The notes under the pieces are model-generated. The model was not told where the DNA came from, ran no database searches, and saw only the letters and a list, made by a program, of their open reading frames with translations. Of a stretch of 64,000 nt of DNA, positions 1 through 64,000 are shown piece after piece. The stretch comes from Pantoea sp. CCBC3-3-1 (GTDB lineage Bacteria > Pseudomonadota > Gammaproteobacteria > Enterobacterales > Enterobacteriaceae): positions 1,240,001-1,304,000 of the forward strand of contig NZ_CP034363.1 of assembly GCF_007981265.1 (NCBI RefSeq), read 5' to 3'. The translations under genes were made by a program, and so were the position numbers. Numbering within the stretch: position 1 is the stretch's first letter; every line of letters starts with the position of its first letter.

Positions 1-2
1 TG

Positions 3-1169
3 CTTTCAGGTATTGGCTGGGGTGGATTGCTGCTGTTACGTCGGCTGCGCGTGCGCCATCTGGCTTTCCGGCTGGCGGTCAACCGGCTGCTGCGCCAGCC
101 CTGGACGACGCTCAGCCAGCTGTCGGCCTTTTCCTTATCCTTTATGCTGCTGGCGTTGCTGCTGGTGATGCGCGGCGATCTGCTGGATCGCTGGCAGCAG
201 CAGCTGCCGCCGGACAGCCCTAACTATTTTCTGCTCAACCTCACCCACGATCAGGTGCCGGAGGTGCAATCCTTCCTGCAACAGCACCAGGTTACGCCAC
301 AAACGTTTTATCCTGTTGCCAGAGTCCGCCTGACCAGTATCAATCATCAACCGGCAGATCCCTCGCAGGATAACGCGCTCAACCGTGAACTCAACCTGAC
401 TTCGCTTGCGCAGTTGCCCGACCATAATCCGCTGACGGCGGGACACTGGCCACCGGCAAAAGGAGAGGTCTCTATGGAAGAGGCGCTGGCGGGGCGGTTA
501 GGCGTGGGTCTCGGCGATACGCTGACCTTTACTGGTGATACGCAGGCGTTTTCCGCCACCATCACCAGTTTGAGAAAAGTAGACTGGGAAAGCCTGAAGC
601 CAAACTTTTTCTTTATTTTTCCACCTGGTGCGCTGGACGATCAGCCGCAAACCTGGCTGACCAGTTTTCGCGTGGATAACAATAGCGCGCTGCTGGCGCA
701 GTTAAATCGTCAGTTTCCGACGCTCAGCCTGCTGGATATTGGCAGCATTTTACAGCAAATAGGGCAGGTACTGACCCAGGTCAGTCAGGCGCTGGAAATT
801 ATGGTCGTGCTGGTCACCGCCTGTGGCGTCCTGCTGCTGCTGGCGCAGATTCAGGTCGGGATGCGCCAGCGCAGACAGGAGCTGGTGGTTTACAGGACGC
901 TTGGCGCCAGTAAAAAGCTGTTGCGGGGAACGCTATGGTGCGAATTTGCGCTTTTGGGAGCGGTTTCAGGCATTGCGGCTGCCACGGGCGCAGAAGCGGC
1001 ATTATGGGGATTACAGACGAAAGTTTTTGATTTCCCCTGGCAGCCGGATTATTTGTTATGGATTATTCTGCCAATAACGGGTGCGGTGCTACTTTCCCTT
1101 TGTGGTGGCTGGTTAGGGATCCGGTTACTGAAAGGAAATGCATTGTTTCGGGGCTATAACGCAGCGTAG
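3..1169 (+). CDS. ybbP: ABC transporter permease YbbP, C-terminal part (5' end outside window)
   Basis: The frame is open from the first bases, so this is the 3' portion of a longer gene; E. coli YbbP is about 800 residues and roughly 388 are present. The product is an FtsX-like integral membrane permease that would pair with the YbbA ATPase. Visible are a membrane segment near the start, a large periplasmic domain, and three terminal hydrophobic segments, the first followed by a basic cytoplasmic stretch with the family-typical 'YRTLGASKK'. The neighbouring purK cluster matches the enterobacterial order around ybbP. An intrinsic terminator follows directly. Confidence 0.85.
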   Translation, partial: LSGIGWGGLLLLRRLRVRHLAFRLAVNRLLRQPWTTLSQLSAFSLSFMLLALLLVMRGDLLDRWQQQLPPDSPNYFLLNLTHDQVPEVQSFLQQHQVTPQTFYPVARVRLTSINHQPADPSQDNALNRELNLTSLAQLPDHNPLTAGHWPPAKGEVSMEEALAGRLGVGLGDTLTFTGDTQAFSATITSLRKVDWESLKPNFFFIFPPGALDDQPQTWLTSFRVDNNSALLAQLNRQFPTLSLLDIGSILQQIGQVLTQVSQALEIMVVLVTACGVLLLLAQIQVGMRQRRQELVVYRTLGASKKLLRGTLWCEFALLGAVSGIAAATGAEAALWGLQTKVFDFPWQPDYLLWIILPITGAVLLSLCGGWLGIRLLKGNALFRGYNAA

Positions 1170-1172
1170 AAT

Positions 1173-1195
1173 AAAGGCCGGTTACGCCGGCCTTT
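1173..1195 (+). terminator. Intrinsic terminator after ybbP
   Basis: A perfect 9-bp stem (AAAGGCCGG / CCGGCCTTT) with loop TTACG starts four bases after the ybbP stop codon. The T-run is short, so efficiency is uncertain, but placement fits the end of the ybbP transcript. Confidence 0.7.
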
Positions 1196-1327
1196 ATCAT
1201 TGGCTTTTTTCGGTGATGCATTACCGCCAGGAAGCTCAGGTTGAAAAGAATTCATTCAGGATTGGTGTATTTTTTGGCGGGCTAATGATAAAGGTGTTGT
1301 ATAACGTATAACAGGGAAATATCTTAA

Positions 1328-1987
1328 ATGTTAGATTTGCTGGATATAAAATATCGTTTCCTCACTGAATTGAAATCAAATGAACTTTTTACGTTAAGAA
1401 AAAAAGTGTTTAAAGATCGCCTTAACTGGATGGTGAAAAGTGAAAACAATATGGAGTTTGATGAATACGATAATCATCATACCGCCTACATCTTTGGCGT
1501 CTACCACGAGCGTTGCGTTTGCAGCCTTCGTTTTATAGAAATTAAATATCCCAATATGATTACCGGTACATTCAAATCCTGGTTTGATAACGTTGAACTG
1601 CCTGAGGGTAATTATGTTGAGGCCAGCCGATTATTTATAGATAAAGAGCGGGTTAACGCACTTGAGTTACGCCAGCAACCGGTGAGCGCTCTGCTTTTTC
1701 TTTCAATGATCAACTATGCACGTCATTACAAATATGAAGGGATTTATGCGGTTGTCAGTAATCCGATGTATCGCATTTTCAGGCAGTCGGGCTGGGATAT
1801 TTCTGTGGTAAAACAGGGGGTTTCTGAAAAGCAGGAAAGTATCTGGCTCATCTTTATGCCGATTGACGATGATAATCAGCGCACGTTGATTGAGCGGGTA
1901 AAACTGAAGGCACCCGGGTTAAATATCAAGCTGGATGCCTGGCCACTGTCAATCCCCGTCAGTGAGAACCGGCCTGATAAGCTGTAG
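1328..1987 (+). CDS. luxI: Acyl-homoserine-lactone synthase (LuxI family, EsaI-like)
   Basis: It makes N-acyl-homoserine lactone signals from S-adenosylmethionine and acyl-ACP. The 219 residues align with EsaI from the first codon. The conserved family residues are at their expected places: R24, F28, W34, D45, D48, R68, and E98/R101 in 'VEASR'. The strand that in EsaI carries T140 ('IYTIVS') reads 'IYAVVS' here, so the threonine tied to 3-oxo-acyl preference is alanine; this suggests an unsubstituted acyl chain (inference). The 3' end overlaps the convergent luxR by 39 bp, as in esaI/esaR-type loci. Host genes on both sides are more GC-rich, consistent with an accessory insertion between ybbP and purK. 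Confidence 0.95.
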   Translation: MLDLLDIKYRFLTELKSNELFTLRKKVFKDRLNWMVKSENNMEFDEYDNHHTAYIFGVYHERCVCSLRFIEIKYPNMITGTFKSWFDNVELPEGNYVEASRLFIDKERVNALELRQQPVSALLFLSMINYARHYKYEGIYAVVSNPMYRIFRQSGWDISVVKQGVSEKQESIWLIFMPIDDDNQRTLIERVKLKAPGLNIKLDAWPLSIPVSENRPDKL

Positions 1988-2692
1988 TTCAATACTGAGC
2001 CTGATGGCATGCTTCATATTGGTAACGCCAAGCTTCTTCACCGCGTTACCAATATGGTATTTTACGGTAGTCAGCTTTATTCCCAGTATCAATGCAATTT
2101 CCTGATAAGATTTTCCGACGCTGGCCCAGTAGATAATTTCATTTTCACGTTTTGAAAATATCTCACGGGTATTCATTTCTTCAAATTCTGACTTCCGGGA
2201 TTGCTCCTGATACAGCGTGGTCATTTTTTCATGTGTGGTAATTAACAACATCTGAAGTTTATCTTTGTTATTCTGAATTATTTCTTCAATGTTATCATCA
2301 CAATGCTCATCCATCATAATTGACAGGACAACAAGATTGTTATTCTGATCGTGCAGCGTAAAGGTATAGCCATTAATGATGTTATGATTGCGTGCCATAT
2401 CAAACAGCTTAGGAACCTTAACGCCTTTGTTCAGCATAATATTCTCATCCCATGAGAAGGGAGAGACGCGATAAAGCGCTGTTATTAACACAGGGTCGAT
2501 AAACTGGAAGTTATTTTCCTTATAAACTTCAAACCATTCCTGCCGATTTGAAATAATACAAAAATCAGCCGGGTTGCGCTTACTCATGATCGCATAGGCG
2601 TATTTAATATTATTAAATTGCAGCAGTTTTCTCTCCAGGTAATCCTGTATGGAGGAATTGATCAACATATTACCAAAAAACAATTTAGACAT
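1949..2692 (-). CDS. luxR: LuxR-family quorum-sensing regulator (EsaR-like)
   Basis: A 247-residue AHL-responsive transcription factor: an autoinducer-binding domain (about 1-170, with the W-Y-D-type pocket region 'FSWDENI') and a C-terminal GerE helix-turn-helix (about 180-245, 'FSKRENEIIYWASVGKSY', then 'TTVKYHIGNAVKKLGV'). The start at 2692 matches the EsaR N-terminus and has AGGGAG seven bases upstream; an ATG 39 bases earlier is less likely. EsaR-type proteins bind DNA without ligand and are released by AHL, so this may be a repressor (inference). It is convergent with, and overlaps, the synthase gene. Confidence 0.92.
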   Translation of the reverse strand: MSKLFFGNMLINSSIQDYLERKLLQFNNIKYAYAIMSKRNPADFCIISNRQEWFEVYKENNFQFIDPVLITALYRVSPFSWDENIMLNKGVKVPKLFDMARNHNIINGYTFTLHDQNNNLVVLSIMMDEHCDDNIEEIIQNNKDKLQMLLITTHEKMTTLYQEQSRKSEFEEMNTREIFSKRENEIIYWASVGKSYQEIALILGIKLTTVKYHIGNAVKKLGVTNMKHAIRLSIELQLIRPVLTDGD

Positions 2693-3113
2693 GTCATTAT
2701 CTCCCTGAGAAAGTGAGGCTTCCATCGTCAATCCCTGACTCTACCATGCTTTGCAAACCAAGCCTATGGCTACACATCACTAAAACTTGTCAATTTGAGT
2801 CAAATCTGCTCTGAAAGTTCAAATAATAGCCGGCAGTAAAATGCGAATGCGGTTTAGGTAAAGATCGACGTGAAGCAGCACCCGAAAAGGTGAGGAAAGA
2901 GAGAAGATGCGGAGAGCAGGGATAACCAGTTCCTGGCGGAAACAACGTTAATGGTGAAAAAATCTAACGTAATTATCCTTACTGCCTGGAGCTGGTTCCC
3001 TTGGTGTTGGCAAACAAAACTTCTAATTACTTAATAGTACTATGTATTTCTTATTGTGTTCGCCGATACAATACGACTTTCACTCCAGAAATGATAGCCA
3101 TACTTAAGTACAG
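2693..3113. other. Intergenic stretch between luxR and purK
   Basis: About 420 bp without a convincing gene. It must hold the luxR promoter on the minus strand and the end of the purEK transcript. It is AT-rich, with a short palindrome ATAGTACTAT near 3036-3045 that is only vaguely lux-box-like. No terminator or RNA gene was recognised. Confidence 0.5.
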
Positions 3114-4193
3114 TTAAGCACTGTCCTTTTTCAGATGAGTGATTGCCCAGGCTATACCGCTGGCATAATCTGTCGGCAGCAGCGGGACTAAATCGTTCAG
3201 CGCAGCTTGTAGGGCCTCGACGCTGACATCATTAAGATTCAGGTGGCCTACCTTACGGCCAGGACGAACCTCTTTCTCATACCAGTGAGGGCGTACCAAC
3301 GGCTGATTAAGCCATGCCACGTTGAATGCGGTACCAATCAAATTCACCATTACTGAGGGCGTGCTCACCACAGGTTTCGGCAGAGGCAGATCGAGAATAG
3401 CGCGCAGATGCAGCTCAAACTGGCTGATGGAAGCGCCGTTTTGCGTCCAGTGTCCGCTGTTGTGTACCCGCGGTGCCAGTTCGTTGATGAGTAAGCCTTC
3501 TGGCACAACGAAACATTCCATCGCCATCACGCCTACATAGTTCAGCTCGTGCATAATGGCCGAAAGCATACTTTCAGCTTGCTTCTGTCGCGCAGCATCG
3601 GCTTCTGGCAGCACAACACTGGTACGCAGAATGCCATCCTGATGCAAATTGTGCGTCAGCGGATAAAACACGGTGCTGCCATCGTGCCCGCGTGCACCTA
3701 CCAGCGACACCTCGCCAGAGAAGTTAATTCCCTGCTCTACAATGCATTCGCCATAGCAATCAGCAGGGAGGGAATCGGTCTCATGCGCACGCAGTCGCCA
3801 TTGTCCCCGGCCATCGTAGCCGCCGGTGCGGCGCTTAACGATAGCCAGTTCGCCCAGGCGGGCAAAAACCTGCGGCCATTCTGCTCCGTCGGCCAGCAGT
3901 TGCCATGGCGCGGTAGCAAGTCCTAACCGATCCAGCAGCTGCTTTTGCGTCAGGCGGTCGGCCAGACGGGGGAAGATATCGCGGTTAACAAAGGCGGTGT
4001 GGCTTGCCAGCTCGCGGGTCAGCGCGGTTTCAGGCCAGCGCTCGATTTCTGCTGTGATTACGCTCTGCTGAATGGGGAGGGCTTCTGGCTCGGCATCCAG
4101 GCCGACAGGATAAACGGCGATACCCAGCGGCTCACCCGCCTGGCGTAGCATCCGGCCCAGCTGGCCATTTCCTAATACGCAAACCGGCTTCAT
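3114..4193 (-). CDS. purK: 5-(carboxyamino)imidazole ribonucleotide synthase PurK
   Basis: An ATP-grasp enzyme of de novo purine synthesis that carboxylates AIR to N5-CAIR. The 359 residues open with '[15 protein letters not shown]', the family's nucleotide-binding start. The ATP-grasp segments '[15 protein letters not shown]' and '[14 protein letters not shown]' are complete, and length is normal. It is the second gene of purEK: its ATG overlaps the purE stop by four bases (ATGA), implying translational coupling. Confidence 0.97.
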
Positions 4194-4699
4194 GCTTCCT
4201 CCCGCGGATCCGGGTTATTCAACACGTCATCGGTCTGTGCCTGACGCCAGTTCGCCAACCGACCTGCCAGATCTGCATCGTGCAGCGCCAGAATCTGTGT
4301 CGCCAGCAGGGCTGCATTAGCCGCGCCCGCCTTACCAATTGCCAGTGTGCCTACCGGAATGCCGCGTGGCATTTGCACGATAGAATACAGGCTGTCGACG
4401 CCGCTTAGCGCTGCGCTCTGTACCGGCACGCCCAGTACCGGCACCAGCGTTTTAGCGGCCAGCATGCCCGGCAGATGCGCTGCGCCGCCGGCACCTGCGA
4501 TAATCACGTCGAAGCCGTTCTCTGCGGCCTGCTCGGCAAAGCTAAACAGCTTATCCGGCGTACGGTGCGCTGAAACCACTTCGCAATGAAAAGGAACAGC
4601 CAGGCTGGTGAGAATTTCCGCGGCAAATTGCAGGGTTGCCCAGTCACTTTTGGATCCCATAACAATAGCAATGCGGGCCGGTGCGGCGTTGGAAGACAT
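4190..4699 (-). CDS. purE: N5-CAIR mutase PurE
   Basis: It converts N5-CAIR to CAIR, the step after PurK. Starting at 4699 gives 169 residues, equal to E. coli PurE, and begins '[20 protein letters not shown]'; a start 27 bases upstream would add a non-conserved extension. The signature 'SAHRTPD' and '[12 protein letters not shown]' loops are intact. A PurR-like operator lies about 95 bp upstream of the start, so purine repression of purEK is likely. Confidence 0.97.
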
Positions 4700-4792
4700 G
4701 CGGGTCTGACTCCTGTGATTGTACATACGTCATCTGCCAGCCTGCTGGCCGCCAGATGGGAAGGAGAGAGAGAATATCATGACTGTGGGGCC

Positions 4793-4808
4793 AGGAAAAC
4801 GTTTGCTC
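4793..4808 (-). promoter_or_regulatory. PurR operator upstream of purEK
   Basis: On the minus strand the site reads GAGCAAACGTTTTCCT, a close match to the PurR box ACGCAAACGTTTTCGT centred on AACGTT. It lies between lpxH and purE in the purE promoter region. Confidence 0.75.
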
Positions 4809-4845
4809 TGGCCTTAAACGCGGCTTATAACGACTTTTCGCCGGC

Positions 4846-5571
4846 TCAGAAGGGAAAGGAAATCAGTCGGGTTTCGTTCTCACTGACCCGAATCATTGAC
4901 CCTTCACTGTGCCAGGCACCGAGCACAATGCGTTCTGCTGGCTGGTTATCAACCCTAAGCTGATGAACCGCCGGGCGATGGGTGTGGCCGTGGATCAGGC
5001 AGCGTACCTGATGGCGAGCCATGGTGTCCTGAACGGCGGCGGCATTGACATCCATAATGGTGAAATCTTTGCTGCTGTTAGCCTGCTTGCTGCCCGCCCG
5101 CATTTTTAGCGCAATGCGTTGACGAATAAACAGAGGCAATAAAAGAAACAGTTTTTGCAGCCAGGGCTGATGTACTTTGCGACGGAAGCGCTGATAGCCT
5201 TCGTCGTCGGTACAAAGCGTATCGCCATGCATGATCAAAATCCGTTGTCCGTGGATTTCCAGCACCTGCTCTTCCGGCAGCAGCGTCATCCCGCTGGCGG
5301 CGGCAAAGCGTTTGCCCAGCAAAAAATCACGGTTGCCGTGGATAAAATAACAGGGGATGTTGAGCGGCTGTAATTCACGTAATGCGGCGGCTATTTCAGC
5401 GTGAAGCGGATCGGGATCGTCATCGCCGATCCAGGCTTCAAACAGATCGCCGAGAATATATAACGCCTCGGCCTGCCGCGCATCACGCCGTAAAAAAGCA
5501 AGAAAACCGGCAGTAATTGCCGGTTCTTCTGCACACAGATGCAAATCTGCGATAAACAGCGTGTGAGACAT
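4846..5571 (-). CDS. lpxH: UDP-2,3-diacylglucosamine diphosphatase LpxH
   Basis: A peripheral inner-membrane pyrophosphatase of lipid A synthesis that cleaves UDP-2,3-diacylglucosamine to lipid X and UMP. The 241 residues show the calcineurin-like metal motifs in order: 'FIADLHL', '[11 protein letters not shown]', 'GNRDF', 'MHGDTLC' and 'IHGHTHRP'. Length and start ('[12 protein letters not shown]') are standard. Its ATG overlaps the ppiB stop by one base, so the two are probably co-transcribed. Confidence 0.97.
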
Positions 5572-6065
5572 TATTCGCTGACGGTGACTTTCTGGATCAC
5601 AACGTCATCTTTTGGCACGTCCTGATGCATGCCGCTGCGGCCTGTTGCCACGGCTTTGATCTTCTCAACCACGTCCATGCCTTCCACAACTTCTGCGAAC
5701 ACGCAGTAACCCCAGCCTTGCAGGCTTTCGTCACGGAAATTCAGGAAGTCGTTGTCGGCTACGTTAATGAAGAACTGTGCAGTTGCAGAGTGAGGCGCCT
5801 GAGTACGGGCCATCGCCAGCGTACCTTTGGTGTTCTTCAGGCCATTGTTCGCTTCGTTACGGATCTCTTCTTTCGTTGCTTTCTGCGCCATGCCCGGCTC
5901 AAAGCCGCCGCCCTGGATCATAAAGCCGTTGATCACACGGTGGAAAATGGTGTTGTCGTAGAAACCTTCACGGCAGTAATCCAGGAAGTTTTTAACAGTG
6001 GCTGGCGCTTTATCATCAAAAGTTTTGATAACGATATCGCCATGGTTAGTCTGGAAAGTGACCAT
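5571..6065 (-). CDS. ppiB: Cytoplasmic peptidyl-prolyl cis-trans isomerase B
   Basis: A 164-residue cyclophilin that catalyses prolyl isomerisation. It has no signal peptide, which fits cytoplasmic PpiB and not periplasmic PpiA. The active-site stretch '[15 protein letters not shown]' and '[10 protein letters not shown]' are intact. It is divergent from cysS across a 233-bp region that must hold both promoters. Confidence 0.97.
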
Positions 6066-6298
6066 ATTCTCATCCTGTCAAGGTTGAAGGGTTTAGATTG
6101 CGTCGCCGTCGGCGCTCACGCAGGCGCACGACCGCTATAGATAGAGGGCTTTTATATCACAAAAAGTGATGATGAGTCAGTATCGCCGCATAAACGGAGG
6201 CAGGCATAGCCTTGCTTTGCGTGGCGGTTACGTTAACAATACGGCAGAATATGAGTTTCACTCGCTAACGTCGCACACGCTAAAAACGGAATGTCTCA

Positions 6299-7687
6299 AT
6301 GCTTAAGATTTTTAATACCCTGAGTCGTCAAAAAGAGGAATTTAAACCTATTCATGCTGGCAGTGTTGGCATGTACGTGTGTGGCATTACCGTTTACGAC
6401 CTCTGTCACATCGGCCATGGACGTACTTTTGTGGCTTTTGACGTCGTGGCGCGTTACCTGCGTTACCTGGGATATTCGCTGAAATATGTGCGTAATATCA
6501 CTGATATCGACGATAAGATCATCAAACGTGCCAATGAAAATGGCGAAAGCGTCGAAGCACTGACCAACCGAATGATTGCCGAAATGCATGCGGATTTCGC
6601 TGCGCTGAATATTCTGCCGCCGGACCTGGAACCTCGTGCCACGCGCCATATCAGTGAAATCGTTGAACTGGTGGCTAAGCTGATCGATCGCGATCATGCG
6701 TATGTCGCCAGCAACGGCGACGTAATGTTTTCTGTTGCCAGCGATCCCGATTACGGTTTGCTGTCGCGCCAGGATCTTGAACAGCTTCAGGCGGGTGCGC
6801 GCGTGGAAGTGGCGGCAGACGTAAAACGCAATCCAATGGACTTCGTGCTGTGGAAGATGTCGAAAGCCGATGAGCCGAGCTGGCCATCGCCGTGGGGCGC
6901 GGGCCGTCCGGGCTGGCATATTGAATGTTCAGCGATGAACTGCAAGCAGCTGGGTGAGCATTTCGATATTCACGGCGGCGGTTCTGATTTGATGTTCCCC
7001 CATCATGAAAACGAAATCGCGCAGTCTTCCTGTGCGCACGATGGCCCTTACGTCAATTACTGGATGCACTCCGGCATGGTGATGGTTGACCGTGAGAAGA
7101 TGTCTAAATCGCTGAACAACTTCTTTACCGTGCGTGATGTACTGGAATATTTCGACGCGGAAACCGTGCGTTATTTCCTGATGTCCGGGCACTATCGTAG
7201 CCAGCTGAACTACGGTGAAGATAACCTGAAGCAGGCGCGTTCTGCGCTGGAGCGTCTCTATACTGCGCTGCGTAATACGGACGCCAATGCAGAAGCCACT
7301 GGCGGCGAAGCGTTTGAAACGCGTTTCCGTGAGGCGATGGACGACGACTTCAACACGCCGGAAGCTTACTCTGCGCTGTTTGATATGGCTCGCGAAGTGA
7401 ACCGGCTGAAAACGGAAGACAGGGCGGCGGCCAACGGCCTCGCGGCGAAACTGCGTCAGCTGGCTGGCGTGCTGGGTCTGCTGGAACAGGATCCTGAGCA
7501 GTTCCTGCAAAGCGGCGCGCAGGGGAATGATGATGAGGTCGCTGAAATCGAAGCGCTGATTAAAATGCGCCTGGATGCACGTAAAGAGAAAAACTGGGCT
7601 CAGGCGGATCTTGCGCGCGACAAGCTGGTCGAGATGGGGATCGTACTTGAAGACGGTCCACAGGGGACCAGCTGGCGTCGTAAATAA
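6299..7687 (+). CDS. cysS: Cysteinyl-tRNA synthetase
   Basis: A class I aminoacyl-tRNA synthetase charging tRNA-Cys. The 462 residues have the HIGH motif in 'LCHIGHGRT', zinc-site residues C28 ('VCGITVYD') and 'HIECSAM...HENEIAQS', and the KMSKS loop ('[10 protein letters not shown]'). Length is that of E. coli CysS. It is followed by a strong terminator. Confidence 0.98.
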
Positions 7688-7698
7688 GCCAAAAAATT

Positions 7699-7728
7699 TC
7701 AGGAGCCGAGTGGCTCCTGAATTATTTT
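7699..7728 (+). terminator. Intrinsic terminator after cysS
   Basis: Perfect 9-bp stem TCAGGAGCC / GGCTCCTGA with loop GAGT, followed by AATTATTTT, starting 11 bases after the cysS stop. Confidence 0.85.
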
Positions 7729-7792
7729 AGCGCTGGCGTCGCACTTTTATTTACTGGCGGCGCAGCTTTCAAAGTGCAGCCTGCCGCTGGCT

Positions 7793-8005
7793 TTATTCAG
7801 CGACGGTGATGCTGTTGCCATCAAAGTTAACGGTTTGACCCGCAACGATTTTGCAGCGTTTACGGGTTTCCACTTTACCGTCCACCGTTACCTGGCCGTC
7901 CGCGATTGCGTCTTTCGCCGCGCCGCCGCTTTCTACCCAACCTTCCAGCTTCAGCAGATCGCATAAATCGACGTGGGCATGTTTACCCAAAGAAAAAGTT
8001 GCCAT
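7793..8005 (-). CDS. ybcJ: S4-like RNA-binding protein YbcJ
   Basis: A 70-residue protein with one S4-like RNA-binding fold: 'LCDLLKLEGWVESGGAAK' followed by 'GQVTVDGKVETRKRCKI', the usual pattern of this family. The exact role is not established. It starts one base inside the folD stop codon and is presumably co-transcribed with folD, as in E. coli. Confidence 0.93.
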   Translation of the reverse strand: MATFSLGKHAHVDLCDLLKLEGWVESGGAAKDAIADGQVTVDGKVETRKRCKIVAGQTVNFDGNSITVAE

Positions 8006-8871
8006 TATTGTACTGCTCCATCATGAAATTCTTCGCAGGCTTGCAGGGTATTCTGAATCAGCGTCGCCACGGTCATTGGGCCAACGCCGCCTGGAACCGG
8101 CGTAATATAAGCTGCCCGCTCGGAAGCTGCAGCAAAATCTACGTCGCCGACCACTTTACCGCTTTCCAGACGGTTGATACCCACATCAATCACGATTGCG
8201 CCAGGCTTAATCCAGTCGCCAGGAATAAAGTTAGGCTTACCTACTGCAACCACCAGCAGGTCGGCATGCTCAATATGATGACGCAGATCTTTGGTAAAAC
8301 GGTGCGTCACCGTTGTTGTGCAACCTGCCAGTAGCAGTTCCATGCTCATTGGGCGGCCCACGATATTTGATGCGCCAACCACCACGGCGTTCAGGCCGAA
8401 GGTGTCAATATTATAACGCTCGAGCAGCGTAACGATGCCGCGAGGTGTGCACGGACGCAGTTTAGGCGCGCGCTGGCAAAGGCGACCCACGTTATAAGGA
8501 TGGAAACCGTCGACATCTTTCGATGGCGCGATACGCTCCAGCACTTTAACGTTATCAATACCTGCCGGAAGCGGCAGCTGAACCAGAATGCCATCGATTG
8601 CGCCATCGTTATTCAGCTTGTCAATCAGCTCCAGCAGTTCTGCTTCGCTGGTCGACGCGGGTAAATCATATGAGCGGGAGATAAAGCCGACTTCTTCACA
8701 GGCACGGCGCTTACTGCCAACATAAATCTGCGAAGCCGGGTTTTCACCCACTAACACTACCGCCAGGCCGGGGGCGCGTTTACCCGCTGCCAAACGCTGC
8801 TGCACTTTCCCGGCAACCTCAAGGCGCACCTGCTGCGCAATCGTTTTACCGTCTATAATCTTTGCTGCCAT
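8005..8871 (-). CDS. folD: Methylenetetrahydrofolate dehydrogenase/cyclohydrolase FolD
   Basis: A bifunctional one-carbon enzyme interconverting 5,10-methylene-THF and 10-formyl-THF. The 288 residues include the catalytic lysine region '[14 protein letters not shown]', the loop '[10 protein letters not shown]', the Rossmann segment '[12 protein letters not shown]' and the signature '[10 protein letters not shown]'. Complete and of normal length. folD next to argU is also the DLP12 attachment neighbourhood in E. coli. Confidence 0.98.
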
Positions 8872-9008
8872 CAGAGAGGGGATCCATCTGGGTTAGTTGA
8901 AACGGAGTATGCGGTCTATTTTGTCAGAAGCGGACGCCGCTGTCAGGCACAGATTCGGCGCTGGCTGCTTAATAGTGCAGCAATAGAATGACCTGGTAAG
9001 CAAAATCG

Positions 9009-9036
9009 TTGACTCGACCGCTTCGCACCGTATAAT
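9009..9036 (+). promoter_or_regulatory. Promoter of tRNA-Arg
   Basis: TTGACT at 9009-9014, a 16-bp spacer and a perfect TATAAT at 9031-9036, followed by a GC-rich discriminator (TCGACCC). This is typical of stringently controlled tRNA promoters and lies 18 bp before the tRNA. Confidence 0.85.
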
Positions 9037-9053
9037 TCGACCCAGTTCCCAAT

Positions 9054-9130
9054 GCGCCCTTAGCTCAGTTGGATAGAGCACCGGCCTTCTAAGCCGTAGG
9101 TCACAGGTTCGAATCCTGTAGGGCGTACCA
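9054..9130 (+). tRNA. argU: tRNA-Arg (anticodon UCU)
   Basis: A 77-nt tRNA with encoded CCA. The acceptor stem GCGCCCT pairs with AGGGCGT (first pair G-U), the D arm is TAGCTCAGTTGGATAGAGC, anticodon TCT is at 9088-9090, and the T loop is GTTCGAATC. It corresponds to E. coli argU, which reads rare AGA codons. The prophage is integrated here: bases 9086-9132 recur at 54658-54704, so the gene stays whole after insertion. Confidence 0.97.
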
Positions 9131-9132
9131 TT
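9086..9132 (+). repeat. attL core (47-bp direct repeat in tRNA-Arg)
   Basis: The stretch from CTTCTAAG (anticodon loop) through the 3' CCA and two T bases is identical to 54658-54704. Flanking bases differ on both sides. It marks the left end of the prophage. Confidence 0.95.
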
Positions 9133-9145
9133 ACTTTTCAATAGC

Positions 9146-10309
9146 TTACGCTAGTTTCAATCCCACCTGATTTCCGCCTTGTGTCGTATTTGTGTCGTCA
9201 CTCCCCAAAAGTGAGTCAATTTTACGCGCATGCTCGGTCAAATGGTTCGGTGCGAGATGCGCATACCGGCGCACCATTTCTATCGACTCCCAGCCACCCA
9301 TTTCCTGTAAAGCAGAAAGCGGAACGCCGGACTGTATCAGCCAGCTCGCCCAGGTGTGTCGCAGATCGTGAAAACGGAAATCCTCAATCCCGGCCCGCTT
9401 GAGTGCCAGGCGCCATGACGTGTTATCATCACGTCGCATCTTCCTGACAGCGGCCGTTTTCGTTCCATCGTGTCTGGTGGCCGCTTTGGTGTGGACAAAC
9501 ACCCATCGGGAATGCTTCCCTATCTGCTCCTTCAGTACCCTGCACGCCGTATCATTCAGAGCCACGCCAATAGCCTTGCCCGCTTTGGCGTTCTCTGGAT
9601 TTATCCAGGCTACCTTCCTTTGCATATCCACCTGAGTCCATTCCAGATCGATGATGTTTGACCTGCGCAGGCCGGTAGAAAGCGCAAACACGATTACCGG
9701 CCTGATGCTGTCCGGAGCACAGTCAATGAGCCTGTTCGCTTCTTCCCGGGTCAGCCAGCGTATCCTTTTGCTGATCGGCTTCTTCGTTTTAATAACCGGT
9801 GCCGTTTTTATCCACCCCCATTCATTTGCCGCGGCGCGTAACAGCGATCGCATGAATGAAAGGTAATGGCTTCTGGTTCCTGCGCTGACCGGCTTATCCT
9901 TGAAATCCGGCACGGGCTTCCCATCCCGTAATGCCGCGTCACGCTGAACTTCCCATTTTCGGCGGTGATTGCGGTTCACCATCTTGCTGACGATCTTCTG
10001 TATTTCCTCGCCTGTGATGGTGGATATGTCCCGGCCCGAGAAATGCCCGACGAAGAACTCCATCTTTACCTTGTCATCGTCAAGGCTGCGCTTATGCTCT
10101 TTTTCGTCCAGCCAGCGCAGACAGGCATCCTCAAACGTCCGTGTCGGTAAATCTCCAATCTCATCGACCCGCCAGGCCTCCGCCTTTAGCTTGTCGTGAA
10201 GCTCTAAGGCCTGCTTCTTGTCCGCAGTGCCAAGCGAGCGCCTAACTCTTTTGCCTGCCGGGGTAAAGAAATGACAGTGCCATACTCCGCCTCTGAGGGT
10301 GATTGACAT
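9146..10309 (-). CDS. int: Phage tyrosine-recombinase integrase
   Basis: It catalyses site-specific recombination between phage attP and the tRNA-Arg site. The 387 residues have a short N-terminal arm-binding domain, a SAM-like core-binding domain (about 60-165) and a catalytic domain with '[14 protein letters not shown]' (first Arg), '[10 protein letters not shown]' (His-x-x-Arg), '[15 protein letters not shown]' (W and nucleophilic Tyr). The 3' end carries tandem arm-type sites (9180-9198). The 5' end overlaps the upstream excisionase-like gene by 106 bp, as int/xis overlap in lambda. Confidence 0.95.
9180..9198 (+). repeat. Integrase arm-type sites, left side (two direct repeats)
   Basis: TGTGTCGT occurs at 9180-9187 and 9191-9198, eleven bases apart. 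The same motif recurs at the opposite end of the prophage (54524-54596), so these are probably arm sites bound by the N-terminal domain of Int. They lie inside the int coding region. Confidence 0.6.
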
Positions 10310-10533
10310 AGTGCTACTCCTTTGGCGCTATCACCCATGCTCGCCGGGCGATTCTGAGGTGGATTGGAAAGATAATCAATACAGGCAGAACGGAGCACCA
10401 GGTACTTGCCGGACGTTCCGCCAGTCTGCCGGCCGACAAGATCACCGCGCTTTATCATATTACTGACCGTGCGCGGCGAGACTTTAAGGAATGCGGCGGC
10501 TTCCGCCAGGGTGAGCGGTTCATCATTTGCCAT
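10204..10533 (-). CDS. xis: Excisionase-like helix-turn-helix protein
   Basis: A 109-residue protein whose first 55 residues form a MerR/excisionase-type DNA-binding domain ('[26 protein letters not shown]'). The C-terminal part is low-complexity and is encoded in the region overlapping int. Position upstream of int and the overlap suit an excisionase or directionality factor, but the assignment rests on fold and location. Confidence 0.65.
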
Positions 10534-10571
10534 AGCGGCCTCTTTGGTTGCGATGATGTGGGGGAGAGTGA

Positions 10572-11120
10572 TTAGCGCTGACGGAGAATTAAGTCACCTT
10601 TTATCAGGGCCTGTTTAATAGTGTTGAATTCCCAACAATAAATATTTGCGTCCACGTACACTCGCAGACCATCACGATAATCATGCTTTTTGCGGGCGAT
10701 GAAGGCCTCTGCTGCTTCGCGGGTGAAATGGCTATTAACGTAATCCCATTCCCATTGGTAGCCGGTCACGGTATGGTCATCCAATTCACCGACCAGATAC
10801 CACTGATCCCGGTCTTCGGCTTTCATAAATTGCTTATCGCACCAGTCCTGCGATTTTTTATTAAGTTCAACCTGTGATTCATAGTCCAGATCATCCCAGT
10901 ATTCCTGGATACTGAGCCAGTGATTATCGTCACAATAAATCATCAGCTGATCCGTATAGTCGGGGTCAATGCCGCTCACCAGCCGCCTGCGTTCAACGAT
11001 AAAAATCGCATCAGCAGTACAATGGTCGCTGACTCCCTCTCCCTCGCAGTGGTATTTAAGGCGGCTTACAAAATCGGCGAATGTTTCGGGTGTAAGCTTG
11101 TCGCCAGTCGCTAAAGTCAT
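10572..11120 (-). CDS. Hypothetical phage protein, 182 aa
   Basis: Acidic, aromatic-rich protein with no membrane segment. A mid-region is rich in W, Y and D ('YCDDNHWLSIQEYWDDLDYE') and a later part reads 'FTREAAEAFIARKKHDY'. It starts inside the stop of the next upstream gene (ATGA overlap) and belongs to the left early operon. Function not recognised. Confidence 0.75.
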   Translation of the reverse strand: MTLATGDKLTPETFADFVSRLKYHCEGEGVSDHCTADAIFIVERRRLVSGIDPDYTDQLMIYCDDNHWLSIQEYWDDLDYESQVELNKKSQDWCDKQFMKAEDRDQWYLVGELDDHTVTGYQWEWDYVNSHFTREAAEAFIARKKHDYRDGLRVYVDANIYCWEFNTIKQALIKGDLILRQR

Positions 11121-11341
11121 GCTTTCATCTCCTTATCCACCACGCGCACGAAGTAGACCAGCCATTGACGGGCCGGGTATCTGCCAGGCGGCAGCGCGGT
11201 GATTAGTTTGGTGTATTTGTCTAACAGAAGGGTAGTAATGCGGTCGTGCTCGGATCGGGGCTTGCCGGTTGTGGCTTTGACTATCTCGGCCCGGCAATTT
11301 CGGGCGACTGACCGCAGGGCGTTTTCAGTCGGCGCGTCCAT
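11117..11341 (-). CDS. Hypothetical phage protein, 74 aa
   Basis: A small basic helical protein ('NALRSVARNCRAEIVKAT', then 'PGRYPARQWLVYFVRVVDKEMKA'). It overlaps the following gene by four bases and abuts the preceding one, so the three are translationally linked. No function recognised. Confidence 0.65.
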   Translation of the reverse strand: MDAPTENALRSVARNCRAEIVKATTGKPRSEHDRITTLLLDKYTKLITALPPGRYPARQWLVYFVRVVDKEMKA

Positions 11342-11551
11342 TCATGCTATACGCCGCTGACTTTCAGCCCACAAAAACACCTCGTGGTCGTGGCGGCAAT
11401 CCTTGTCGCAATAGTGACCGAATGCTATCGGTTCCTCGCACCAGTGGCACTCGCCGGTGTAAACCATTTTAGGCACCGGCCGGTTAGCCAGGGCAACTTC
11501 AATCATCTGCTGCTCACGGGCAGCTGCTTCATCTAAAATATCAGCGTGCAT
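11342..11551 (-). CDS. Small zinc-binding phage protein
   Basis: A 69-residue protein with a Cys4-like cluster 'CHWCEEPIAFGHYCDKDC', suggesting a structural zinc as in the small DksA/TraR-type phage proteins, though the spacing is shorter. The start at 11551 has AGGAG eight bases upstream; the longer frame lacks this. Early left operon. Confidence 0.65.
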   Translation of the reverse strand: MHADILDEAAAREQQMIEVALANRPVPKMVYTGECHWCEEPIAFGHYCDKDCRHDHEVFLWAESQRRIA

Positions 11552-11581
11552 ATCTGTTACTCCTAAAATTTGGGCGTAAAA

Positions 11582-11602
11582 AAACCACCGCTTGGGTGGT
11601 TT
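11582..11602 (-). terminator. Intrinsic terminator in left operon
   Basis: On the minus strand AACCACC-CAAGC-GGTGGTT is followed by a T-run. It lies between the 80-aa and 69-aa genes and would stop leftward transcription unless antiterminated by N. Confidence 0.8.
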
Positions 11603-11620
11603 CAATTAGTTGAGACTGCG

Positions 11621-11863
11621 TTATTTGACGTATGGTTCTGGATTATGCTGAATAATGGCGCTTTTTATTTCATGGTCATTTAGACTTCTGCTCATGAAAT
11701 GAGCCACTAAATATTCATTCCCGTCATTATGTAGGAAGGCTTTAATCCTTCGATGATCGACATGTCCAGTATTTTCATCCTCGTTACTTAGTACTTGACT
11801 CCCTTCTTTAATTTTCATTTTAAAAGAGTTACCAGCATCATCAAAAACTATACAATCATCCAT
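11621..11863 (-). CDS. Hypothetical protein, 80 aa
   Basis: An acidic small protein starting 'MDDCIVFDDAGNSFKMKIKEG' less its last residue; the start at 11863 has a purine-rich SD (GGAAATGAAAG). It is AT-richer than its neighbours and directly followed by a terminator, which suggests a self-contained insertion. No function recognised. Confidence 0.55.
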   Translation of the reverse strand: MDDCIVFDDAGNSFKMKIKEGSQVLSNEDENTGHVDHRRIKAFLHNDGNEYLVAHFMSRSLNDHEIKSAIIQHNPEPYVK

Positions 11864-11867
11864 TCTT

Positions 11868-12011
11868 TCATTTCCTTCCGGTAGACCGGGTTGATTCCCG
11901 TGCAAACCTCATCGACTCTCCACGGTAAAACTTGAGTCTGTCCCTGAAATATTTCTTAAGTGATCCCGGCTGTTGCATCTCTACTTGCTTATAGATAACC
12001 GGTTTTTTCAT
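11868..12011 (-). CDS. Possible small basic protein, 47 aa
   Basis: An ATG-started frame ending four bases before the 80-aa gene, beginning 'MKKPVIYKQVEMQQPG' and rich in Lys/Arg. The frame is open well upstream of this ATG without another start codon, so it could be the remainder of a longer gene. The SD is weak. Confidence 0.35.
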   Translation of the reverse strand: MKKPVIYKQVEMQQPGSLKKYFRDRLKFYRGESMRFARESTRSTGRK

Positions 12012-12100
12012 GCACTTCTTTTGAGGGATGCCTGAAACAGCTAAATCCGCGTTTACTCTGTCGCGCTCTTTTCTACTGCGTGTTGCTAAGTTATGGAGCG

Positions 12101-12325
12101 TTACTTTTGCTGTCCATCTGCTGTGCGCCCTCGTTTTTTCCGCAAGTCATATGGTGACCTGTACGTATCAGCTGCTTTGACCATTCCGTTGGAAAATTTT
12201 TCGCCATTCGCTGTATCAATTTGCAGTTTGATATGACTGTACTTAGAAAGCATGTATCGATGACTCTCTGCGGGAGTCATCTGAGAAATAAGAGTTTTTT
12301 CTTTTTTTCTTATGCTTCTGGACAT
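12101..12325 (-). CDS. Hypothetical basic protein, 74 aa
   Basis: A Lys/Arg-rich protein ('MSRSIRKKEKTLISQMTPAE' at the start, 'LRKKRGRTADG' at the end), with an AGGAG-type SD upstream. No recognised domain. Sits in the left early operon between the PAPS-reductase-like gene and small ORFs. Confidence 0.5.
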   Translation of the reverse strand: MSRSIRKKEKTLISQMTPAESHRYMLSKYSHIKLQIDTANGEKFSNGMVKAADTYRSPYDLRKKRGRTADGQQK

Positions 12326-12439
12326 AGGCGTCGTTCTCCTTGACTAGGGATATCGCTTACTGAATGACTTCTGTACAATCAAATTACGCCGTCTTTCTCG
12401 ATAACGCCACTAACATTGTATTCAGTCATTTTATAGCTC

Positions 12440-13297
12440 CTAAAATTCGAGTTCTAATTGACTTGAGAACACTTCGCACGATTCCGAACAGCTGCCTGTG
12501 TCCAGTTTCTTTGCGCGGATCATGCGCTCCAGCAAGTCGTTGTAATCGTGGTCGGCATACATCTTGGCGATGCCGTCGAGCGACAGGTGTCCGCGGTACA
12601 TAACGTCTTTCGGCGTTGCGCGATGCCCGTCACGAACGTGCCGGCCGGTTACGCATTTCTCAAAAAGCAGCTTCATTCCCGGCTCGTCTTTAGTTGCCAG
12701 GCCAAGTTTGTGGGTGGATTTTTTGATGCAGAAAATGCAGTTGCCGAGGTGCTCGGGTATTTGCAGATCGAAAGGTTGGGTTTTCCACCAGTCGAGAACA
12801 TCCTGTTTCTCGAAGTCGGAAATTTCAGCCAGAAAACGGATGCCATCCTTTTTTGCCAAGCGGCGTGGCTCATCTGCCCGGATGCCCAACCACGTCGTGT
12901 AATTCCCTTTACCGAAAGTATCCTCGCAATATTTCCTGAACGGCTGGAGCTTCATCCGGTCAGTACAGAACGCGCCGCCGATGTAAGGCGTGCCGTACTT
13001 TTTGACCATATCCATGAATGGCTTCATGGCTGGCATGCGGGTCTGAATATCCTTCGGCTCCCAGACTGTGTAGCCGTTCCCCTCTCCAAGCTCCGGGTTT
13101 ATCTCAACCTGTAAGCAGGTGAGTGGGATATCCCAGAATTTCACGACCTCCCGCACGAACCGGTACGTCATCGGGTGCTCTGCGCCGGTGTCCATGAAAA
13201 TGTAGTGAACATCTTCACCGGCCTTTCTGCGCTGCTCCATTAGGTAAACGAGATAGGCAGACGTCCTGCCGCCTGAGAAACTAACGACATGAGTCAT
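12440..13297 (-). CDS. PAPS-reductase-like PP-loop protein
   Basis: A 285-residue member of the phosphoadenosine-phosphosulfate reductase/ATP-sulfurylase-type superfamily. The PP-loop is at the very N-terminus ('VVSFSGGRTSAYL'), followed by 'FMDTGAEHPMTY' and 'GIRADEPRRL'. Cysteines in 'GAFCTDRMK', 'GNCIFCIKKS' and 'GSCSESC' could hold a metal or Fe-S centre. Relatives occur in many phages with no settled role; use of sulfur or adenylation chemistry on nucleic acid is possible (inference). It lies downstream of exo on the same strand. Confidence 0.85.
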   Translation of the reverse strand: MTHVVSFSGGRTSAYLVYLMEQRRKAGEDVHYIFMDTGAEHPMTYRFVREVVKFWDIPLTCLQVEINPELGEGNGYTVWEPKDIQTRMPAMKPFMDMVKKYGTPYIGGAFCTDRMKLQPFRKYCEDTFGKGNYTTWLGIRADEPRRLAKKDGIRFLAEISDFEKQDVLDWWKTQPFDLQIPEHLGNCIFCIKKSTHKLGLATKDEPGMKLLFEKCVTGRHVRDGHRATPKDVMYRGHLSLDGIAKMYADHDYNDLLERMIRAKKLDTGSCSESCEVFSSQLELEF

Positions 13298-13336
13298 ACC
13301 TGCTCCTGTTGGGCCAGGCGAGCTGGCCGGGGAGGG

Positions 13337-14020
13337 TTATTTCCACTGGTCGCCAAATTCGAAACCTATTTCTGCCAGCGCCAAATCCATCTTTTCGATG
13401 AACTCCGGCACTGCCTCTTCAAAACTGGCGATATATTTTTCGTCGCGTTCGACGATGACGTGATGAATACCTTCGCGCTTCATGCGCGGATCGTAATTTG
13501 CGAAATACCAGGCATCCTTTCCCGTTACCCACATGCTGTATTGCACCTGAGCCATATACGCCGATTTAATGGCATCAAATCCGCCCAGGCGGAATTTCAT
13601 GAAGTCGCGGGAAGTGAAGGGGCACTTCAGCTCAAGGCCGTGCCCGTCACTGCACAGGCCGTCAGGCGAGCAAGCGGTACGCATGGTTTCATCGCGGTAT
13701 AGGATCGGCGCTTCTGTCACATCAACGCCTGATGTGAACTCGAAAAGCACCCGCGCTGATTCTTCGTGCTGCTTGCCCCACGCCAGCGCTTTCGCGTTAA
13801 CCTCTGGCGCGACGCCGGTACAGACTTCGGCCAGCAGCGTATGGAAGTAAGAGGCTTTCATGTCTGGCCACTTCGTGCCGCTTCGGGGCTTCGCGATGAC
13901 GTTTGAAACTTCGGAGGCTGTGATAACGCCCAGGCGCAGGCGTTGCCAGTCTTCGCCTCCTTGCTCGATAACCCGAACATCAACGCCGGTGCGCTGTAGG
14001 ATCAGATCGGTTTCTATCAT
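13337..14020 (-). CDS. exo: Phage exonuclease (YqaJ/lambda Exo-like)
   Basis: A 227-residue double-strand-DNA 5'-3' exonuclease of the YqaJ family, partner of the adjacent RecT. It has the N-terminal '[14 protein letters not shown]' box, the catalytic 'CSPDGLC...HGLELKCP' (Asp, then Glu-x-Lys) and the '[19 protein letters not shown]' segment. Its ATG overlaps the RecT stop by four bases, so exonuclease and annealing protein are co-translated. Confidence 0.9.
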
Positions 14021-14952
14021 GCTGCCGCCTTAGATTTCTTTTGAAGGAAGTCCAGAGCTTTCACAGCCTCCACCTCGGTCATATCCGCCGGAGAGGTGAT
14101 AGGACGCCGGAATATGTTGGAACACAGCGGGAGCATGTCGGTATCCCACGTCTTATCCATCGCTAAAAGTAGATCGGTGATGCTCTGGATGGTCTGCTCG
14201 CTGGCTGGTGAGACGTCACGCTCTGGAGTCTTATCCTGATTGAAGTTGATACCTTCGCCGCCTTCGGTGTTTACATAGTCGATAGCTGCGTCTAGGCGCT
14301 CACGGCGCGGCCAGTACTTCGCCGCCTGCTTCACGACCGTCTTAAGGATCATTTGCTCTTCGTCAGTCACCCACGGGCATTTTTTCGAGCTGTCCTGTTG
14401 GTATTTCTTCCAGGCTTCTGAGCGATCGCGGATGGAAAAAATATCCTCCGCGCGCATGGTGTGTGTGAGGTAATCCCCTTCATCGGTTTTAACGACCGTA
14501 TAGGCGCCAACCACATCCCCGCGCTGCTCGATGGTGTCGAACTCGTTAAACTCATGCGTAGGCGGCCGGTCGATTCCGGTTCGCATGAACCTGTCATTTT
14601 TTCTGACGATCGCAGACTGGCACCATTTAATCGCGCCGGACTGCTGGGCAATGTGCATCAGGCCCATATAGCTAATATCGAGACAAATGGAGCCTTTGCG
14701 CGGCACCAGATACGCCAGTTTCTGTGCAGGGTTAAGCGTGATGCCAATCGCTGCGATATTCATTACAGCGCTGCGAGTGGTAACCTGATTTTGCGCGGCC
14801 ACCTTGGCCAGAAAATCGTTATTGGCGAATATCTGCATTGCAAATTCCAGCTCCCGCTTGAACGTCAGCGAAGGCTCCTTACAAACCTGCTCAAACTCTG
14901 CTTTGAGCGGTTTAACGATCTCGAATACCTGATTAACCAGTTGCTGGTTCAT
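14017..14952 (-). CDS. recT: RecT-family single-strand annealing protein
   Basis: A 311-residue recombinase that anneals complementary single strands; it occupies the place of lambda Bet. The conserved core is visible: '[21 protein letters not shown]', '[14 protein letters not shown]' and '[18 protein letters not shown]' region, with an acidic C-terminal tail. It starts one base inside the preceding stop codon. Confidence 0.92.
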
Positions 14953-15266
14953 TACGCTACCTCGTTATAAGAATACCGGGATTTCCATATGCGCTCGGCC
15001 AGTGCCTGCTCTTCGAACTTCGTCAGATAATCCCAAAAGAATTTGTGCGCCATTTCCTGTGCATCTACGCCATCCTGAGCGCGGCCAACTAAATCGATAT
15101 CTCTGCCAGAACTGACAAGGAAAACAGCCATAGCGGACTCCACAGGGTTGTGCTTGATGCGCTCAACTTCCTGTTCAACGGTGGCATAAACCTGTTCGTG
15201 CTCCGTCTCGGTAAACGCAGCGATGATGGATTCGATTTCCTGACGGTCTTTGAAATTCAGCTGCAT
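14952..15266 (-). CDS. Hypothetical protein in Gam position, 104 aa
   Basis: A helical acidic protein ('IAAFTETEHEQVYATVEQEV') located between the Kil-like gene and RecT, where lambda has gam. It is shorter than Gam (138 aa) and shows no clear Gam sequence, so a role as host-nuclease inhibitor is only a positional guess. Start 15266 has GGAGGT seven bases upstream. Confidence 0.65.
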   Translation of the reverse strand: MQLNFKDRQEIESIIAAFTETEHEQVYATVEQEVERIKHNPVESAMAVFLVSSGRDIDLVGRAQDGVDAQEMAHKFFWDYLTKFEEQALAERIWKSRYSYNEVA

Positions 15267-15370
15267 AAAAGGCACCTCCGCGCCATGTTGTGTGCTGCGA
15301 TCCACATCATTGCGTCATGAGTCATGACAGCTACCCGGGCCATGCTACGTGCGATGCTGATGCTTTCCAT
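15257..15370 (-). CDS. kil: Kil-like small protein, 37 aa
   Basis: Too short for routine gene calling. It begins at ATG overlapping the cIII stop (TAATG) and ends inside the start of the 104-aa gene. The pattern 'ARSMARVAVMTHDAMMWIAA' followed by 'HNMARR' resembles lambdoid Kil proteins (S-x-A-x-x-A, GD-x-x-MW, M-R-R), which block FtsZ ring formation. The order cIII-kil is that of lambda. Confidence 0.5.
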   Translation of the reverse strand: MESISIARSMARVAVMTHDAMMWIAAHNMARRCLLCS

Positions 15371-15501
15371 TACGGCCTCCCGGGCTGCATTAAAGCGTCG
15401 ATAAGGTTGCGCCATCCTGTGCGAAGGCGACGTGTAATAGTTTCGAGTAGTGATTCAGAGCGGCCAGCAACAGGCCACCCTGCAACGGCAAACTGTTGCA
15501 T
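15370..15501 (-). CDS. cIII: Lysogeny regulator CIII
   Basis: A 43-residue homologue of lambda CIII, the inhibitor of FtsH protease that stabilises CII. It reads 'MQQFAVAGWPVAGRSESLL' and continues 'ITRRLRTGWRNLIDALMQPG', matching lambda CIII almost residue for residue through the amphipathic helix. AAGGA lies six bases before the ATG. An in-frame ATG 27 bases upstream is unlikely to be used. Confidence 0.9.
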   Translation of the reverse strand: MQQFAVAGWPVAGRSESLLETITRRLRTGWRNLIDALMQPGRP

Positions 15502-15572
15502 AGCTATTCCTTGGTTATTTGGTTGCATAACGGAGAGGCCTCTGTGAAGCCGCTTTGTTATGGGCGAAAAAA

Positions 15573-15592
15573 AACCGCCTCAGTGGGCGGTT
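15573..15592 (-). terminator. Intrinsic terminator between N and cIII
   Basis: On the minus strand ACCGCC / GGCGGT stem with an eight-T tail (bases 15566-15573). Position downstream of N and upstream of cIII corresponds to a tL-type terminator read through by N-modified polymerase. Confidence 0.8.
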
Positions 15593-15630
15593 GGTGGTAA
15601 TGTATATTTTTTATTTGATGGGGTAAAAAA

Positions 15631-15918
15631 ATGACGGATTCATGTCCTTTATGTGATGGCATTGCTAATCAAAAACCTGTTGATAAAGACAATGCTTTCA
15701 AGGTTTTTTGCGCAACGTGCGGTAATTTTGTAATTTCCAAAATTGTCATCAAAAGACTCATAAACGAATGGGCTACTATGCGAGAAGCCTTAGTTCATGA
15801 AGCATTAGATGCTCGTAATAATGGCCACCATCTTGACATCACTCAGAAAATCGAAAGCGGTAAAACAGTATTGGATTGCAAAAAAATAACGGATATTGAT
15901 TTTTTAGCTATCAAATAA
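15631..15918 (+). CDS. Zinc-ribbon protein on opposite strand, 95 aa
   Basis: An AT-rich gene running against the left operon. The N-terminus has CxxC pairs ('CPLCDG' and 'CATCGN') that would bind one zinc, followed by a helical part. It has a GGGGT SD and its own AT-rich upstream region, as expected for a gene expressed from the prophage. Its end overlaps the N gene end by eight bases. Function not recognised. Confidence 0.6.
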   Translation: MTDSCPLCDGIANQKPVDKDNAFKVFCATCGNFVISKIVIKRLINEWATMREALVHEALDARNNGHHLDITQKIESGKTVLDCKKITDIDFLAIK

Positions 15919-16183
15919 GGGGAATACTTTTCCCACGCATCTTCTGGCGGGCATTTGTGATCTGGCCGTAAGGGTTATTCACCTTGCGGTACTGTGGGTT
16001 CTCGCGAGTCACAGCTTCCGGAACTGGCTTGCTGCGCAGCTTCATCTTGTACTCAGTGCTGTTCATTGCTTTGTTGACGCGATCAGAGCAGCCGGTCACT
16101 GATGTTTGGCGCTCAGCTGCACGTTTTGCTCTGCGGCGATTTCTGGCGTTATCAGAGGCCAGATAGGTGATTACTATTGTCAT
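15911..16183 (-). CDS. N: N transcription antitermination protein
   Basis: A 90-residue N protein. The C-terminus 'NARQKMRGKSIPLI' is nearly identical to lambda N ('RQKIKGKSIPLI'). The N-terminus holds the arginine-rich boxB-binding motif 'DNARNRRRAKRAAERQ', comparable to the lambda N ARM. The start at 16183 has GGAGG five bases upstream. Unlike lambda, two other genes and a terminator lie between nutL and N, so N itself seems to need readthrough (inference). Confidence 0.88.
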   Translation of the reverse strand: MTIVITYLASDNARNRRRAKRAAERQTSVTGCSDRVNKAMNSTEYKMKLRSKPVPEAVTRENPQYRKVNNPYGQITNARQKMRGKSIPLI

Positions 16184-16198
16184 GACTACCTCCGGTAA

Positions 16199-16386
16199 TT
16201 GGCTTTGGTTGGGAAGACCCTCTATGGGTGACCTCCACGATCTCATCGTGGTGCTCTAAGCTTTACCGACATCCAGCCTCTCATCGTGCGCACTCTGAGA
16301 AACTATCCTTCAGCTATTGCAACCGTCACCGCCATCTAGAATGGCCGATTACCGGTTAACACTGAGCTACCGCCCACCAAAGCCAA
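16199..16386 (-). other. Structured leader upstream of N
   Basis: About 290 bp without a gene (16184-16475). TTGGCTTTGGT at 16199-16209 is exactly complementary to ACCAAAGCCAA at 16376-16386, so 11 bp can close a loop of 166 nt ending just before the N ribosome-binding site. Inside is a perfect 7-bp hairpin CCACGAT-CTC-ATCGTGG (16232-16248). The 5' part of the RNA contains a tRNA-like GGTAGCTCAGTG. Lambda N also has a large RNase III-processed leader stem, so a similar control is possible. Confidence 0.45.
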
Positions 16387-16446
16387 CTTGACTTTGGTTC
16401 CCCGCATTTCGGCGGAGACAAACCCCATCAACGCCTAATAGAGAGC

Positions 16447-16471
16447 AATAAAAAACCCGCCGAAGCGGGTT
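16447..16471 (-). terminator. Intrinsic terminator upstream of N
   Basis: On the minus strand AACCCGC-TTCG-GCGGGTT followed by TTTTATT. It comes directly after the 92-aa gene and before the N leader, placing N downstream of a terminator of the pL transcript. Confidence 0.85.
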
Positions 16472-16475
16472 ATTG

Positions 16476-16754
16476 TTAGGACCATTTCTTTCGCGGGTCT
16501 CGTTGGTGAGCGTGATTTACTACTGAATGCATCGCATCACCTCCGCCACTTTCCAGAATCGGGTCTTTGGTGATGTTCTCAATGCCCCCGCTCGCTTTTT
16601 CTGCAAGTGTTGCAGCCCTGCTACCAGTCAATTCATTTGCAATCCGTCGCTCAAGCGAAGCTTCTGAGCTTCGCTGGTCTCGCTGACGCTGGCGCTCATC
16701 TCTGCGCCTGTTTCGGGCATTATCCTTTGCAGGCTTCACAATTATCTTGACCAT
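16476..16754 (-). CDS. Arginine-rich N-like protein, 92 aa
   Basis: Near its N-terminus it carries 'KDNARNRRRDERQRQRDQR', sharing DNARNRRR with the N protein encoded next. The rest lacks the GKSIPLI end of N. This suggests an RNA-binding paralogue of N or a competitor for boxB (inference). The start at 16754 has GGTGGA upstream. The stop abuts a terminator. Confidence 0.6.
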   Translation of the reverse strand: MVKIIVKPAKDNARNRRRDERQRQRDQRSSEASLERRIANELTGSRAATLAEKASGGIENITKDPILESGGGDAMHSVVNHAHQRDPRKKWS

Positions 16755-16856
16755 ATATCCACCAGATTGTGAGTTTGAAACAACCTTAATTCTTTTTCTT
16801 ATCAGTCGCCATAGCACGGTTGAATTGCGCGACTGAATATTCACATACAAGGGTTG

Positions 16857-17099
16857 CTATCTGGCAGTCACAGTATCGACCACCTTTCGATGGCCCGCAC
16901 TGTAAAGCGCTACCTCTGCCATACAGACCGCGCCGTTTGTCTTGGCATCACGGGGTGATGGAGTTGACAAGGCCTTCTCGACTCTCTGGTTGCAGCTGGA
17001 TAACATGGTCACAATGCGCCGCTCGAAACGTTGCTGTCCAATTTGCTCAGCTGCTTTCTTTGCGTTGAATGCCGCCATACGACGTTGATTTCTGTTCAT
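16857..17099 (-). CDS. Small basic protein of the pL leader, 80 aa
   Basis: First gene after nutL. It starts 'MNRNQRRMAAFNAKKAAEQ', a basic helix of ARM type, and includes 'NQRVEKALSTPSPRD' that vaguely parallels 'SDRVNKAMNSTEYK' in N. Possible distant N paralogue; this is a weak similarity read by eye. Confidence 0.5.
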   Translation of the reverse strand: MNRNQRRMAAFNAKKAAEQIGQQRFERRIVTMLSSCNQRVEKALSTPSPRDAKTNGAVCMAEVALYSAGHRKVVDTVTAR

Positions 17100-17114
17100 G
17101 GGTTTTCCTCAATG

Positions 17115-17246
17115 AGTGCTTGGGTGGTGAGGTGGCGTGACATTGTGGCTCTGGTCTCAGCTGCGCCGACTGCCATCCCGATTCGCTCATGCTCTGAGAA
17201 GCAATCCGCGTTACTTTTAGGCTCGGACACCTCACCCCGAAGCACT
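17115..17246 (-). other. Long inverted repeat in pL leader
   Basis: AGTGCTTGGGTGGTGAGGTG (17115-17134) faces ACCTCACCCCGAAGCACT (17229-17246). With a small bulge, about 16 pairs could form in the leader RNA between nutL and the first gene. The region 17100-17477 otherwise holds nutL, pL, the OL operators and the cI terminator, and no gene. Confidence 0.45.
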
Positions 17247-17254
17247 CGCCTCGG

Positions 17255-17289
17255 CCTGTGTATTCACAGGGTCATATTGTTAAAGAGCA
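17255..17289 (-). promoter_or_regulatory. nutL: boxA and boxB
   Basis: On the minus strand, boxA TGCTCTTTAACA (17278-17289) equals the consensus Nus-factor boxA. It is followed after seven bases by the hairpin CCTGTG-AATA-CACAGG (17255-17270), the boxB bound by N. It lies between pL and the first left-operon gene. Confidence 0.85.
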
Positions 17290-17332
17290 GAATCAGCAGA
17301 CTGTGTAGCGGTGTGTCGTGCTGATGGGATAA

Positions 17333-17362
17333 AATATACAGACAAAACTGTTAAATGGTCAA
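17333..17362 (-). promoter_or_regulatory. Early leftward promoter pL
   Basis: On the minus strand TTGACC (17357-17362), an 18-bp spacer, then TATATT (17333-17338). Two operator sites overlap the two hexamers, so CI and Cro would block it. Confidence 0.75.
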
Positions 17363-17396
17363 CAGGTAAAACTGTATTAATTAACGGTAAAACTGT
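17338..17396. promoter_or_regulatory. OL operators (three ACAG-N6-CTGT sites)
   Basis: ACAGACAAAACTGT (17338-17351), ACAGGTAAAACTGT (17362-17375) and AACGGTAAAACTGT (17383-17396). They share the half-site with the three sites at OR and are spaced 24 and 21 bp apart. CI/Cro control of pL. Confidence 0.85.
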
Positions 17397-17442
17397 ATGT
17401 TGCTGTATTGGAAACAGATTTAATTTTGTAAAGGCGAAAAAA

Positions 17443-17461
17443 AACCGCCCGTAGGCGGCTT
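17443..17461 (-). terminator. Intrinsic terminator after cI
   Basis: On the minus strand GCCGCC-TACG-GGCGGT with an eight-T tail, 17 bases after the cI stop. It isolates the repressor transcript from the pL region. Confidence 0.8.
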
Positions 17462-17477
17462 ATTCGGTATGGCGGGG

Positions 17478-18107
17478 CTAGCGTTTACGGCGGTAAATGC
17501 GGTGTTCTACCATTGTACCGATAATAGTGATATGACGTTCAGCGCTATTCATTGTGGGATAGTCGTTATTTAGTGGAACCAATTCAAAGTGTTGCACCCC
17601 ATCCTTAATTCCTGTTGGTCGGTATTTTTTAAATGTGGCCTCATGCTCACCATTCTTTCCAACAACAAACTCACCCGGGTGCGGCTCGATCTCCGGGTCA
17701 ACGATAATAACGTCTCCCGCCTTAAAATCAGGCTCCATTGAGTCCCCTACGATGCGCAGGGCGAACGTGTACTGTGACCAGTCCATATCCGTCATGACAT
17801 ACTCAAAGCTGCCATCCAGCGCTTCTATTGGGCTTTTAACTGCGAGTTCACCCGCCTGAACATAGCTGATCAATGGAATCCTCCTTGTGTTGACCTCGCT
17901 GACCGGAAGGAAGACTCCACCATTCATAAGCCAAGCGGGATCGCATTTAAGCGCCTCTGCGATACCGACAATATTGCGAGGCTTAAGAGTTTTACCATCT
18001 TCAATACTAGCCCAGGATTGTTGCCTGATACCTGCTTTTTCAGCCGCCTCAGCCTGTGAAATCCCCATTTCCAATCTTCGTTTTTTTACTCTATCTGCAA
18101 GGCTCAT
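17478..18107 (-). CDS. cI: CI repressor (LexA-type autoproteolytic)
   Basis: The prophage maintenance repressor, 209 residues. Residues 5-60 form the HTH ('ISQAEAAEKAGIRQQSWASIE'). The C-terminal S24 domain has the cleavage dipeptide in 'SYVQAGEL' (Ala-Gly), nucleophile serine in 'VGDSMEPDF' and the lysine in 'ATFKKY', so RecA-stimulated self-cleavage is expected. Start 18107 is preceded by AGGAG; the longer TTG-started frame would run through the operators. It is divergent from cro. Confidence 0.95.
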   Translation of the reverse strand: MSLADRVKKRRLEMGISQAEAAEKAGIRQQSWASIEDGKTLKPRNIVGIAEALKCDPAWLMNGGVFLPVSEVNTRRIPLISYVQAGELAVKSPIEALDGSFEYVMTDMDWSQYTFALRIVGDSMEPDFKAGDVIIVDPEIEPHPGEFVVGKNGEHEATFKKYRPTGIKDGVQHFELVPLNNDYPTMNSAERHITIIGTMVEHRIYRRKR

Positions 18108-18135
18108 AGGCTCCTCTCCATTTGCATCAATCCTC

Positions 18136-18194
18136 ACAGGCAAAACTGTATTTGACAAACAGATTTATCTGTTGGAGAATACAGTTAAAACTGT
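18136..18194. promoter_or_regulatory. OR operators (three ACAG-N6-CTGT sites)
   Basis: ACAGGCAAAACTGT (18136-18149), ACAGATTTATCTGT (18159-18172) and ACAGTTAAAACTGT (18181-18194), spaced 23 and 22 bp. They cover the divergent cI/cro promoter region and match the sites at OL. Confidence 0.9.
18152..18180 (+). promoter_or_regulatory. Early rightward promoter pR
   Basis: Perfect TTGACA at 18152-18157, 17-bp spacer, then GAGAAT at 18175-18180. The middle operator lies in the spacer and the third one at the start site. The cro leader is very short, with GGAGGTG before the ATG. Confidence 0.8.
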
Positions 18195-18206
18195 GGAGGT
18201 GAAACA

Positions 18207-18422
18207 ATGGATACTTTTTCTCAACGCCTCAAACAGAAGCGGCTGGAACGCAATATGACCCAGGCGCAGTTGGCTGATAAGGCAGGCATGCGACAGCAGT
18301 CTATCCAGTCTATCGAGTCCGGCGTAACAAAGCGTTCGCGCTTTCTGTTTGAGCTGGCTGCCGCGCTTCAGTGTGATGCTAATTGGCTGATGCACGGCAC
18401 CAAACGTAACAAAGCAGCATAA
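18207..18422 (+). CDS. cro: Cro-like repressor
   Basis: A 71-residue HTH_3 protein ('[21 protein letters not shown]') first in the pR transcript and divergent from cI. Its recognition helix region '[10 protein letters not shown]' closely parallels 'IRQQSWASIE' in the CI protein, consistent with both reading the ACAG-N6-CTGT sites. Drives the lytic choice by blocking cI transcription. Confidence 0.9.
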
Positions 18423-18429
18423 GCAATAC

Positions 18430-18468
18430 CGCTCTTTATCAATCTGACCCTCCCTCGGAATACCAGGG
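18430..18468 (+). promoter_or_regulatory. nutR: boxA and boxB
   Basis: CGCTCTTTATCA (18430-18441) is a boxA. CCCTCGGAATACCAGGG (18452-18468) folds into a hairpin whose loop contains GAATAC, the same hexamer as in the nutL boxB. It lies between cro and cII, as in lambda. Confidence 0.8.
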
Positions 18469-18531
18469 AAAACCAAATGTGGCACCCCACGGTGCCGACA
18501 TGTAACTAACTCAACAAGAAAATTATAAGCA

Positions 18532-18807
18532 ATGGAAATTACAAGTACCCGCAAGAAAGCCACCGCAATTACAAGCAACATTCTCAACCGCATAGCGATG
18601 AGAGGTCAGCGGAACGTTGCGTCGGCATTAGGGATTAACGAATCGCAGATCACGCGATGGAAAGACAGCTTCATTCCGAAGATGAGCATGCTACTGGCTG
18701 TTCTGGAATGGGGTGTAGAGGACGAGGAACTGGCGAGCCTGGCAAAACAGGTAGCACTGCTTCTGACAAAAGAAAAAGCCCCAAACGCTGTAACGTTCGA
18801 GGCCTGA
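18532..18807 (+). CDS. cII: CII transcription activator
   Basis: A 91-residue homologue of lambda CII, activator of the establishment promoters. 'ILNRIAMRGQRNVASALGI', 'ESQITRWKDSFIPKMSMLLA' and 'LEWGVEDEELASLAKQVA' follow lambda CII closely, including HTH and tetramer helices. Its own early codons carry the TTGC-N6-TTGC site of pRE. Confidence 0.93.
   Translation: MEITSTRKKATAITSNILNRIAMRGQRNVASALGINESQITRWKDSFIPKMSMLLAVLEWGVEDEELASLAKQVALLLTKEKAPNAVTFEA
18565..18578 (-). promoter_or_regulatory. CII-binding site of pRE
   Basis: On the minus strand TTGC-TTGTAA-TTGC, the exact CII recognition pattern, located inside the start of cII as in lambda. It would fire leftward through cro antisense into cI. 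The -10 element is not obvious. Confidence 0.75.
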
Positions 18808-18841
18808 TGCGAAAAGACTGGATCAATTTACAGGAGTAATT

Positions 18842-19672
18842 ATGAGTTCTTTATCACTGCTTTACAAGGCAAAAGACAAAAACGGCACGGAAACGACCGT
18901 TAAAAAAACGTTTCTGGTGCCGCTGAGCGAGCTGTATGTCGAGCCGGGCTATAACGTGCGCGAAATCGACCAGGAGCATGCTACTGAATTTCGCGATGCA
19001 TTTATCGCTGGCGAGTTTGTTCCGCCGCTGGCGGTGCAGGTAACAGAGCAGGGCGTGAAGGTTATCGACGGCCATCACCGCTACTACGGTGCAAAGATGG
19101 CTACCGATGCCGGGCATGAGGTCGCCCGCCTGGAGTGCAAGGATTTCGTTGGTACCGAAGCCGATCGCATCGCTTTCATGGTCACCAGCTCGCAGGGTAA
19201 AGCGTTGGCGCCGCTGGAGCGCGCAGCGGCATATCAGCGCCTCAGCAATCAGGGCTGGGAGTCAGCGGAGATAGCGAAGAAGGTGAAGCGCTCCGTGGCT
19301 GACGTGAATTATCACCTGCAACTGCTGGAATGCGGCGACGGCCTGATCGCAATGGTCAAATCCGGCGAGGTGGCACCGACAACGGCGGTTGCTCTTTCTC
19401 AACAGCACGGTGCCGCAGCGGAATCAGTAGCGCTGGCGCAGATGGATAAAGCCCGTGCCGCCGGAAAGAAGAAGCTGACCAAAAGCGACGCCATGCCGCA
19501 GTTTAGCGCGAAGAAAGCACGTCGCCTGGTTGAGTTGCTGGTTGATGCGAAGCACGCGCGCTATGGAGATTTCGACCATCTGATCCTCTCGCATGGCACG
19601 GCCGACGAAATTCAGCGCATCCTGGCTGAGTACCGAGCTGGCATTCCAACTAACGGCGGGGAGGCAGCATGA
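18842..19672 (+). CDS. ParB/Srx-domain protein
   Basis: A 276-residue protein with an N-terminal ParB-like domain: 'VPLSELYVEPGYNVREID', 'FVPPLAVQV' and the nucleotide-binding 'KVIDGHHRYYGAKMA'. A KorB/HTH-like middle part follows ('LSNQGWESAEIAKKVKRSVADV'). It lies between cII and the O-like gene and its stop overlaps the next ATG. No parA is nearby, so it is probably a DNA-binding or CTPase factor for replication or transcription and not a partition system (inference). Confidence 0.8.
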   Translation: MSSLSLLYKAKDKNGTETTVKKTFLVPLSELYVEPGYNVREIDQEHATEFRDAFIAGEFVPPLAVQVTEQGVKVIDGHHRYYGAKMATDAGHEVARLECKDFVGTEADRIAFMVTSSQGKALAPLERAAAYQRLSNQGWESAEIAKKVKRSVADVNYHLQLLECGDGLIAMVKSGEVAPTTAVALSQQHGAAAESVALAQMDKARAAGKKKLTKSDAMPQFSAKKARRLVELLVDAKHARYGDFDHLILSHGTADEIQRILAEYRAGIPTNGGEAA

Positions 19673-20487
19673 GCTTCGCCTATGACAATGTAACCCCCAT
19701 AAAACCCGCTCTGCGGGTCGTGGAGCAAAGAGTGGCTGATACCGATGAAGGATATACCCGAATCGCTAACGAGCTGCTTGAGGCCATTGCAGGAGCTGAT
19801 TTAACTGCGCGGCAGTTGAAGGTGATGATCGCTGTAATTCGGAAAACTTACGGGTTTCAAAAAAAGCTCGACAGGATAGCCGATATACAGATAGCTGAGA
19901 TCACCGGCCTCTCCAGGCAGAACGTTAACAAGGCAAAAAGGGAGCTTATCTCAATGAATTGCCTGACAGTGGAAGGCAACAAGATTGGGCCAAACAAAGA
20001 GCTTTCAGCATGGATTTTTACCAATAGTCTCCAAAAAAGAGACAGTGTCTCTAAGTTGAAGACAAAAGTTGTCTCTAAGATAGAGACACAAGAAGTCTCG
20101 AAGTTAGAGACACACAAAAGAAACTCTTTAAATAAAAAAGAAAACACCAATACCCCCTTAATTCCCCAAGGGGAAAAACTTGAAAAGTTCGACCCTCTCG
20201 ATATTCCAATTCCTGAATGGCTAAACGAACAAGGCTGGAAGGAATGGGTTCAGTACCGCAGCCAGTCGAAGAAGCCTATCAAAACGGCACTGACGGTCAG
20301 CAAGGCATTCAACCTGCTGAAAGAATGTTTTGACGAAGGCCACGACCCGGCGGAAGTAATTAACACCAGTATCGCGAACGGCTATCAGGGCCTGTTCAAG
20401 CCGAAGTTTCAAAATCGCAAGCAGCAGCAAGCCAATCCGCAAACCCCACACTGGAACAGCCGTGAAGGCTGGGAGGATTTCATATGA
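19669..20487 (+). CDS. O: Replication initiator O-like protein
   Basis: A 272-residue lambda-O-type initiator with an N-terminal winged-helix domain ('ANELLEAIAGADLTARQLKV', 'QIAEITGLSRQNVNKAKREL') that would bind iterons. The middle of its own gene contains four 17-bp iterons and an AT-rich tract, the lambda origin arrangement. The C-terminal part should contact the P-like protein encoded next, whose ATG overlaps the stop. Confidence 0.88.
   Translation: MSFAYDNVTPIKPALRVVEQRVADTDEGYTRIANELLEAIAGADLTARQLKVMIAVIRKTYGFQKKLDRIADIQIAEITGLSRQNVNKAKRELISMNCLTVEGNKIGPNKELSAWIFTNSLQKRDSVSKLKTKVVSKIETQEVSKLETHKRNSLNKKENTNTPLIPQGEKLEKFDPLDIPIPEWLNEQGWKEWVQYRSQSKKPIKTALTVSKAFNLLKECFDEGHDPAEVINTSIANGYQGLFKPKFQNRKQQQANPQTPHWNSREGWEDFI
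20027..20165 (+). other. Phage replication origin inside O (four iterons)
   Basis: Four 17-bp partly palindromic iterons start at 20027, 20047, 20071 and 20095, each beginning GTCTC and ending GAC (for example GTCTCTAAGATAGAGAC). An AT-rich stretch with runs of A follows from 20112 to 20165. Number, size and place inside the O gene are those of the lambda ori. Confidence 0.85.
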
Positions 20488-21245
20488 GCCTGCAACTCGT
20501 AGAGGCGATCAACAATCGTGACGGCTCCGCTATGGCCCGCATGGCTGGCGGAAGCTACGAACCTGAAAAAATCATCAGCAGCGAAGCTGAACAGCTGGTT
20601 GACTCGCTGTTTCGCCAGCTGAAGCAAATCTTTCCGGCAGCGGTCAGCACCAGCCTGCGCAGCGAAGCGGAAGAGAAAACCACCAAGCGCCAGTGGATCG
20701 CCGCCTTTGCCGAAAACGGCATTAAGACCCGTGACCAGCTGGCGGCAGGCGTGCGGCACGCCAGGGCGAGCAACTCCGACTTCTGGCCGTCGCCTGGCAA
20801 ATTCATCAGCTGGTGCAAAGACAGTTCGGTAATCCTCGGCGTGACCGTGGAAGAGGTCATGCAGGAGTTCCACCGCTACAGCCGTGATAAGGGATTGTAC
20901 ACTGGCGGCGCGGAGCGCTTCCCATGGTCGAAACCCGTCATGTACTGGATTGTCTGCGATACCCGCCGCGCCATGTACCAGCGCCAGCTCAGCGAGGCTG
21001 AAGTCGAAAAGTACGCCGCGAAGCAGCTGGATGAATGGTCGAAAAAAGTCGCGTCGGGCCAAAGCATTCCCGATCCGGTTGTCAGCCTGGAAGTGAGACG
21101 GGACGTGATGCCGGTAAGCGATCAGCCCACTGGTGACGATTTGAAAATGCGCTGGATGCCCGATGCTCGCGTTCTCGGCTCGGTAACTCCGGCACAATGG
21201 CTACATGCCGAATACAAACGCCGCAAAGCGGTAGGGTTGGTGTGA
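20484..21245 (+). CDS. P: Replication protein P-like helicase loader
   Basis: A 253-residue protein directly after O. The central part 'RQWIAAFAENGIKTRDQLAAG' to 'SDFWPSPGKFISWCK' matches the lambda P/DnaT-type phage family that delivers host DnaB to the origin. The later half is helical and basic. Four-base overlap with O. Confidence 0.88.
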   Translation: MSLQLVEAINNRDGSAMARMAGGSYEPEKIISSEAEQLVDSLFRQLKQIFPAAVSTSLRSEAEEKTTKRQWIAAFAENGIKTRDQLAAGVRHARASNSDFWPSPGKFISWCKDSSVILGVTVEEVMQEFHRYSRDKGLYTGGAERFPWSKPVMYWIVCDTRRAMYQRQLSEAEVEKYAAKQLDEWSKKVASGQSIPDPVVSLEVRRDVMPVSDQPTGDDLKMRWMPDARVLGSVTPAQWLHAEYKRRKAVGLV

Positions 21246-21246
21246 T

Positions 21247-21414
21247 ATGACTCAGGTAATTTACGGGCTTACCCGCGAGCAGTTGATGGCGCAGTTTTTT
21301 AACAAATCACTGGTGGCCGGTGCGGTAACGACAATTCTGGTCAAGGCGGCAGCGGCGCGCGCGGAGCGCGATTCACGCCAGCAGCAGGGCAAGCCACGAG
21401 GGGGCGGGTTTTGA
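21247..21414 (+). CDS. Hypothetical protein, 55 aa
   Basis: Small ORF just after P starting 'MTQVIYGLTREQLMAQFF' with a helical centre and a Gly/Arg-rich tail. The stop overlaps the next start (TTGA). Spacing and coupling make it a likely real gene; no function recognised. Confidence 0.6.
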   Translation: MTQVIYGLTREQLMAQFFNKSLVAGAVTTILVKAAAARAERDSRQQQGKPRGGGF

Positions 21415-21680
21415 AAAAGATAATTTTGCTGGCAGCGGTTTTGCTCGTTGGCTGCGACAAGGAGCCAGAGTCGGTACAGATGGCCGGATCAGATTTCAGA
21501 GTCGGAAAGTTATTCACGGTTGATGGCTGCACCGTTTACCGGTTCGCGGATGGTGGACGTAACGTTTACTTCACAAATTGCCCCGGCCAGACAAACAGCA
21601 GCTATTCGCGCAACAACGGAAAGAATCGCACCACCTCCTACGACGAGGTGATCACTAATAAAAATGGGAGCGGATCATGA
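21411..21680 (+). CDS. Small lipoprotein (DUF4884-like), 89 aa
   Basis: It begins with a TTG codon that overlaps the previous stop. The N-terminus is a lipoprotein signal: 'MKKIILLAAVLLVGC', with the lipobox cysteine at residue 15. The mature part has two more cysteines ('DGCTVYRF', 'FTNCPGQ') that could form a disulfide. Similar lipoproteins are common in lambdoid early regions; the role is unknown. Confidence 0.7.
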   Translation: MKKIILLAAVLLVGCDKEPESVQMAGSDFRVGKLFTVDGCTVYRFADGGRNVYFTNCPGQTNSSYSRNNGKNRTTSYDEVITNKNGSGS

Positions 21681-21955
21681 CCAACGATGAGCTGGAGCGG
21701 CGCGAGATACAGTCGTTCAATAAATGGCTGGAGCAAGAAAATCCAGCAATATACCACCTGGCATATCATTGGGATGAAGCTGAAGATGAGGTGATCCACA
21801 GCGCCAAAGCATCTGTTCTCGATATGCGTACAGCATGGATGGCCCGCGCCAAACAGGAGAGCAATGATGCTCAATTGTCTATCTCAATCAGTACGCCTGA
21901 CAGCGTGATTGATGAAAAATTTAAACAGCATTTCGCAACAGGCGAGGAAAAATGA
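21677..21955 (+). CDS. Hypothetical phage protein, 92 aa
   Basis: Acidic helical protein ('FNKWLEQENPAIYHLAYHWD'), probably cytoplasmic. It overlaps both neighbours by four bases in a tightly coupled run of small genes. No recognised domain. Confidence 0.65.
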   Translation: MTNDELERREIQSFNKWLEQENPAIYHLAYHWDEAEDEVIHSAKASVLDMRTAWMARAKQESNDAQLSISISTPDSVIDEKFKQHFATGEEK

Positions 21956-22131
21956 CAGCTGAAATCACCCCAATTAAACAGCCCGACCATCTGAACGAAA
22001 TCAACAGCGCACTGTTGCTGCTTAAGCTATTCAACATGGAAGGCGGCCACAGCCAGCAGGTAATCGACGAAGTGATAACCAAAGGCCAGATCCACACTGC
22101 AAAATTGCTGGAGCAGCTAAACCGGAGGTGA
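21952..22131 (+). CDS. Hypothetical phage protein, 59 aa
   Basis: An ATGA-coupled small ORF beginning 'MTAEITPIKQPDHLNEINSA', continuing with a helix ('GHSQQVIDEVITKG'). Good SD and coupling; no function recognised. Confidence 0.6.
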   Translation: MTAEITPIKQPDHLNEINSALLLLKLFNMEGGHSQQVIDEVITKGQIHTAKLLEQLNRR

Positions 22132-22134
22132 GCC

Positions 22135-22581
22135 GTGCAGGACTTCTGTTTGCACAAATCAACCCTGGGCCAGTTCACTAAGTTAATCTTCGACCTCGTA
22201 TCTTCCGGCAAGAAATACCGCATCAAATTCACCGAATGGCGTGACCTCCGAACAATTCCAATGAATCGCACATGGCGAATGTGGGTAGAAACCACAGGCG
22301 ACTGGCTTCGTGCGCGTGGCGTTGTCGTGGATATTCGCAGCCGTAGCGGAAAGGTAGTTCTCAGCAGGCCAATCAGCAACGAAGAGGTACACGATTACTA
22401 CGTTGGCCACTGGCTGGGCCGTGACGAGCACGGAGATCGGGAGAAGACAAGCAAAATGGACAAAGGCCGTATGCTCCACTTAATGGAGCTTCACGAGCAA
22501 TGGTGCCTGGACAAAGGTGTTCCCATTGTTATCCCCAACGATTCTGAGTTTATGCAACTCAGGCAAAGGCAGGTGGCATGA
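22135..22581 (+). CDS. ninB: NinB-like recombination protein
   Basis: A 148-residue protein at the start of the Nin-type gene run. The C-terminal part 'TSKMDKGRMLHLMELHEQW' followed by 'DKGVPIVIPNDSEF' fits the NinB/YbcN pattern, and 'MNRTWRMWVETTGDWLRARG' resembles the family's middle helix. Lambda NinB (Orf) binds single-stranded DNA and supports recombination. The assignment is by motif and location. Confidence 0.55.
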   Translation: MQDFCLHKSTLGQFTKLIFDLVSSGKKYRIKFTEWRDLRTIPMNRTWRMWVETTGDWLRARGVVVDIRSRSGKVVLSRPISNEEVHDYYVGHWLGRDEHGDREKTSKMDKGRMLHLMELHEQWCLDKGVPIVIPNDSEFMQLRQRQVA

Positions 22582-22955
22582 TGAAAGCATTATCAATAAG
22601 ACAGCCGTGGGCGTGGTTAATCGTCAACGGATACAAAGACATTGAGAACCGCAGCTGGAATACAAAGTATCGCGGTCCGGTACTCATCCATGCAGGCCAA
22701 ACGATGTACAAAGAGGATTATCTGATGGCAAGCGAGATTGCCAGTTTATCCGGCGTGCAGCTTCCGCACCCTGATGATCTTATGAAAGGTGGGATCGTCG
22801 GTGTCGCCAGTATTATCGGCTGTGTGGATACCAGTTTATCTCCGTGGTTCTTCGGCCCAAAGGGATTCAACCTGGCCGATGCCAAGCCGCTGCCGTTCGT
22901 ACCAATGAAAGGCAAGCTGAGTTTCTTCGAAACGGGTATCAACCCAATTACGTGA
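22578..22955 (+). CDS. ASCH-domain protein
   Basis: A 125-residue ASCH (PUA-like) domain: 'ALSIRQPWAWLIVNGYKDIENRSW' in pieces, then 'YRGPVLIHAGQ' and 'GGIVGVASI'. These domains bind RNA or modified nucleosides. It lies directly before the MT-A70 methyltransferase gene and overlaps the previous stop, so a link to nucleic-acid modification is possible (inference). Confidence 0.85.
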   Translation: MMKALSIRQPWAWLIVNGYKDIENRSWNTKYRGPVLIHAGQTMYKEDYLMASEIASLSGVQLPHPDDLMKGGIVGVASIIGCVDTSLSPWFFGPKGFNLADAKPLPFVPMKGKLSFFETGINPIT

Positions 22956-22963
22956 GATGCAGC

Positions 22964-23551
22964 ATGAAGAAATACACCCTGATTTATGCCGATCCGCCGT
23001 GGACGTACCGCGATAAAGCCAACGACGGTGAGCGCGGAGCCGGGCACAAATACCAGACAATGACCATTCCCGATATCTGCCGGTTGCCGGTATGGGATTT
23101 GGCTGCTGAAAACTGCCTGCTGGCAATGTGGTGGGTGCCAACGCAGCCAGCCGAAGCGCTGAAGGTTATGGATGCCTGGGGCTTCCGGCTGATGACGATG
23201 AAAGGCTTCACTTGGCACAAAACGAACAAGCACAAAGGCAACAGTGCGATAGGCATGGGCCACATGACGCGGGCTAATAGCGAAGACTGCCTGTTTGCGG
23301 TTCGCGGCAAGCTGCCGGAACGCCTTGATGCCTCAATTTGCCAGCACGTTACAGCGCCACGGATGGAGCACAGCGCCAAGCCGCCAGCTTTTCGCGATCT
23401 GCTGGTAAGGCTGCTGGGCGACGTGCCGCGCTGCGAGTTATTCAGCCGTGACAGCGTGCCGGGGTGGGATATGTGGGGCAATCAGTGCGATCGGGCATTC
23501 GACCTGCTGCCCGGCGTGGCAGTGAAAAATACAGCGGAGAAAGCAGCATGA
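22964..23551 (+). CDS. MT-A70 family DNA N6-adenine methyltransferase
   Basis: A 195-residue methyltransferase with the catalytic 'YADPPWTY' near the N-terminus and 'LLAMWWVPTQPAEAL' and 'CLFAVRGKLPERL' typical of the family. Start 22964 follows the ASCH gene by eight bases; the longer open frame lacks an SD. It would methylate adenines in phage DNA, perhaps against restriction or in gene control. Confidence 0.9.
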   Translation: MKKYTLIYADPPWTYRDKANDGERGAGHKYQTMTIPDICRLPVWDLAAENCLLAMWWVPTQPAEALKVMDAWGFRLMTMKGFTWHKTNKHKGNSAIGMGHMTRANSEDCLFAVRGKLPERLDASICQHVTAPRMEHSAKPPAFRDLLVRLLGDVPRCELFSRDSVPGWDMWGNQCDRAFDLLPGVAVKNTAEKAA

Positions 23552-23835
23552 GCAATTCACAAAGCAGATTTGGCACTACTGACCGGATGGCATGGTTCAA
23601 CGCCGTAATGCCGCAACGGTGCGTACATGTAACAACAATCCCGGCGATGCTTGCTGAATTCAGCGGCAACATTTCTAAAGTTTCTGAAATCCTGGGTGCA
23701 AACAGATGCACGGTCACTAAGTACAAGAGCGATCAGGATTTATCGCGTCACGTTGTAGTAAACGGCCAACTATTTATCCAAGGGCGCCTGTGCAACGGAC
23801 ACAAAAAGGAGAAGGACAATGCGGCGACAAGTTAG
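23548..23835 (+). CDS. ninH: NinH-like DNA-binding protein
   Basis: A 95-residue protein whose core 'VTTIPAMLAEFSGNISKVSE' to 'CTVTKYKSDQDLSRHVVVN' aligns with lambda NinH, a small HTH protein of the nin region. The start at 23548 overlaps the methyltransferase stop by four bases. Confidence 0.75.
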   Translation: MSNSQSRFGTTDRMAWFNAVMPQRCVHVTTIPAMLAEFSGNISKVSEILGANRCTVTKYKSDQDLSRHVVVNGQLFIQGRLCNGHKKEKDNAATS

Positions 23836-23989
23836 CGTTACCCAGAAAGCCCTCGATAATCTGATATTCCAGCCTACACCCCGCAGCCGCAGCAAACGAA
23901 AAACCATCCCACCCGCCAGTCAGGTACAGACGTTCGATTATGTCTGGGGGCTGTTGCAGGCCAAATGGAACCGGAGGAAAGCCCGATGA
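23819..23989 (+). CDS. ninE: NinE-like protein, 56 aa
   Basis: It starts 'MRRQVSVTQKALDNLIFQPT' and continues 'RSRSKRKTIPPASQVQTFDY', following lambda NinE through its Arg/Lys-rich centre and aromatic end. It overlaps NinH and is coupled to the next gene (ATGA). Function unknown in lambda too. Confidence 0.75.
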   Translation: MRRQVSVTQKALDNLIFQPTPRSRSKRKTIPPASQVQTFDYVWGLLQAKWNRRKAR

Positions 23990-24183
23990 CAATGCACAAC
24001 TACATGCCCGGCATCTGGTGCGATAAATGCAAAAGCTTCTCGCCGCCTGATGATCCGTGTAAGTGCGGATGCTGCGCTGAATGCGGCATACCGCTCTCAC
24101 CAGACGAGGCTCACGTATGTGATGAGTGCAGTGCAACGCTGCTTGATCCCAACTTTGATATGACTGGAGACAATAGTGAGTAG
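23986..24183 (+). CDS. ninF: NinF-like zinc protein, 65 aa
   Basis: Several CxxC pairs ('CDKCKSF', 'CGCCAECG', 'HVCDECSATLLDPN') and an acidic end match lambda NinF, extended at the N-terminus. Probably a small zinc-binding protein. Overlaps NinE by four bases. Confidence 0.7.
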   Translation: MTMHNYMPGIWCDKCKSFSPPDDPCKCGCCAECGIPLSPDEAHVCDECSATLLDPNFDMTGDNSE

Positions 24184-24385
24184 CGGAAGCCAATGGGCGA
24201 GAATTCATCTTAACTATTCAGCGCGATGCCGTGAATACGAGGACATCATCTCACTGCCAATGAAAACAAAGCGTGGGAAACTCCTTCGTTTAACTGCCGC
24301 GCTAGTTTGGGCCGATAGGGAAGAGCGCAAGATGGATGCTTTCATAACCGAGTGCAATCAACTGGCGGGTATTCCAAATGGCTAA
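24176..24385 (+). CDS. Hypothetical protein, 69 aa
   Basis: A basic helical protein ('LNYSARCREYEDIISLPMKT', 'RLTAALVWADREERKMDAF') coupled to NinF-like and NinG genes by overlaps on both sides. No recognised family. Confidence 0.6.
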   Translation: MSSGSQWARIHLNYSARCREYEDIISLPMKTKRGKLLRLTAALVWADREERKMDAFITECNQLAGIPNG

Positions 24386-24953
24386 AGGCACAATGCCGAA
24401 ACCCCGTAAATGCAAATGCTGCCCTACAAGATTCACACCCCGCAACAGCCTTCACACTACCTGCTCAGTTAAATGCGCCATCCAACTCGCCAGCCAGCAA
24501 TCCGAGCGCAAGCAAAAACGCCTGGAGAAGTTGCAGCGCGCGGAATGGAATAAGCGCAAGGCCGATACGAAACCGTTAAGCCACTGGATGAACATGACCC
24601 AGCGGGCATTCAACGACTACATTCGGGCGCGGGACGGGGAAATCTGTATCAGCTGCGGCAGCACAACGGCGATCGCTTATCACGCCGGGCATTACCGAAC
24701 GACGGCGGCGGCAACGCAGCTTAGGTTCAACGAGGATAACGTCCACAGCCAGTGTTCAGCGTGCAATACGCATCACTCCGGCAACATCGGGCCATACCGT
24801 ATCAACCTTATCGATAAAATCGGCCTTCAGCGCGTCGTAGCGCTCGAATCTGATAACAACCCTCACAGATACACCCGCGAAGAACTGGACGCGCTACGTG
24901 CGTTGTATAGGGCTAAATTGCGGGCGCTGATTAAACAAAGAGAGGCAGCATGA
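24378..24953 (+). CDS. ninG: NinG (Rap) recombination endonuclease
   Basis: A 191-residue homologue of lambda NinG/Rap, which cuts branched DNA. N-terminal zinc-finger cysteines ('CKCCPTRF', 'TCSVKCA'), then the Bro/HNH-like core 'RARDGEICISCGSTTAIAYH', 'AGHYRTT', 'FNEDNVHSQCSACN'. Complete. Confidence 0.93.
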   Translation: MAKGTMPKPRKCKCCPTRFTPRNSLHTTCSVKCAIQLASQQSERKQKRLEKLQRAEWNKRKADTKPLSHWMNMTQRAFNDYIRARDGEICISCGSTTAIAYHAGHYRTTAAATQLRFNEDNVHSQCSACNTHHSGNIGPYRINLIDKIGLQRVVALESDNNPHRYTREELDALRALYRAKLRALIKQREAA

Positions 24954-25126
24954 AATGGGATGTGGCTTTCACAGTGTTTGCCTGGGCATTTTTCCTGTTC
25001 GTATGGTTGCCGCGCAGCTATCTGAGGCATAAAAAGCGGATGCGATCGCTCAGGGCCATAAATAAAGGTCATCGATTTATTAGCAAATATCAGGTGTTAA
25101 AAAGGCTCAATAGGAGGTCAGCATGA
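24950..25126 (+). CDS. Small membrane protein, 58 aa
   Basis: One transmembrane segment ('VAFTVFAWAFFLFVWL') followed by a very basic tail ('LRHKKRMRSLRAINKGHRF'). ATGA overlaps on both sides place it in the NinG-Q run. Function unknown. Confidence 0.65.
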   Translation: MKWDVAFTVFAWAFFLFVWLPRSYLRHKKRMRSLRAINKGHRFISKYQVLKRLNRRSA

Positions 25127-25737
25127 ATAGCGACGCACTCGCACAACTCGCCCAGGTAATGCGCAAATCCGATCTGAAGAAGCGATATCTGAAGCCGGTA
25201 AAGCTGATTACTCCACTGCAATCCGCCTGGGTACGTTGCCTGCTAGATGTTTGGGGCGAAAAGTACGGCGGCAGCGTCGGGCCAGACAGCGGAAAGACCA
25301 GCGTCATCGGTCGTTTGATGGTTCGCAAAGAGTGGAACGACCGGGAATCAGCCCGCATTATGGAAGTGGTCGATAACCTGCACAAGCAGGGCTACAAGGG
25401 GAACGAACTTTTCCTGAAGGCCCAGCAGATCATTAACCCGCAAAACTCAGTCAGCAATCTTCTCGACCGCGCCAACGAACAGGAAGATGCCGACCTTGTG
25501 GAATCCATTATCGCCCGGATATTCGCACCAGATAATCCGATCCGGCATGTGGCTATTAAGCATTACTGCGAGCGCAAATGCTCGCAAGATATTGCGTATG
25601 AGCTATCTCGCCTGACAGGTATCCATGTTGAATCCAGCAGGAAGCGCATTAGGTGGTGCCGTGAACTCCTTGAGGCGTCCGTATATCACTCGATAATGCA
25701 GGAAATGAATGGGAAAATTCACAAAATTGCTGCTTAA
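25123..25737 (+). CDS. Q: Q-like late antiterminator (DUF1133-type)
   Basis: A 204-residue protein in the Q position, last of the early right operon. It fits the DUF1133 phage family ('MRKSDLKKRYLKPVKLITPL', 'VRCLLDVWGEKYGG'), with an HTH-like end ('CERKCSQDIAYELSRLTGI' then 'SSRKRIRWCRELLEA'). Such proteins replace lambda Q. A terminator lies about 100 bp downstream, and several more lie within the late operon, as expected if transcription there is antiterminated. Confidence 0.75.
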   Translation: MNSDALAQLAQVMRKSDLKKRYLKPVKLITPLQSAWVRCLLDVWGEKYGGSVGPDSGKTSVIGRLMVRKEWNDRESARIMEVVDNLHKQGYKGNELFLKAQQIINPQNSVSNLLDRANEQEDADLVESIIARIFAPDNPIRHVAIKHYCERKCSQDIAYELSRLTGIHVESSRKRIRWCRELLEASVYHSIMQEMNGKIHKIAA

Positions 25738-25833
25738 ATGCTAAATATTGCAAAAATAACTTGAAAACGAGACGTGAGCCTGGTACTTTTCTGATATGCT
25801 CGTGACACAAGTAGTTGAGCAACAGAATTAAAG

Positions 25834-25867
25834 AAAGCCCTGACCTTAACCGGTTGGGGCTTTTTTG
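25834..25867 (+). terminator. tR'-like terminator downstream of Q
   Basis: AAAGCCC...GGGGCTTTTTTG with an inner ACC/GGT stem; the hairpin is strong and followed by six T. Placed like lambda tR', where pR' transcripts stop until Q acts. Confidence 0.8.
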
Positions 25868-25871
25868 TTTC

Positions 25872-26030
25872 TCAGGTGATATTCCTGCGGGGGCTGTAGA
25901 GTATGCCGTCAACGACAATAAACCCCTCATTTATCCAGCGGGTTACTTGTTGACGATTGACGCCAACATGTCGTGCAAACTCTGATTGGTTGCCGCCAAA
26001 TCTGGCGGCAATGTATTCGGTGAGCGGCAT
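25872..26030 (-). CDS. Small Cro-like HTH protein, 52 aa
   Basis: Not called by length-based methods. It starts at an ATG overlapping the previous stop (TAATG) and reads 'MPLTEYIAARFGGNQSEFAR' then 'VGVNRQQVTRWINEGF', a compact Cro-type HTH. It is second in a two-gene minus-strand operon whose upstream palindrome (26283-26303) is a likely operator. Confidence 0.7.
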   Translation of the reverse strand: MPLTEYIAARFGGNQSEFARHVGVNRQQVTRWINEGFIVVDGILYSPRRNIT

Positions 26031-26236
26031 TACTCTGAAATCTTCTCATTAGTGATTTCAAACTGATCCACAGTGAAATCGCTGGTAGGTGTGCCGTCAC
26101 AATCAACGACCTGTGAATTACCGTCCTTATCAATAACAACCCCATAAGATTCAGAATCTACGTCAAACCAGTAAACAGTTGCTCCATCCGGAAAATTTTC
26201 GTCTTTGCTGGTGTAGGTGGCGTTAATGGTAGTCAT
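26030..26236 (-). CDS. Hypothetical acidic protein, 68 aa
   Basis: An acidic, beta-rich small protein ('FPDGATVYWFDVDSESYGVV'), first gene of the minus-strand pair with the HTH protein. Start 26236 gives a six-base gap to GAGGGA. No recognised function; perhaps a DNA mimic given its charge (weak inference). Confidence 0.6.
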   Translation of the reverse strand: MTTINATYTSKDENFPDGATVYWFDVDSESYGVVIDKDGNSQVVDCDGTPTSDFTVDQFEITNEKISE

Positions 26237-26282
26237 TGTCATTCCCTCGTTTGTAGGCGGTATTGCCTGTCGATGGAACTAA

Positions 26283-26303
26283 TGTAATCAAAAAATGATT
26301 ACA
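26283..26303. promoter_or_regulatory. Palindromic operator upstream of HTH operon
   Basis: Perfect inverted repeat TGTAATCA-AAAAA-TGATTACA (21 bp), about 45 bp before the 68-aa gene start. Candidate autoregulatory site of the 52-aa HTH protein. Confidence 0.65.
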
Positions 26304-26330
26304 TGTAAGTGATCAGTTTCACAAAAATGA

Positions 26331-26357
26331 AGGTCGCCATAGAGCGGCCTTTTTTTC
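26331..26357 (+). terminator. Intrinsic terminator before hicA
   Basis: AGGTCGC / GCGGCCT stem (one G-T pair) followed by seven T on the plus strand. It separates late transcription from the HicAB promoter. Confidence 0.7.
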
Positions 26358-26437
26358 TGCGCAACGGCAAGAGTTGTCGGCGGGTGTCCTGGCGCACCAC
26401 AGAGGCGCTGATTGCTCTTGACCGTTGTGGTGGCTAG

Positions 26438-26492
26438 TATAAACAAAAATGTTTATTCTCCTGTTGACTGTATAAACAAAAATGTTTATAGT
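26438..26492 (+). promoter_or_regulatory. hicAB promoter and operators
   Basis: Two copies of the palindrome TATAAACA-AAAA-TGTTTATA (26438-26456, last base missing, and 26471-26490), 33 bp apart. Between and over them lies a promoter: TTGACT (26464-26469), 17 bp, TATAGT (26487-26492). HicB-type autorepression is expected. Confidence 0.8.
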
Positions 26493-26521
26493 TATCTCAA
26501 CTTAAACAGACAGGAGGAGTA

Positions 26522-26698
26522 GTGAAGCAAAGCGAGTTTCAACGTTGGCTTGCAGCGCAAGGGGCAGAATTTAAGAACGGCACAAACCACCTTAAAATCT
26601 ACCTGAACGACAAGCAGACGATAATGCCGAGGCATCCGGGGAAGGAAATACCGGAGCCGCTGAGAAAAGCGATTCTCAAGCAACTCGGTCTTAAATAA
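26522..26698 (+). CDS. hicA: HicA mRNA interferase toxin
   Basis: A 58-residue dsRBD-fold toxin starting at GTG with AGGAGG-like SD. 'FQRWLAAQGAEFKNGTNHLK' carries the catalytic His in 'GTNHLK', and 'QTIMPRHPGKEIPEPLRKAI' is the usual second half. It cleaves mRNA and is neutralised by HicB encoded next. HicA before HicB is the classic order. Confidence 0.92.
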   Translation: MKQSEFQRWLAAQGAEFKNGTNHLKIYLNDKQTIMPRHPGKEIPEPLRKAILKQLGLK

Positions 26699-26699
26699 A

Positions 26700-26717
26700 A
26701 CCAGCCCTTCGGGGCTG
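26700..26717 (+). other. Hairpin between hicA and hicB
   Basis: CCAGCCC-TTCG-GGGCTGG lies between the two genes without a T-run. It may protect or attenuate the transcript so that toxin and antitoxin levels differ (inference). Confidence 0.45.
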
Positions 26718-26744
26718 GTACTCGCAGAGGTTCACTGGTTCATT

Positions 26745-27152
26745 ATGAGATACCCAGTAACATTAGATTGTGACGATACGGGATGCGCAGTGCTGTTTCC
26801 TGACATCCCGGAAGCGGTGACGGGCGGCGATACCAGAGAAGAGGCGTTAGCAATGGCGCAAGACGCTCTGGTAACTGCATTTGATTTCTATTTTGAAGAT
26901 CGTCGTGAAGTGCCGCCGCCATCGTCAGAGGGTGAGGCTTTTGTAGAAGTGCCGGCAAGCGTAGCTGCCAAGGTGCTTTTGCTCAATGCCGTGGTTCAGG
27001 CTGGCGTAACCAACGCCGAGCTGGCCCGCATGATAGATACGCGCCCGCAAGAGATTACACGGGTGTTTGATCTGCATCACTCGACCAAAATCGACACTAT
27101 CCAGAAGGCGCTATCGGCGCTGGGCAAGCGGCTGGAACTGGCCGCTGTCTAA
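26745..27152 (+). CDS. hicB: HicB antitoxin
   Basis: A 135-residue antitoxin with a partial RNase H-like N-terminal domain ('YPVTLDCDDTGCAVLFPDIP', 'GGDTREEALAMAQDALV') and a C-terminal HTH ('GVTNAELARMIDTRPQEITR') that binds the palindromes upstream of hicA. A terminator follows. Confidence 0.93.
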   Translation: MRYPVTLDCDDTGCAVLFPDIPEAVTGGDTREEALAMAQDALVTAFDFYFEDRREVPPPSSEGEAFVEVPASVAAKVLLLNAVVQAGVTNAELARMIDTRPQEITRVFDLHHSTKIDTIQKALSALGKRLELAAV

Positions 27153-27168
27153 TCAGCAATAATATTTC

Positions 27169-27192
27169 AAAGGCTCACTTCGGTGGGCCTTT
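27169..27192 (+). terminator. Intrinsic terminator after hicB
   Basis: Ten-bp stem AAAGGCTCAC / GTGGGCCTTT with TTCG loop and T-rich tail. It closes the HicAB transcript before the lysis genes. Confidence 0.85.
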
Positions 27193-27371
27193 TCTTTTTT
27201 CGCCCACTCAGTATTTCCCCATGTGACAGGGGCGATTTTTTACATGGATTTTGATCGTTGACTGACGCACAGCGGGAAGATTTCTCAGGTGACATTGAGA
27301 AGTTTAACCGGACTCGCGCAGCTCACAATCTCATCAAATCCTAAAGCGAGTCCCCGTATCCGGGGGTGGAA

Positions 27372-27731
27372 ATGAAACGTATGCCAGATAAAGATCCGGG
27401 CTACTGGGCAAGCCTGATAGCCTGGCTTTATGCCCATAAGAGTGAATCAGGATACGCGGCACTGGCCGGAGCTATGGCTCTGCTCAGGGCGTCGTATTTC
27501 GGTAAAGACACATGGCCGCGCCGCTTAATGGATGCCGCTATGTGCAGTATGTTCGCCTTTTTCGTCAAGCCAACTCTACAGGTGATCATCTCTATCTTCG
27601 GCTGGAATGTCGGGGACGACTTCGCCTGGGTGGCGGCAATTCTTATCGGCTTCATCGGTGTCGATTACATCTCGTTCCGGTTCAAGAAGCTTACCGATCG
27701 GAAATTTGGAGGCGCGGATGAAACTCAGTAA
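27372..27731 (+). CDS. S: Lambda-S-type holin with dual start
   Basis: A 119-residue class I holin with three membrane segments ('GYAALAGAMALLRA', 'DAAMCSMFAFFV', 'FAWVAAILIGFIGV') and the lambda-S-like 'MDAAMCSMFAFF'. The gene begins M-K-R-M: starts at 27372 and 27381 would give an antiholin with two extra basic residues and a holin, like lambda S107/S105. An in-frame GTG at 27366 is less likely. It overlaps the endolysin gene by 14 bp. Confidence 0.88.
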   Translation: MKRMPDKDPGYWASLIAWLYAHKSESGYAALAGAMALLRASYFGKDTWPRRLMDAAMCSMFAFFVKPTLQVIISIFGWNVGDDFAWVAAILIGFIGVDYISFRFKKLTDRKFGGADETQ

Positions 27732-28155
27732 TTCAGGCATTGCCTTTATCAAGCGCGAAGAGGGAGAGAGGCTGCTGGCCTATCTGGATTCGGTTGGCGT
27801 CTGGACTATCGGCGTTGGTCACACCGGCACAGTAGAGGGCAAGCCGATCGCAAAAGGGATGACCATCACTCCCGCTCAGTCAACCAGCCTGCTGTTAAGC
27901 GATCTGGCCTGGGTGGAATCAGCGATTAACGGCAACGTGAAAGTGCCGCTGACGCAGAACCAGTACGACGCGCTGTGCAGCTTCGTTTTCAACGTTGGCC
28001 GGACAGCCTTCGTTAATTCCACGCTGCTGAAAAAGCTTAACGCGAAGGACTACTCGGGCGCCGCTGACCAGCTTTTGCAGTGGAAGCGCGCCGGCACAAT
28101 CGCGGATCTGCTTCTGCCGCGCCGCAAGCGAGAAAGGGAGCTGTTTAACTCATGA
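27718..28155 (+). CDS. Endolysin (T4-type lysozyme)
   Basis: A 145-residue muramidase with the catalytic triad in the E-x8-D-x5-T arrangement: E15, D24, T30 ('REEGERLLAYLDSVGVWTIG'). No signal or SAR segment, so it depends on the holin for export. A decayed copy lacking the glutamate is at 62741-63182. Confidence 0.93.
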   Translation: MKLSNSGIAFIKREEGERLLAYLDSVGVWTIGVGHTGTVEGKPIAKGMTITPAQSTSLLLSDLAWVESAINGNVKVPLTQNQYDALCSFVFNVGRTAFVNSTLLKKLNAKDYSGAADQLLQWKRAGTIADLLLPRRKRERELFNS

Positions 28156-28586
28156 ACCCTTTAACACTAATCAAAAACTTTGGCCCAGCCATCGTTATTG
28201 GTCTCATCTGCCTGGCGCTCTGGATGCTGAACGCTCGTAGCTCACAGCTTGAGGCAACCAATCAGCGCCTTGAGCAACTGGCAAACAGTAAAGACACGCA
28301 GATAAACGATCTGCGCTCTAAAAATGATGGGCTGGCATCTTCAGTGAATGACCTGGTCACAGCAGTGAAAAACCAGAATGCCGTCATGTCTCAGGTAGTT
28401 GAGCAACGGGCAGAAACAGCACAGCAAAACAGGAAGCTCCAGAGTGAAATTAAACGTTACCTTGCGGCGGACAAATGCGCTGTTGCTCCTGTTCCCGCTG
28501 GCGCTGCTGACCGGTTGCGCGACGCAGCAAAAACCGCTGGTGGAGTACCGGACAATCAGCCAGCCAAACCTTCCGCTTCCCGCTGA
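28152..28586 (+). CDS. Rz: Rz inner-membrane spanin
   Basis: A 144-residue i-spanin: N-terminal membrane anchor ('AIVIGLICLALWML') and a long periplasmic coiled coil ('LEATNQRLEQLANSKDTQIN'). It joins with Rz1 to fuse inner and outer membranes at lysis. The Rz1 gene is nested in another frame in its 3' half. Confidence 0.9.
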   Translation: MNPLTLIKNFGPAIVIGLICLALWMLNARSSQLEATNQRLEQLANSKDTQINDLRSKNDGLASSVNDLVTAVKNQNAVMSQVVEQRAETAQQNRKLQSEIKRYLAADKCAVAPVPAGAADRLRDAAKTAGGVPDNQPAKPSASR

Positions 28587-28740
28587 GCTAACCAGCCCGA
28601 TTGACGTGCCGCTGGTGCCGGACAATATGACATTCGGCCAGGCGGTAGAGCTGTCTGCTGAACTGTACGGCGTCATTGAGCAAGCCAACATCGACCGGGC
28701 CGCTATCCGGCAGATTGAATCAACCCGACAAGGTAAATAA
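28444..28740 (+). CDS. Rz1: Rz1 outer-membrane spanin lipoprotein
   Basis: A 98-residue lipoprotein starting at GTG ('KLNVTLRRTNALLLLFPLAL' then lipobox LTGC). The proline-rich mature part ('NLPLPAELTSPIDVPLVPDN') binds Rz. It overlaps Rz in a different frame and extends past it. Its C-terminal 30 residues recur in diverged form at 28981-29124. Confidence 0.88.
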   Translation: MKLNVTLRRTNALLLLFPLALLTGCATQQKPLVEYRTISQPNLPLPAELTSPIDVPLVPDNMTFGQAVELSAELYGVIEQANIDRAAIRQIESTRQGK

Positions 28741-28743
28741 CCA

Positions 28744-28980
28744 ATGAGCGAAGCAAAACCGCAGGACGGCAGCACCGTTAAGGGCTACCGCACATTAACG
28801 GCAGGTGACATTGAGGTAATGAACCGGCTGAAAGATGTAAGCCGCCACTTTCTGAACCTGCTGGAGACGTCCAAAGAAACTGGCGCAAATCCGCGCTGGA
28901 TTGCCATGGCTAAAACGGAGATGCAGAAAGCTTGCATGTTCGCCTGCCGTGCAGTGGCTCAGCCGGATGATGATTGCTAA
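28744..28980 (+). CDS. acb2: Acb2-like anti-CBASS cyclic-nucleotide sponge
   Basis: A 78-residue helical protein matching the Acb2/Tad1 hairpin family: 'VKGYRTLTAGDIEVMNRLKD' near the start and 'RWIAMAKTEMQKACMFACRA' then VAQP near the end. Acb2 proteins (e.g. T4 Vs.4) bind cyclic di- and trinucleotides and so disarm CBASS defence. It sits three bases after Rz1 in the late operon and is flanked downstream by a stray Rz1 C-terminus. Family call is by motif recall. Confidence 0.75.
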   Translation: MSEAKPQDGSTVKGYRTLTAGDIEVMNRLKDVSRHFLNLLETSKETGANPRWIAMAKTEMQKACMFACRAVAQPDDDC

Positions 28981-29124
28981 GTGACCAGCCAGATTGTATT
29001 ATCAGCGCCGTCATCAGATATGACGTTCGGTGACAGCGTGGCGCTGAATGCTGAGCTGCATGGCATTATTGCGCAGTGCAATATTGATCGAGCTGCTGTT
29101 AGAAAAATTGACGCAGAGGATTAG
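28981..29124 (+). CDS. Duplicated Rz1 C-terminal fragment, 47 aa
   Basis: A GTG-started frame directly after the acb2 stop. Its residues 'DMTFGDSVALNAELHGII' and 'QCNIDRAAVRKI' align with 'NMTFGQAVELSAELYGVI' and 'QANIDRAAIRQI' of Rz1. It has no signal or lipobox. Most likely a remnant left when acb2 entered the end of an Rz1 gene; whether it is translated is unknown. Confidence 0.6.
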   Translation: MTSQIVLSAPSSDMTFGDSVALNAELHGIIAQCNIDRAAVRKIDAED

Positions 29125-29254
29125 CGAGTTTAATTAATATTAAGCATTATTAATCGGCCTCTGCATAGTCTTAATTTGCAATAGGATATTGCCTAAAAGC
29201 CAACATAGATATAATCTCCACCCCCAATCTTACATTAATATTTTTGGGGTTTGC

Positions 29255-30142
29255 ATGAGTGGGGATGCAGGACTGCATGAAGTCGAGCGTTTCAGTATTT
29301 TTTATGATGCTGACGACAATGAGCTCTCTGAGCATAAAATGGATGCTATTTTTCTCGGTCAGGCAATCCAGCAAGTAGGCTTGATGGTTAAGCAGGCGGG
29401 GCGACTGTTAAACCCAAACGAAGCAGACCTTGATGTCAAAGTCACTGTGCCAGCCCAAGAAGGGTCATTTGCTGTAGAGTTTGCATTATATGCATATAAC
29501 AATTTTCGTGAGGTTCTACCGGCGCTTGGTCTTCTTGGTGGTGGTGCTTTAGCTGTAACTCAGCAACTTCGCAATCGCAAAGTCATCAATGTTCAGACTT
29601 GGGACAATAGCGATGATGCGGTCATAACAGTAGAGTATCGTGGTAGGCAGGAAGATATAGCTTGTCGTAAAGATGAAGCATTGCTTGCTACTGATCCAGT
29701 GATTAGAGAGGCATACAATGAAATCATTACTCAACCATTGATCAACAAAGACGCCCCTGTTTTTCGCGTCGAGATTGAGGGTGAAGAGGTCTTACGATTA
29801 GACGGAGTTGATGATGTTGAGTTTGCACCATTGCCTAAAAAATCTCTTACGTTCGACCACACTGAGCGTCTTGATACTACAGTCGCATTAACCCAAGTGA
29901 ATTTTACATCTTCTACAGGGTGGCGTATCAAATACTTGGACGAAGATCGCGCGGTTAAGATGGAAGACACTGCATTTATGGAGCGCGTGCTTAATAATCA
30001 GGCAGCTTTTGTAAAGGGTGATCTATACAGAGTTATGCTTAGAATTAAAACTGTAGAAAAGCCCGACAATACTGTAAAAACCACTTATGCTATTGAGCAA
30101 GTGCTTCATCATTTTGCTGATGAAGAACGTCGCTTAGTTTAA
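29255..30142 (+). CDS. Unrecognised protein of accessory cassette, 295 aa
   Basis: First of three consecutive AT-rich genes between lysis and terminase. Start 29255 has GGGG five bases upstream. An N-terminal part ('FSIFYDADDNELSEHKMDA') is followed by a helical stretch, a conserved-looking 'VPAQEGSFAVEFALYAY', a hydrophobic segment ('VLPALGLLGGGALAV') and a beta-rich C-terminal half. It resembles widespread uncharacterised proteins with an 'EGSF-x-V-x-F' core, but I cannot name a function. The following two genes encode membrane proteins, suggesting a joint membrane-linked role. Confidence 0.7.
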   Translation: MSGDAGLHEVERFSIFYDADDNELSEHKMDAIFLGQAIQQVGLMVKQAGRLLNPNEADLDVKVTVPAQEGSFAVEFALYAYNNFREVLPALGLLGGGALAVTQQLRNRKVINVQTWDNSDDAVITVEYRGRQEDIACRKDEALLATDPVIREAYNEIITQPLINKDAPVFRVEIEGEEVLRLDGVDDVEFAPLPKKSLTFDHTERLDTTVALTQVNFTSSTGWRIKYLDEDRAVKMEDTAFMERVLNNQAAFVKGDLYRVMLRIKTVEKPDNTVKTTYAIEQVLHHFADEERRLV

Positions 30143-30149
30143 GGAAACC

Positions 30150-30401
30150 ATGTTTACCAATCTTCCTCATATGATCCAATTCATTCAGGGACTCAGCTGG
30201 ATACCCTTAACGGCATTTTGTGCCGTGTTTGGATATGCAGCTGTACGCTGGATTGGTAACACTTTTTTTCCTGAGCGTTACGTTACGTTAAATCGGTATC
30301 ATAACGATAGATTGATTTCATCTGTTCAAATCGACGTTAAAAGTGCCGAACCCCTTGTTGAACAGCTCAGAAAGATAAGGGAGGCTGAACGTGGCTGGTA
30401 A
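30150..30401 (+). CDS. Small membrane protein of accessory cassette, 83 aa
   Basis: One transmembrane segment ('LTAFCAVFGYAAVRWIGNTF') and a soluble C-terminal part ('SVQIDVKSAEPLVEQLRKIR'). It starts eight bases after the 295-aa gene and overlaps the next gene by 11 bp, so the three form one operon. Unrecognised. Confidence 0.65.
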   Translation: MFTNLPHMIQFIQGLSWIPLTAFCAVFGYAAVRWIGNTFFPERYVTLNRYHNDRLISSVQIDVKSAEPLVEQLRKIREAERGW

Positions 30402-30771
30402 GTCTCTTCCAGAAGCTGGAGTAGGTATTGGTACAGGGGTAACAACAACACTTCTGGCATTTTTGACAAGCTGTAGTGAGTTTTTACCTGAGCAATACAG
30501 GCACGGTTACACTCAAGTTATTCCCTACATATGCCCCTTCATTAGTTGGCTATCAGTTTGGTGTTACAACCGATTCGTAGAGCCTCCAGAGATGGCTAGT
30601 ATCAAAGGTAAGTTTAAGCGTGATTTAAAAATGCTTAAAAAATGTATTAAAAATAAAACAATGTCTGAAGCAGCAAGAGACAAAGCACAGCGTGACTATG
30701 ATGAGACCAGCTTGAAATTTGCTAGTTTAGGCAGGGATTTCGCCGCAGGGCTTTATAGCAAGCCGACCTAA
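30391..30771 (+). CDS. Membrane protein with cytosolic helix, 126 aa
   Basis: Two hydrophobic segments ('GVTTTLLAFLTSC' and 'VIPYICPFISWLSVWCY') followed by a Lys-rich helical tail ('KGKFKRDLKMLKKCIKNKTM'). Size and layout recall small effector or exclusion proteins, but no family is recognised. Third gene of the cassette, followed by a terminator. Confidence 0.65.
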   Translation: MAGKSLPEAGVGIGTGVTTTLLAFLTSCSEFLPEQYRHGYTQVIPYICPFISWLSVWCYNRFVEPPEMASIKGKFKRDLKMLKKCIKNKTMSEAARDKAQRDYDETSLKFASLGRDFAAGLYSKPT

Positions 30772-30814
30772 TAGCTTTACTCTGGCTACAACCGTTTCAT
30801 AAACTACAAAAAAT

Positions 30815-30837
30815 GCCGCCTCCGGGCGGTTTTTTTA
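30815..30837 (+). terminator. Intrinsic terminator after accessory cassette
   Basis: CCGCC-TCCG-GGCGG stem with seven T, about 45 bases after the 126-aa gene. Confidence 0.85.
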
Positions 30838-30898
30838 TTGGGGTGAATACGACGCTTATGAAGGTGGAGCTCGGGGATACTTGCGCCTGATTATGTAA

Positions 30899-31345
30899 TC
30901 AAACTGGGTGATGTACCAGAGCCGATTGAATAAGGTCCCAGCGGTCCAGGTACTGCTCATCCTCACCTTTAGCTATTTTGAAAAGCGGCGCACTATGGTG
31001 CCAAGTGGAATTGTTTGCAACGGTTAAGCTTGGGGCGATAAAAATCTCAGGAACATTATTGTTGTTAATGTCTTCAGACATGTTACAGAACACATAAAAG
31101 AAATCAGGTGATACGGCTGGAATATGCTTGCCTACCATCCATTGGCGTGGGGCACTTCTGGCCCACGATCCTTTAACCTGAATGCTGATGCTTTTTGAAC
31201 CATCAATGGTAGCAATGATATCGACAGCGCTTGAACCGCTTGTAGTTAAAGCGGCACTGATACCCAGTCGGGATAGCATATAAGCAACGTAATACTCTCC
31301 GGCATTACCTGCGTTTTTGGTAGACCTTTTAATCATTTCAGACAT
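30899..31345 (-). CDS. PD-(D/E)XK-like nuclease-fold protein, 148 aa
   Basis: Antisense to the late operon, divergent from terS by 20 bp. 'NAGNAGEYYVAYMLSRLGI' (Glu), 'SAVDIIAT' (Asp) and 'SISIQVKGSW' (Gln-x-Lys) match the order of a PD-(D/E)XK active site. The C-terminal part has a run of Asn ('DINNNNVPE'). Start 31345 has AGGG upstream. Could be a small nuclease of defence, exclusion or DNA-packaging type; role unknown. Confidence 0.65.
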   Translation of the reverse strand: MSEMIKRSTKNAGNAGEYYVAYMLSRLGISAALTTSGSSAVDIIATIDGSKSISIQVKGSWARSAPRQWMVGKHIPAVSPDFFYVFCNMSEDINNNNVPEIFIAPSLTVANNSTWHHSAPLFKIAKGEDEQYLDRWDLIQSALVHHPV

Positions 31346-31365
31346 AGCATCCCTTGGAAAAGTAA

Positions 31366-31938
31366 ATGGCACTCACCGACAAACAAGAAATGTTCTGTCG
31401 CGAGTACCTCATCGATTTGAACGCCACGCAAGCGGCCATTCGGGCGGGGTACAGCGAAAAGACCGCACCGACTATCGCATGCGAAAACCTCATAAAACCT
31501 AATGTGCAAGAGCGAATTGCGCAACTAAAAGCTGAACGCAATGAGCAATTAAACATTGACGCCGCTTATGTGCTTCGCCGGTTGGTTGAGATTGACCAGA
31601 TGGACGTGCTCGACATCGTGAAGGATGACCTCTCTCTAAAGCCTGTAACTGAATGGCCCGCGACATGGCGTAGATACATCTCCGGATTCGATGTTGCGGA
31701 GATGTTTGAAAATACAGGTGAGGATGGAGCGCGTGAACTGGCTGGCATCCTGAAGAAGATTAAGTGGCCGGATAAGGTCAAGAACCTTGAGCTGCTTGGT
31801 AAGCATGTGACCGTCCAGGCGTTCAAAGAGAATGTGAAGACTGAGCAATCGGGAACGGTGCAGGTAGTCAATTACACGCCTGGCGACTATGCAGCAGCAC
31901 AACAGCAGCTGGAGGCTAAATTAGACGGATTGGACTGA
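31366..31938 (+). CDS. terS: Terminase small subunit
   Basis: A 190-residue Terminase_2-family protein: '[20 protein letters not shown]' and '[10 protein letters not shown]' form the N-terminal HTH, followed by '[14 protein letters not shown]'. It recognises the packaging site and partners with TerL encoded two bases downstream. Confidence 0.93.
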
Positions 31939-31939
31939 T

Positions 31940-33598
31940 ATGAGCAAAGTCATTGAATGGGAGGATTTAACCTTCCCTGAGCGCGTTGCCATTAAATCCA
32001 AATCGACTAAGACGTTTCTCAACTTCACCCGGATCTGGTTTGAGATGGTGCAGGGTGACAGGTTACTGGTTAACTGGCATCACCGCCTGATGGCTTCAAA
32101 GATTGATGACCTGATCGCCGGTCGATTACAGCCTCGCAACCTGATTATCAACATCCCGCCAGGCGGAACGAAAACAGAATTCTTCTCCATTCACCTGCCC
32201 GCCTACGTTAACGCCCTGGTGCAGGAGAAGAGATTAAATCGCTTCCGAAATTTGAATATTTCGTTTGCTGACACGCTGGTTAAGCGCAACTCACGACGCA
32301 CCCGCGACATTATCAGCAGCAAAGAGTATCAGGAGCTGTGGCCGTGCTCGTTCGGCGTCAATCAGGCTGAAGAGTGGGAAATACTCGACAGCAAAGGCCG
32401 CTCTACAGGGCAGACAGTATCACGCTCCAGTAACGGGCAGATTACCGGTGGCCGTGGTGGCTACTATGGCGAGATGTTTTCCGGCATGGTCATGCTGGAC
32501 GACTACAACAAGCCCGTCGATATGCTCAGTGAGACGAAGCGCAACAGCGCCAACACTCTGCTGGTCAACACTATCCGCTCACGTCGCGGTGATAAGTCGA
32601 AAGAGCACCCAACGCCGTTTGTGAGCATTCAGCAGCGCTTGCATACCGATGACGCTACAGGATTCATGCTCAGTGGCGGGATGGGCGTCAACTTTCATCA
32701 CGTTGCCATTCCGGCGCTGATAAACGAGAAGTACATTCAGTCGCTGGCTGAACCCTGGCGATCACTATGCTGGGAAACGGTGAAGGATACCGAAAGCGTT
32801 ATCGTTTCTGGTGAGCGCTACTGGTCATACTGGCCGCAGATGGAAGATGTGAACGACCTCGTAGCCCTCTGGGAGCGCGACCGCTACACATTCCTTTCCC
32901 AATACCAGCAAAATCCGATGGCACTTACCGGCGGCATTCTCGAAACCGACTGGTTCCAGACTTACACCCGCCTGCCAAAGCTTCAGTATCGCTGCGTATA
33001 CGTCGATACAAACAGCGGCAAGGTAGAGGACTGGCTCGACTATACGGTATTCACACTTGCTGGCATGGGCGTTGATGGCAACCTCTACATCATTGATGTG
33101 GTGCGCGGACGCTGGGACCCGGAAGACCTGCTGAAAAAGGCAGAAGAGGTCTGGTCGAAGTGGAGTGCAAGCGGATCACTCCGCATGATGCCAATGCGGC
33201 ACATGGCAATCGAAGAGAAACAGGCCGGGCAAGGGTTGATTACCACGCTCAAGAAACGGCAGAGCATCCCCGTTAAAGAAATACCTCGCGGCATCGGACA
33301 GAACAAGCTGGTTCGATGCCTTAACGTCATTCCGCAGATTAAGACCGGCAAAGTGTTTGTGCCCGCGACGCATGACAGCAGCGGCGCCGCAGTGATGCAC
33401 ACCTATTACGAAGATAACTCGATCGCTGGAAACACCTCATGGGTGCTCACCGCAATGACCGAGTGCGCAGCGTTCTCTGCTGATGACAGTCACGATAACG
33501 ACGACATTCTGGATACCTGGATGGATGCCATTGACGACAACTTAATATCTGGTCGCGCACCGATGACTATCGATCCAAACCAACTCAGGAGAATTTAA
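31940..33598 (+). CDS. terL: Terminase large subunit
   Basis: The 552-residue packaging motor. The ATPase has a Walker-A-like 'IINIPPGGTKTEF' and Walker B 'GMVMLDDYNK'. The RNase H-like nuclease shows 'CVYVDTNSG' and the acidic 'HDNDDILDTWMDAID'. Complete; ends one base before the portal start. Confidence 0.95.
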   Translation: MSKVIEWEDLTFPERVAIKSKSTKTFLNFTRIWFEMVQGDRLLVNWHHRLMASKIDDLIAGRLQPRNLIINIPPGGTKTEFFSIHLPAYVNALVQEKRLNRFRNLNISFADTLVKRNSRRTRDIISSKEYQELWPCSFGVNQAEEWEILDSKGRSTGQTVSRSSNGQITGGRGGYYGEMFSGMVMLDDYNKPVDMLSETKRNSANTLLVNTIRSRRGDKSKEHPTPFVSIQQRLHTDDATGFMLSGGMGVNFHHVAIPALINEKYIQSLAEPWRSLCWETVKDTESVIVSGERYWSYWPQMEDVNDLVALWERDRYTFLSQYQQNPMALTGGILETDWFQTYTRLPKLQYRCVYVDTNSGKVEDWLDYTVFTLAGMGVDGNLYIIDVVRGRWDPEDLLKKAEEVWSKWSASGSLRMMPMRHMAIEEKQAGQGLITTLKKRQSIPVKEIPRGIGQNKLVRCLNVIPQIKTGKVFVPATHDSSGAAVMHTYYEDNSIAGNTSWVLTAMTECAAFSADDSHDNDDILDTWMDAIDDNLISGRAPMTIDPNQLRRI

Positions 33599-35131
33599 GT
33601 GTGGCCGTTTAAAAAGAAGATTGACGCCGCGCCTGAGCCGGTGAAAGAGCCTGAAAAGGTTCAGATGAAGATTAGCCCGGAGGCCGTAGCGTCTATTCAG
33701 CCAAAGCCAAAGCGTGAATTCCAGCGATACGAACCACCCAGGGGCGTTATTCCCGAAGCAATTAAATCCGCCATTCTGGCGATGGACTCAACGCCGTACG
33801 GTGAAATTAACGACGCCTACGCGATGGGTATGGGATACGGCAGCTTTGACAGCTTTCCTGGGTATCCTTATCTGGCAATGATGGCGCAGAAGCCTGAATA
33901 CCGGAAGATGGTTGGCACAATCGCTGAAGAGATGACGCGCAAGTGGATAAAGCTCCGCACGGTTGGCGATGACGACAAGTCAGACCGCGTCAAGGCCATT
34001 ACCGATGCGCTGGAACGCTTCAATGTACGGGAGAAATTCCGAGAGGCTGCTGAACATGATGGTTATTTCGGCGGCGGGCAGATTTATATCGACGTTCTGT
34101 CACCGAAAAAAGTTTCAGCATGGACGGACGATAACGAGCTTCAGAGCAAGCTATTCATCAGTGACAAGAAGATAACAAAAGGTAGCCTGCAAGGGTTTCA
34201 AGTTATCGAACCCGTCTGGACTTATCCAGGCGTCTACAACGCACAGAACCCTCTAAGCCCGGATTTCTACAAGCCGACGCAGTGGTTCGTCATGGGAAAA
34301 ACGGTTCACGCCAGCCGCATGATCGACTTCGTGTCGCGTCAGGTGCCTGACCTGCTGAAGGCCAGTTACAACTTCCGTGGGCTTTCACTGGTGCAGATGG
34401 CAGAGCCTTACGTGAACAACTGGCTGCGCACGCGTGACAGTGTCAGCGACATGATCCACTCATTCAGTATCCCGGTCATCGGTACGAATATGGGCAACGC
34501 TCTGACCGGCGGTTCTGTTGATCCGGTGCTGTACCGCCTTGAGCTTTTCAACCGATGCCGCGATAACCGTGGGGCGTTCGCAAAAGACAATGACGCAACT
34601 AATCCGGAGACGGTTGAGTTCGTCAATGCTCCACTGTCTGGCCTCGACACATTACAGGCTCAGTCGCAAGAGCATATGGCGTCCGTGTCCGGCATCCCGC
34701 TGGTTAAGTTGCTGGGTATCACACCGAACGGCCTTAATGCTTCATCAGACGGCGAAATCCGCGTTTTTTACGACTATATCCACTCGCTACAGCAGGCAAT
34801 GTTCAAAGAGCCTCTGAAGCGCGTGCTGGATGTTATTCAGTTGTCGGAATTCGGCGACATCGACCCTGATATCTATTTCGAGTTCGAGCCGCTTTACGAA
34901 ATGAGCGCGAAGGAAAGAGCAGATATCCGCCTGGTGGATGCGCAGACCGACGCGGTGTATGTCACCCAAGTGCAGGCGCTGTCTGCCAATGAGGTGCGCG
35001 AGAAGATTGCTGATGACCCTGACAGCCCATATCACTCACTGGATCTAAGCGATGACCTCGAAATCGAAGAAGACGACCTCGACGAAAACGAGGAGGGTGG
35101 CGAGCAAGACGATCCGCCCGACAAAACCTAA
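33599..35131 (+). CDS. Portal protein (DUF1073-type)
   Basis: A 510-residue portal forming the DNA entry ring. The family stretch 'YAMGMGYGSFDSFPGYPYLA' and 'EEMTRKWIKLRTVGDDDKSD' is typical of HI1409-like portals, and the acidic tail ('EIEEDDLDENEEGGEQ') is characteristic. It starts with GTG immediately after terL. The DUF1073 domain is also found fused to Acb1 in other phages, but no Acb1 part is seen here. Confidence 0.9.
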   Translation: MWPFKKKIDAAPEPVKEPEKVQMKISPEAVASIQPKPKREFQRYEPPRGVIPEAIKSAILAMDSTPYGEINDAYAMGMGYGSFDSFPGYPYLAMMAQKPEYRKMVGTIAEEMTRKWIKLRTVGDDDKSDRVKAITDALERFNVREKFREAAEHDGYFGGGQIYIDVLSPKKVSAWTDDNELQSKLFISDKKITKGSLQGFQVIEPVWTYPGVYNAQNPLSPDFYKPTQWFVMGKTVHASRMIDFVSRQVPDLLKASYNFRGLSLVQMAEPYVNNWLRTRDSVSDMIHSFSIPVIGTNMGNALTGGSVDPVLYRLELFNRCRDNRGAFAKDNDATNPETVEFVNAPLSGLDTLQAQSQEHMASVSGIPLVKLLGITPNGLNASSDGEIRVFYDYIHSLQQAMFKEPLKRVLDVIQLSEFGDIDPDIYFEFEPLYEMSAKERADIRLVDAQTDAVYVTQVQALSANEVREKIADDPDSPYHSLDLSDDLEIEEDDLDENEEGGEQDDPPDKT

Positions 35132-35870
35132 CGCAGGGGTTGAGGCCTGGTACCGCCGCAAGCTGGATTCACTCATCACCGAAATGAACGACTCGGTAGT
35201 CTACTGGCTGAAAGCGAACTACCGGGCATCCGGCGCTATGGCAATGGACGCATCGCCCGCGGTGTTTATGCGTGATGCGATGAATAAGCTGGCTAAGCGG
35301 TGGCAGAAGCGCTTCGACGATGTGGCCGCCAAACTCGCTGACCGGTTCGCAGGTCAGGCGCAGAAGAACTCTGATGTGTCTCTCTATAACGCATTGGAGA
35401 CAGCGGGCTTCACTGTTCCATTCAAGATGACGCCAGCGATGAACAACGCATTGCAGGCCACCATTGCTGAAAATGTTGGACTGATACGCAGCATCCCTGA
35501 GCAATACCTCACGCAGGTGCAGACGCTGGTTATGCAATCTGTAAGCCGTGGGCGTGACCTTTCGACGGTGGCTGATGAGCTGCAAAAGCGATACGGAATT
35601 ACCCGCCGCCGTGCAGCACTTATCGCACGCGATCAGAATAACAAAGCTACTGCGGTTATGCAGACAGCCAGGCAGCAGTCGCTCGGCATAACTGAGGGCA
35701 TCTGGCGACACTCTCACGCAGGTAAAGAGCCTCGCAAGTCACACGTTAAGGCCGATGGCGAGAAGTTCGATCTGTCGGAAGGCCTTTATCTTGATGGCAA
35801 GTGGACTCTTCCGGGTGAAGAGATTAACTGCCGCTGCACTTGGTCCCCGGTAATTCCTGGACTCAATTAA
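35052..35870 (+). CDS. Phage head morphogenesis protein (MuF/gp7-like)
   Basis: A 272-residue minor head protein. The C-terminal Mu F domain reads 'RRRAALIARDQNNKATAVMQ' and 'EGIWRHSHAGKEPRKSHVKA', ending in 'PGEEINCRCTWSPV'. Its 5' end overlaps the portal gene by 80 bp in another frame; a later start is possible but the coding overlap is common. Confidence 0.88.
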   Translation: MTSKSKKTTSTKTRRVASKTIRPTKPNAGVEAWYRRKLDSLITEMNDSVVYWLKANYRASGAMAMDASPAVFMRDAMNKLAKRWQKRFDDVAAKLADRFAGQAQKNSDVSLYNALETAGFTVPFKMTPAMNNALQATIAENVGLIRSIPEQYLTQVQTLVMQSVSRGRDLSTVADELQKRYGITRRRAALIARDQNNKATAVMQTARQQSLGITEGIWRHSHAGKEPRKSHVKADGEKFDLSEGLYLDGKWTLPGEEINCRCTWSPVIPGLN

Positions 35871-35882
35871 ACGGAAGCACAC

Positions 35883-37196
35883 ATGACTATCGAACGGTTA
35901 GCGTTTGACCGCGCATCCGTGCGCTCATTCGATGGTAACGGCAGGCTTCAGGTCACGAAGAGCAACATCAGCAAGGCGAATGTCTGCCCCTACTATGGGC
36001 GAGAGATTCCCGATGCCGAGGCACTGGGTTTAGAGCCGGACAAGATTTACCGGTTGTATCGCCACCCTGACGAACTGAAGAAAGCCGCACCAACATTCAA
36101 CAACATTCCTGTTCTCTGCATCCATACCCCTGACTTCCCCGGTGACCCACCTCGCGAATATCGCGTAGGTACGACTCACTCTGGCTGTGATTTCGATGGC
36201 ACCTATCTCTGCAACGGCCTGTCCGTCTGGGATAACTCAGCCATCGCGGGTATCGAGACTGAAGAGCAGAAAGAACTGTCATCGTCGTATCAGTACGTCG
36301 CTGACATGACTCCCGGCGAAACACCAGACGGCGAAGCATTTGATGGCGTCATGCGTGACATCGTCGGGAACCACGTTGCACTGGTCGAAACCGGCCGCGC
36401 AGGTAGCGACGTACTGGTCGCTGATTCACTCCCACTGGAGCTTAAATACATGAAGTTAGACCGCAAAGGCGTTGCCGCACGTGCCGCGCTGGGAGCGTTT
36501 CTGAAGCCGCGCCTGGCTCAGGATGCTGCACCCAAAGACCTCACCGCCATCCTGAATGCGAACAAATCACCAAAGACGATCGCTCAGGCCATTATCGCAA
36601 AATACAAAACCAAGCTGGCCGCCGACATGGAGCTGGAGCCTGAAGAGCTGGTTGAAATCATCGAAGCGTCCGCTGAAGGCATCGAGCCGGAAGAAGAACC
36701 GAAAGTGGCTGGCGATGACGACAACGAGTCGATCATCTCCCTGCTGCGTGAAGCTGGCGTGCCCGAAGAGGTGATTGCCAAAATCGCTGCTGCCCTGTCA
36801 CCTGCCGTCGCCGAAGATGAAGACAAAGACGACGATAAGAAAGACGAAAAAGACAAGGTGTCCAAAACTGCTATGGACTCCGCTATTCGCCTGGCGCAGG
36901 ACAGTGCAACCAAAGCAGCTGCTGAGAACTTCCGCAAAGTGCGTGAAGCAGAGCAGGCTGTGCGGCCGCTGATTGGCGATGTGGTGGCTATGGACTCCGC
37001 TGAGGACGTTTACCGCACTGCTCTTGAGCAGGCTGAAGTAGATATCGCTGGCGTGCATCCATCAGCTTTTCCTTCGCTGGTAAAAATGGCGATTAGCCAG
37101 AAAGAAAACAAACGTCCTGTCATTGCTCAGGATTCCGCTTCTATCAGCGATTTCGAGAAAGCATTCCCGACCGCTGGCAAGTTAAAACGAGGCTAA
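35883..37196 (+). CDS. DUF2213 head protein (protease/scaffold-like)
   Basis: A 437-residue protein. The N-terminal DUF2213 domain ('[20 protein letters not shown]', '[20 protein letters not shown]') resembles prohead-protease-type folds, with His and a downstream acidic scaffold-like region rich in D, E and K ('[15 protein letters not shown]'). Position before cement and capsid genes supports a role in prohead assembly. Confidence 0.82.
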
Positions 37197-37199
37197 GAA

Positions 37200-37685
37200 A
37201 TGGCTAACACTTTTCAGAGCGTAATTAACCAGTATCCAGCCCCGGGCGTTGAAGGTGGTTTCGCTAGCACTAACGATCACATGACCTTTCTCGCTGGCGA
37301 GGCGGCCCTGGTGTCTGGTACGAACGGACTGACTGTTGGGCGCTTTGCCTGGGCAGTTAATGGCGTCGCATCCAATACTGGAACCGGCGCACCTTCTGGC
37401 TTCGTGCACCGTGACGGCCAGGCGGCAATTACTACCTGGTTGGGCAGCGACTCTAACGTCATTCAGTCCGGTCGTGAAGTAACACTGATGACACGTGGCG
37501 ACTTCTGGGCGCGCACTTCTACCGCGGCAACTCGCGGTCAGAAAATCTTCGCATCACTGACCACCGGACAGGTTCAGACCGGGGCAACTGGTGCAACCAT
37601 CGATGGATACGTCGAAACAAACTTTGCCGCCGGTAGCGCATGTGATGCGGGCGAGCTTGTCAAAATCAGCACCTGGAGCAACTAA
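37200..37685 (+). CDS. Capsid cement/decoration protein
   Basis: A 161-residue protein of the structural-cement type found before DUF2184 capsid genes ('[20 protein letters not shown]', '[15 protein letters not shown]', '[15 protein letters not shown]'). Predicted to bind the outside of the capsid. Stop overlaps the capsid ATG. Confidence 0.75.
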
Positions 37686-38719
37686 TGAACGAATTTCAGA
37701 AGCACTACGCCGCAGCGAGCGGTAAATACGGCATCGTGCTGCCGGGTGCGAAAGACTACCTGAAGCCGGAATTCGCGGATAACTTCGCCCTGGCGATGGA
37801 TGCTCAGCCAACCATGGTTACCACCGGCAGCTCAGGTATCCCGGCTTACTTCACCAACTACGTTGACCCTGAGCTGATCCGCGTTCTGGTCACTCCGATG
37901 AAAGCAGCTGAAATCATCGGTGAAGTGAAAAAAGGTGACTGGACCACGCTTACCGCGCAATTCCCGATCGTGGAATCAGCAGGTGAAACCAGCTCCTATG
38001 GTGACTACAACCACAACGGCATGACCGCGGCTAACGTCAACTGGGTAGCCCGTCAGTCTTACCACTACCAGACCCATACCCGCTGGGGTGAGCGTGAGCT
38101 GGATATGTACGGCGCAGCGCGTATCGGTTATGCGGCCGAACTGAACGTGGCTTCTGCTCTGGTTCTGAACAAGTTCCAGAACAAATCCTACTTCTACGGC
38201 ATTTCCGGTCTGCAAAACTATGGCCTGCTGAATGACCCGTCTCTGCCGGCATCGATCACGCCAAATGCAACCGGCACCGGCAGCGGCGTTATATGGTCAA
38301 CAAAAGACGGTCAGGCTGTCTATGACGATATCGCGAAACTCTACGGTCAATTGGTTGCACAAACCAAAGGCCTGATTGAGCGCGACTCTCCAATGACGCT
38401 GGCAATGTCGCCAACTGCTGAAGTGGCTCTGACTAAGACGAATATGTACAACGTCAACGTCTCCGATCTGCTGAAGAAAAACTTCCCGAACCTGACTATC
38501 AAGACTGCAGTTGAATACTCAACTCCGGCCGGTGAGATGGTTCAGCTGATTGCAGATCGCCTGGGTGAGCAGGACACCGCTTACGCCGCCTTCACTGAGA
38601 AGATGCGCGCACATGCTGTGGTGACTGAAGAATCATCCTGGAAGCAGAAAAAATCTGGCGGCACCTGGGGTGCAATCATTCGTCAACCGCTCGCTATCGC
38701 GACAATGCTGGGAGTTTAA
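37685..38719 (+). CDS. Major capsid protein (DUF2184-type)
   Basis: A 344-residue HK97-fold shell protein. '[20 protein letters not shown]', '[18 protein letters not shown]' and '[20 protein letters not shown]' match the DUF2184 family. Context (cement upstream, neck genes downstream) agrees. Confidence 0.9.
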
Positions 38720-38722
38720 ATC

Positions 38723-39049
38723 ATGTCTGAAGTCGTAACCGTTGGCTGCAAATTGCCAAATGGCCTGGTGATTGATATCGATGGCTACACCGTCACGCTG
38801 AACGGTGCTAACTCCTCAAATATCGTTGGAGGCTACGGCCTGACCGAGAACGTCGATAAGGCTGCTTTCGATAAGTGGCTCAAGGCTCATGGCGATCAGG
38901 CTTACGTAAAAAATGAACTGGTTTTTGCTCAGGCTAAAACCAACAGCGCTGAGTCGAAAGCAAAAGAAAATGCTGACGTTAAATCCGGTCTCGAAGGCCT
39001 GCCGCAGGACAACCCGGCGCCGGGCGTAACCAAATCAGACGGTAAGTAA
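38723..39049 (+). CDS. Small virion-associated protein, 108 aa
   Basis: An N-terminal beta-rich part ('[20 protein letters not shown]') and a Lys/Glu-rich C-terminal half. Such proteins regularly follow DUF2184 capsids; probably a capsid or head-completion component, not further assignable. Confidence 0.65.
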
Positions 39050-39051
39050 AA

Positions 39052-39495
39052 ATGGCTATTGTTGCTTTTGATATTGCCGTGTTCCGCACGCGTTACCCGG
39101 AATTCGATACGGTAAATGACTCGTTGCTGAATGCATATTTTTCAGAGGCAACGATTTACCTGAATAACACCGATGCAAGCCCGGTCACTGATGTGAATCA
39201 GCGGGCAGTTTTACTGAACATGCTGGTTGCTCATCTGGCTGCGTTAAATAGCGGCGTTGGTGGGCAGGCGGCGTCAGGGTTAGTGGGGCGGGTAACGAGC
39301 GCTTCCGAGGGGTCTGTCTCTGTTTCCGTTGATGCCGGACCGTCATCCGCATCCTCATGGTGGTACATGCAGACGCCTTATGGCGCTCAGTACTGGCAGA
39401 TAACAGCCCCTTACCGGACTATGCGTTACCTGCCCGGCGGTTCGCCGTCAATGTATCCCTATCACTACAACCGCAGAGGTTATTGCCGGAGGTAG
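39052..39495 (+). CDS. DUF4054 head-tail connector protein
   Basis: A 147-residue adaptor-type protein ('[20 protein letters not shown]', '[14 protein letters not shown]') with an aromatic C-terminus ('[20 protein letters not shown]'). It occupies the head-completion position directly after the capsid genes. Confidence 0.8.
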
Positions 39496-39497
39496 TT

Positions 39498-40073
39498 ATG
39501 TCGGATCTAACAGGCGGAGAGAAGCTGCAAAAATACCTTGAGGAGATTGAGAGCAACCTCAGTTCCGGTGCTGGCCTCAAGGTTGGGTTTCTTGAAGGGG
39601 CAACCTATCCAGATGGAACTTCGGTTCCCATGGTGGCAGCAGTGCAGGAGTTTGGTGGTTCAATCGATATTCCAGCCAGAACGCAGACTATCTACCGCCG
39701 ATTCAATGAGCGCACTGGCAACATCGATGATTACCGATTTGTTAAAGCTTCCAGGGCCAACCTTGCTCAAACAGTGCAGGTTCCAGCCCATACTATTACC
39801 ATCCCATCACGACCTTTTTTCCGTCAAATGTTGGCTGAGAAGAGTCCTTCCTGGGGTTCGGATATGGCGGAAATCATGAAGTCCAGCGACTATGACGCCA
39901 AGAAAACACTTTCTCTCATGGGTGAGCGGATTGCCGGACAGTTGAGGGAATCCATTACCACCATGGCTGAGCCGCCAAACGCTACATCTACCGTCAGAAA
40001 GAAGGGATTCAATAACCCTCTGATCGACTCGGGACACATGCAATCAAGTGTTGATTATGAGGTGGAAGAATGA
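39498..40073 (+). CDS. Neck/tail-completion protein, 191 aa
   Basis: HK97 gp10-like layout: 'LKVGFLEGATYPDGTSVPMV', 'AAVQEFGGSIDIPARTQTIY', 'IPSRPFFRQMLAE' and a C-terminal 'NPLIDSGHMQSSVDYEVEE'. The start at 39498 follows an AGGTAG SD. Probably a tail-terminator-side neck protein. Confidence 0.75.
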   Translation: MSDLTGGEKLQKYLEEIESNLSSGAGLKVGFLEGATYPDGTSVPMVAAVQEFGGSIDIPARTQTIYRRFNERTGNIDDYRFVKASRANLAQTVQVPAHTITIPSRPFFRQMLAEKSPSWGSDMAEIMKSSDYDAKKTLSLMGERIAGQLRESITTMAEPPNATSTVRKKGFNNPLIDSGHMQSSVDYEVEE

Positions 40074-40447
40074 ACCTACACGGCATTGTGCGCCGCGCCA
40101 TTAACACAGTTAACCCTGATGTGAAGTGTGCGATTTATATCAGCACAGGAACAACAACAACAGCCGCTGGTAAGCGTGTTCCTTCATACGCTGACCCGGT
40201 TGATGTGATGGGGCAGGTTCAGCCGATCAGCTCTGATGACCTAAAGCATCTCGATAACCTCAATTTGCAGGGATATATGAAGTCCATTCACCTCAACGGC
40301 AGTTTTGAAGGGGTTAACAGGCTCAAGCAGAAAGGCGGAGATCGGGTTGTTATTGAAAGCACTGGCGAGGAATGGCTTACCGTTCAGGTTCTGGAGCAGT
40401 GGACAGACTGGTGTCGGATAGCTGTCAGATTACAGGTGCCGACATGA
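40070..40447 (+). CDS. Neck protein, 125 aa
   Basis: A beta-rich protein ('YADPVDVMGQVQPISSDDLK', 'LNGSFEGVNRLKQKGGDRVV', 'WLTVQVLEQWTDWCRI') of head-tail connector type, overlapping both neighbours by four bases. Exact role unassigned. Confidence 0.7.
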   Translation: MNLHGIVRRAINTVNPDVKCAIYISTGTTTTAAGKRVPSYADPVDVMGQVQPISSDDLKHLDNLNLQGYMKSIHLNGSFEGVNRLKQKGGDRVVIESTGEEWLTVQVLEQWTDWCRIAVRLQVPT

Positions 40448-40983
40448 GCGCGACAATAAGCATTACCCAGGATGATCTGACAACCGCCTTGCGCGGTTTT
40501 TTATTGTCCCTGATAGACGCAGAAGTTTTTCTTTCGCAGGAAAACAACACGCCAATGCCGAACGGTGATTTCGTCACCATGACGCCAATGTTTATCACCG
40601 GCCTGTCTACAAACCGTGTCGCATATAACGACCCGGGTGCCGGCCAGGGAAGTGAGCTAACGCAGCGTAGCAATCAGTGGCGATGCCAGCTGGATTTCTA
40701 CGGTAAATCAGCACAGGAAATGGCGGCCATCGTAGGCACCATGATCCGCTCTGAATATTCCGCTAACTGGTTTCGCCAGAACAGCTATCCGGTAACCCCG
40801 CTTTATGCGGGAGAGCCACACCAAACAACGATGATCAACGCAGAGCAGCAGTATGAAAGCCGCTGGACGCTCGATTTCATCGCACAATTCAACGCCGTGA
40901 TTTCCACACCTCTGGATTTCATGGGCAGCATCACTGTTGGCACTGTTGCCGCAGATTTAAAATACCCACCGGAGAGTGCATAA
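40444..40983 (+). CDS. Phage neck terminator protein
   Basis: A 179-residue protein starting 'MSATISITQDDLTTALRGFL'. 'WRCQLDFYGKSAQEMAAIVG' and the C-terminal 'RWTLDFIAQFNAVISTP' fit the neck/tail terminator family found before DUF3383 sheaths. The longer open frame upstream lacks an SD. Confidence 0.75.
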   Translation: MSATISITQDDLTTALRGFLLSLIDAEVFLSQENNTPMPNGDFVTMTPMFITGLSTNRVAYNDPGAGQGSELTQRSNQWRCQLDFYGKSAQEMAAIVGTMIRSEYSANWFRQNSYPVTPLYAGEPHQTTMINAEQQYESRWTLDFIAQFNAVISTPLDFMGSITVGTVAADLKYPPESA

Positions 40984-42462
40984 ATGGCAATCCCATTACG
41001 TAAAGACGTACAGATTAACCCTGGCGTGCTGCCTGCTGGCGGATCGGCGGTTGATTTGAACGGCCTTATCCTTACCGACAGCGCTTATGCTCCGGTCGGG
41101 GCATTACTGACGTTCACCAGTAAAGAAGACGTGGCCAGCTACTTTGGTAACCAGTCCACTGAATACAATATGGCTGTGATTTACTTCACCGGTTATGACA
41201 ACTCCAGTAAAACGCCAGGCGCTCTGCTTTTCTCGCGCTTCAACTCCGATCCTGTCGCTGCATTCCTGCGCTCCGGGTCAATGGCTAAAGTCACTATCGA
41301 TCAGCTTAAGCTGATGAGCGGAGTTTTAACCCTGTCGGTAGACGGGACGTCCCGGACGTCAACGAATATTGACTTCAGCGGAGTCAACAGCTTTGCAGCC
41401 GCTGCGGAAGCAATTAAGACTGGTATCGGTAACACGGTCGATGTGACATTCGACACCACGCAAAAAGCTTTCATCATCAAGTCTACTAAAACAGGCGCCA
41501 CAAGCTCCATCACCTATGCAACCGGAACGCTGTCTGCCGGGCTTAAGCTGACATCGTCCACCGGTGCCGTTTTGTCGCAGGGTGCCGCATCTGCTGTAGC
41601 AACTGACTATATGACCGGTGTTCTTGCTCAGTCACAGGACTGGGCGATGTTTACTACCTCTTTCGAAGCGACAACCGCACAGCATCTGGCTTTGTCCGCG
41701 TGGGTATCGGCTGAGAATTACCGGTTCGGTTACGCCGCACACACCCTTGAGGGGGTCGCACTGGTACCGGGCAGCACCGACGCGCTGGCATATCAGGTTA
41801 TTACAACAAACGACTATGCAAATGTGGTGCTGGTTTATGGCGACGCAGTTAAAGCCGCCAGCGCTCTCGGTTACGCCGCTGCGCTGGACTTTGAGCGACA
41901 GGAAGGTCGCGTGCCGTTTAAGTTCCGATCTGTATCCGGCCTGTCCGCAGATGTCACCACTTCATCTGACTACGACGCGCTGATCGCCAACGGATACAAC
42001 TTCTACGGCGCCTACACAGCGAACAACTATTCGACCGCATACTGGGCTGACGGCACTATTACCGGTGATTTCACCTGGCTGGACTCGTTCTGCTTCCAGA
42101 TCTGGCTTAACGCTAACCTGGCACAGGATGCTATCGAGCTGTTCCAGTCCAATCGCTCTATCCCTTACAACGCCCGCGGCAAAGCGATCATTGAAGCTTC
42201 ATTCGCTGACACGATTGCTCAGGGCGTGTTGTTTGGTGGCATTCGTACCGGCGTGACGCTGTCCAGCGCTCAGCAGTCAGAAATTACCAACGCTGTCGGA
42301 ACGGATATTTCCGCTTCACTGCTGGCAAAAGGGTATTACCTCTATATCGCCGACGCCACAGCAGAACAACGAGCGGCCCGCACCAGCCCAAGTATGACCT
42401 TCTGGTACTGCGATGGCGGATGCGTTCAGAAAATCACTCTCGCCTCAATTGAAGTCCAGTAA
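40984..42462 (+). CDS. Tail sheath protein (DUF3383)
   Basis: A 492-residue contractile sheath subunit. The N-terminus '[20 protein letters not shown]', the middle 'AFFVL'-type repeats and '[20 protein letters not shown]' with '[15 protein letters not shown]' are characteristic of DUF3383. Its presence shows that the virion is a myovirus, unlike lambda. Confidence 0.92.
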
Positions 42463-42472
42463 GGAGCCGTAA

Positions 42473-42919
42473 ATGGCCGGAAATAACACTATTACCAGTG
42501 CTGACGCTATTTTTGCTCTCACTGTGACAAACCTGTACCCGAGCGCACAAACGCTGGAAGGCTACGCTGCTGATGCGATGTTTGCTCTGGGCGATACCGA
42601 GATGGCGGTTTCTGTCCGTGGTGCGGATGGCAAGTTGTCTGCTGGCTTCGTCTTCGGCGAATATCTTCAGACCATCACGATTATGCCGGACAGCCCAAGC
42701 CGCCAGATTTTTGAAACATGGCAGCTGACTACGCAAACGTCTAAAGCTGTTTTTCGCTGCAACGCCACGATCATCCTCCCGGCCATCGGCCGCAAGTTCA
42801 CCATGACAAATGGTGTTTTGCAGCGTGCCAAAGCAATCCCGGACGCTAACCGCGTATTGCAGCAAATGACCTACCAGATCAACTGGGAAACGGTCACCTC
42901 TGAAGCCTACAACGCATAA
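42473..42919 (+). CDS. Tail tube protein (DUF3277)
   Basis: A 148-residue tube subunit paired with the DUF3383 sheath: 'ADAIFALTVTNLYPSAQTLE', 'GFVFGEYLQTITIMPDSPSR' and 'TNGVLQRAKAIPDANRVLQQ'. Complete. Confidence 0.88.
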   Translation: MAGNNTITSADAIFALTVTNLYPSAQTLEGYAADAMFALGDTEMAVSVRGADGKLSAGFVFGEYLQTITIMPDSPSRQIFETWQLTTQTSKAVFRCNATIILPAIGRKFTMTNGVLQRAKAIPDANRVLQQMTYQINWETVTSEAYNA

Positions 42920-42927
42920 GGTCAGAT

Positions 42928-43323
42928 ATGGCACGCAAAGAGATTAATTACACGGTAGACAGTAAAGACCGTGATGCGGGGAAAACCTTCTTTATCCGCG
43001 AAATGTCAGCATCACAGGCTGAGTGGTGGGCTATCCGCGCCGGTATGGCGATGGCCCGCAACGGCGTTGAGTTGCCGGAGAACTTCGCTGATATGGGTAT
43101 GGCGGCAATGGCGACGACCGGCCTTAGTATGGTTGCAAAAATCCCACTGGATGAGGCCAGGCCTTTACTGGCTGAACTGATGGAATGTGTGCAGGCCGTG
43201 CCGAGCCAGGGCGTAAAGCGAGCCTTAATCGAAGATGACATCGAAGAGGTCGCTACACGCCTGAAAATTCGCGCTGAGGTATTCAAGCTTCACGTAGCTT
43301 TTTTACAGTCCGTCGCCCAATAG
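42928..43323 (+). CDS. Tail assembly chaperone, first frame
   Basis: A 131-residue chaperone that binds tape-measure protein during tube assembly ('KTFFIREMSASQAEWWAIRA', 'PLLAELMECVQAVPSQGVKR'). The last codons contain the slippery TTTTTTA (43299-43305); a -1 shift there would extend it into the next frame to give a 202-residue fusion, as in lambda G/GT. Confidence 0.82.
   Translation: MARKEINYTVDSKDRDAGKTFFIREMSASQAEWWAIRAGMAMARNGVELPENFADMGMAAMATTGLSMVAKIPLDEARPLLAELMECVQAVPSQGVKRALIEDDIEEVATRLKIRAEVFKLHVAFLQSVAQ
43299..43305 (+). other. Programmed -1 frameshift site
   Basis: T-TTT-TTA in the zero frame of the chaperone gene, 16 bases before its stop. After slippage translation continues at 43305 in the -1 frame, which is open from 43278 through 43535. 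The downstream frame's own ATG (43338) has no SD. Confidence 0.75.
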
Positions 43324-43337
43324 ACATTCCGCCCCAA

Positions 43338-43535
43338 ATGGGCAGCGATATCGTCGGGCTGGCGGACTACGTCAACGTGCCGAAAACGATCGCTACCGTC
43401 ATCTCTTCAAAGCTGGCCACGCTTTTCGAGCTGGATTCGGTTTATGGGGTAGAGGATATGTGGCGGTTGCTCGAAATCATCACAGTAGATAACTACAACC
43501 GCATGGTTGTGAATAAATCACAAGAGGGAAGCTGA
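43338..43535 (+). CDS. Tail assembly chaperone, second frame (T part)
   Basis: A 65-residue segment ('VPKTIATVISSKLATLFELD', 'GVEDMWRLLEIITVDNYNRM') just before the tape measure. It lacks a ribosome-binding site and is probably made only as the C-terminal part of the frameshift fusion whose second frame begins at 43305. Confidence 0.75.
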   Translation: MGSDIVGLADYVNVPKTIATVISSKLATLFELDSVYGVEDMWRLLEIITVDNYNRMVVNKSQEGS

Positions 43536-45385
43536 TGGCCGGAACAATTATCGATGCTCTGGTCGTTACGCTCGGCCTCGACTCTTCTGGGTTCAAAAAG
43601 GGCCAGCAGGAAACCAAAGAGGGCTTGCAGAACACTCGCAAGGAGTCAGAGCAGACAGCTAAGGACATGGAGGCGGCTGGTAAACGTGCTGCTTCTTTTT
43701 TTGGCTCTATCCGCACTGAGTTGCTGGCGCTGGTGGGGGTAACGCTATCCGCCCAGGGCATTAAATCTTTCATTACCAGCATGACGAGTAACCTTCAGGA
43801 ATTGGGGGTATCGTCCCGTTCGCTGGACATGTCAGCAAAATCTCTGGATGGGTGGCAGCGAGCAGCAGAGGCGGCCGGGTCAAGTGCTGAGAAAATTACC
43901 GGCACGCTGGGTAACTTCCAGAATGCCCTGACACAGATCCGCACGGGTGGAGGACAGGATAATCCGCTCTATGCGGCCCTGTCTTCCTTCGCGGGTGCCA
44001 CTGGCGCGAACTTCGACTATCAAAACGATAACTCTGAAGCCATCATGCGGAAGATTGCCGCTAACTGGTCGAAGTTAAGCAAAGATGCGCAACGTCGCTT
44101 TGGCGGAATGTTTGGTTTTGACAATGCTACACAGCAGGGTTTGACCAATGGCAACCTTGTGCAGGATGCAGATCGATTTGCCAAAACTTCCAAAGCCACT
44201 GAGAACGCAACTGATAAAGCCCAGGCATTCAATCGTCGCCTGGTGGAGATGAAACAAAATTTCTCCGCAGCCTCGCAGGTGCTTTACGAGGCGATAATTC
44301 CTTACATTGAAAAGCTTATCCCAATCATTGAAAAGGTTGGGGTCTGGATTTCAACGCACGGGCCGGAGATTAATAAATTCTTCTCGGAATCAGCGGGTGA
44401 AGTTAATAAAGTTGTCGACGCTGTTGGTGGGTGGCATAACGCTCTTGAGTTGCTTGCTGTTTTCGTGGCTGGTAGCTGGGCGCTTCGCATGTTGTCTGGT
44501 ATAGCAAAAGTGAGATCGGGGTTTGCTCCTCTTCTTGTAGCTATAGCGGCAGTAAGCTCATGGGACAAGATCGGCAAAGCTCAGGAAGAAGCCAAAAAAT
44601 CAGGCATGTCCACAGGCGAGTATCTTGTCAAAAAGATGCACGACCAGCAAAAAGCCAATGAAAGCTCAGGCGCAACAATAAGCGACAGGATCGCTTCGTG
44701 GTGGAATAGTTTATCTGGCAATAGTTCGTCGATTGCCTTGTCGCCGCAGCAACAGGCCGCACAGAATGCCATCAATAAAGCTGGATTTCCGGCAGTGCTC
44801 AGTCAGCCTCGTGGCATCCGCAACAACAACCCAGGTAACCTGAATTACGCTGGCCAGGCCGGAGCTACCAAGGAAGGCGGCGAAAACGGTCGCTTTGCAG
44901 TGTTTAGCAATATGGGTGAAGGCGTTGCTGCGCTTTATCGGCAGCTGCAACTTTACATGAAGCGAGGCGTTAACACTATTGAGTCCATTGTCAATAAGTA
45001 TGCTCCTGCCGGTGATAACAATAACGTTGCCGCCTATATCCAGCAGTTAGTCGGCGCTACCGGTAAAGGCGCCAGCGATAAAATATCTGGCGAAGATACT
45101 GATACCGTCTTCAAGCTGATGAAGGGCATAATCAACCACGAGAACGGCAAAGGTTATCTCACGGATGCTGACATCATGGGGGGTATTCAGCTTGGATCAG
45201 GTGCAGCAGCGATGAGAAATGGCCCGAGTGGTGGAAGCGCTGGCGCAGGAAACAAAACCGATATCCATATTGGCGAAATGCACATGCAGACATCAGCCAG
45301 CAATGCTAACGCGCTGGGTGAAGACATGAATCGCAACATTCGCCGCAATAGCCTGGTAACACCGATGATGTCAGGGCAGGGGTGA
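43535..45385 (+). CDS. Tape measure protein with murein hydrolase domain
   Basis: A 616-residue tail-length protein. N-terminal coiled-coil region ('KGQQETKEGLQNTRKESEQT'), central helical part with a hydrophobic segment ('LELLAVFVAGSWALRML'), and near residues 425-520 a lysozyme-like domain: 'GIRNNNPGNLNYAGQAG', 'GRFAVFSNMGEGVAALYRQL', as in P5-type lytic transglycosylases. The enzyme part would open peptidoglycan at DNA entry. Confidence 0.9.
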   Translation: MAGTIIDALVVTLGLDSSGFKKGQQETKEGLQNTRKESEQTAKDMEAAGKRAASFFGSIRTELLALVGVTLSAQGIKSFITSMTSNLQELGVSSRSLDMSAKSLDGWQRAAEAAGSSAEKITGTLGNFQNALTQIRTGGGQDNPLYAALSSFAGATGANFDYQNDNSEAIMRKIAANWSKLSKDAQRRFGGMFGFDNATQQGLTNGNLVQDADRFAKTSKATENATDKAQAFNRRLVEMKQNFSAASQVLYEAIIPYIEKLIPIIEKVGVWISTHGPEINKFFSESAGEVNKVVDAVGGWHNALELLAVFVAGSWALRMLSGIAKVRSGFAPLLVAIAAVSSWDKIGKAQEEAKKSGMSTGEYLVKKMHDQQKANESSGATISDRIASWWNSLSGNSSSIALSPQQQAAQNAINKAGFPAVLSQPRGIRNNNPGNLNYAGQAGATKEGGENGRFAVFSNMGEGVAALYRQLQLYMKRGVNTIESIVNKYAPAGDNNNVAAYIQQLVGATGKGASDKISGEDTDTVFKLMKGIINHENGKGYLTDADIMGGIQLGSGAAAMRNGPSGGSAGAGNKTDIHIGEMHMQTSASNANALGEDMNRNIRRNSLVTPMMSGQG

Positions 45386-45387
45386 TC

Positions 45388-46191
45388 ATGGCCTTTAATC
45401 TTAACGAAACCACGATACTGAGCGCCATAAACAGCGGCAGCCTACTTTCTGTTGTGAATAGCGTGCTTTCGCCTGGTTATGGTATTTACCTGAAGAGCGG
45501 CATCAAGGCGTTGTCGCCAACGTCATTTCTGGGTATTGAGTATGGCGCGGATGCCGCTGTTGTTTCAGCGCCTATAGAGCAAGGTTCTTACAGCTCTTAT
45601 AACAAAGTGAAGCGCCCGCCGATCATCCGTGTGCTTTTTACCCTTGAGGGGTGGTCAGGGTTTTCCGGTTCACTGCCCAACCTCACTAACCTGTCCCTGA
45701 CCAGCCGTGCAGATATGCTGGCCGATCTGGATGCGATGGTGAATGAAGCAAACACCTACGATATTGAAACGCCAGACACGACCTACGAAGACTATGACCT
45801 GATCCGCTACAACTACCGTACGTCTGAACGTGACGTTACGCTATTGACGGTGGAAGCGATATTTCAGGCCGTGCTCGTAGAGGCCGAGGTTACTCTGACC
45901 AGCACCACTGCCCAGGACAACACTGCCGCGAACGGGACCAGTAAAGCATCCAGCGTGGTTACGGAAAAGGTTAATTCCACGGCAAGCGGTTCAACGCTGT
46001 CCGATGTGAGGGGGGCTCTTTCGGGACTGAAAAACTCTGTTTCCAGTGCCAGTACGCAGGTGGCCAGCTCAATCAGCACGACAGTAAGCAATGCAACATC
46101 CGGTGCCACCGGCGCGATTAATGGCGCTGCCACGTCATCCATTAACAAACTCTCTCAGAGCGTCACACAGCTCGTTTCAGGACTCTCGTAA
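45388..46191 (+). CDS. Baseplate-associated protein, 267 aa
   Basis: An N-terminal conserved part ('[20 protein letters not shown]', '[19 protein letters not shown]') and a long Ser/Thr/Ala-rich tail. In DUF3383-type phages this gene follows the tape measure and is a baseplate/hub component. ATG 45388 preferred over an upstream GTG. Confidence 0.72.
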
Positions 46192-46502
46192 TGCAGACGA
46201 TAACGCTTCAGCCATTGAAGGCTCAGGAGGTATCTGTGACGCTCGAAGGTCAGAGCGTTACGCTCAGGATTAACCAGCGGTCTACCGGTCTCTATATCGA
46301 TATTGGCCTGGCTGATAAATGGATAGCACAAGGCGTGCTCTGCCAGAACTGTAGCAGGCTGATCCGCTATCCCTATCTAAAATTTCAGGGTGAACTGTTT
46401 TTCGCTGACACGAAGGGATCAGATGACCCGGATTATTCAGGGTTGGGAACCAGATTCCTGTTGTTTTACGCCAGCGCCGACGAAATGGAAACAGCAACAT
46501 GA
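46191..46502 (+). CDS. Baseplate plug-like protein, 103 aa
   Basis: Beta-rich ('[20 protein letters not shown]', '[18 protein letters not shown]', '[16 protein letters not shown]'), one base overlap with the previous stop. Matches the small baseplate plug family that precedes the hub gene. Confidence 0.72.
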
Positions 46503-47356
46503 CCTACAAAAAACGCAGCCTGAAATTTCAGTTCACTCTTAAAGATGGCGCATTCGATGAACAGGGAAACGATATTCTGAGCCTCGATAATGTGAAGGCG
46601 GAAGTAGAAATAGGCGCTTATGGTGGAACATCAGGAACATCGCTGGAGGCCAGGGTTTTTGGCTTCAGTATTAACCAAATGGCTATGCTGAGTTATAAAG
46701 GAATCCAGTTAAACGGCGCCAAGCAAAACCTGATGAAGGTGTGGGCTGATGGGGTGCCGATATTTTACGGTTCAATCACCAACTGTTTTTCAGACATGAA
46801 TCAAATGCCGGACGCGCCGCTAATTATAAGCGCCTTTGCTACCGGTTTTGACCAGTCTATCCCTACACCACCGTTTACGAAAAACGGGATAGCGAATGTT
46901 TCTGACATTATTACCTCGATCGCAAAAAGTATCGGTTACGAGGTAATCAATAACGGCGTAACTTCACAGATTGAAAACCCGTATTTTGATGGAAACCCGA
47001 TAGAGCAGATCAATCAGTGCGCCCATACCGCGGGGATTAACGTGGATTTTCGGTTACAGGTTATCTATATCTGGCCACAGGGAAAGCAGGTGGATGACAA
47101 CGTGCCATTTATATCCCCGCAGACCGGCCTTATCGGTTACCCGGTGTTCAGTAATTACGGGATAACATTCCAGTGCCAGTACAGCGATCTGATTATTCGC
47201 GGGAGAAATGTGAAAGTGGAAACCTCTCTACCAAACGCCTCCGGGGTTTATAACATCCAGCAAGCGACGCACCATTTATCTACCTGGTCGGAAGGTGGCC
47301 CGTGGGTTACTCAGGCGTGGGCCTCTATCGGTCAGCTTATCGAAGTGAGGCAATAA
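46499..47356 (+). CDS. Baseplate hub protein
   Basis: A 285-residue gp44/gpD-like hub: '[20 protein letters not shown]', '[16 protein letters not shown]', '[15 protein letters not shown]'-type fold and '[18 protein letters not shown]'. Lies between plug and spike genes, as in related myoviruses. Confidence 0.78.
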
Positions 47357-48051
47357 TGAACCTTTTCACCACTCGCCCGCAGGACGTGGCAACTGATACA
47401 AACGCCCAGGCATTTATGATGCAAAAAATGCTGATGAGCAATGCTTTCATCACGTTGGCGATGGTTGCTGAAGTGAATGGCGAAATACTGGCTGTAAAGC
47501 CGTTGGTTGATGGCTTCACCGGTGCAGGAGATCGCATCCCGAAAACAATAATCTATGGCGTGCCGGTCTGGCGTTTGCAGCGCGGGGCAAGCGCGGTAAT
47601 TATGCCCCCTATTGTCGGTGATATCGGTTTGATAGCTATTTGCGATCGGGACATTAGTGGCGTAAAGGCAACCAAAGAAAACTCGCTGCCAGGTTCAAAC
47701 CGAACGCATAATTACGCTGATGCCATTTACCTTGGAGGCGTTCTTAATGCCGAACCAAGCCAGTACGTGAAGTTTTCAAATGACGGAATTGATATTGTGT
47801 CTCCGCTACTGGTAAGCATCGCCGCGCCTTCTGTGCAAATTGATGCTGATTCATCTTTTAGCATTAACTCGCCGAATATTATTCTCAATGGCCCGGTGAG
47901 TCAGGGTGCGGGAAGTAACTCCGGAGACTTTACCTTTGCCGGTAACATTACTGCCACAGGGGAAGTGACTAGTAAAGGCGTCAAGCTCTCAACCCATACA
48001 CATAGTGGAGTTCAGAGCGGCAGTGCAAATACCGGGAATCCTAACGTATAG
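47356..48051 (+). CDS. Membrane-puncturing spike (Gp138-like)
   Basis: A 231-residue spike. OB-fold N-terminal part ('LVDGFTGAGDRIPKTIIYGV', 'GDIGLIAICDRDISGVKAT') and a C-terminal beta-helix tip ('SFSINSPNIILNGPV', 'GEVTSKGVKLSTHTHSGVQS') with the metal-binding HTH tail. The 3' end overlaps an antisense gene by 11 bp. Confidence 0.85.
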   Translation: MNLFTTRPQDVATDTNAQAFMMQKMLMSNAFITLAMVAEVNGEILAVKPLVDGFTGAGDRIPKTIIYGVPVWRLQRGASAVIMPPIVGDIGLIAICDRDISGVKATKENSLPGSNRTHNYADAIYLGGVLNAEPSQYVKFSNDGIDIVSPLLVSIAAPSVQIDADSSFSINSPNIILNGPVSQGAGSNSGDFTFAGNITATGEVTSKGVKLSTHTHSGVQSGSANTGNPNV

Positions 48052-48511
48052 AGCGACCATACCCCCAATACATGGAGTCTGCTATTGCTTTGTATTGGAA
48101 TGGGTTGTCTATAACCCCTCTAATGCTATAGAGATATCTATCTAGCATGGATTGTGGTTGATTAGTTACACCTGCATCATATCCTGAAACGCAAGCTTCG
48201 GTAGCGGCCATTGCCCATGATTGAGGAGTTTCCGTGACCGTGCTTGAGTTGGTTCCATAGTATTTTTTCGCCATGCTGAAATACTGCTTTGAAGACTCAA
48301 TGGCATGCTTTGCGCATCCAGAATTAAATGCTTTAAGGTCGAGTTCCTGATCTGCTTTAATCTTCTGCTCGCGCATGGAATTTTCTATTTTAACTGCCTT
48401 GGCGCGATCCATCTCATATTGAGATTGTTTGCTATTCGCAGATTGATGCGGAGGGGAAGAGCAGCCAGAGATGACAGCAGAATATAAGACTAAAAATGCA
48501 AGCTTTTTCAT
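48041..48511 (-). CDS. Prophage lipoprotein, 156 aa
   Basis: Antisense gene inside the tail operon. Signal 'MKKLAFLVLYSAVISGC' places the lipid cysteine at residue 17, followed by Ser (Ser at +2 favours the outer membrane). The mature part is helical and Lys-rich, ending with Cys-containing 'AATEACVSGYDAGVTNQP'. Likely expressed from the lysogen: a lysogenic-conversion or superinfection-exclusion protein (inference). Confidence 0.75.
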   Translation of the reverse strand: MKKLAFLVLYSAVISGCSSPPHQSANSKQSQYEMDRAKAVKIENSMREQKIKADQELDLKAFNSGCAKHAIESSKQYFSMAKKYYGTNSSTVTETPQSWAMAATEACVSGYDAGVTNQPQSMLDRYLYSIRGVIDNPFQYKAIADSMYWGYGRSIR

Positions 48512-48584
48512 ATAACACCTTAAATAATTTCTTTCTAAATATGCTATCTGTAAATTGCTGCAATAGCATGCAATTTATGTAATC

Positions 48585-48607
48585 AACCCGCTCCGGCGGG
48601 TTTTTTT
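48585..48607 (+). terminator. Intrinsic terminator inside tail operon
   Basis: CCCGC-TCCG-GCGGG stem followed by seven T, 15 bp before the next baseplate gene. It would stop late transcription unless Q-modified. Confidence 0.8.
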
Positions 48608-48622
48608 ACGCCCGGAGAAACC

Positions 48623-48982
48623 ATGCTTACAAAATCATTCGAGCTGGAAACAGCATCGTGGGACTTGTCCCTCGATGACTCCGGCAGCATTGCTATTACT
48701 AAAAATCCTTATGCCGTGGCTCAGGACGTGGCCTGCGCCTGCTCTACCTTCCTTGGCGAGGTCTGGTACGACACCACACTCGGCATCCCTTATTACCAGC
48801 GGATCCTCGGACACTGGCCAGGCACTCAGCTTATCAACACCAAATACGCCAGCGAGGCGAAAAAACTCGATTACGTTCAGTCTGCCTTTTGCACGACAAC
48901 CGTAGGAAACGGCGACCGTGCGGCGACCGGCGTTATGACAATCACCGATACGAACAACGTTACCAGCACAATCCAATATTGA
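48623..48982 (+). CDS. Baseplate wedge protein (gp25/W-like)
   Basis: A 119-residue protein with 'VACACSTFLGEVWYDTTLGI', then 'PYYQRILGHWPGTQLINTKY', a gp25-like wedge signature. Followed by the J-like gene as usual. Confidence 0.82.
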   Translation: MLTKSFELETASWDLSLDDSGSIAITKNPYAVAQDVACACSTFLGEVWYDTTLGIPYYQRILGHWPGTQLINTKYASEAKKLDYVQSAFCTTTVGNGDRAATGVMTITDTNNVTSTIQY

Positions 48983-48989
48983 GGCAATC

Positions 48990-50228
48990 ATGGCAGATAC
49001 AGTAACCGTTACGACTTCCGTACCGGCCATAACCATTTCTGATACCGGTCTGGCCGTGCCGGATGAGCTGGATATCCTTAATGGTCGCCTGACGGATTTA
49101 GACACGGCGATGGGCGGCGGGATGAGTAAATCCCTGACGACGCCGCAGGGCCAAATCGCAATGAGCGAAACAGCGATAATCGCTGATAAAAACGACCAGC
49201 TGCTGTTTATCACTAACGCGATCAACCCTGACTACTCATCAGGCCGATTCCAGGACGCTATCGGCCGCATTTATTTTATAGACCGCATTGCCGCACTGGG
49301 AACGACGGTTACCGCAACATGCACCGGGCTTGTAGGTACGTTAATTCCAGCAGGAAGCGTTGCCCAGGACGATGTTGGTTACCTGTATTCCTCTCTGGCT
49401 GACGCGACAATAGGCACTGGTGGATCGGTGGATGTGGTTTTCCAGAACCAGACAACCGGAGCCATTGCGTGTCCGATCGGGTCGCTGAATACCATTTATC
49501 GCGCTGTAACCGGATGGTCTGGCGTTAACAATGCCAGTGCTGGCGTACCCGGCAACGATGTGGAAACGCGTGCCAATTTCGAATATCGCCGTAAGCAGTC
49601 TGTTGCGCTCAACGCCAAAGGAACCCCTGAGTCTATCTATGCCGCGGTGCTAGCAGTCGATGGCGTTTCGGATGCATATGTTTACTCAAACCATAAAGGT
49701 ACGGCGGTGCAGATCGGCACTACAAGTTATACCGTCCCAGCTCATTCAGTTTATGTCGCTGTTTATGGTGGCAAAGCGGCTGACATTGCGCAGGCCATCT
49801 ACACCAAAAATCAGGTAGGTGCCGGTATGGCAGGCAACACCAGCTATACGGTAAAAGACACATCCTCTGGCTCGCTGACCCCGCCGCAATACGAAATAAC
49901 CTGGAATACACCTACCGCGGCGAGAACTTATTTTCAGGTGCAAATCCAGAAGATTGATGCGGTCCCTTCTAATATCGTCGATCTGGTGCGTGATGCGGTA
50001 GCTTCTGCATTTACGGGGAATAGCGACAGCGTTTCAAAAGCTCGTATCGCCAGCAAGCTCTTTGCTGGTAGCTATTACGCCGTGGTGAACTATATCGATA
50101 AAAGCAGCATTAACGTGCTTTCCGTTCTGGTTAGTCTTGATGGAAAAACCTTCACTCCATCAGTGGAGTACGGAGTGGACCAAGTTCCTACGCTCGACAG
50201 TGCCGATATATCGGTAACGCTTGTATGA
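48990..50228 (+). CDS. Baseplate J-like protein
   Basis: A 412-residue wedge protein. 'GRFQDAIGRIYFIDRIAALG', 'GVNNASAGVPGNDVETRANF' and 'RRKQSVALNAKGTPESIYAA' are standard baseplate_J motifs. Complete. Confidence 0.92.
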   Translation: MADTVTVTTSVPAITISDTGLAVPDELDILNGRLTDLDTAMGGGMSKSLTTPQGQIAMSETAIIADKNDQLLFITNAINPDYSSGRFQDAIGRIYFIDRIAALGTTVTATCTGLVGTLIPAGSVAQDDVGYLYSSLADATIGTGGSVDVVFQNQTTGAIACPIGSLNTIYRAVTGWSGVNNASAGVPGNDVETRANFEYRRKQSVALNAKGTPESIYAAVLAVDGVSDAYVYSNHKGTAVQIGTTSYTVPAHSVYVAVYGGKAADIAQAIYTKNQVGAGMAGNTSYTVKDTSSGSLTPPQYEITWNTPTAARTYFQVQIQKIDAVPSNIVDLVRDAVASAFTGNSDSVSKARIASKLFAGSYYAVVNYIDKSSINVLSVLVSLDGKTFTPSVEYGVDQVPTLDSADISVTLV

Positions 50229-50899
50229 AAAATGTAACCGACACGATTTTAACGCAATACGCCGGAAGTCCTAAGCTGCGTGGCCTGGTCGAAACCTTTA
50301 ACTCGGCGATGGATATCGATGCGTTTACTGAGGAATTTCTAAAGGCGATATGGGACGTCTCAACAGCAGAAGGCTACGGGCTGGACGTGTGGGGAAAGAT
50401 TGTGAACGTTTCACGCTTTCTCAATGTTGAGGAAGAACAGACAGCCTTTGGCTTTGATGAAGCTTATATATCATCAAACGCTAACTCCCCCAAACCATTT
50501 GACCAGGCACCATTCTATGAGGGCGTCGGCCTGACGACAACATTCAGGCTCACAGATGATGCATACCGCACGCTGATCATGGCTAAAGCAATGGCCAACA
50601 TTACCGACTGCACGATCCCCAACATAAACCGCCTGCTTCGCTACCTGTTTAGCGGTCGCGGTGATGTGTTCGTGGCGGTAACTGGGGTCATGGCAATTCG
50701 CTATGTTTTCGGCTTTGAGTTGACGCCTGTAGAAAGCGCCATTCTCCTCAAATCAAACGCAGTAACCAAACCAGCGGGCGTCTCCGTTGATTTAATGACG
50801 GTCGATTTCAATAACACATTCGGATTTAACGAGGCCAGCCTTCAACCTTTCGAAGTCGGAACGTTCTTCCCTGATTCAGGAATAAAAAATGCAAATTAG
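50225..50899 (+). CDS. Baseplate protein (DUF2612)
   Basis: A 224-residue protein that links baseplate and fibre: 'STAEGYGLDVWGKIVNVSRF', 'DDAYRTLIMAKAMANITDCT'. Overlaps its neighbours by four and eleven bases. Confidence 0.88.
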   Translation: MKNVTDTILTQYAGSPKLRGLVETFNSAMDIDAFTEEFLKAIWDVSTAEGYGLDVWGKIVNVSRFLNVEEEQTAFGFDEAYISSNANSPKPFDQAPFYEGVGLTTTFRLTDDAYRTLIMAKAMANITDCTIPNINRLLRYLFSGRGDVFVAVTGVMAIRYVFGFELTPVESAILLKSNAVTKPAGVSVDLMTVDFNNTFGFNEASLQPFEVGTFFPDSGIKNAN

Positions 50900-52208
50900 C
50901 TCAGTTCCAAAAAAACTACCTGTTCCTTTTGCTGACAACGGCGATAAGCAAACAATCCCCGTTGAATCACAGGTTGGCATTACAGGCGGCCGCGCTTCTT
51001 ACTCGACCGGATTTCCACCATTAACCAGGACGCCTTTAAGTGCAGGAGGTATCCCTCCGTTCGGAACCGATTTTAACGGCGTGCTGAATGAGATTACAGC
51101 GGCTATTCGTTGGGGCAATGCAGGTGCAGGATATGCTTTCGATTCAAGCTTCGCTACCTCAATCTCCGGTTACCCAAAAGGCGCTTTACTACCTAACTCT
51201 GTTGGTGACGGATTCTGGCTGAACACAACAGATGCAAATAGCAACTCACCTGAAAACGCCACAGCGGCTCTTACAGGATGGGTTCCGGTTAACTCGTACG
51301 GATCTACAGCTATCACTGGCCTGTCTTCATCCAGCGTAACACTTACAACTCTACAAGCATCAAAAAACACGATCATACTAGCGGGTTCACTTACCTCTAA
51401 TATCAACCTTATCGCTCCTGCCTGGTTAAAGACATGGGAGATCGTTAATAACTGTACCGGAGCATATTCAGTAACCGTTAAAACACCAGCAGGAACAGGT
51501 GTTGCTGTGCCAACCGGATCAAATGCGAGACTTCAGGGTGATGGAACAAATATCAATCAAGCTGCCGCTCCAGGATCTCTGCTGGGCTCTCCTCAAATAT
51601 TCACCACCAGTGGAACCTATACACCAACGCCTGGAACCAAAGTAGCTGAGATAGAAATCATAGGAGCTGGCGGCGGCGGCGGCGGTACCGGTGCAACTTC
51701 ATCCAGTACCGCTGCAGTTGCGTCTGGTGGTAATTCTGGGGCGGCAGCTAAAAAGAGGATTTTAAACCCTGTCATTACAAGCGTGGTTATAGGTATTGGT
51801 GGCGCAGGCGGCATTGGAGATAATCCGGGTTCTGCTGGTGGGGCATCCTCCTTCGGCACGATAATATCCGCCCCAGGTGGTAAAGGGGGGCTGAAGGTTA
51901 CATTAACGAGTAGCTCTGCCGTAGTGAGTGCTTGCGCGGCCGCAACAGAAATCGCAACAGGTGGAGATATTAACTTTAAAAGCGGGCAGGGTTCTTATGG
52001 AACTATAGCCATTGTCGGTAGCGGATGGTCAGGTAAGGGTGGGGATTCTATCTTTGGCCCCGGTGGGGGCGGGGTATATAAATCAGACGGTATATCTGCT
52101 GTAAACCCAGGGGCTGGCGGTGGGGGTTCACATGATGAAAGTGGTGGACCGGCTCGAATAGGCGGAAAAGGTGCCAACGGTATTTGTATTATTCGGGAGT
52201 ACGCATAA
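50889..52208 (+). CDS. Tail fibre with glycine-rich tip
   Basis: A 439-residue fibre. The N-terminal baseplate-binding part ('SYSTGFPPLTRTPLSAGGIP', 'PFGTDFNGVLNEITAAIRWG') is conserved in such phages. From about residue 255 the sequence is dominated by polyglycine turns ('GAGGGGGGTG', 'GPGGGG', 'GAGGGGSH'), resembling polyglycine-sandwich receptor tips. The tip probably fixes host range. Confidence 0.85.
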   Translation: MQISSVPKKLPVPFADNGDKQTIPVESQVGITGGRASYSTGFPPLTRTPLSAGGIPPFGTDFNGVLNEITAAIRWGNAGAGYAFDSSFATSISGYPKGALLPNSVGDGFWLNTTDANSNSPENATAALTGWVPVNSYGSTAITGLSSSSVTLTTLQASKNTIILAGSLTSNINLIAPAWLKTWEIVNNCTGAYSVTVKTPAGTGVAVPTGSNARLQGDGTNINQAAAPGSLLGSPQIFTTSGTYTPTPGTKVAEIEIIGAGGGGGGTGATSSSTAAVASGGNSGAAAKKRILNPVITSVVIGIGGAGGIGDNPGSAGGASSFGTIISAPGGKGGLKVTLTSSSAVVSACAAATEIATGGDINFKSGQGSYGTIAIVGSGWSGKGGDSIFGPGGGGVYKSDGISAVNPGAGGGGSHDESGGPARIGGKGANGICIIREYA

Positions 52209-52636
52209 TGGGTGCATATGCAATTGTGAACAAAGATGGCCAGGTAATAAACGCCATCGCGTGGGATCGTCAAGATCAGCCAGATTTCGATTATGGGAAA
52301 GCGGATGGTAATCAGGCAATCTTGATAGAGGAGGGTGTTGCTGCTGGACCAGGCTTTACATACGCAGACGGCAAATTCCTCGCGCCGGCACTTACGGCAG
52401 AAGAGGTTGAGCAACAAAAACAGAGGGCTATCAGCAGCAATATATCTCTCAAAGAGTCGCTTATGGCAGAGGCTACGCAGCGCAGGGATACTTTACAGGA
52501 TGCCGTCGATTTGGATGAGGCAACAGAAGAAGAGGCAGCAGCGCTTCCACTATGGAAGAAATATCGGGTAATTTTGAGCAGAATAGATGCTAATACCGAT
52601 CAGGCCATTAAATGGCCAGAAAAGCCATCATTATAA
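52208..52636 (+). CDS. Tail fibre assembly protein
   Basis: A 142-residue Tfa-like protein ('YAIVNKDGQVINAIAWDRQD', 'PGFTYADGKFLAPALTAEEV', 'LPLWKKYRVILSRIDAN'). Coupled to the fibre gene by an ATG overlapping its stop. Confidence 0.87.
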   Translation: MGAYAIVNKDGQVINAIAWDRQDQPDFDYGKADGNQAILIEEGVAAGPGFTYADGKFLAPALTAEEVEQQKQRAISSNISLKESLMAEATQRRDTLQDAVDLDEATEEEAAALPLWKKYRVILSRIDANTDQAIKWPEKPSL

Positions 52637-52642
52637 AAATCA

Positions 52643-52658
52643 AGGGGCTTGCGCCCCT
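52643..52658. terminator. Bidirectional terminator at end of late operon
   Basis: AGGGGC-TTGC-GCCCCT between two convergent genes, with A/T-rich flanks on both sides. Confidence 0.7.
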
Positions 52659-52663
52659 AATTC

Positions 52664-54034
52664 TTAAAAATAATGATTAAGTAGCAAATCTTTGACCATA
52701 AGTACTGATGTAGTGAACATAATAAAGATTACAACCGAATCTTTATGAGACATTTTGTTTTCGCTAAAAATGTAAGCGATTATAATAGCTGGCATTATAA
52801 AATACCGTCCCTGAATCCCTATTACCCTAGTGGTCGGGAGTGGGCTATATTGAATAAGTAAAGCAAAAAATATCAAAACTATACTTAATAGGAATCCTAA
52901 GGTTATTGCAATATAAAAATACTTGTTGTTTTTGGGATGGAATGATTTAAGGGACATAACTAAAATTGAAAGTGAAATTATGACAAATAACCTAAAAACC
53001 CATTCAGGTATATAAATATCAAGCCACCCCAAAACACCAACAAGTTGATGCATAAATGAGTTTATAAAAAATGGGTCAAGCATCGTCCCTAAAATGATAT
53101 TTATCATCTCTATAGGGTGATGGATATAGTGAGAGAATATTCCTGAATTAGATATCCCGGCATGCCTAACTCCGCCATCATTAGTATTTAGGATGGCTAT
53201 TATTGTCCATGCGACTATAGGCAATGCTGTGGCAAAAGAATATAATATATGCTTTCTGTTTCCGGTTATAAATGCAAGGCTGAATGGCAGCAAAATTAGT
53301 GCGGCTAGATTAGGCTTACAGGTTCCTACGATAAATATAAGAAAGTAGATAAGAGCTGTTTGCCACTTACGTGATCTTTCCGTACCATTTTGCTTGGTAA
53401 GTGACGCATACAGAGACATAATAAGCGCTGTGATGGCAATTACTGTTCCGTCAATGCTTGCCGATGAGAACTGAAACACAGACATTGGCAAAGCCATGAC
53501 GGCTAAAGCTATCGCCGGTATGCGATGGATACGCCACGCAAATAAAATAATTAATATACTGGTTAGAAATGTAAATATTCTCGCGAGCATGTAGGTTTTG
53601 TATATGCTTAGTCCTAATAATTTACCAGAAAATAATGCTAACGATTGTGGCAAGTATATGGCGGGGAAATAAAGAGAAACATTTGGTGCTTTAAGGTACT
53701 CTCTGTTATCACTCCAATTAATTTTTTTAGATCTATTAATTTGATCTGCCATAGATATTTTGCTTTTATCAAATCCAAGCATGGTAAATAATCCCATAAA
53801 TTCAACATAAGAGCTATCTATGGTTGTTCCGGTAATCTTTCCATGCTCATTTTCAAGCAGTATCTCCCCTCTGGATAATGTATCAGCCCTAACGATGTGG
53901 TAATGCTCATCAGGAGATGACATTGGAGGGTTTGAGGTATTAATATAAAAAAACGAACTTAGAGCAAGAAAAAAAATAAGCAAATAATTTCCCCGCCCGC
54001 CTTCCTTAAATAGACCTAAAAATAACCCTTTCAT
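52664..54034 (-). CDS. DUF2142-type polytopic membrane protein
   Basis: A 456-residue AT-rich gene at the prophage right end. Roughly ten membrane segments and, near residue 38, 'SSPDEHYHIVRADTLSRGEI', the DUF2142 hallmark seen in membrane glycosyltransferase-like proteins. Location next to the tail fibre suggests O-antigen or envelope-polysaccharide modification that excludes related phages (inference). Confidence 0.78.
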   Translation of the reverse strand: MKGLFLGLFKEGGRGNYLLIFFLALSSFFYINTSNPPMSSPDEHYHIVRADTLSRGEILLENEHGKITGTTIDSSYVEFMGLFTMLGFDKSKISMADQINRSKKINWSDNREYLKAPNVSLYFPAIYLPQSLALFSGKLLGLSIYKTYMLARIFTFLTSILIILFAWRIHRIPAIALAVMALPMSVFQFSSASIDGTVIAITALIMSLYASLTKQNGTERSRKWQTALIYFLIFIVGTCKPNLAALILLPFSLAFITGNRKHILYSFATALPIVAWTIIAILNTNDGGVRHAGISNSGIFSHYIHHPIEMINIILGTMLDPFFINSFMHQLVGVLGWLDIYIPEWVFRLFVIISLSILVMSLKSFHPKNNKYFYIAITLGFLLSIVLIFFALLIQYSPLPTTRVIGIQGRYFIMPAIIIAYIFSENKMSHKDSVVIFIMFTTSVLMVKDLLLNHYF

Positions 54035-54261
54035 TCCATTACCTCAAATATGAACTTTAATCGCTTTGTCTACATTTTTACCACACTTAATAATTTTTTA
54101 TAAGACTTATCTTAACTAAATCCTTGCAAATCAGTCATGTTTTCCTACCCAAGCCGTAATTAGCTTTAACCCGAACTACTCATTCCTAACCCTTCCGCCA
54201 GTTGCCATCGCGCCGCCACCTGAACTGCTGTATATAAAAACAGTATTTACGTGAGGTGCGC

Positions 54262-54519
54262 ATGGGCGGCAAAGACGACAATTACAAAGTGGTTTACCGC
54301 GGAGAATCCCTCCTGTTCACGCGAGAGGGTGAATGGGTCTTCTTCCAGCGTCCGAAACATTGCGGCGGCGGCTGGTGGCTGGGCCGGGCGTATTCTGATT
54401 GTTTCTGGCTTGAGTTTGAGCGGCCGACATCGCTGTCGGTTGGGATACTGTATCTGTTGAGCCTGGACAGTGTGCGGAACGGCGATCAGTTCGATGATGA
54501 CTTTGAGCTGATCGGGTGA
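54262..54519 (+). CDS. Hypothetical protein at prophage end, 85 aa
   Basis: A Trp/Gly-rich small protein ('GGKDDNYKVVYRGESLLFTR', 'CGGGWWLGRAYSDCFWLEFE'). Start 54262 has AGGT upstream. Small genes of this type often end lambdoid genomes next to attR; function unknown. Confidence 0.6.
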   Translation: MGGKDDNYKVVYRGESLLFTREGEWVFFQRPKHCGGGWWLGRAYSDCFWLEFERPTSLSVGILYLLSLDSVRNGDQFDDDFELIG

Positions 54520-54523
54520 TGGG

Positions 54524-54596
54524 TGTGTCGTAGGTGTGTCGCAGATTTTTGCAGGCGAATGCCAGTGGACTTCACTCAACGACACTCAACGACACA
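54524..54596. repeat. Integrase arm-type sites, right side (four copies)
   Basis: TGTGTCGT at 54524-54531 and TGTGTCGC at 54535-54542 (eleven bases apart, as on the left), then inverted ACGACACT at 54579-54586 and ACGACACA at 54589-54596 (ten apart). With the two left copies these give a six-site arm set around attP. Confidence 0.65.
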
Positions 54597-54657
54597 AATC
54601 ATGTTGCGAGCATGGATTTTAGCAGTATTTACAGTGTGTTAAATTAAGTCCTACTAT

Positions 54658-54704
54658 CTTCTAAGCCGTAGGTCACAGGTTCGAATCCTGTAGGGCGTAC
54701 CATT
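54658..54704 (+). repeat. attR core of prophage; left junction of second element
   Basis: Identical to 9086-9132, restoring the 3' half of tRNA-Arg without its 5' part. A second integrase gene begins 165 bp further, so this core probably also serves as the left attachment end of the next element. Confidence 0.92.
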
Positions 54705-54824
54705 CTTACTTCTCCCGTCGTCTACTAAAGTCCACAAAACCCCAGCCAGTAAGCACTTTCCCGCTAGTCCAGTTATCTCAACGTCTACTAACATCTATTG
54801 AAATTAACAACCGTGTGGGGGTAC

Positions 54825-54869
54825 ATTTGGGGGTATAGTTCTGTTCAATGAAATGAGATACCCCCAAAT
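54825..54869 (+). promoter_or_regulatory. Inverted repeat over the satellite integrase start
   Basis: ATTTGGGGGTAT (54825-54836) and ATACCCCCAAAT (54858-54869) are perfect 12-bp inverted copies separated by 21 bp. The second arm ends on the first base of the TTG start codon. It could be an operator or an RNA hairpin hiding the start. Confidence 0.6.
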
Positions 54870-56083
54870 TGAAACTCAATGCCCGCACAGTGGACACTTC
54901 AAAGGCCAAAGATAAAGCCTATAAGCTCTCTGATGGCGGTGGCTTGTACCTTCTGGTTAACACTAATGGCTCACGCTACTGGCGCTTAAAATATCGCGTT
55001 GCAGGAAAAGAAAAGCTTCTGGCACTGGGGGTATATCCTGATGTGTCTTTGGCGGATGCCAGGGCAAAGCGCGATGAAGCAAAACGCACTTTGGCTGCTG
55101 CTGGTGATCCGGGCCAGGTTAAACAGACAGAGAAACAGGCCAAAATTCTGGCCGTCAGCAACAGCTTTGAGGCACTGGCGATTGAATGGCATGAGCATAA
55201 ACGCCCTAACTGGTCACAGGGCTATGCCAGTGACATTCTGGAGTACCTGAAAAAAGATGTGTTCCCATTTATCGGTAAGAATGCCATCGCAGAAATCAAA
55301 GCAGCAGAAATGCTTCTGGTGCTCAGAAAGATGGAGCAGCGTGGCGTTCTGGATAAGCTGAAGAAAACCCGCCAGGCTTGTCGCCAGATTTTTACCTATG
55401 CCGTTATCACTGGCAGGGCAGAGCATAACCCTGTGACCGATCTCGCCGGCGCACTCAAAGCGCCAAAGCAAAAACATTTTCCTCATCTTCTTATCGAGCA
55501 AATTGGCGGCTTTCTTCGCGCACTCAGTGAATACACGGGCAGTAAGGTTACACAGAACGCCACCCGGCTACTGATGCTTACTGGCACGCGCACGATTGAA
55601 TTGCGTGCTGCTGAATGGGCTGAATTCAATTTAGAGAAAGGAATCTGGCAGATACCAGCAGAACGGATGAAGATGCGCCGTCCTCACGTAGTGCCGCTTT
55701 CCATCCAGGCTAAATCTCTCCTTGAAGAAATCTACCAACTGACGGGAAGAGGGCGCTTTGTATTCCCAGGGCGCAACGATGCCGGTAAGACAATGAGCGA
55801 AGCCAGTATCAATCAGGTGATCAAACGTATCGGCTATGACGGTAAAGCTACCGGTCACGGTTTCCGGCACACCATGAGCACCATTCTGCATGAGCAGGGC
55901 TACAACACTGCCTGGATTGAAACGCAGCTGGCTCACGCCGATAAGAACAGCATTCGCGGTACTTATAACCATGCCCAATATCTGGAAGGTCGCCGTGAAA
56001 TGCTTCAGTGGTATGCCGACTATATGGATGCGCTGGAAAAGGGCGATAACGTGGTTCACGGTTCGTTTGGGAAACGCGCTTAA
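54869..56083 (+). CDS. int: P4-type tyrosine integrase
   Basis: A 404-residue integrase with an N-terminal DUF4102 arm-binding domain ('KAYKLSDGGGLYLLVN', 'YWRLKYRVAGKEKLLALGVY'), and a catalytic domain with 'LTGTRTIELRAAEWAEF' (Arg), 'HGFRHTMSTILHEQG' (His-x-x-Arg) and 'IRGTYNHAQYLEGRREML' (Tyr). TTG start is supported by the family start 'KLNAR'. An inverted repeat ends at this codon. Confidence 0.93.
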   Translation: MKLNARTVDTSKAKDKAYKLSDGGGLYLLVNTNGSRYWRLKYRVAGKEKLLALGVYPDVSLADARAKRDEAKRTLAAAGDPGQVKQTEKQAKILAVSNSFEALAIEWHEHKRPNWSQGYASDILEYLKKDVFPFIGKNAIAEIKAAEMLLVLRKMEQRGVLDKLKKTRQACRQIFTYAVITGRAEHNPVTDLAGALKAPKQKHFPHLLIEQIGGFLRALSEYTGSKVTQNATRLLMLTGTRTIELRAAEWAEFNLEKGIWQIPAERMKMRRPHVVPLSIQAKSLLEEIYQLTGRGRFVFPGRNDAGKTMSEASINQVIKRIGYDGKATGHGFRHTMSTILHEQGYNTAWIETQLAHADKNSIRGTYNHAQYLEGRREMLQWYADYMDALEKGDNVVHGSFGKRA

Positions 56084-56153
56084 CTGGATGAATAGACAGC
56101 CTCAGTAGACCACAGTAGACTGTTCTGGACATTATGTGACTTGGGGGGTGTAC

Positions 56154-56876
56154 ATGCCTGTATATGATGATCTGCCTGATCTGACCCACTGGCGAACGGT
56201 TCAAGAATTTAGCATTGAGCAAGCCGCACTCTTATGTTCTGGTATAGATCCTTATGAACGCAATTTGATAGAAGTCAGAACTGAGAACCATCCAAGATGG
56301 AAACTGGCTTGGGGTCTTTCAGATGGCATGCTTAGCGCTATACGAAGGGGTGTATTAACTCCCGTAGAATGTATTGCGATTCGGCGTTATGAGGAATGGA
56401 ATAGCCCAGATGAATATTATCAGGTGAAACCAACTGAAAGAGGGCACGAATTAAGTAAAGATAAGACTATAATCACGCGTGACTCATTATTTGCATGGGT
56501 TAGGGCAGAAAAGGTTGATATAGCCAGAAAGCCATTACCAAAAACACTTAATCTTCCATCACGGTCACAAAATGGTTGGCGAAGTCATTCGGCAGAAGTA
56601 GTTATTGATGTGAATCCCGAAGAAGAAAAGCAAAGTGTCTTGATGCTTTCACAATATAATCATCACAGCGAAGGCTTAGAATTTGTTCAAGACGCAATAA
56701 AAGAACTTTGGTCTACTTATGACGAAGATAATCCTCAGACAGCCCCCACAAAAAACGAAGTAATTGATTACCTCACCGGAAGAGGGGCAGGTAAAAACAT
56801 GGCAGATGCTGTTAACCTTGTGCTGCGCCCTTCTCACCTACAAGGGATCGGAAGAAGGTCAAAGAAATCAAAATGA
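56154..56876 (+). CDS. Hypothetical protein of second element, 240 aa
   Basis: An AT-rich gene after int. N-terminal part 'DLTHWRTVQEFSIEQAALLC' followed by 'GIDPYE' is a pattern found in integrative-element proteins of unknown function; the C-terminal part reads 'PTKNEVIDYLTGRGAGKNMA', HTH-like. Start 56154 has GGGGGG upstream. Function not recognised. Confidence 0.65.
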   Translation: MPVYDDLPDLTHWRTVQEFSIEQAALLCSGIDPYERNLIEVRTENHPRWKLAWGLSDGMLSAIRRGVLTPVECIAIRRYEEWNSPDEYYQVKPTERGHELSKDKTIITRDSLFAWVRAEKVDIARKPLPKTLNLPSRSQNGWRSHSAEVVIDVNPEEEKQSVLMLSQYNHHSEGLEFVQDAIKELWSTYDEDNPQTAPTKNEVIDYLTGRGAGKNMADAVNLVLRPSHLQGIGRRSKKSK

Positions 56877-57093
56877 TAAATGGTGCCACTATTGCTAAGA
56901 AAAGGGGGGGTGCCAATCTGATTAGCGCAAAATTTCAATCCATTTTGGCCGCCGTTAAACTTAGAAACGGTAGGCCCCTTTATCTTTTTACCTCGAACTA
57001 ATGGTGGACACACGGAAAAATAACACCCATCTATATTGACTGTTTTTTTAGTGTAATTATCTCGTAAACCGCAATAGACGTTACGAGGTAAAT

Positions 57094-57291
57094 ATGTCTC
57101 AATCATTAATTCGCTTATCAGAAGTACAACGCCGCACTGGCTACAGTAAGGCTTGGATATATCGCTTACTCAAAGAAGAACGCTTCCCTTCTTCCATCAA
57201 AATTGGTAGCCGTGCCATTGCTTTTATCGAAAGTGAAATTGACGAGTGGATTAATCAGCGCATCGCTGAATCTCGCGGCGAGGTGGCATGA
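57094..57291 (+). CDS. alpA: AlpA-like transcriptional regulator/excisionase
   Basis: A 65-residue MerR-like HTH: 'LIRLSEVQRRTGYSKAWIYR', then 'RFPSSIKIGSRAIAFIESEI'. AlpA/Vis proteins control integrase expression and excision of P4-like elements. Good SD (ACGAGGT). Confidence 0.9.
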   Translation: MSQSLIRLSEVQRRTGYSKAWIYRLLKEERFPSSIKIGSRAIAFIESEIDEWINQRIAESRGEVA

Positions 57292-57710
57292 TGAAAATGA
57301 AAAACCGCCCATTTCAGGCGGCTAATCAGGGAGCTGACGCCTCTGATATTACGCCTGCCACAGTTATTAAGATAACCCCAAAGAAACACCGCGCTCGCGT
57401 CTACATGATACGTACCGGCGTTAATGGCTTCACTGAGAACGAGATCCTTCGCTACTGCCGCTTGTCCAGCGCCCGTAACTACGCGACAGAACTGGAAAGA
57501 AGGCTTGATATTCGCCTGGAGCGCATCGACGAGCCTAATGGTGATGGCATCGGTAGCCACTTCCGTTACCGGATTACCTGCCGCGCTGACGTGATGCGAG
57601 TGATTCAACTGGTTAATAGTAATGCCGCTGCTGGTGGATATACCGGCCTGTCTCGGCGTGAGATTAACTACATTCTTTCCCTATACCCGGATGCGTTCAA
57701 TGCCGCTTAA
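57288..57710 (+). CDS. Hypothetical protein of second element, 140 aa
   Basis: Four-base overlap with alpA. A winged-helix-like middle ('ENEILRYCRLSSARNYATEL', 'HFRYRITCRADVMRVIQLVN') of the sort found in P4-like elements; role unknown. Confidence 0.65.
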   Translation: MMKMKNRPFQAANQGADASDITPATVIKITPKKHRARVYMIRTGVNGFTENEILRYCRLSSARNYATELERRLDIRLERIDEPNGDGIGSHFRYRITCRADVMRVIQLVNSNAAAGGYTGLSRREINYILSLYPDAFNAA

Positions 57711-57723
57711 CGGAGCCTGATAA

Positions 57724-58311
57724 ATGAAAACTAAAAAAAGCAGATTAATTTCTGAGGCCGCCCCTCAGCCCGCCACTAGCATGACAGCTATTTTCACTGC
57801 TGATGAAGATAATATTTCGGTGATTAAATTCGAGGGTAAATCGGTGCGAATCGTCAGCGTCTGCGGTGAGCCTTGGTTTATTGCCAAAGATATTTGTGAA
57901 GCGCTGGAAATTTCCGATCACAAAGTCGCATTGCGTCGATTAGATAATGATGAGAAGGGGGAGTGTTTAACACCCACCCCCGGAGGCCAGCAGCTTATGC
58001 GTAGGGTTGGTGAATCCGGCTTTTACAAGCTGATCGCACGTAGCCGCAAGGCCACCACGCCTGGCACATTCGCCCACCGCTTCAGCAACTGGGTATTCCG
58101 TGAGGTTATCCCATCAATCCGTAAAACCGGCTCATACGGCGTGCCATTCGCATTCCTGAACGATCACAGTAAGCGCCAGGCTGCGTATGACAAGAAGGCC
58201 AGCAAGCGCGGTAAAGACCTGCAGGCGTGTAAGGGGGAGAAAGCTAGCCTTGCTGTTGAAGAGGCCGCGCTTTGGCTGAAGTACCAACCTCAGTTGCCGG
58301 AGGTTCACTAA
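57724..58311 (+). CDS. BRO N-terminal domain protein
   Basis: A 195-residue protein with a Bro-N DNA-binding domain ('VSVCGEPWFIAKDICEALEI', 'GESGFYKLIARSRKATTPGT', 'FSNWVFREVIPSIRKTGSYG') as in phage antirepressors. The C-terminal part is Lys-rich. Its stop overlaps the next ATG. May antagonise a repressor of the element or of a helper prophage (inference). Confidence 0.88.
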   Translation: MKTKKSRLISEAAPQPATSMTAIFTADEDNISVIKFEGKSVRIVSVCGEPWFIAKDICEALEISDHKVALRRLDNDEKGECLTPTPGGQQLMRRVGESGFYKLIARSRKATTPGTFAHRFSNWVFREVIPSIRKTGSYGVPFAFLNDHSKRQAAYDKKASKRGKDLQACKGEKASLAVEEAALWLKYQPQLPEVH

Positions 58312-59018
58312 TGAACGCCTTCCAGAAAGGATCCTGCTCGCTGGCTGGCCTGTTAGCAAAAGTTAGCCTTGGGAACCTGACAATACCTAACATCCACTCA
58401 GCCAAAAATTTGGCTTTGTATATAACAAAAGATAGCGTCCTGATGTGTAAGGCAGTGTCTTACACTGGTAGTGCGGGTTATCACAAGCACTTAAAAAACT
58501 GCTTGCCCTCTCCACAAACTTCGGATTATCCTCAACTTGCACTGGCAAAATCCAGTGCCGGGATTGGTCTCCCGGATATGTTATCGGCGACACATGACGC
58601 GCCTGGCGTCTTTTTTTGTGTCTTCAATCTGTCTCACCCTTTTTTCAGCGATGCGGTTATAATCCGTGCCGCTCACAAAGTAATGGTGGGCTGGGTGGTG
58701 GCTTCTTCGGAAGCGCCGGTTTCCGATAACGCCGGTAAGACCAACTCCGCTCAGTCCACCACCAGCAAGATTGGTCTCTTCGGTGGTGGTATAAAATACC
58801 AGTTATCGGAGGCTGCCATCATGGCTACTACCCTCACCCAAGCTACACCCAAATTTCAGTTTCGCTTTCTGGCTCTGTCACGCGCTGACATGCTGGCTAA
58901 ACCTTGCCGCGTCTCCGTTGAAGCCACCAGCGAGAAAGAAGCCCGCCGCGTTCTGGCACCCCATTTCATCCTGTCATTAGCTGCCCGTCAGCCGGTTCAG
59001 GAGGTAGCTCATGCGTGA
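58311..59018 (+). CDS. Ash/Icd-region long ORF, 235 aa
   Basis: The long frame coupled to the BRO gene. Its middle ('MVGWVVASSEAPVSDNAGKT') resembles P4-type Ash proteins and its end is the Icd-like domain, which also has a separate start at 58821. The N-terminal half has no recognised motif, and the region may act mainly as regulatory RNA, so translation of the full length is uncertain. Confidence 0.5.
   Translation: MNAFQKGSCSLAGLLAKVSLGNLTIPNIHSAKNLALYITKDSVLMCKAVSYTGSAGYHKHLKNCLPSPQTSDYPQLALAKSSAGIGLPDMLSATHDAPGVFFCVFNLSHPFFSDAVIIRAAHKVMVGWVVASSEAPVSDNAGKTNSAQSTTSKIGLFGGGIKYQLSEAAIMATTLTQATPKFQFRFLALSRADMLAKPCRVSVEATSEKEARRVLAPHFILSLAARQPVQEVAHA
58694..58789 (+). ncRNA. Possible P4-type immunity RNA region (seqA/B/C-like)
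   Basis: GGTGGTGG at 58694-58701 and again at 58782-58789 flank CCACCACC at 58756-58763, which is complementary to both. P4 immunity uses a short CI RNA whose seqB pairs with flanking seqA and seqC to terminate transcription. Order and location before icd and the replication gene match. Confidence 0.5.
58821..59018 (+). CDS. Host cell division inhibitor Icd-like protein
   Basis: A 65-residue product from an internal ATG with GGAGG nine bases upstream: 'TPKFQFRFLALSRADMLAKP', 'VSVEATSEKEARRVLAPHFI'. Matches the Icd-like proteins of P1/P4-type elements, which interfere with cell division. In frame with the longer ORF. Confidence 0.75.
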   Translation: MATTLTQATPKFQFRFLALSRADMLAKPCRVSVEATSEKEARRVLAPHFILSLAARQPVQEVAHA

Positions 59019-59343
59019 TAACAACCTCTCTTCATACAAAGACAATTTGCGCCACGTTCTGGCTGTAGTTGGCCGTGAATCTGCGCCTGTTCCCGCCACG
59101 GCAGAGAACATTTCACGCGACCGACTGCTGCGTGCGCAGGCCGGGTTATGCCACCTGTTGACGGAAGTGATCCCCAACACATCCCCCGAGCTTCTGCGTG
59201 AAGAGGTTTATCGCTGGGTGGAAGAAATCCATAACCTGACCCGCTTTGAAGAGTGCGATGCGCAAAGAGAATCCAGGACGCACAAAGTGTCAGTAGATGC
59301 TGGCCGCAATTCTAAAAACAAGGAAGAGCAGGCCAAACAATGA
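59011..59343 (+). CDS. Hypothetical protein of second element, 110 aa
   Basis: Overlaps the Icd-like stop by eight bases. Helical ('RAQAGLCHLLTEVIPNTSPE', 'VYRWVEEIHNLTRFEECD') with a Lys-rich end. No recognised function. Confidence 0.6.
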   Translation: MRDNNLSSYKDNLRHVLAVVGRESAPVPATAENISRDRLLRAQAGLCHLLTEVIPNTSPELLREEVYRWVEEIHNLTRFEECDAQRESRTHKVSVDAGRNSKNKEEQAKQ

Positions 59344-59696
59344 CGCTCATTACCCAAAACTTCCGACTTAATGCGCTGGCGAACCAGTATTCAGCAGCAA
59401 TTTATGACCATCTCAAACGGCAGAACGATGGCGACTGGTTCCCGATGGAAATCAAGGGCCAGCGGGTTGAGGTTGCCATTGTGGACGGTTCAGCCGGTAT
59501 CAGGCTGCTGGTGGATAGCTATCTGCTTGAGCCGATAAAGCAGGAATATCCGCACTGGGAGGCACTGGCGGGCAATCTGCTGACCCTCTGCACAGACGGC
59601 GGCAGCCTCACTGAGCGCGGTGAAAGCATCTGGCAGAGCATGATTAATGACATGAGCACCTCTCTTTCTAAAGGGGAGGTGAGTTTCCATGCGTAA
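59340..59696 (+). CDS. Hypothetical protein of second element, 118 aa
   Basis: A small acidic protein ('NQYSAAIYDHLKRQNDGDWF', 'LLTLCTDGGSLTERGESIWQ') coupled to both neighbours. Similar small genes precede alpha-type replication genes in P4-like elements; role unknown. Confidence 0.62.
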   Translation: MTLITQNFRLNALANQYSAAIYDHLKRQNDGDWFPMEIKGQRVEVAIVDGSAGIRLLVDSYLLEPIKQEYPHWEALAGNLLTLCTDGGSLTERGESIWQSMINDMSTSLSKGEVSFHA

Positions 59697-62472
59697 CTAT
59701 GACCTTATTCGAGAGACGACGACCGCCGCGGCTGACCGCTGGCCGATGGTACTGAGCCAGCTGGGCATTGACGTCCCCCGTTCACCCCGCCAGCACGCAT
59801 CGTGCCCCGCCTGTGGCGGTAAAGATCGCTTCCGTTTCGATGATAAAGGGCGCGGTAGCTTTTTCTGCAACCAGTGTGGCGCGGGAGATGGCTTAGACCT
59901 GATCCAGAAGGTTAATCAGTGCGGCACCACTGAGGCCGCCCGCATGGCGGCTGATGTGCTGGGTATTGATTACCGGGCAACAGAAACAGACCAGAAAGCT
60001 GCCAGCCAGAGAAGGCAGCAGCTGGATGAGCAGCGTCACCAGCATGAGCAGGAGCGCCAGCAGAAGGAGGCAGCAGAAGCAGCACAGCGCCGCGACAGCT
60101 TTGTGAGCCACTATCAGAGGCTCGCAGCGCAAACCAGGGCAGGCGAAAGCGAATATCTGATTGCCAGAGGGCTAAACGGTTTCACGCTGCCTTGCTTGTC
60201 CGATGGTTCAATTCTGCTGCCGCTGGTGGATGAATCCGGCGATGTGGCCGCAGCACAGACCATCACACCGCAGGGGGAAAAGAAAGTGCTCTATGGCTCA
60301 GCCAAGCGCGGAGCGTGGCACCTTGTTAACCAGCCGCAGGAAGTAAAGGAAATCATCATTGGTGAAGGGCTGGCGACAACCCTCACCGCTCACCTGATGC
60401 GGCCTGATGCGCTGGCAGCGGTGGCGCTTGACGCCGGTAATCTACCGCCCGTTGCGAAGGCTATGCGCAGCCTGTATCCGAATGCCACATTCATCATTGC
60501 CGGTGATAACGACTGGCATGAGCCAGGGGAACTTGATGCCAACGGTAAGCCGAAGGTAAATAGCGGCAAGGTGTTCGCTGAAAGAGCCGCCGAAGCCGTC
60601 AATGGCTCAGTGTCATTACCACCGACCCGCTACAAAGCCGACTGGGATGATTACCGCCAGCAGAGCGGGCTGGAAGCAGCAGCAAAATATTTTGCATCTG
60701 GAATGTATCAACTGCAGGAGGAAAACATGGGCGCTCAACTGGAAGTGATTGAAGGCGGCAAAACAGCAGCGCCGGATCGTGATGCGCTCAAGCCACGCAT
60801 TGAAAGCCGTCAGGATGGTGTGTACTGGGTTGAGCCAAACACCGATAAGCAAACCGGGGAGATCATCAATCGTGAAAGCTGGCTGTGCTCTCCCCTGCAG
60901 GTAATCGGCACAGGGCGCGATGATAAAGACCAGTTTCTGATTCTGCGCTGGGAGGCATGGGGTTCAGACAGTGAAACTGTACAGGCAATCCCGCTGGCTG
61001 ACATTGGCGAACGTGAGGGATGGAGAACGCTCAAAGCTGGTGGCGTGAACGTCACCACCAAAAGCGGGCTGAGAGCGATTCTGGCGGACTGGCTACAGCG
61101 TAACGGGTCAAGAGAAGTCTGGAGAGTGGCGCACGCTACAGGGTGGCAGTGCGGCGCTTATATCATGCCGGATGGGGAGGTCATCGGCACACCCGATAAG
61201 CCAGTACTTTTCAGCGGTCGCAGTTCTGCCGCAGCCGGTTACACCTGCCGGGGAAGCGCAGAGAGCTGGCGTCAAAATGTTGGGGCGCTCGCTGCCGGTA
61301 ACTATTCGATGATGACGGGCATTGCTGCCGCGCTGGCTGCGCCCCTGATTGGCTTGGCGGGCGCGGATGGCTTCGGCATTCACTTCTATGAGCAATCCAG
61401 CGCCGGCAAAACCACAACCGCAAATGTTGCCAGCAGCCTCTACGGTAATCCTGACCAGCTGCGCCTGACGTGGTACGGCACCGCACTGGGGCTGGCTAAT
61501 GAGGCCGCCGCCCACAACGATGCGCTGATGCCGCTGGATGAGGTGGGTCAGGGCGCTGATCCAGTCAGCGTCTCACAGTCAGCCTACGCGCTGTTCAACG
61601 GTGTGGGGAAACTGCAGGGAGCTAAAGAAGGCGGCAACCGTGACCTGAAGCGCTGGCGCACTGTAGCGATAAGCACAGGTGAGATGGATTTAGAAACGTT
61701 CATCGCTATGGCCGGACGAAAAGCCAAAGCGGGCCAGCTGGTCAGACTGCTGAACATTCCGCTGAGTAAGGCGGTGCGATTCCACCAGCATGCGAACGGT
61801 AAACAGCACGCTGACGCGCTTAAAGATGCCTGGCAGAACCACCACGGCGCAGCGGGTAAGGAATGGATTAAGTGGTTAGCGGGTAATCAGCATCTGGCTA
61901 TGGAGGCGGTCAGGAAAGCTGAGGAACGCTGGCGCAGCCTGATACCGGCAGAATACGGCGAGCAGGTTCACCGCGTAGGCGCTCGCTTTGCCATCCTTGA
62001 GGCTTCACTGCTGCTGGGCCGCGTTATTACCGGGTGGGACGAGCAGACGTGCCGGGATGCCATTCAGCACAGCTATAACGCCTGGGTGAGAGAGTTCGGT
62101 ACCGGCAACAAAGAGCATCAGCAAATCATCGCCCAGTGTGAGGCGTTTCTTAACGCCAACGGCTACAGCCGGTTTGCGCCATTCCCGTATGACCCTCAAT
62201 CGCTGCCTGTACGCGATATGGCGGGTTATCGTGCCAGCGGCAGCCATGACGATGATCCGATTATGTTCTACACCTTCCCGGCAACTTTTGAGCAGGAGAT
62301 CGCCAGCGGATTCAATCCCAAGCAGTTTGCCCGTGTGCTGGTGGAAAGCGGGATGCTGACACCACCAGCCAGCGGCAGAGGCTACCAGAGGAAGTCACCG
62401 AGGATTAACAAGCGGCAGTACAACGTCTATGTGATCCAGTACCGCCCAGAGGATGAATCAGCCGAGGAATAA
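59689..62472 (+). CDS. Primase-helicase replication protein (Zn finger, TOPRIM, DUF927)
   Basis: A 927-residue counterpart of P4 alpha. Zinc finger near residues 40-65 ('CPACGGKDRFRFDDKGRGSF', 'CNQCGAG'), TOPRIM around 225-285 ('IIIGEGLATTLTAHLM', 'TFIIAGDNDW'), then a DUF927 helicase-like domain with 'YEQSSAGKTTTANVASSLYG' (Walker A) and 'LMPLDEVGQG' (Walker B). It ends 23 bp before a set of iterons, so it likely primes and unwinds at that origin. Confidence 0.88.
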   Translation: MRNYDLIRETTTAAADRWPMVLSQLGIDVPRSPRQHASCPACGGKDRFRFDDKGRGSFFCNQCGAGDGLDLIQKVNQCGTTEAARMAADVLGIDYRATETDQKAASQRRQQLDEQRHQHEQERQQKEAAEAAQRRDSFVSHYQRLAAQTRAGESEYLIARGLNGFTLPCLSDGSILLPLVDESGDVAAAQTITPQGEKKVLYGSAKRGAWHLVNQPQEVKEIIIGEGLATTLTAHLMRPDALAAVALDAGNLPPVAKAMRSLYPNATFIIAGDNDWHEPGELDANGKPKVNSGKVFAERAAEAVNGSVSLPPTRYKADWDDYRQQSGLEAAAKYFASGMYQLQEENMGAQLEVIEGGKTAAPDRDALKPRIESRQDGVYWVEPNTDKQTGEIINRESWLCSPLQVIGTGRDDKDQFLILRWEAWGSDSETVQAIPLADIGEREGWRTLKAGGVNVTTKSGLRAILADWLQRNGSREVWRVAHATGWQCGAYIMPDGEVIGTPDKPVLFSGRSSAAAGYTCRGSAESWRQNVGALAAGNYSMMTGIAAALAAPLIGLAGADGFGIHFYEQSSAGKTTTANVASSLYGNPDQLRLTWYGTALGLANEAAAHNDALMPLDEVGQGADPVSVSQSAYALFNGVGKLQGAKEGGNRDLKRWRTVAISTGEMDLETFIAMAGRKAKAGQLVRLLNIPLSKAVRFHQHANGKQHADALKDAWQNHHGAAGKEWIKWLAGNQHLAMEAVRKAEERWRSLIPAEYGEQVHRVGARFAILEASLLLGRVITGWDEQTCRDAIQHSYNAWVREFGTGNKEHQQIIAQCEAFLNANGYSRFAPFPYDPQSLPVRDMAGYRASGSHDDDPIMFYTFPATFEQEIASGFNPKQFARVLVESGMLTPPASGRGYQRKSPRINKRQYNVYVIQYRPEDESAEE

Positions 62473-62495
62473 ATCTCACACATGAGAGAAATAAT

Positions 62496-62606
62496 GTTGG
62501 TTCAGTTGGTTCAGTTGGTTCAATTTGTAAAGGATAATGATTTTTAAGGATTTTAATTCAGAAAATGAACCAACACTGAACCAACAAACGGCTTTTTTGA
62601 ACCAAC
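62496..62606. other. Candidate satellite origin: 3+3 inverted GTTGGTTCA iterons
   Basis: GTTGGTTCA is repeated three times head to tail (62496-62522) and its complement TGAACCAAC three times (62566-62574, 62577-62585, 62598-62606). An AT-rich 43-bp stretch lies between. The set follows the replication gene directly, like P4 ori/crr iterons bound by alpha. Confidence 0.7.
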
Positions 62607-62740
62607 AAATTTACCTGCCAGCCTGATAACGTGAGAATCTGTAGCTCATAGGCGGCCCGGAAAAGCAGCTTCTTACTGGCTGGAAGAATGTGACGGGTAC
62701 GATAAACCGGTATCAGCACATCCATTAACAACCTGTTGAA

Positions 62741-63182
62741 ATGTAAAAAATACCGTCAGGCTAGAATGATTCTTATCAAGACGAAGAGAGGGGAAGGGCT
62801 CCTGGCCTATCTGGATTCGGTTGGCGTCTGGACTATTGGCGTAGGTCATACCGGTACTGTGGACGGCAAGCCGATAGCAAAAGGAATGACAATTACGCCA
62901 GCGCAGTCCAACATTCTGCTGTTAAGCGATCTGGCCTGGGTAGAATCAGCCATTAATGGCAATGTGAAAGTCCCGCTGAAGCAAAACCAGTACGACGCGC
63001 TGTGCAGCTTCGTTTTCAATGTGGGGCTGACAGCCTTTGTTAACTCCACGCTGCTTAAAAAGCTCAACAGGAAGGACTACAAAGGCGCCGCTGACCAGCT
63101 CTTACAGTGGAAGCGGGCCGGTAGCATTGCGGATTTGCTTTTGCAGCGCCGTAAGCGAGAAAGGGAGCTGTTCATCACATGA
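62741..63182 (+). pseudogene. Decayed endolysin copy
   Basis: Homologous to the lysozyme at 27718-28155. The ancestral ATG (62741) is followed at once by TAA and a later TAG; the frame reopens at 62766. There 'IKTKRGEGLLAYLD' replaces 'IKREEGERLLAYLD', so the catalytic Glu is Arg, apparently through two compensating indels. The Asp and Thr remain. Inactive as a lysozyme. Confidence 0.8.
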
Positions 63183-63612
63183 AAATTATCGGCTTTATCC
63201 GTAATTACTCGCACCTCATTGTGATCGGCCTGATTTGCGTTTGCCTGTGGGGGCTTAATGCTTGCAACGCCCAGCTGACGGCCACCAACGAACGGCTGGA
63301 AAAGCTCGCAAACAGCAAAGACGACCAGATTAACGATCTGCGCCCTAAAAACGATGGCCGGCATCTTCAGTAAATGACCTAGTTACAGCAGTGAATAAGC
63401 AAAACGCCGTCATGTCTCAGGTAGTCGAGCAACGGGCAGAAACAGCACAGCAAAACAGGAAGCTCCAGAGTGAAATTAAACGTTACCTTGCGGCGGACAA
63501 GTGTGCTGTTGCTCCTGTTCCCGCTGGCGCTGCTGACCGGTTGCGGGGCGCAGCAAAAAACGCTGGTAGAGTATCGGACAATCAGCCAGCCAAGTCTGCC
63601 GATACCCGCTGA
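63179..63612 (+). pseudogene. Rz: Rz copy with frameshift
   Basis: The first part (63179-63373) matches Rz to 'INDLRPKNDG', then a one-base deletion near 63357 (GATGGCC for GATGGGCT) breaks the frame; homology resumes in the other frame ('NAVMSQVVEQRAETAQQN') to 63612. A long stretch is almost identical to the intact Rz of the first prophage. Confidence 0.82.
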
Positions 63613-63757
63613 GTTGACCAGCCCGATTGAAGTGCCGCTGGTGCCGGACAACATGACGTTTGGCCAGGCGGTGGAGTTATCCGCTGAACTGTACGGGCTG
63701 TTGGGGCAGGCCAACATTGACCGTGCCTCCATTAGGAAAATTGAGGGGATGAATTAA
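63470..63757 (+). CDS. Rz1: Rz1 lipoprotein, second copy
   Basis: A 95-residue o-spanin with intact signal and lipobox ('LLLLFPLALLTGC') starting at GTG. It is nested in the broken Rz copy and ends 'NIDRASIRKIEGMN'. It lacks a working Rz partner nearby, so it is probably a relic that has kept its frame. Confidence 0.75.
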   Translation: MKLNVTLRRTSVLLLLFPLALLTGCGAQQKTLVEYRTISQPSLPIPAELTSPIEVPLVPDNMTFGQAVELSAELYGLLGQANIDRASIRKIEGMN

Positions 63758-63773
63758 ACCCCTCAGTATTAAA

Positions 63774-63980
63774 TTATTTATTGCGATGAATCCGGCCCAG
63801 AGCCTTTAACGCAACAATTTTAACCTCGTTGTAAGGGTTGTGGCTTAGATCAAGCAATTTTCTAAGCACTTCTGTGGTTGGCTTTCCACTTTCGCCAAGG
63901 GCATAGGCTGCGGAAATTTTGATATCAATATGTGGGTCATCGCATGCGTCTAAGAGACATCTGGTTACTTCAGAATTCAT
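63774..63980 (-). CDS. HEAT-repeat protein, 68 aa
   Basis: Two HEAT-like repeats: 'HIDIKISAAYALGESGKPTT' and 'YNEVKIVALKALGRIHRNK'. AGGAGG-type SD upstream (minus strand). Probably a small protein-binding module; role unknown. Confidence 0.6.
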   Translation of the reverse strand: MNSEVTRCLLDACDDPHIDIKISAAYALGESGKPTTEVLRKLLDLSHNPYNEVKIVALKALGRIHRNK

Positions 63981-64000
63981 AAAACCTCCTTATCAAGAAA

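Follow-up and report, generated by a model that had tools for sequence, protein, structure and literature searches.

A three-gene prophage cassette combining a LAPAL-family protein with two small putative membrane proteins, a candidate exclusion module

The described systems that most resemble the locus analysed here are RexA-RexB of phage lambda and the RexAB system of Pseudomonas putida, which are prophage-borne and combine a soluble protein with a membrane partner. The P. putida RexAB-type system leads to membrane damage and growth arrest, according to the accessible part of its description (PMC12894663), and RexA resembles RdgC, as stated in the accessible part of a further source (PMC11077077). 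Tab, from Pseudomonas phage JBD26, offers a precedent for an opposite-strand moron with its own promoter: in the available text of the report, its gene runs against the late genes, has its own promoter and provides constitutive protection (PMC10884400). Tab differs from the present cassette in being one 83-residue protein, encoded between the terminase genes, that blocks tail assembly, and the same available text mentions no membrane partner (PMC10884400). At the level of protein families, the NCBIfam family LAPAL_fam and the PADLOC family PDC-S42 cover the first gene of the cassette alone, to which the cassette adds two more. The literature search, which left most subscription papers and preprints outside its reach, found no paper naming PDC-S42; among the papers listed, none dealt with the three-gene form and, judged by title, none with LAPAL as a phage protein.

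The window, i.e., the whole stretch of 64,000 nucleotides that was analysed (Pantoea sp. CCBC3-3-1, contig NZ_CP034363.1, positions 1,240,001–1,304,000), contains three consecutive genes on the forward strand, named A, B and C. Gene A (29255–30142, ATG start) encodes 295 residues, gene B (30150–30401, ATG start) 83 residues and gene C (30391–30771, GTG start) 126 residues. A and B are separated by 7 nt, and B and C overlap by 11 nt. An alternative TTG start at position 29189 would extend A to 317 aa; the relatives begin at or near 29255. The G+C content is 43.2% in A, 42.5% in B and 42.0% in C, compared to 50.8% in the whole window. In pairwise comparisons between the window and two related loci, L003 and L005, dN/dS was 0.04–0.06 for A, 0.07–0.13 for B and 0.08–0.12 for C, and on this codon evidence the three are real genes. 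The 5' neighbours of the cassette are holin, lysozyme and Rz/Rz1-type open reading frames and an Acb2-like gene, and the 3' neighbours are a gene of 157 codons on the opposite strand followed by the terminase small subunit gene. The original prediction of three coupled AT-rich genes between lysis and terminase genes is thus confirmed by their composition, spacing and codon evidence and by the genes on either side.

The limits of the cassette were apparent from the DNA similarity to the two relatives. Identity to L005 is 86% over positions 29178–30834 and identity to L003 is 90% over positions 29020–30838; across the 20 kb of the window compared, the only further similarity is over 106 nt of lysozyme gene in the case of L005 and over 48 nt of Rz1 in the case of L003. 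The left end of the similarity to L005 corresponds to a perfect inverted repeat, GCAATA-GGA-TATTGC (GCAATAGGATATTGC, positions 29178–29192), which is identical in L003 and L005. This operator-like repeat overlaps the -35 region of a promoter-like site on the forward strand at 29189–29215 (TTGCCT, 15 nt, then TATAAT as the -10 at 29210–29215), also kept in both relatives. The site, which by its sequence may be an active promoter, is omitted by the consensus promoter scan, as the scan requires a spacer of 16–18 nt; the sites that it did find were at the level of shuffled sequences (5 versus 5.2). The right end of the similarity to L003 and L005 falls at a predicted intrinsic terminator, a stem with a T-run at 30815–30830 on the forward strand, with an opposite-strand site at 30829–30816. 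This closing terminator had been predicted and is kept in two relatives, though the terminator-like sites in the region are not clearly above chance (5 versus 3.0 in shuffles, with a standard deviation of 1.7). With its own promoter-like site and terminator, and present or absent between otherwise unrelated flanks at or near which the similarity to L003 and L005 ends, the unit has the features of a putative moron.

The Acb2-like gene (28744–28980, forward strand, 78 aa; Acb2_Tad1_hairpin, PF24729, E 5.7e-16) lies outside these limits. It is separated from the cassette by a second copy of the 3' end of Rz1 (28981–29121, forward strand). The L003 counterpart of this copy is part of a longer piece of Rz1 (from TQQKPLVEY on, itself lacking the 5' part) and leads into the cassette, acb2 being absent. 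These junctions suggest that acb2 and the cassette became neighbours by separate events. Moreover, acb2 was present in one of 29 related loci, in a different slot about 6 kb away (the flanks extended to 8 kb and were often shorter). The proposal that the cassette is a partner of acb2 was rejected on these two grounds.

Of the three proteins, none of which had been recognised initially, A proved to belong to a catalogued family. It matches the NCBIfam model NF053583 (LAPAL motif-containing putative phage structural protein) over residues 13–286 with 174.6 bits for a curated cut-off of 60. It also matches the PADLOC profile PDC-S42 (PDLC05015) over the protein length (residues 11–287, E 2.7e-27, judged by profile E value and not by the PADLOC system thresholds), as well as phrog_3243, a family without assigned function. 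In relatives, the segment DLAPALLSL, which may be the motif behind the LAPAL name, aligns with FLGQAIQQV of A. Pfam gave no match above the curated cut-off for A, B or C, and a sequence search against solved structures gave nothing meaningful for any of them (best E 0.039).

The predicted structure of A consists of an alpha+beta N-terminal domain (approximately residues 8–175), a weak hydrophobic insert and a C-terminal OB-like domain (approximately residues 199–292). OB and alpha+beta folds are among the structure matches listed for the model; RexA does not figure among those listed, an absence that carries no weight as to its fold. In the model, the C-terminal domain shows a five-stranded OB topology matching that of solved OB domains. 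The two-domain layout was common to one modelled member of each of the two clades, three-gene and single-gene, described below. A 295-aa protein with a hydrophobic segment had been announced; the protein is there, and the segment is weak, with a best 19-residue Kyte-Doolittle mean of 1.35 and short helices in the model. A is acidic. An alignment of 29 diverse A sequences has 27 columns with a conservation of at least 70%. The conserved polar or charged residues (Y17, D30, S71, K109, R151, D238, D256, Y278 and H286) give, in our judgement on these 29 sequences, no recognised catalytic motif, and the idea of A as an enzyme was not retained. An uncharacterised 184-aa protein of Mycobacterium phage Pipsqueaks (BFVD A0A142K7V1) aligned with A in Foldseek (E 2e-7, 99 columns, rmsd 3.8) and is possibly a remote relative of one A domain. 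The family of A was already catalogued; the operon form, the clade limits, the borders, the slots and the predicted OB fold are the additions of the present analysis.

The two small proteins were described by hydropathy. B has one hydrophobic segment near the N-terminus and a basic tail, seen in 23 of the 26 B sequences counted, which by its charge would be cytoplasmic. C has two hydrophobic segments and a charged tail. The two-pass topology predicted for C agrees with the number of segments, although these are weak in the window copy (Kyte-Doolittle 1.34); many relatives have more distinct ones (up to 2.19). The tail of C is cytoplasmic in the proposed model and probably forms a coiled-coil. 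No model of the NCBIfam and PADLOC libraries matched B or C. C matches phrog_35868 alone (E 6.3e-11), a family without assigned function, and B gave nothing above the cut-off in the phrog, NCBIfam, PADLOC and Pfam profile searches. The homologue of C in E. coli UPEC85 (L200:6120–6515) is annotated as "globin family protein" and looks misannotated.

Loci related to A were collected by alignment-based search, one from genome contigs and 28 from IMG/VR. A single-sequence search (E < 0.01) found C in all 29 and B in 10, and with iterated HMMs both were found in 29 of 29, the HMMs having been iterated on the same loci that were afterwards scored. The 29 are not all independent, as they include near-copies (e.g., L003/L004, L005/L006, L018/L019/L020 and L021/L022). 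The co-occurrence of the three genes in other genomes, which had been set as a test, is therefore observed in every relative fetched. B and C overlap by at least 1 base in the 33 rows in which both were scored, out of 37 rows including a few same or near-same loci; some of the overlaps are longer because the first possible start codon was taken. In a tree of 57 non-identical A sequences (FastTree, midpoint root), the three-gene copies are grouped together, apart from the single-gene ones, with the exception of a Shewanella plasmid copy (L059) placed outside. Thirty-two of these sequences are accompanied by B and C, 2 by B only, 2 by C only, and 21 are alone (one being cut by a contig end); where B or C only was found, position-matched open reading frames were seen for the missing partner.

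Among genomes of the same family, 12 of 392 matched the LAPAL model, 9 of them above its cut-off; among those of the class it was 14 of 369, with 7 above the cut-off. Alignment searches found 7 of 197 genomes of the order and 11 of 299 of the phylum. All four counts include the genome of the window. Such a sparse and scattered occurrence is expected for a mobile accessory gene. DNA similar to that of the L016 cassette was present in 42 of 5,426 E. coli genomes (60–80% identity, none covering 80% of the query), DNA similar to the L008 cassette in one, and DNA similar to the window cassette in none. Matches to A by tblastn were obtained in 35 of 72,556 plasmid records, 30 of them from Pseudomonas, and in none of 50,697 phage records, while a search with a single-gene relative found 7 of the 50,697. 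The order A-B-C was found on plasmids of Pseudomonas (L056) and Shewanella (L059, typed conjugative, B being assigned by annotation and position). A type I restriction-modification gene lies about 5 kb from the cassette of the latter.

The surroundings of the cassette, in the window and in 36 related loci, were scanned with phmmer for marker genes, and several types of slot were distinguished. In slot i (the window, L003–L006 and L008–L012) it is on the same strand as the lysis genes located upstream, with terminase after it in the window, L003, L005, L008, L011 and L012. In slot ii, it is on the opposite strand, with the antiterminator gene Q beyond C (L014–L017, L021–L023, L025, L027–L030, L065 and L066). 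This slot accounts for 14 of the 36 loci, 12 of which also have a marker for lysis or terminase on the side away from Q, and Q was confirmed by Pfam in L016 and L022. E. coli shows both slots, UPEC85 carrying the cassette between lysis and terminase genes, and E10 inverted between tRNAs/holin and Q. Slot iii, with lysozyme after the cassette on the same strand, is represented by L007 and a Proteus record (L057). In slot iv, a repressor-like HTH gene is found upstream on the same strand in L002 (Pseudomonas sp. LD120), L018–L020, L024 and L026 (confirmed by Pfam in L002, L018, L024 and L026), and these loci are P2-like by their downstream tail gene D (PF05954 for L018). The L013 cassette comes after a repressor (S24 + HTH_3) and an endonuclease I gene. 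Slot v corresponds to L067, where the cassette is embedded, in the same orientation, in a tail operon (Baseplate_J, Dit_like, GpV apex). The L064 cassette is near regulator genes, and the plasmid loci L056 and L059 gave no marker match by phmmer. A position in line with morphogenesis genes, as expected for a structural protein, is not the rule given the 14 loci opposite to Q and the plasmid copies; in the window, however, the cassette is in line, and in L067 it is within the tail operon.

Some features of these surroundings were observed in addition. In 12 of 12 inverted Q-slot loci inspected (L014–L017, L021–L023, L025 and L027–L030), a conserved element approximately 80–140 nt upstream of A consists of a short core resembling a palindrome and, after it, GTTARTGATTT or a close variant, a pattern written after most of the 12 had been inspected. 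It could be either an operator of the cassette or a part of the phage late region. Endonuclease I genes (PF04231) are found near two distantly related three-gene cassettes (L013:6590–7513 and L084:3027–3755), and a gene for an autoinducer-binding domain protein (L064:5831–6541, PF03472, E 8e-17) adjoins the L064 cassette on the other strand.

LAPAL proper, as the sister clade, differs from the clade of the window in that B or C was found in none of its 78 loci (E <= 0.01). An adjacent small hydrophobic same-strand open reading frame was present in 4 of the 74 single-gene loci with room for one, and none of the four matches B or C. The single-gene loci were thinned by hand to 54, of which 53 had a gene upstream; the domain search covered the 40 such genes encoded on the same strand, the 13 on the other strand being left out. 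Twelve of the 40 match HTH_3, 9 match S24 and 2 match the virion morphogenesis family PF05069, and lysis-type domains occur singly. In L061, the A relative follows a repressor (S24 + HTH_3). The A-type gene lies between the endolysin and integrase genes in Lactobacillus phage A2, between a "putative superinfection immunity protein" gene and integrase in Listeria phage 188, and next to integrase in Bifidobacterium phage PMBT6. Genes on the integrase side are used in the lysogen. The same is said of repressor-side genes such as rex in the accessible part of PMC11077077. The positions of the single-gene relatives would thus mostly point, like those of the three-gene copies, to exclusion or defence.

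The likeness to Rex is one of layout and logic. Like rexAB, some relatives of the cassette follow a repressor gene. RexA resembles RdgC (see above), whereas A has a predicted OB fold; the hhalign probability was 0.1% for A against RexA, with a thin RexA profile of 4 sequences, and 0.2% for C against RexB. RexB is a single four-helix protein, whereas the membrane part of the cassette would be shared, by hydropathy, between one segment in B and two in C. Membership of the cassette in RexAB was therefore rejected, there being no profile similarity and a different number of membrane proteins. Genes for KAP NTPases (PDC-S20, PifA-like) accompany some cassettes: L005 and L012 have one in the Q-lysis slot, on the opposite strand, and in L026 one follows the cassette. 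They are unrelated P-loop NTPases, which A is not, and their company lends the cassette some guilt by association.

The most likely reading, in our estimation about evenly balanced, is that the cassette is a moron keeping other phages out of the lysogen, as an exclusion or abortive-infection module. The original prediction of a membrane-acting defence or exclusion system is supported circumstantially, and its acb2 component is lost. Several results weaken the exclusion reading: the acidity of A, the location of the window copy on the same strand, the L067 copy in a tail operon, the PF05069 neighbours and the adjacent small hydrophobic open reading frames of 4 single-gene loci. We propose a model in which A-B-C would be a self-contained transcription unit used by the prophage in the lysogen. 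A would be a soluble sensor or adaptor, made of an alpha+beta and an OB domain, with no recognised catalytic motif, and would be held at the inner membrane by B, through one segment, and C, through two segments and a cytoplasmic tail. Upon infection, A would use its OB domain to recognise a ligand derived from the phage, the likeliest being phage DNA in replication or an intermediate of DNA and protein. It would then switch B and C so that the membrane is disturbed and infection stopped, in the way of RexA (soluble, DNA-binding) and RexB (membrane). Tentatively, and with well under even confidence, the cassette may be a three-component exclusion system of prophages and plasmids, not described before, in which an OB-fold sensor of phage nucleic acid or of a DNA-protein complex acts through a two-protein membrane effector, RexAB-like but independent, the single-gene LAPAL family being a simpler form of the sensor.

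The two small membrane proteins and the prophage location would also suit superinfection exclusion at DNA entry, in which B and C, like SieA or Imm, stop phage DNA from passing the inner membrane, without cell death, and A is a regulator or anchor; the endonuclease I genes near the L013 and L084 cassettes would fit an action at this stage. We regard this as unlikely: A is the most conserved of the three, occurs without B and C in the sister clade and has an OB domain, for which such blocks have no obvious need. The control of lysogeny is a further role to consider, as RexA also modulates the repressor switch in lambda. A would modulate this switch, contribute to prophage stability and protect only as a by-product. 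The copies downstream of repressors (slot iv, L013 and part of the single-gene clade) are in favour of this improbable view, but many three-gene copies are at the lysis genes, not the repressor, and the related operons on plasmids have no lysis-lysogeny switch to tune.

On the reading that goes with the NCBIfam name, A would be a structural or morphogenesis protein of the phage, accompanied by accessory membrane proteins. Homologues known as virion proteins had been expected to contradict a defence role, and they exist in name only: the NCBI name of A is "putative phage structural protein", and RefSeq carries it in E. coli E10, though most of the genomic evidence points away from it. The late-gene surroundings of the window copy, the tail operon of L067 and the PF05069 neighbours agree with the name; the copies opposite to Q, the plasmid copies, the repressor and integrase neighbours in part of the sister clade and the lack of tblastn matches in phage records do not, and we consider this explanation very unlikely. 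We give equally little credence to a counter-defence module acting during entry or lytic growth, possibly with Acb2. The window cassette does adjoin the Acb2-like gene, but the gene's rarity and position among the related loci and the separate-looking junctions are against it, and the cassette often runs against lytic transcription.

A single-gene defence candidate, annotated as structural by NCBI, becomes here a three-gene operon with clear borders, and the prediction is that assays of A by itself, when taken from this clade, would not reveal the activity. The existence of two forms of a widespread sensor family, with and without membrane partners, makes the membrane contribution separable. 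If the OB domain does sense phage DNA and B and C do act on the membrane, the cassette would be an independent second solution to an old problem, that of how exclusion of the Rex type couples DNA events to the membrane.

Other genes of the window deserve mention. The 157-aa gene between the cassette and terminase (30899–31372, reverse strand) matches phrog_29029 (E 1.2e-75), which has no assigned function. In this region, 465 bases are 77% identical to E. coli YZ22PE67, where a gene is also on the opposite strand before terminase. The AVDI...QVKG pattern of the 157-aa protein may resemble that of PDDEXK nucleases. Upstream of the lysis genes are a HicA toxin gene (26522–26695; PF07927, E 1.4e-9) and a gene for a HicB-like antitoxin with an HTH (26745–27152; PF15919, E 2e-8), and a HicB homologue is also found near the L023 cassette. 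A second set of lysozyme- and Rz-like open reading frames is located at approximately 62736–63400, about 34 kb downstream, indicating that the window probably extends into another prophage.
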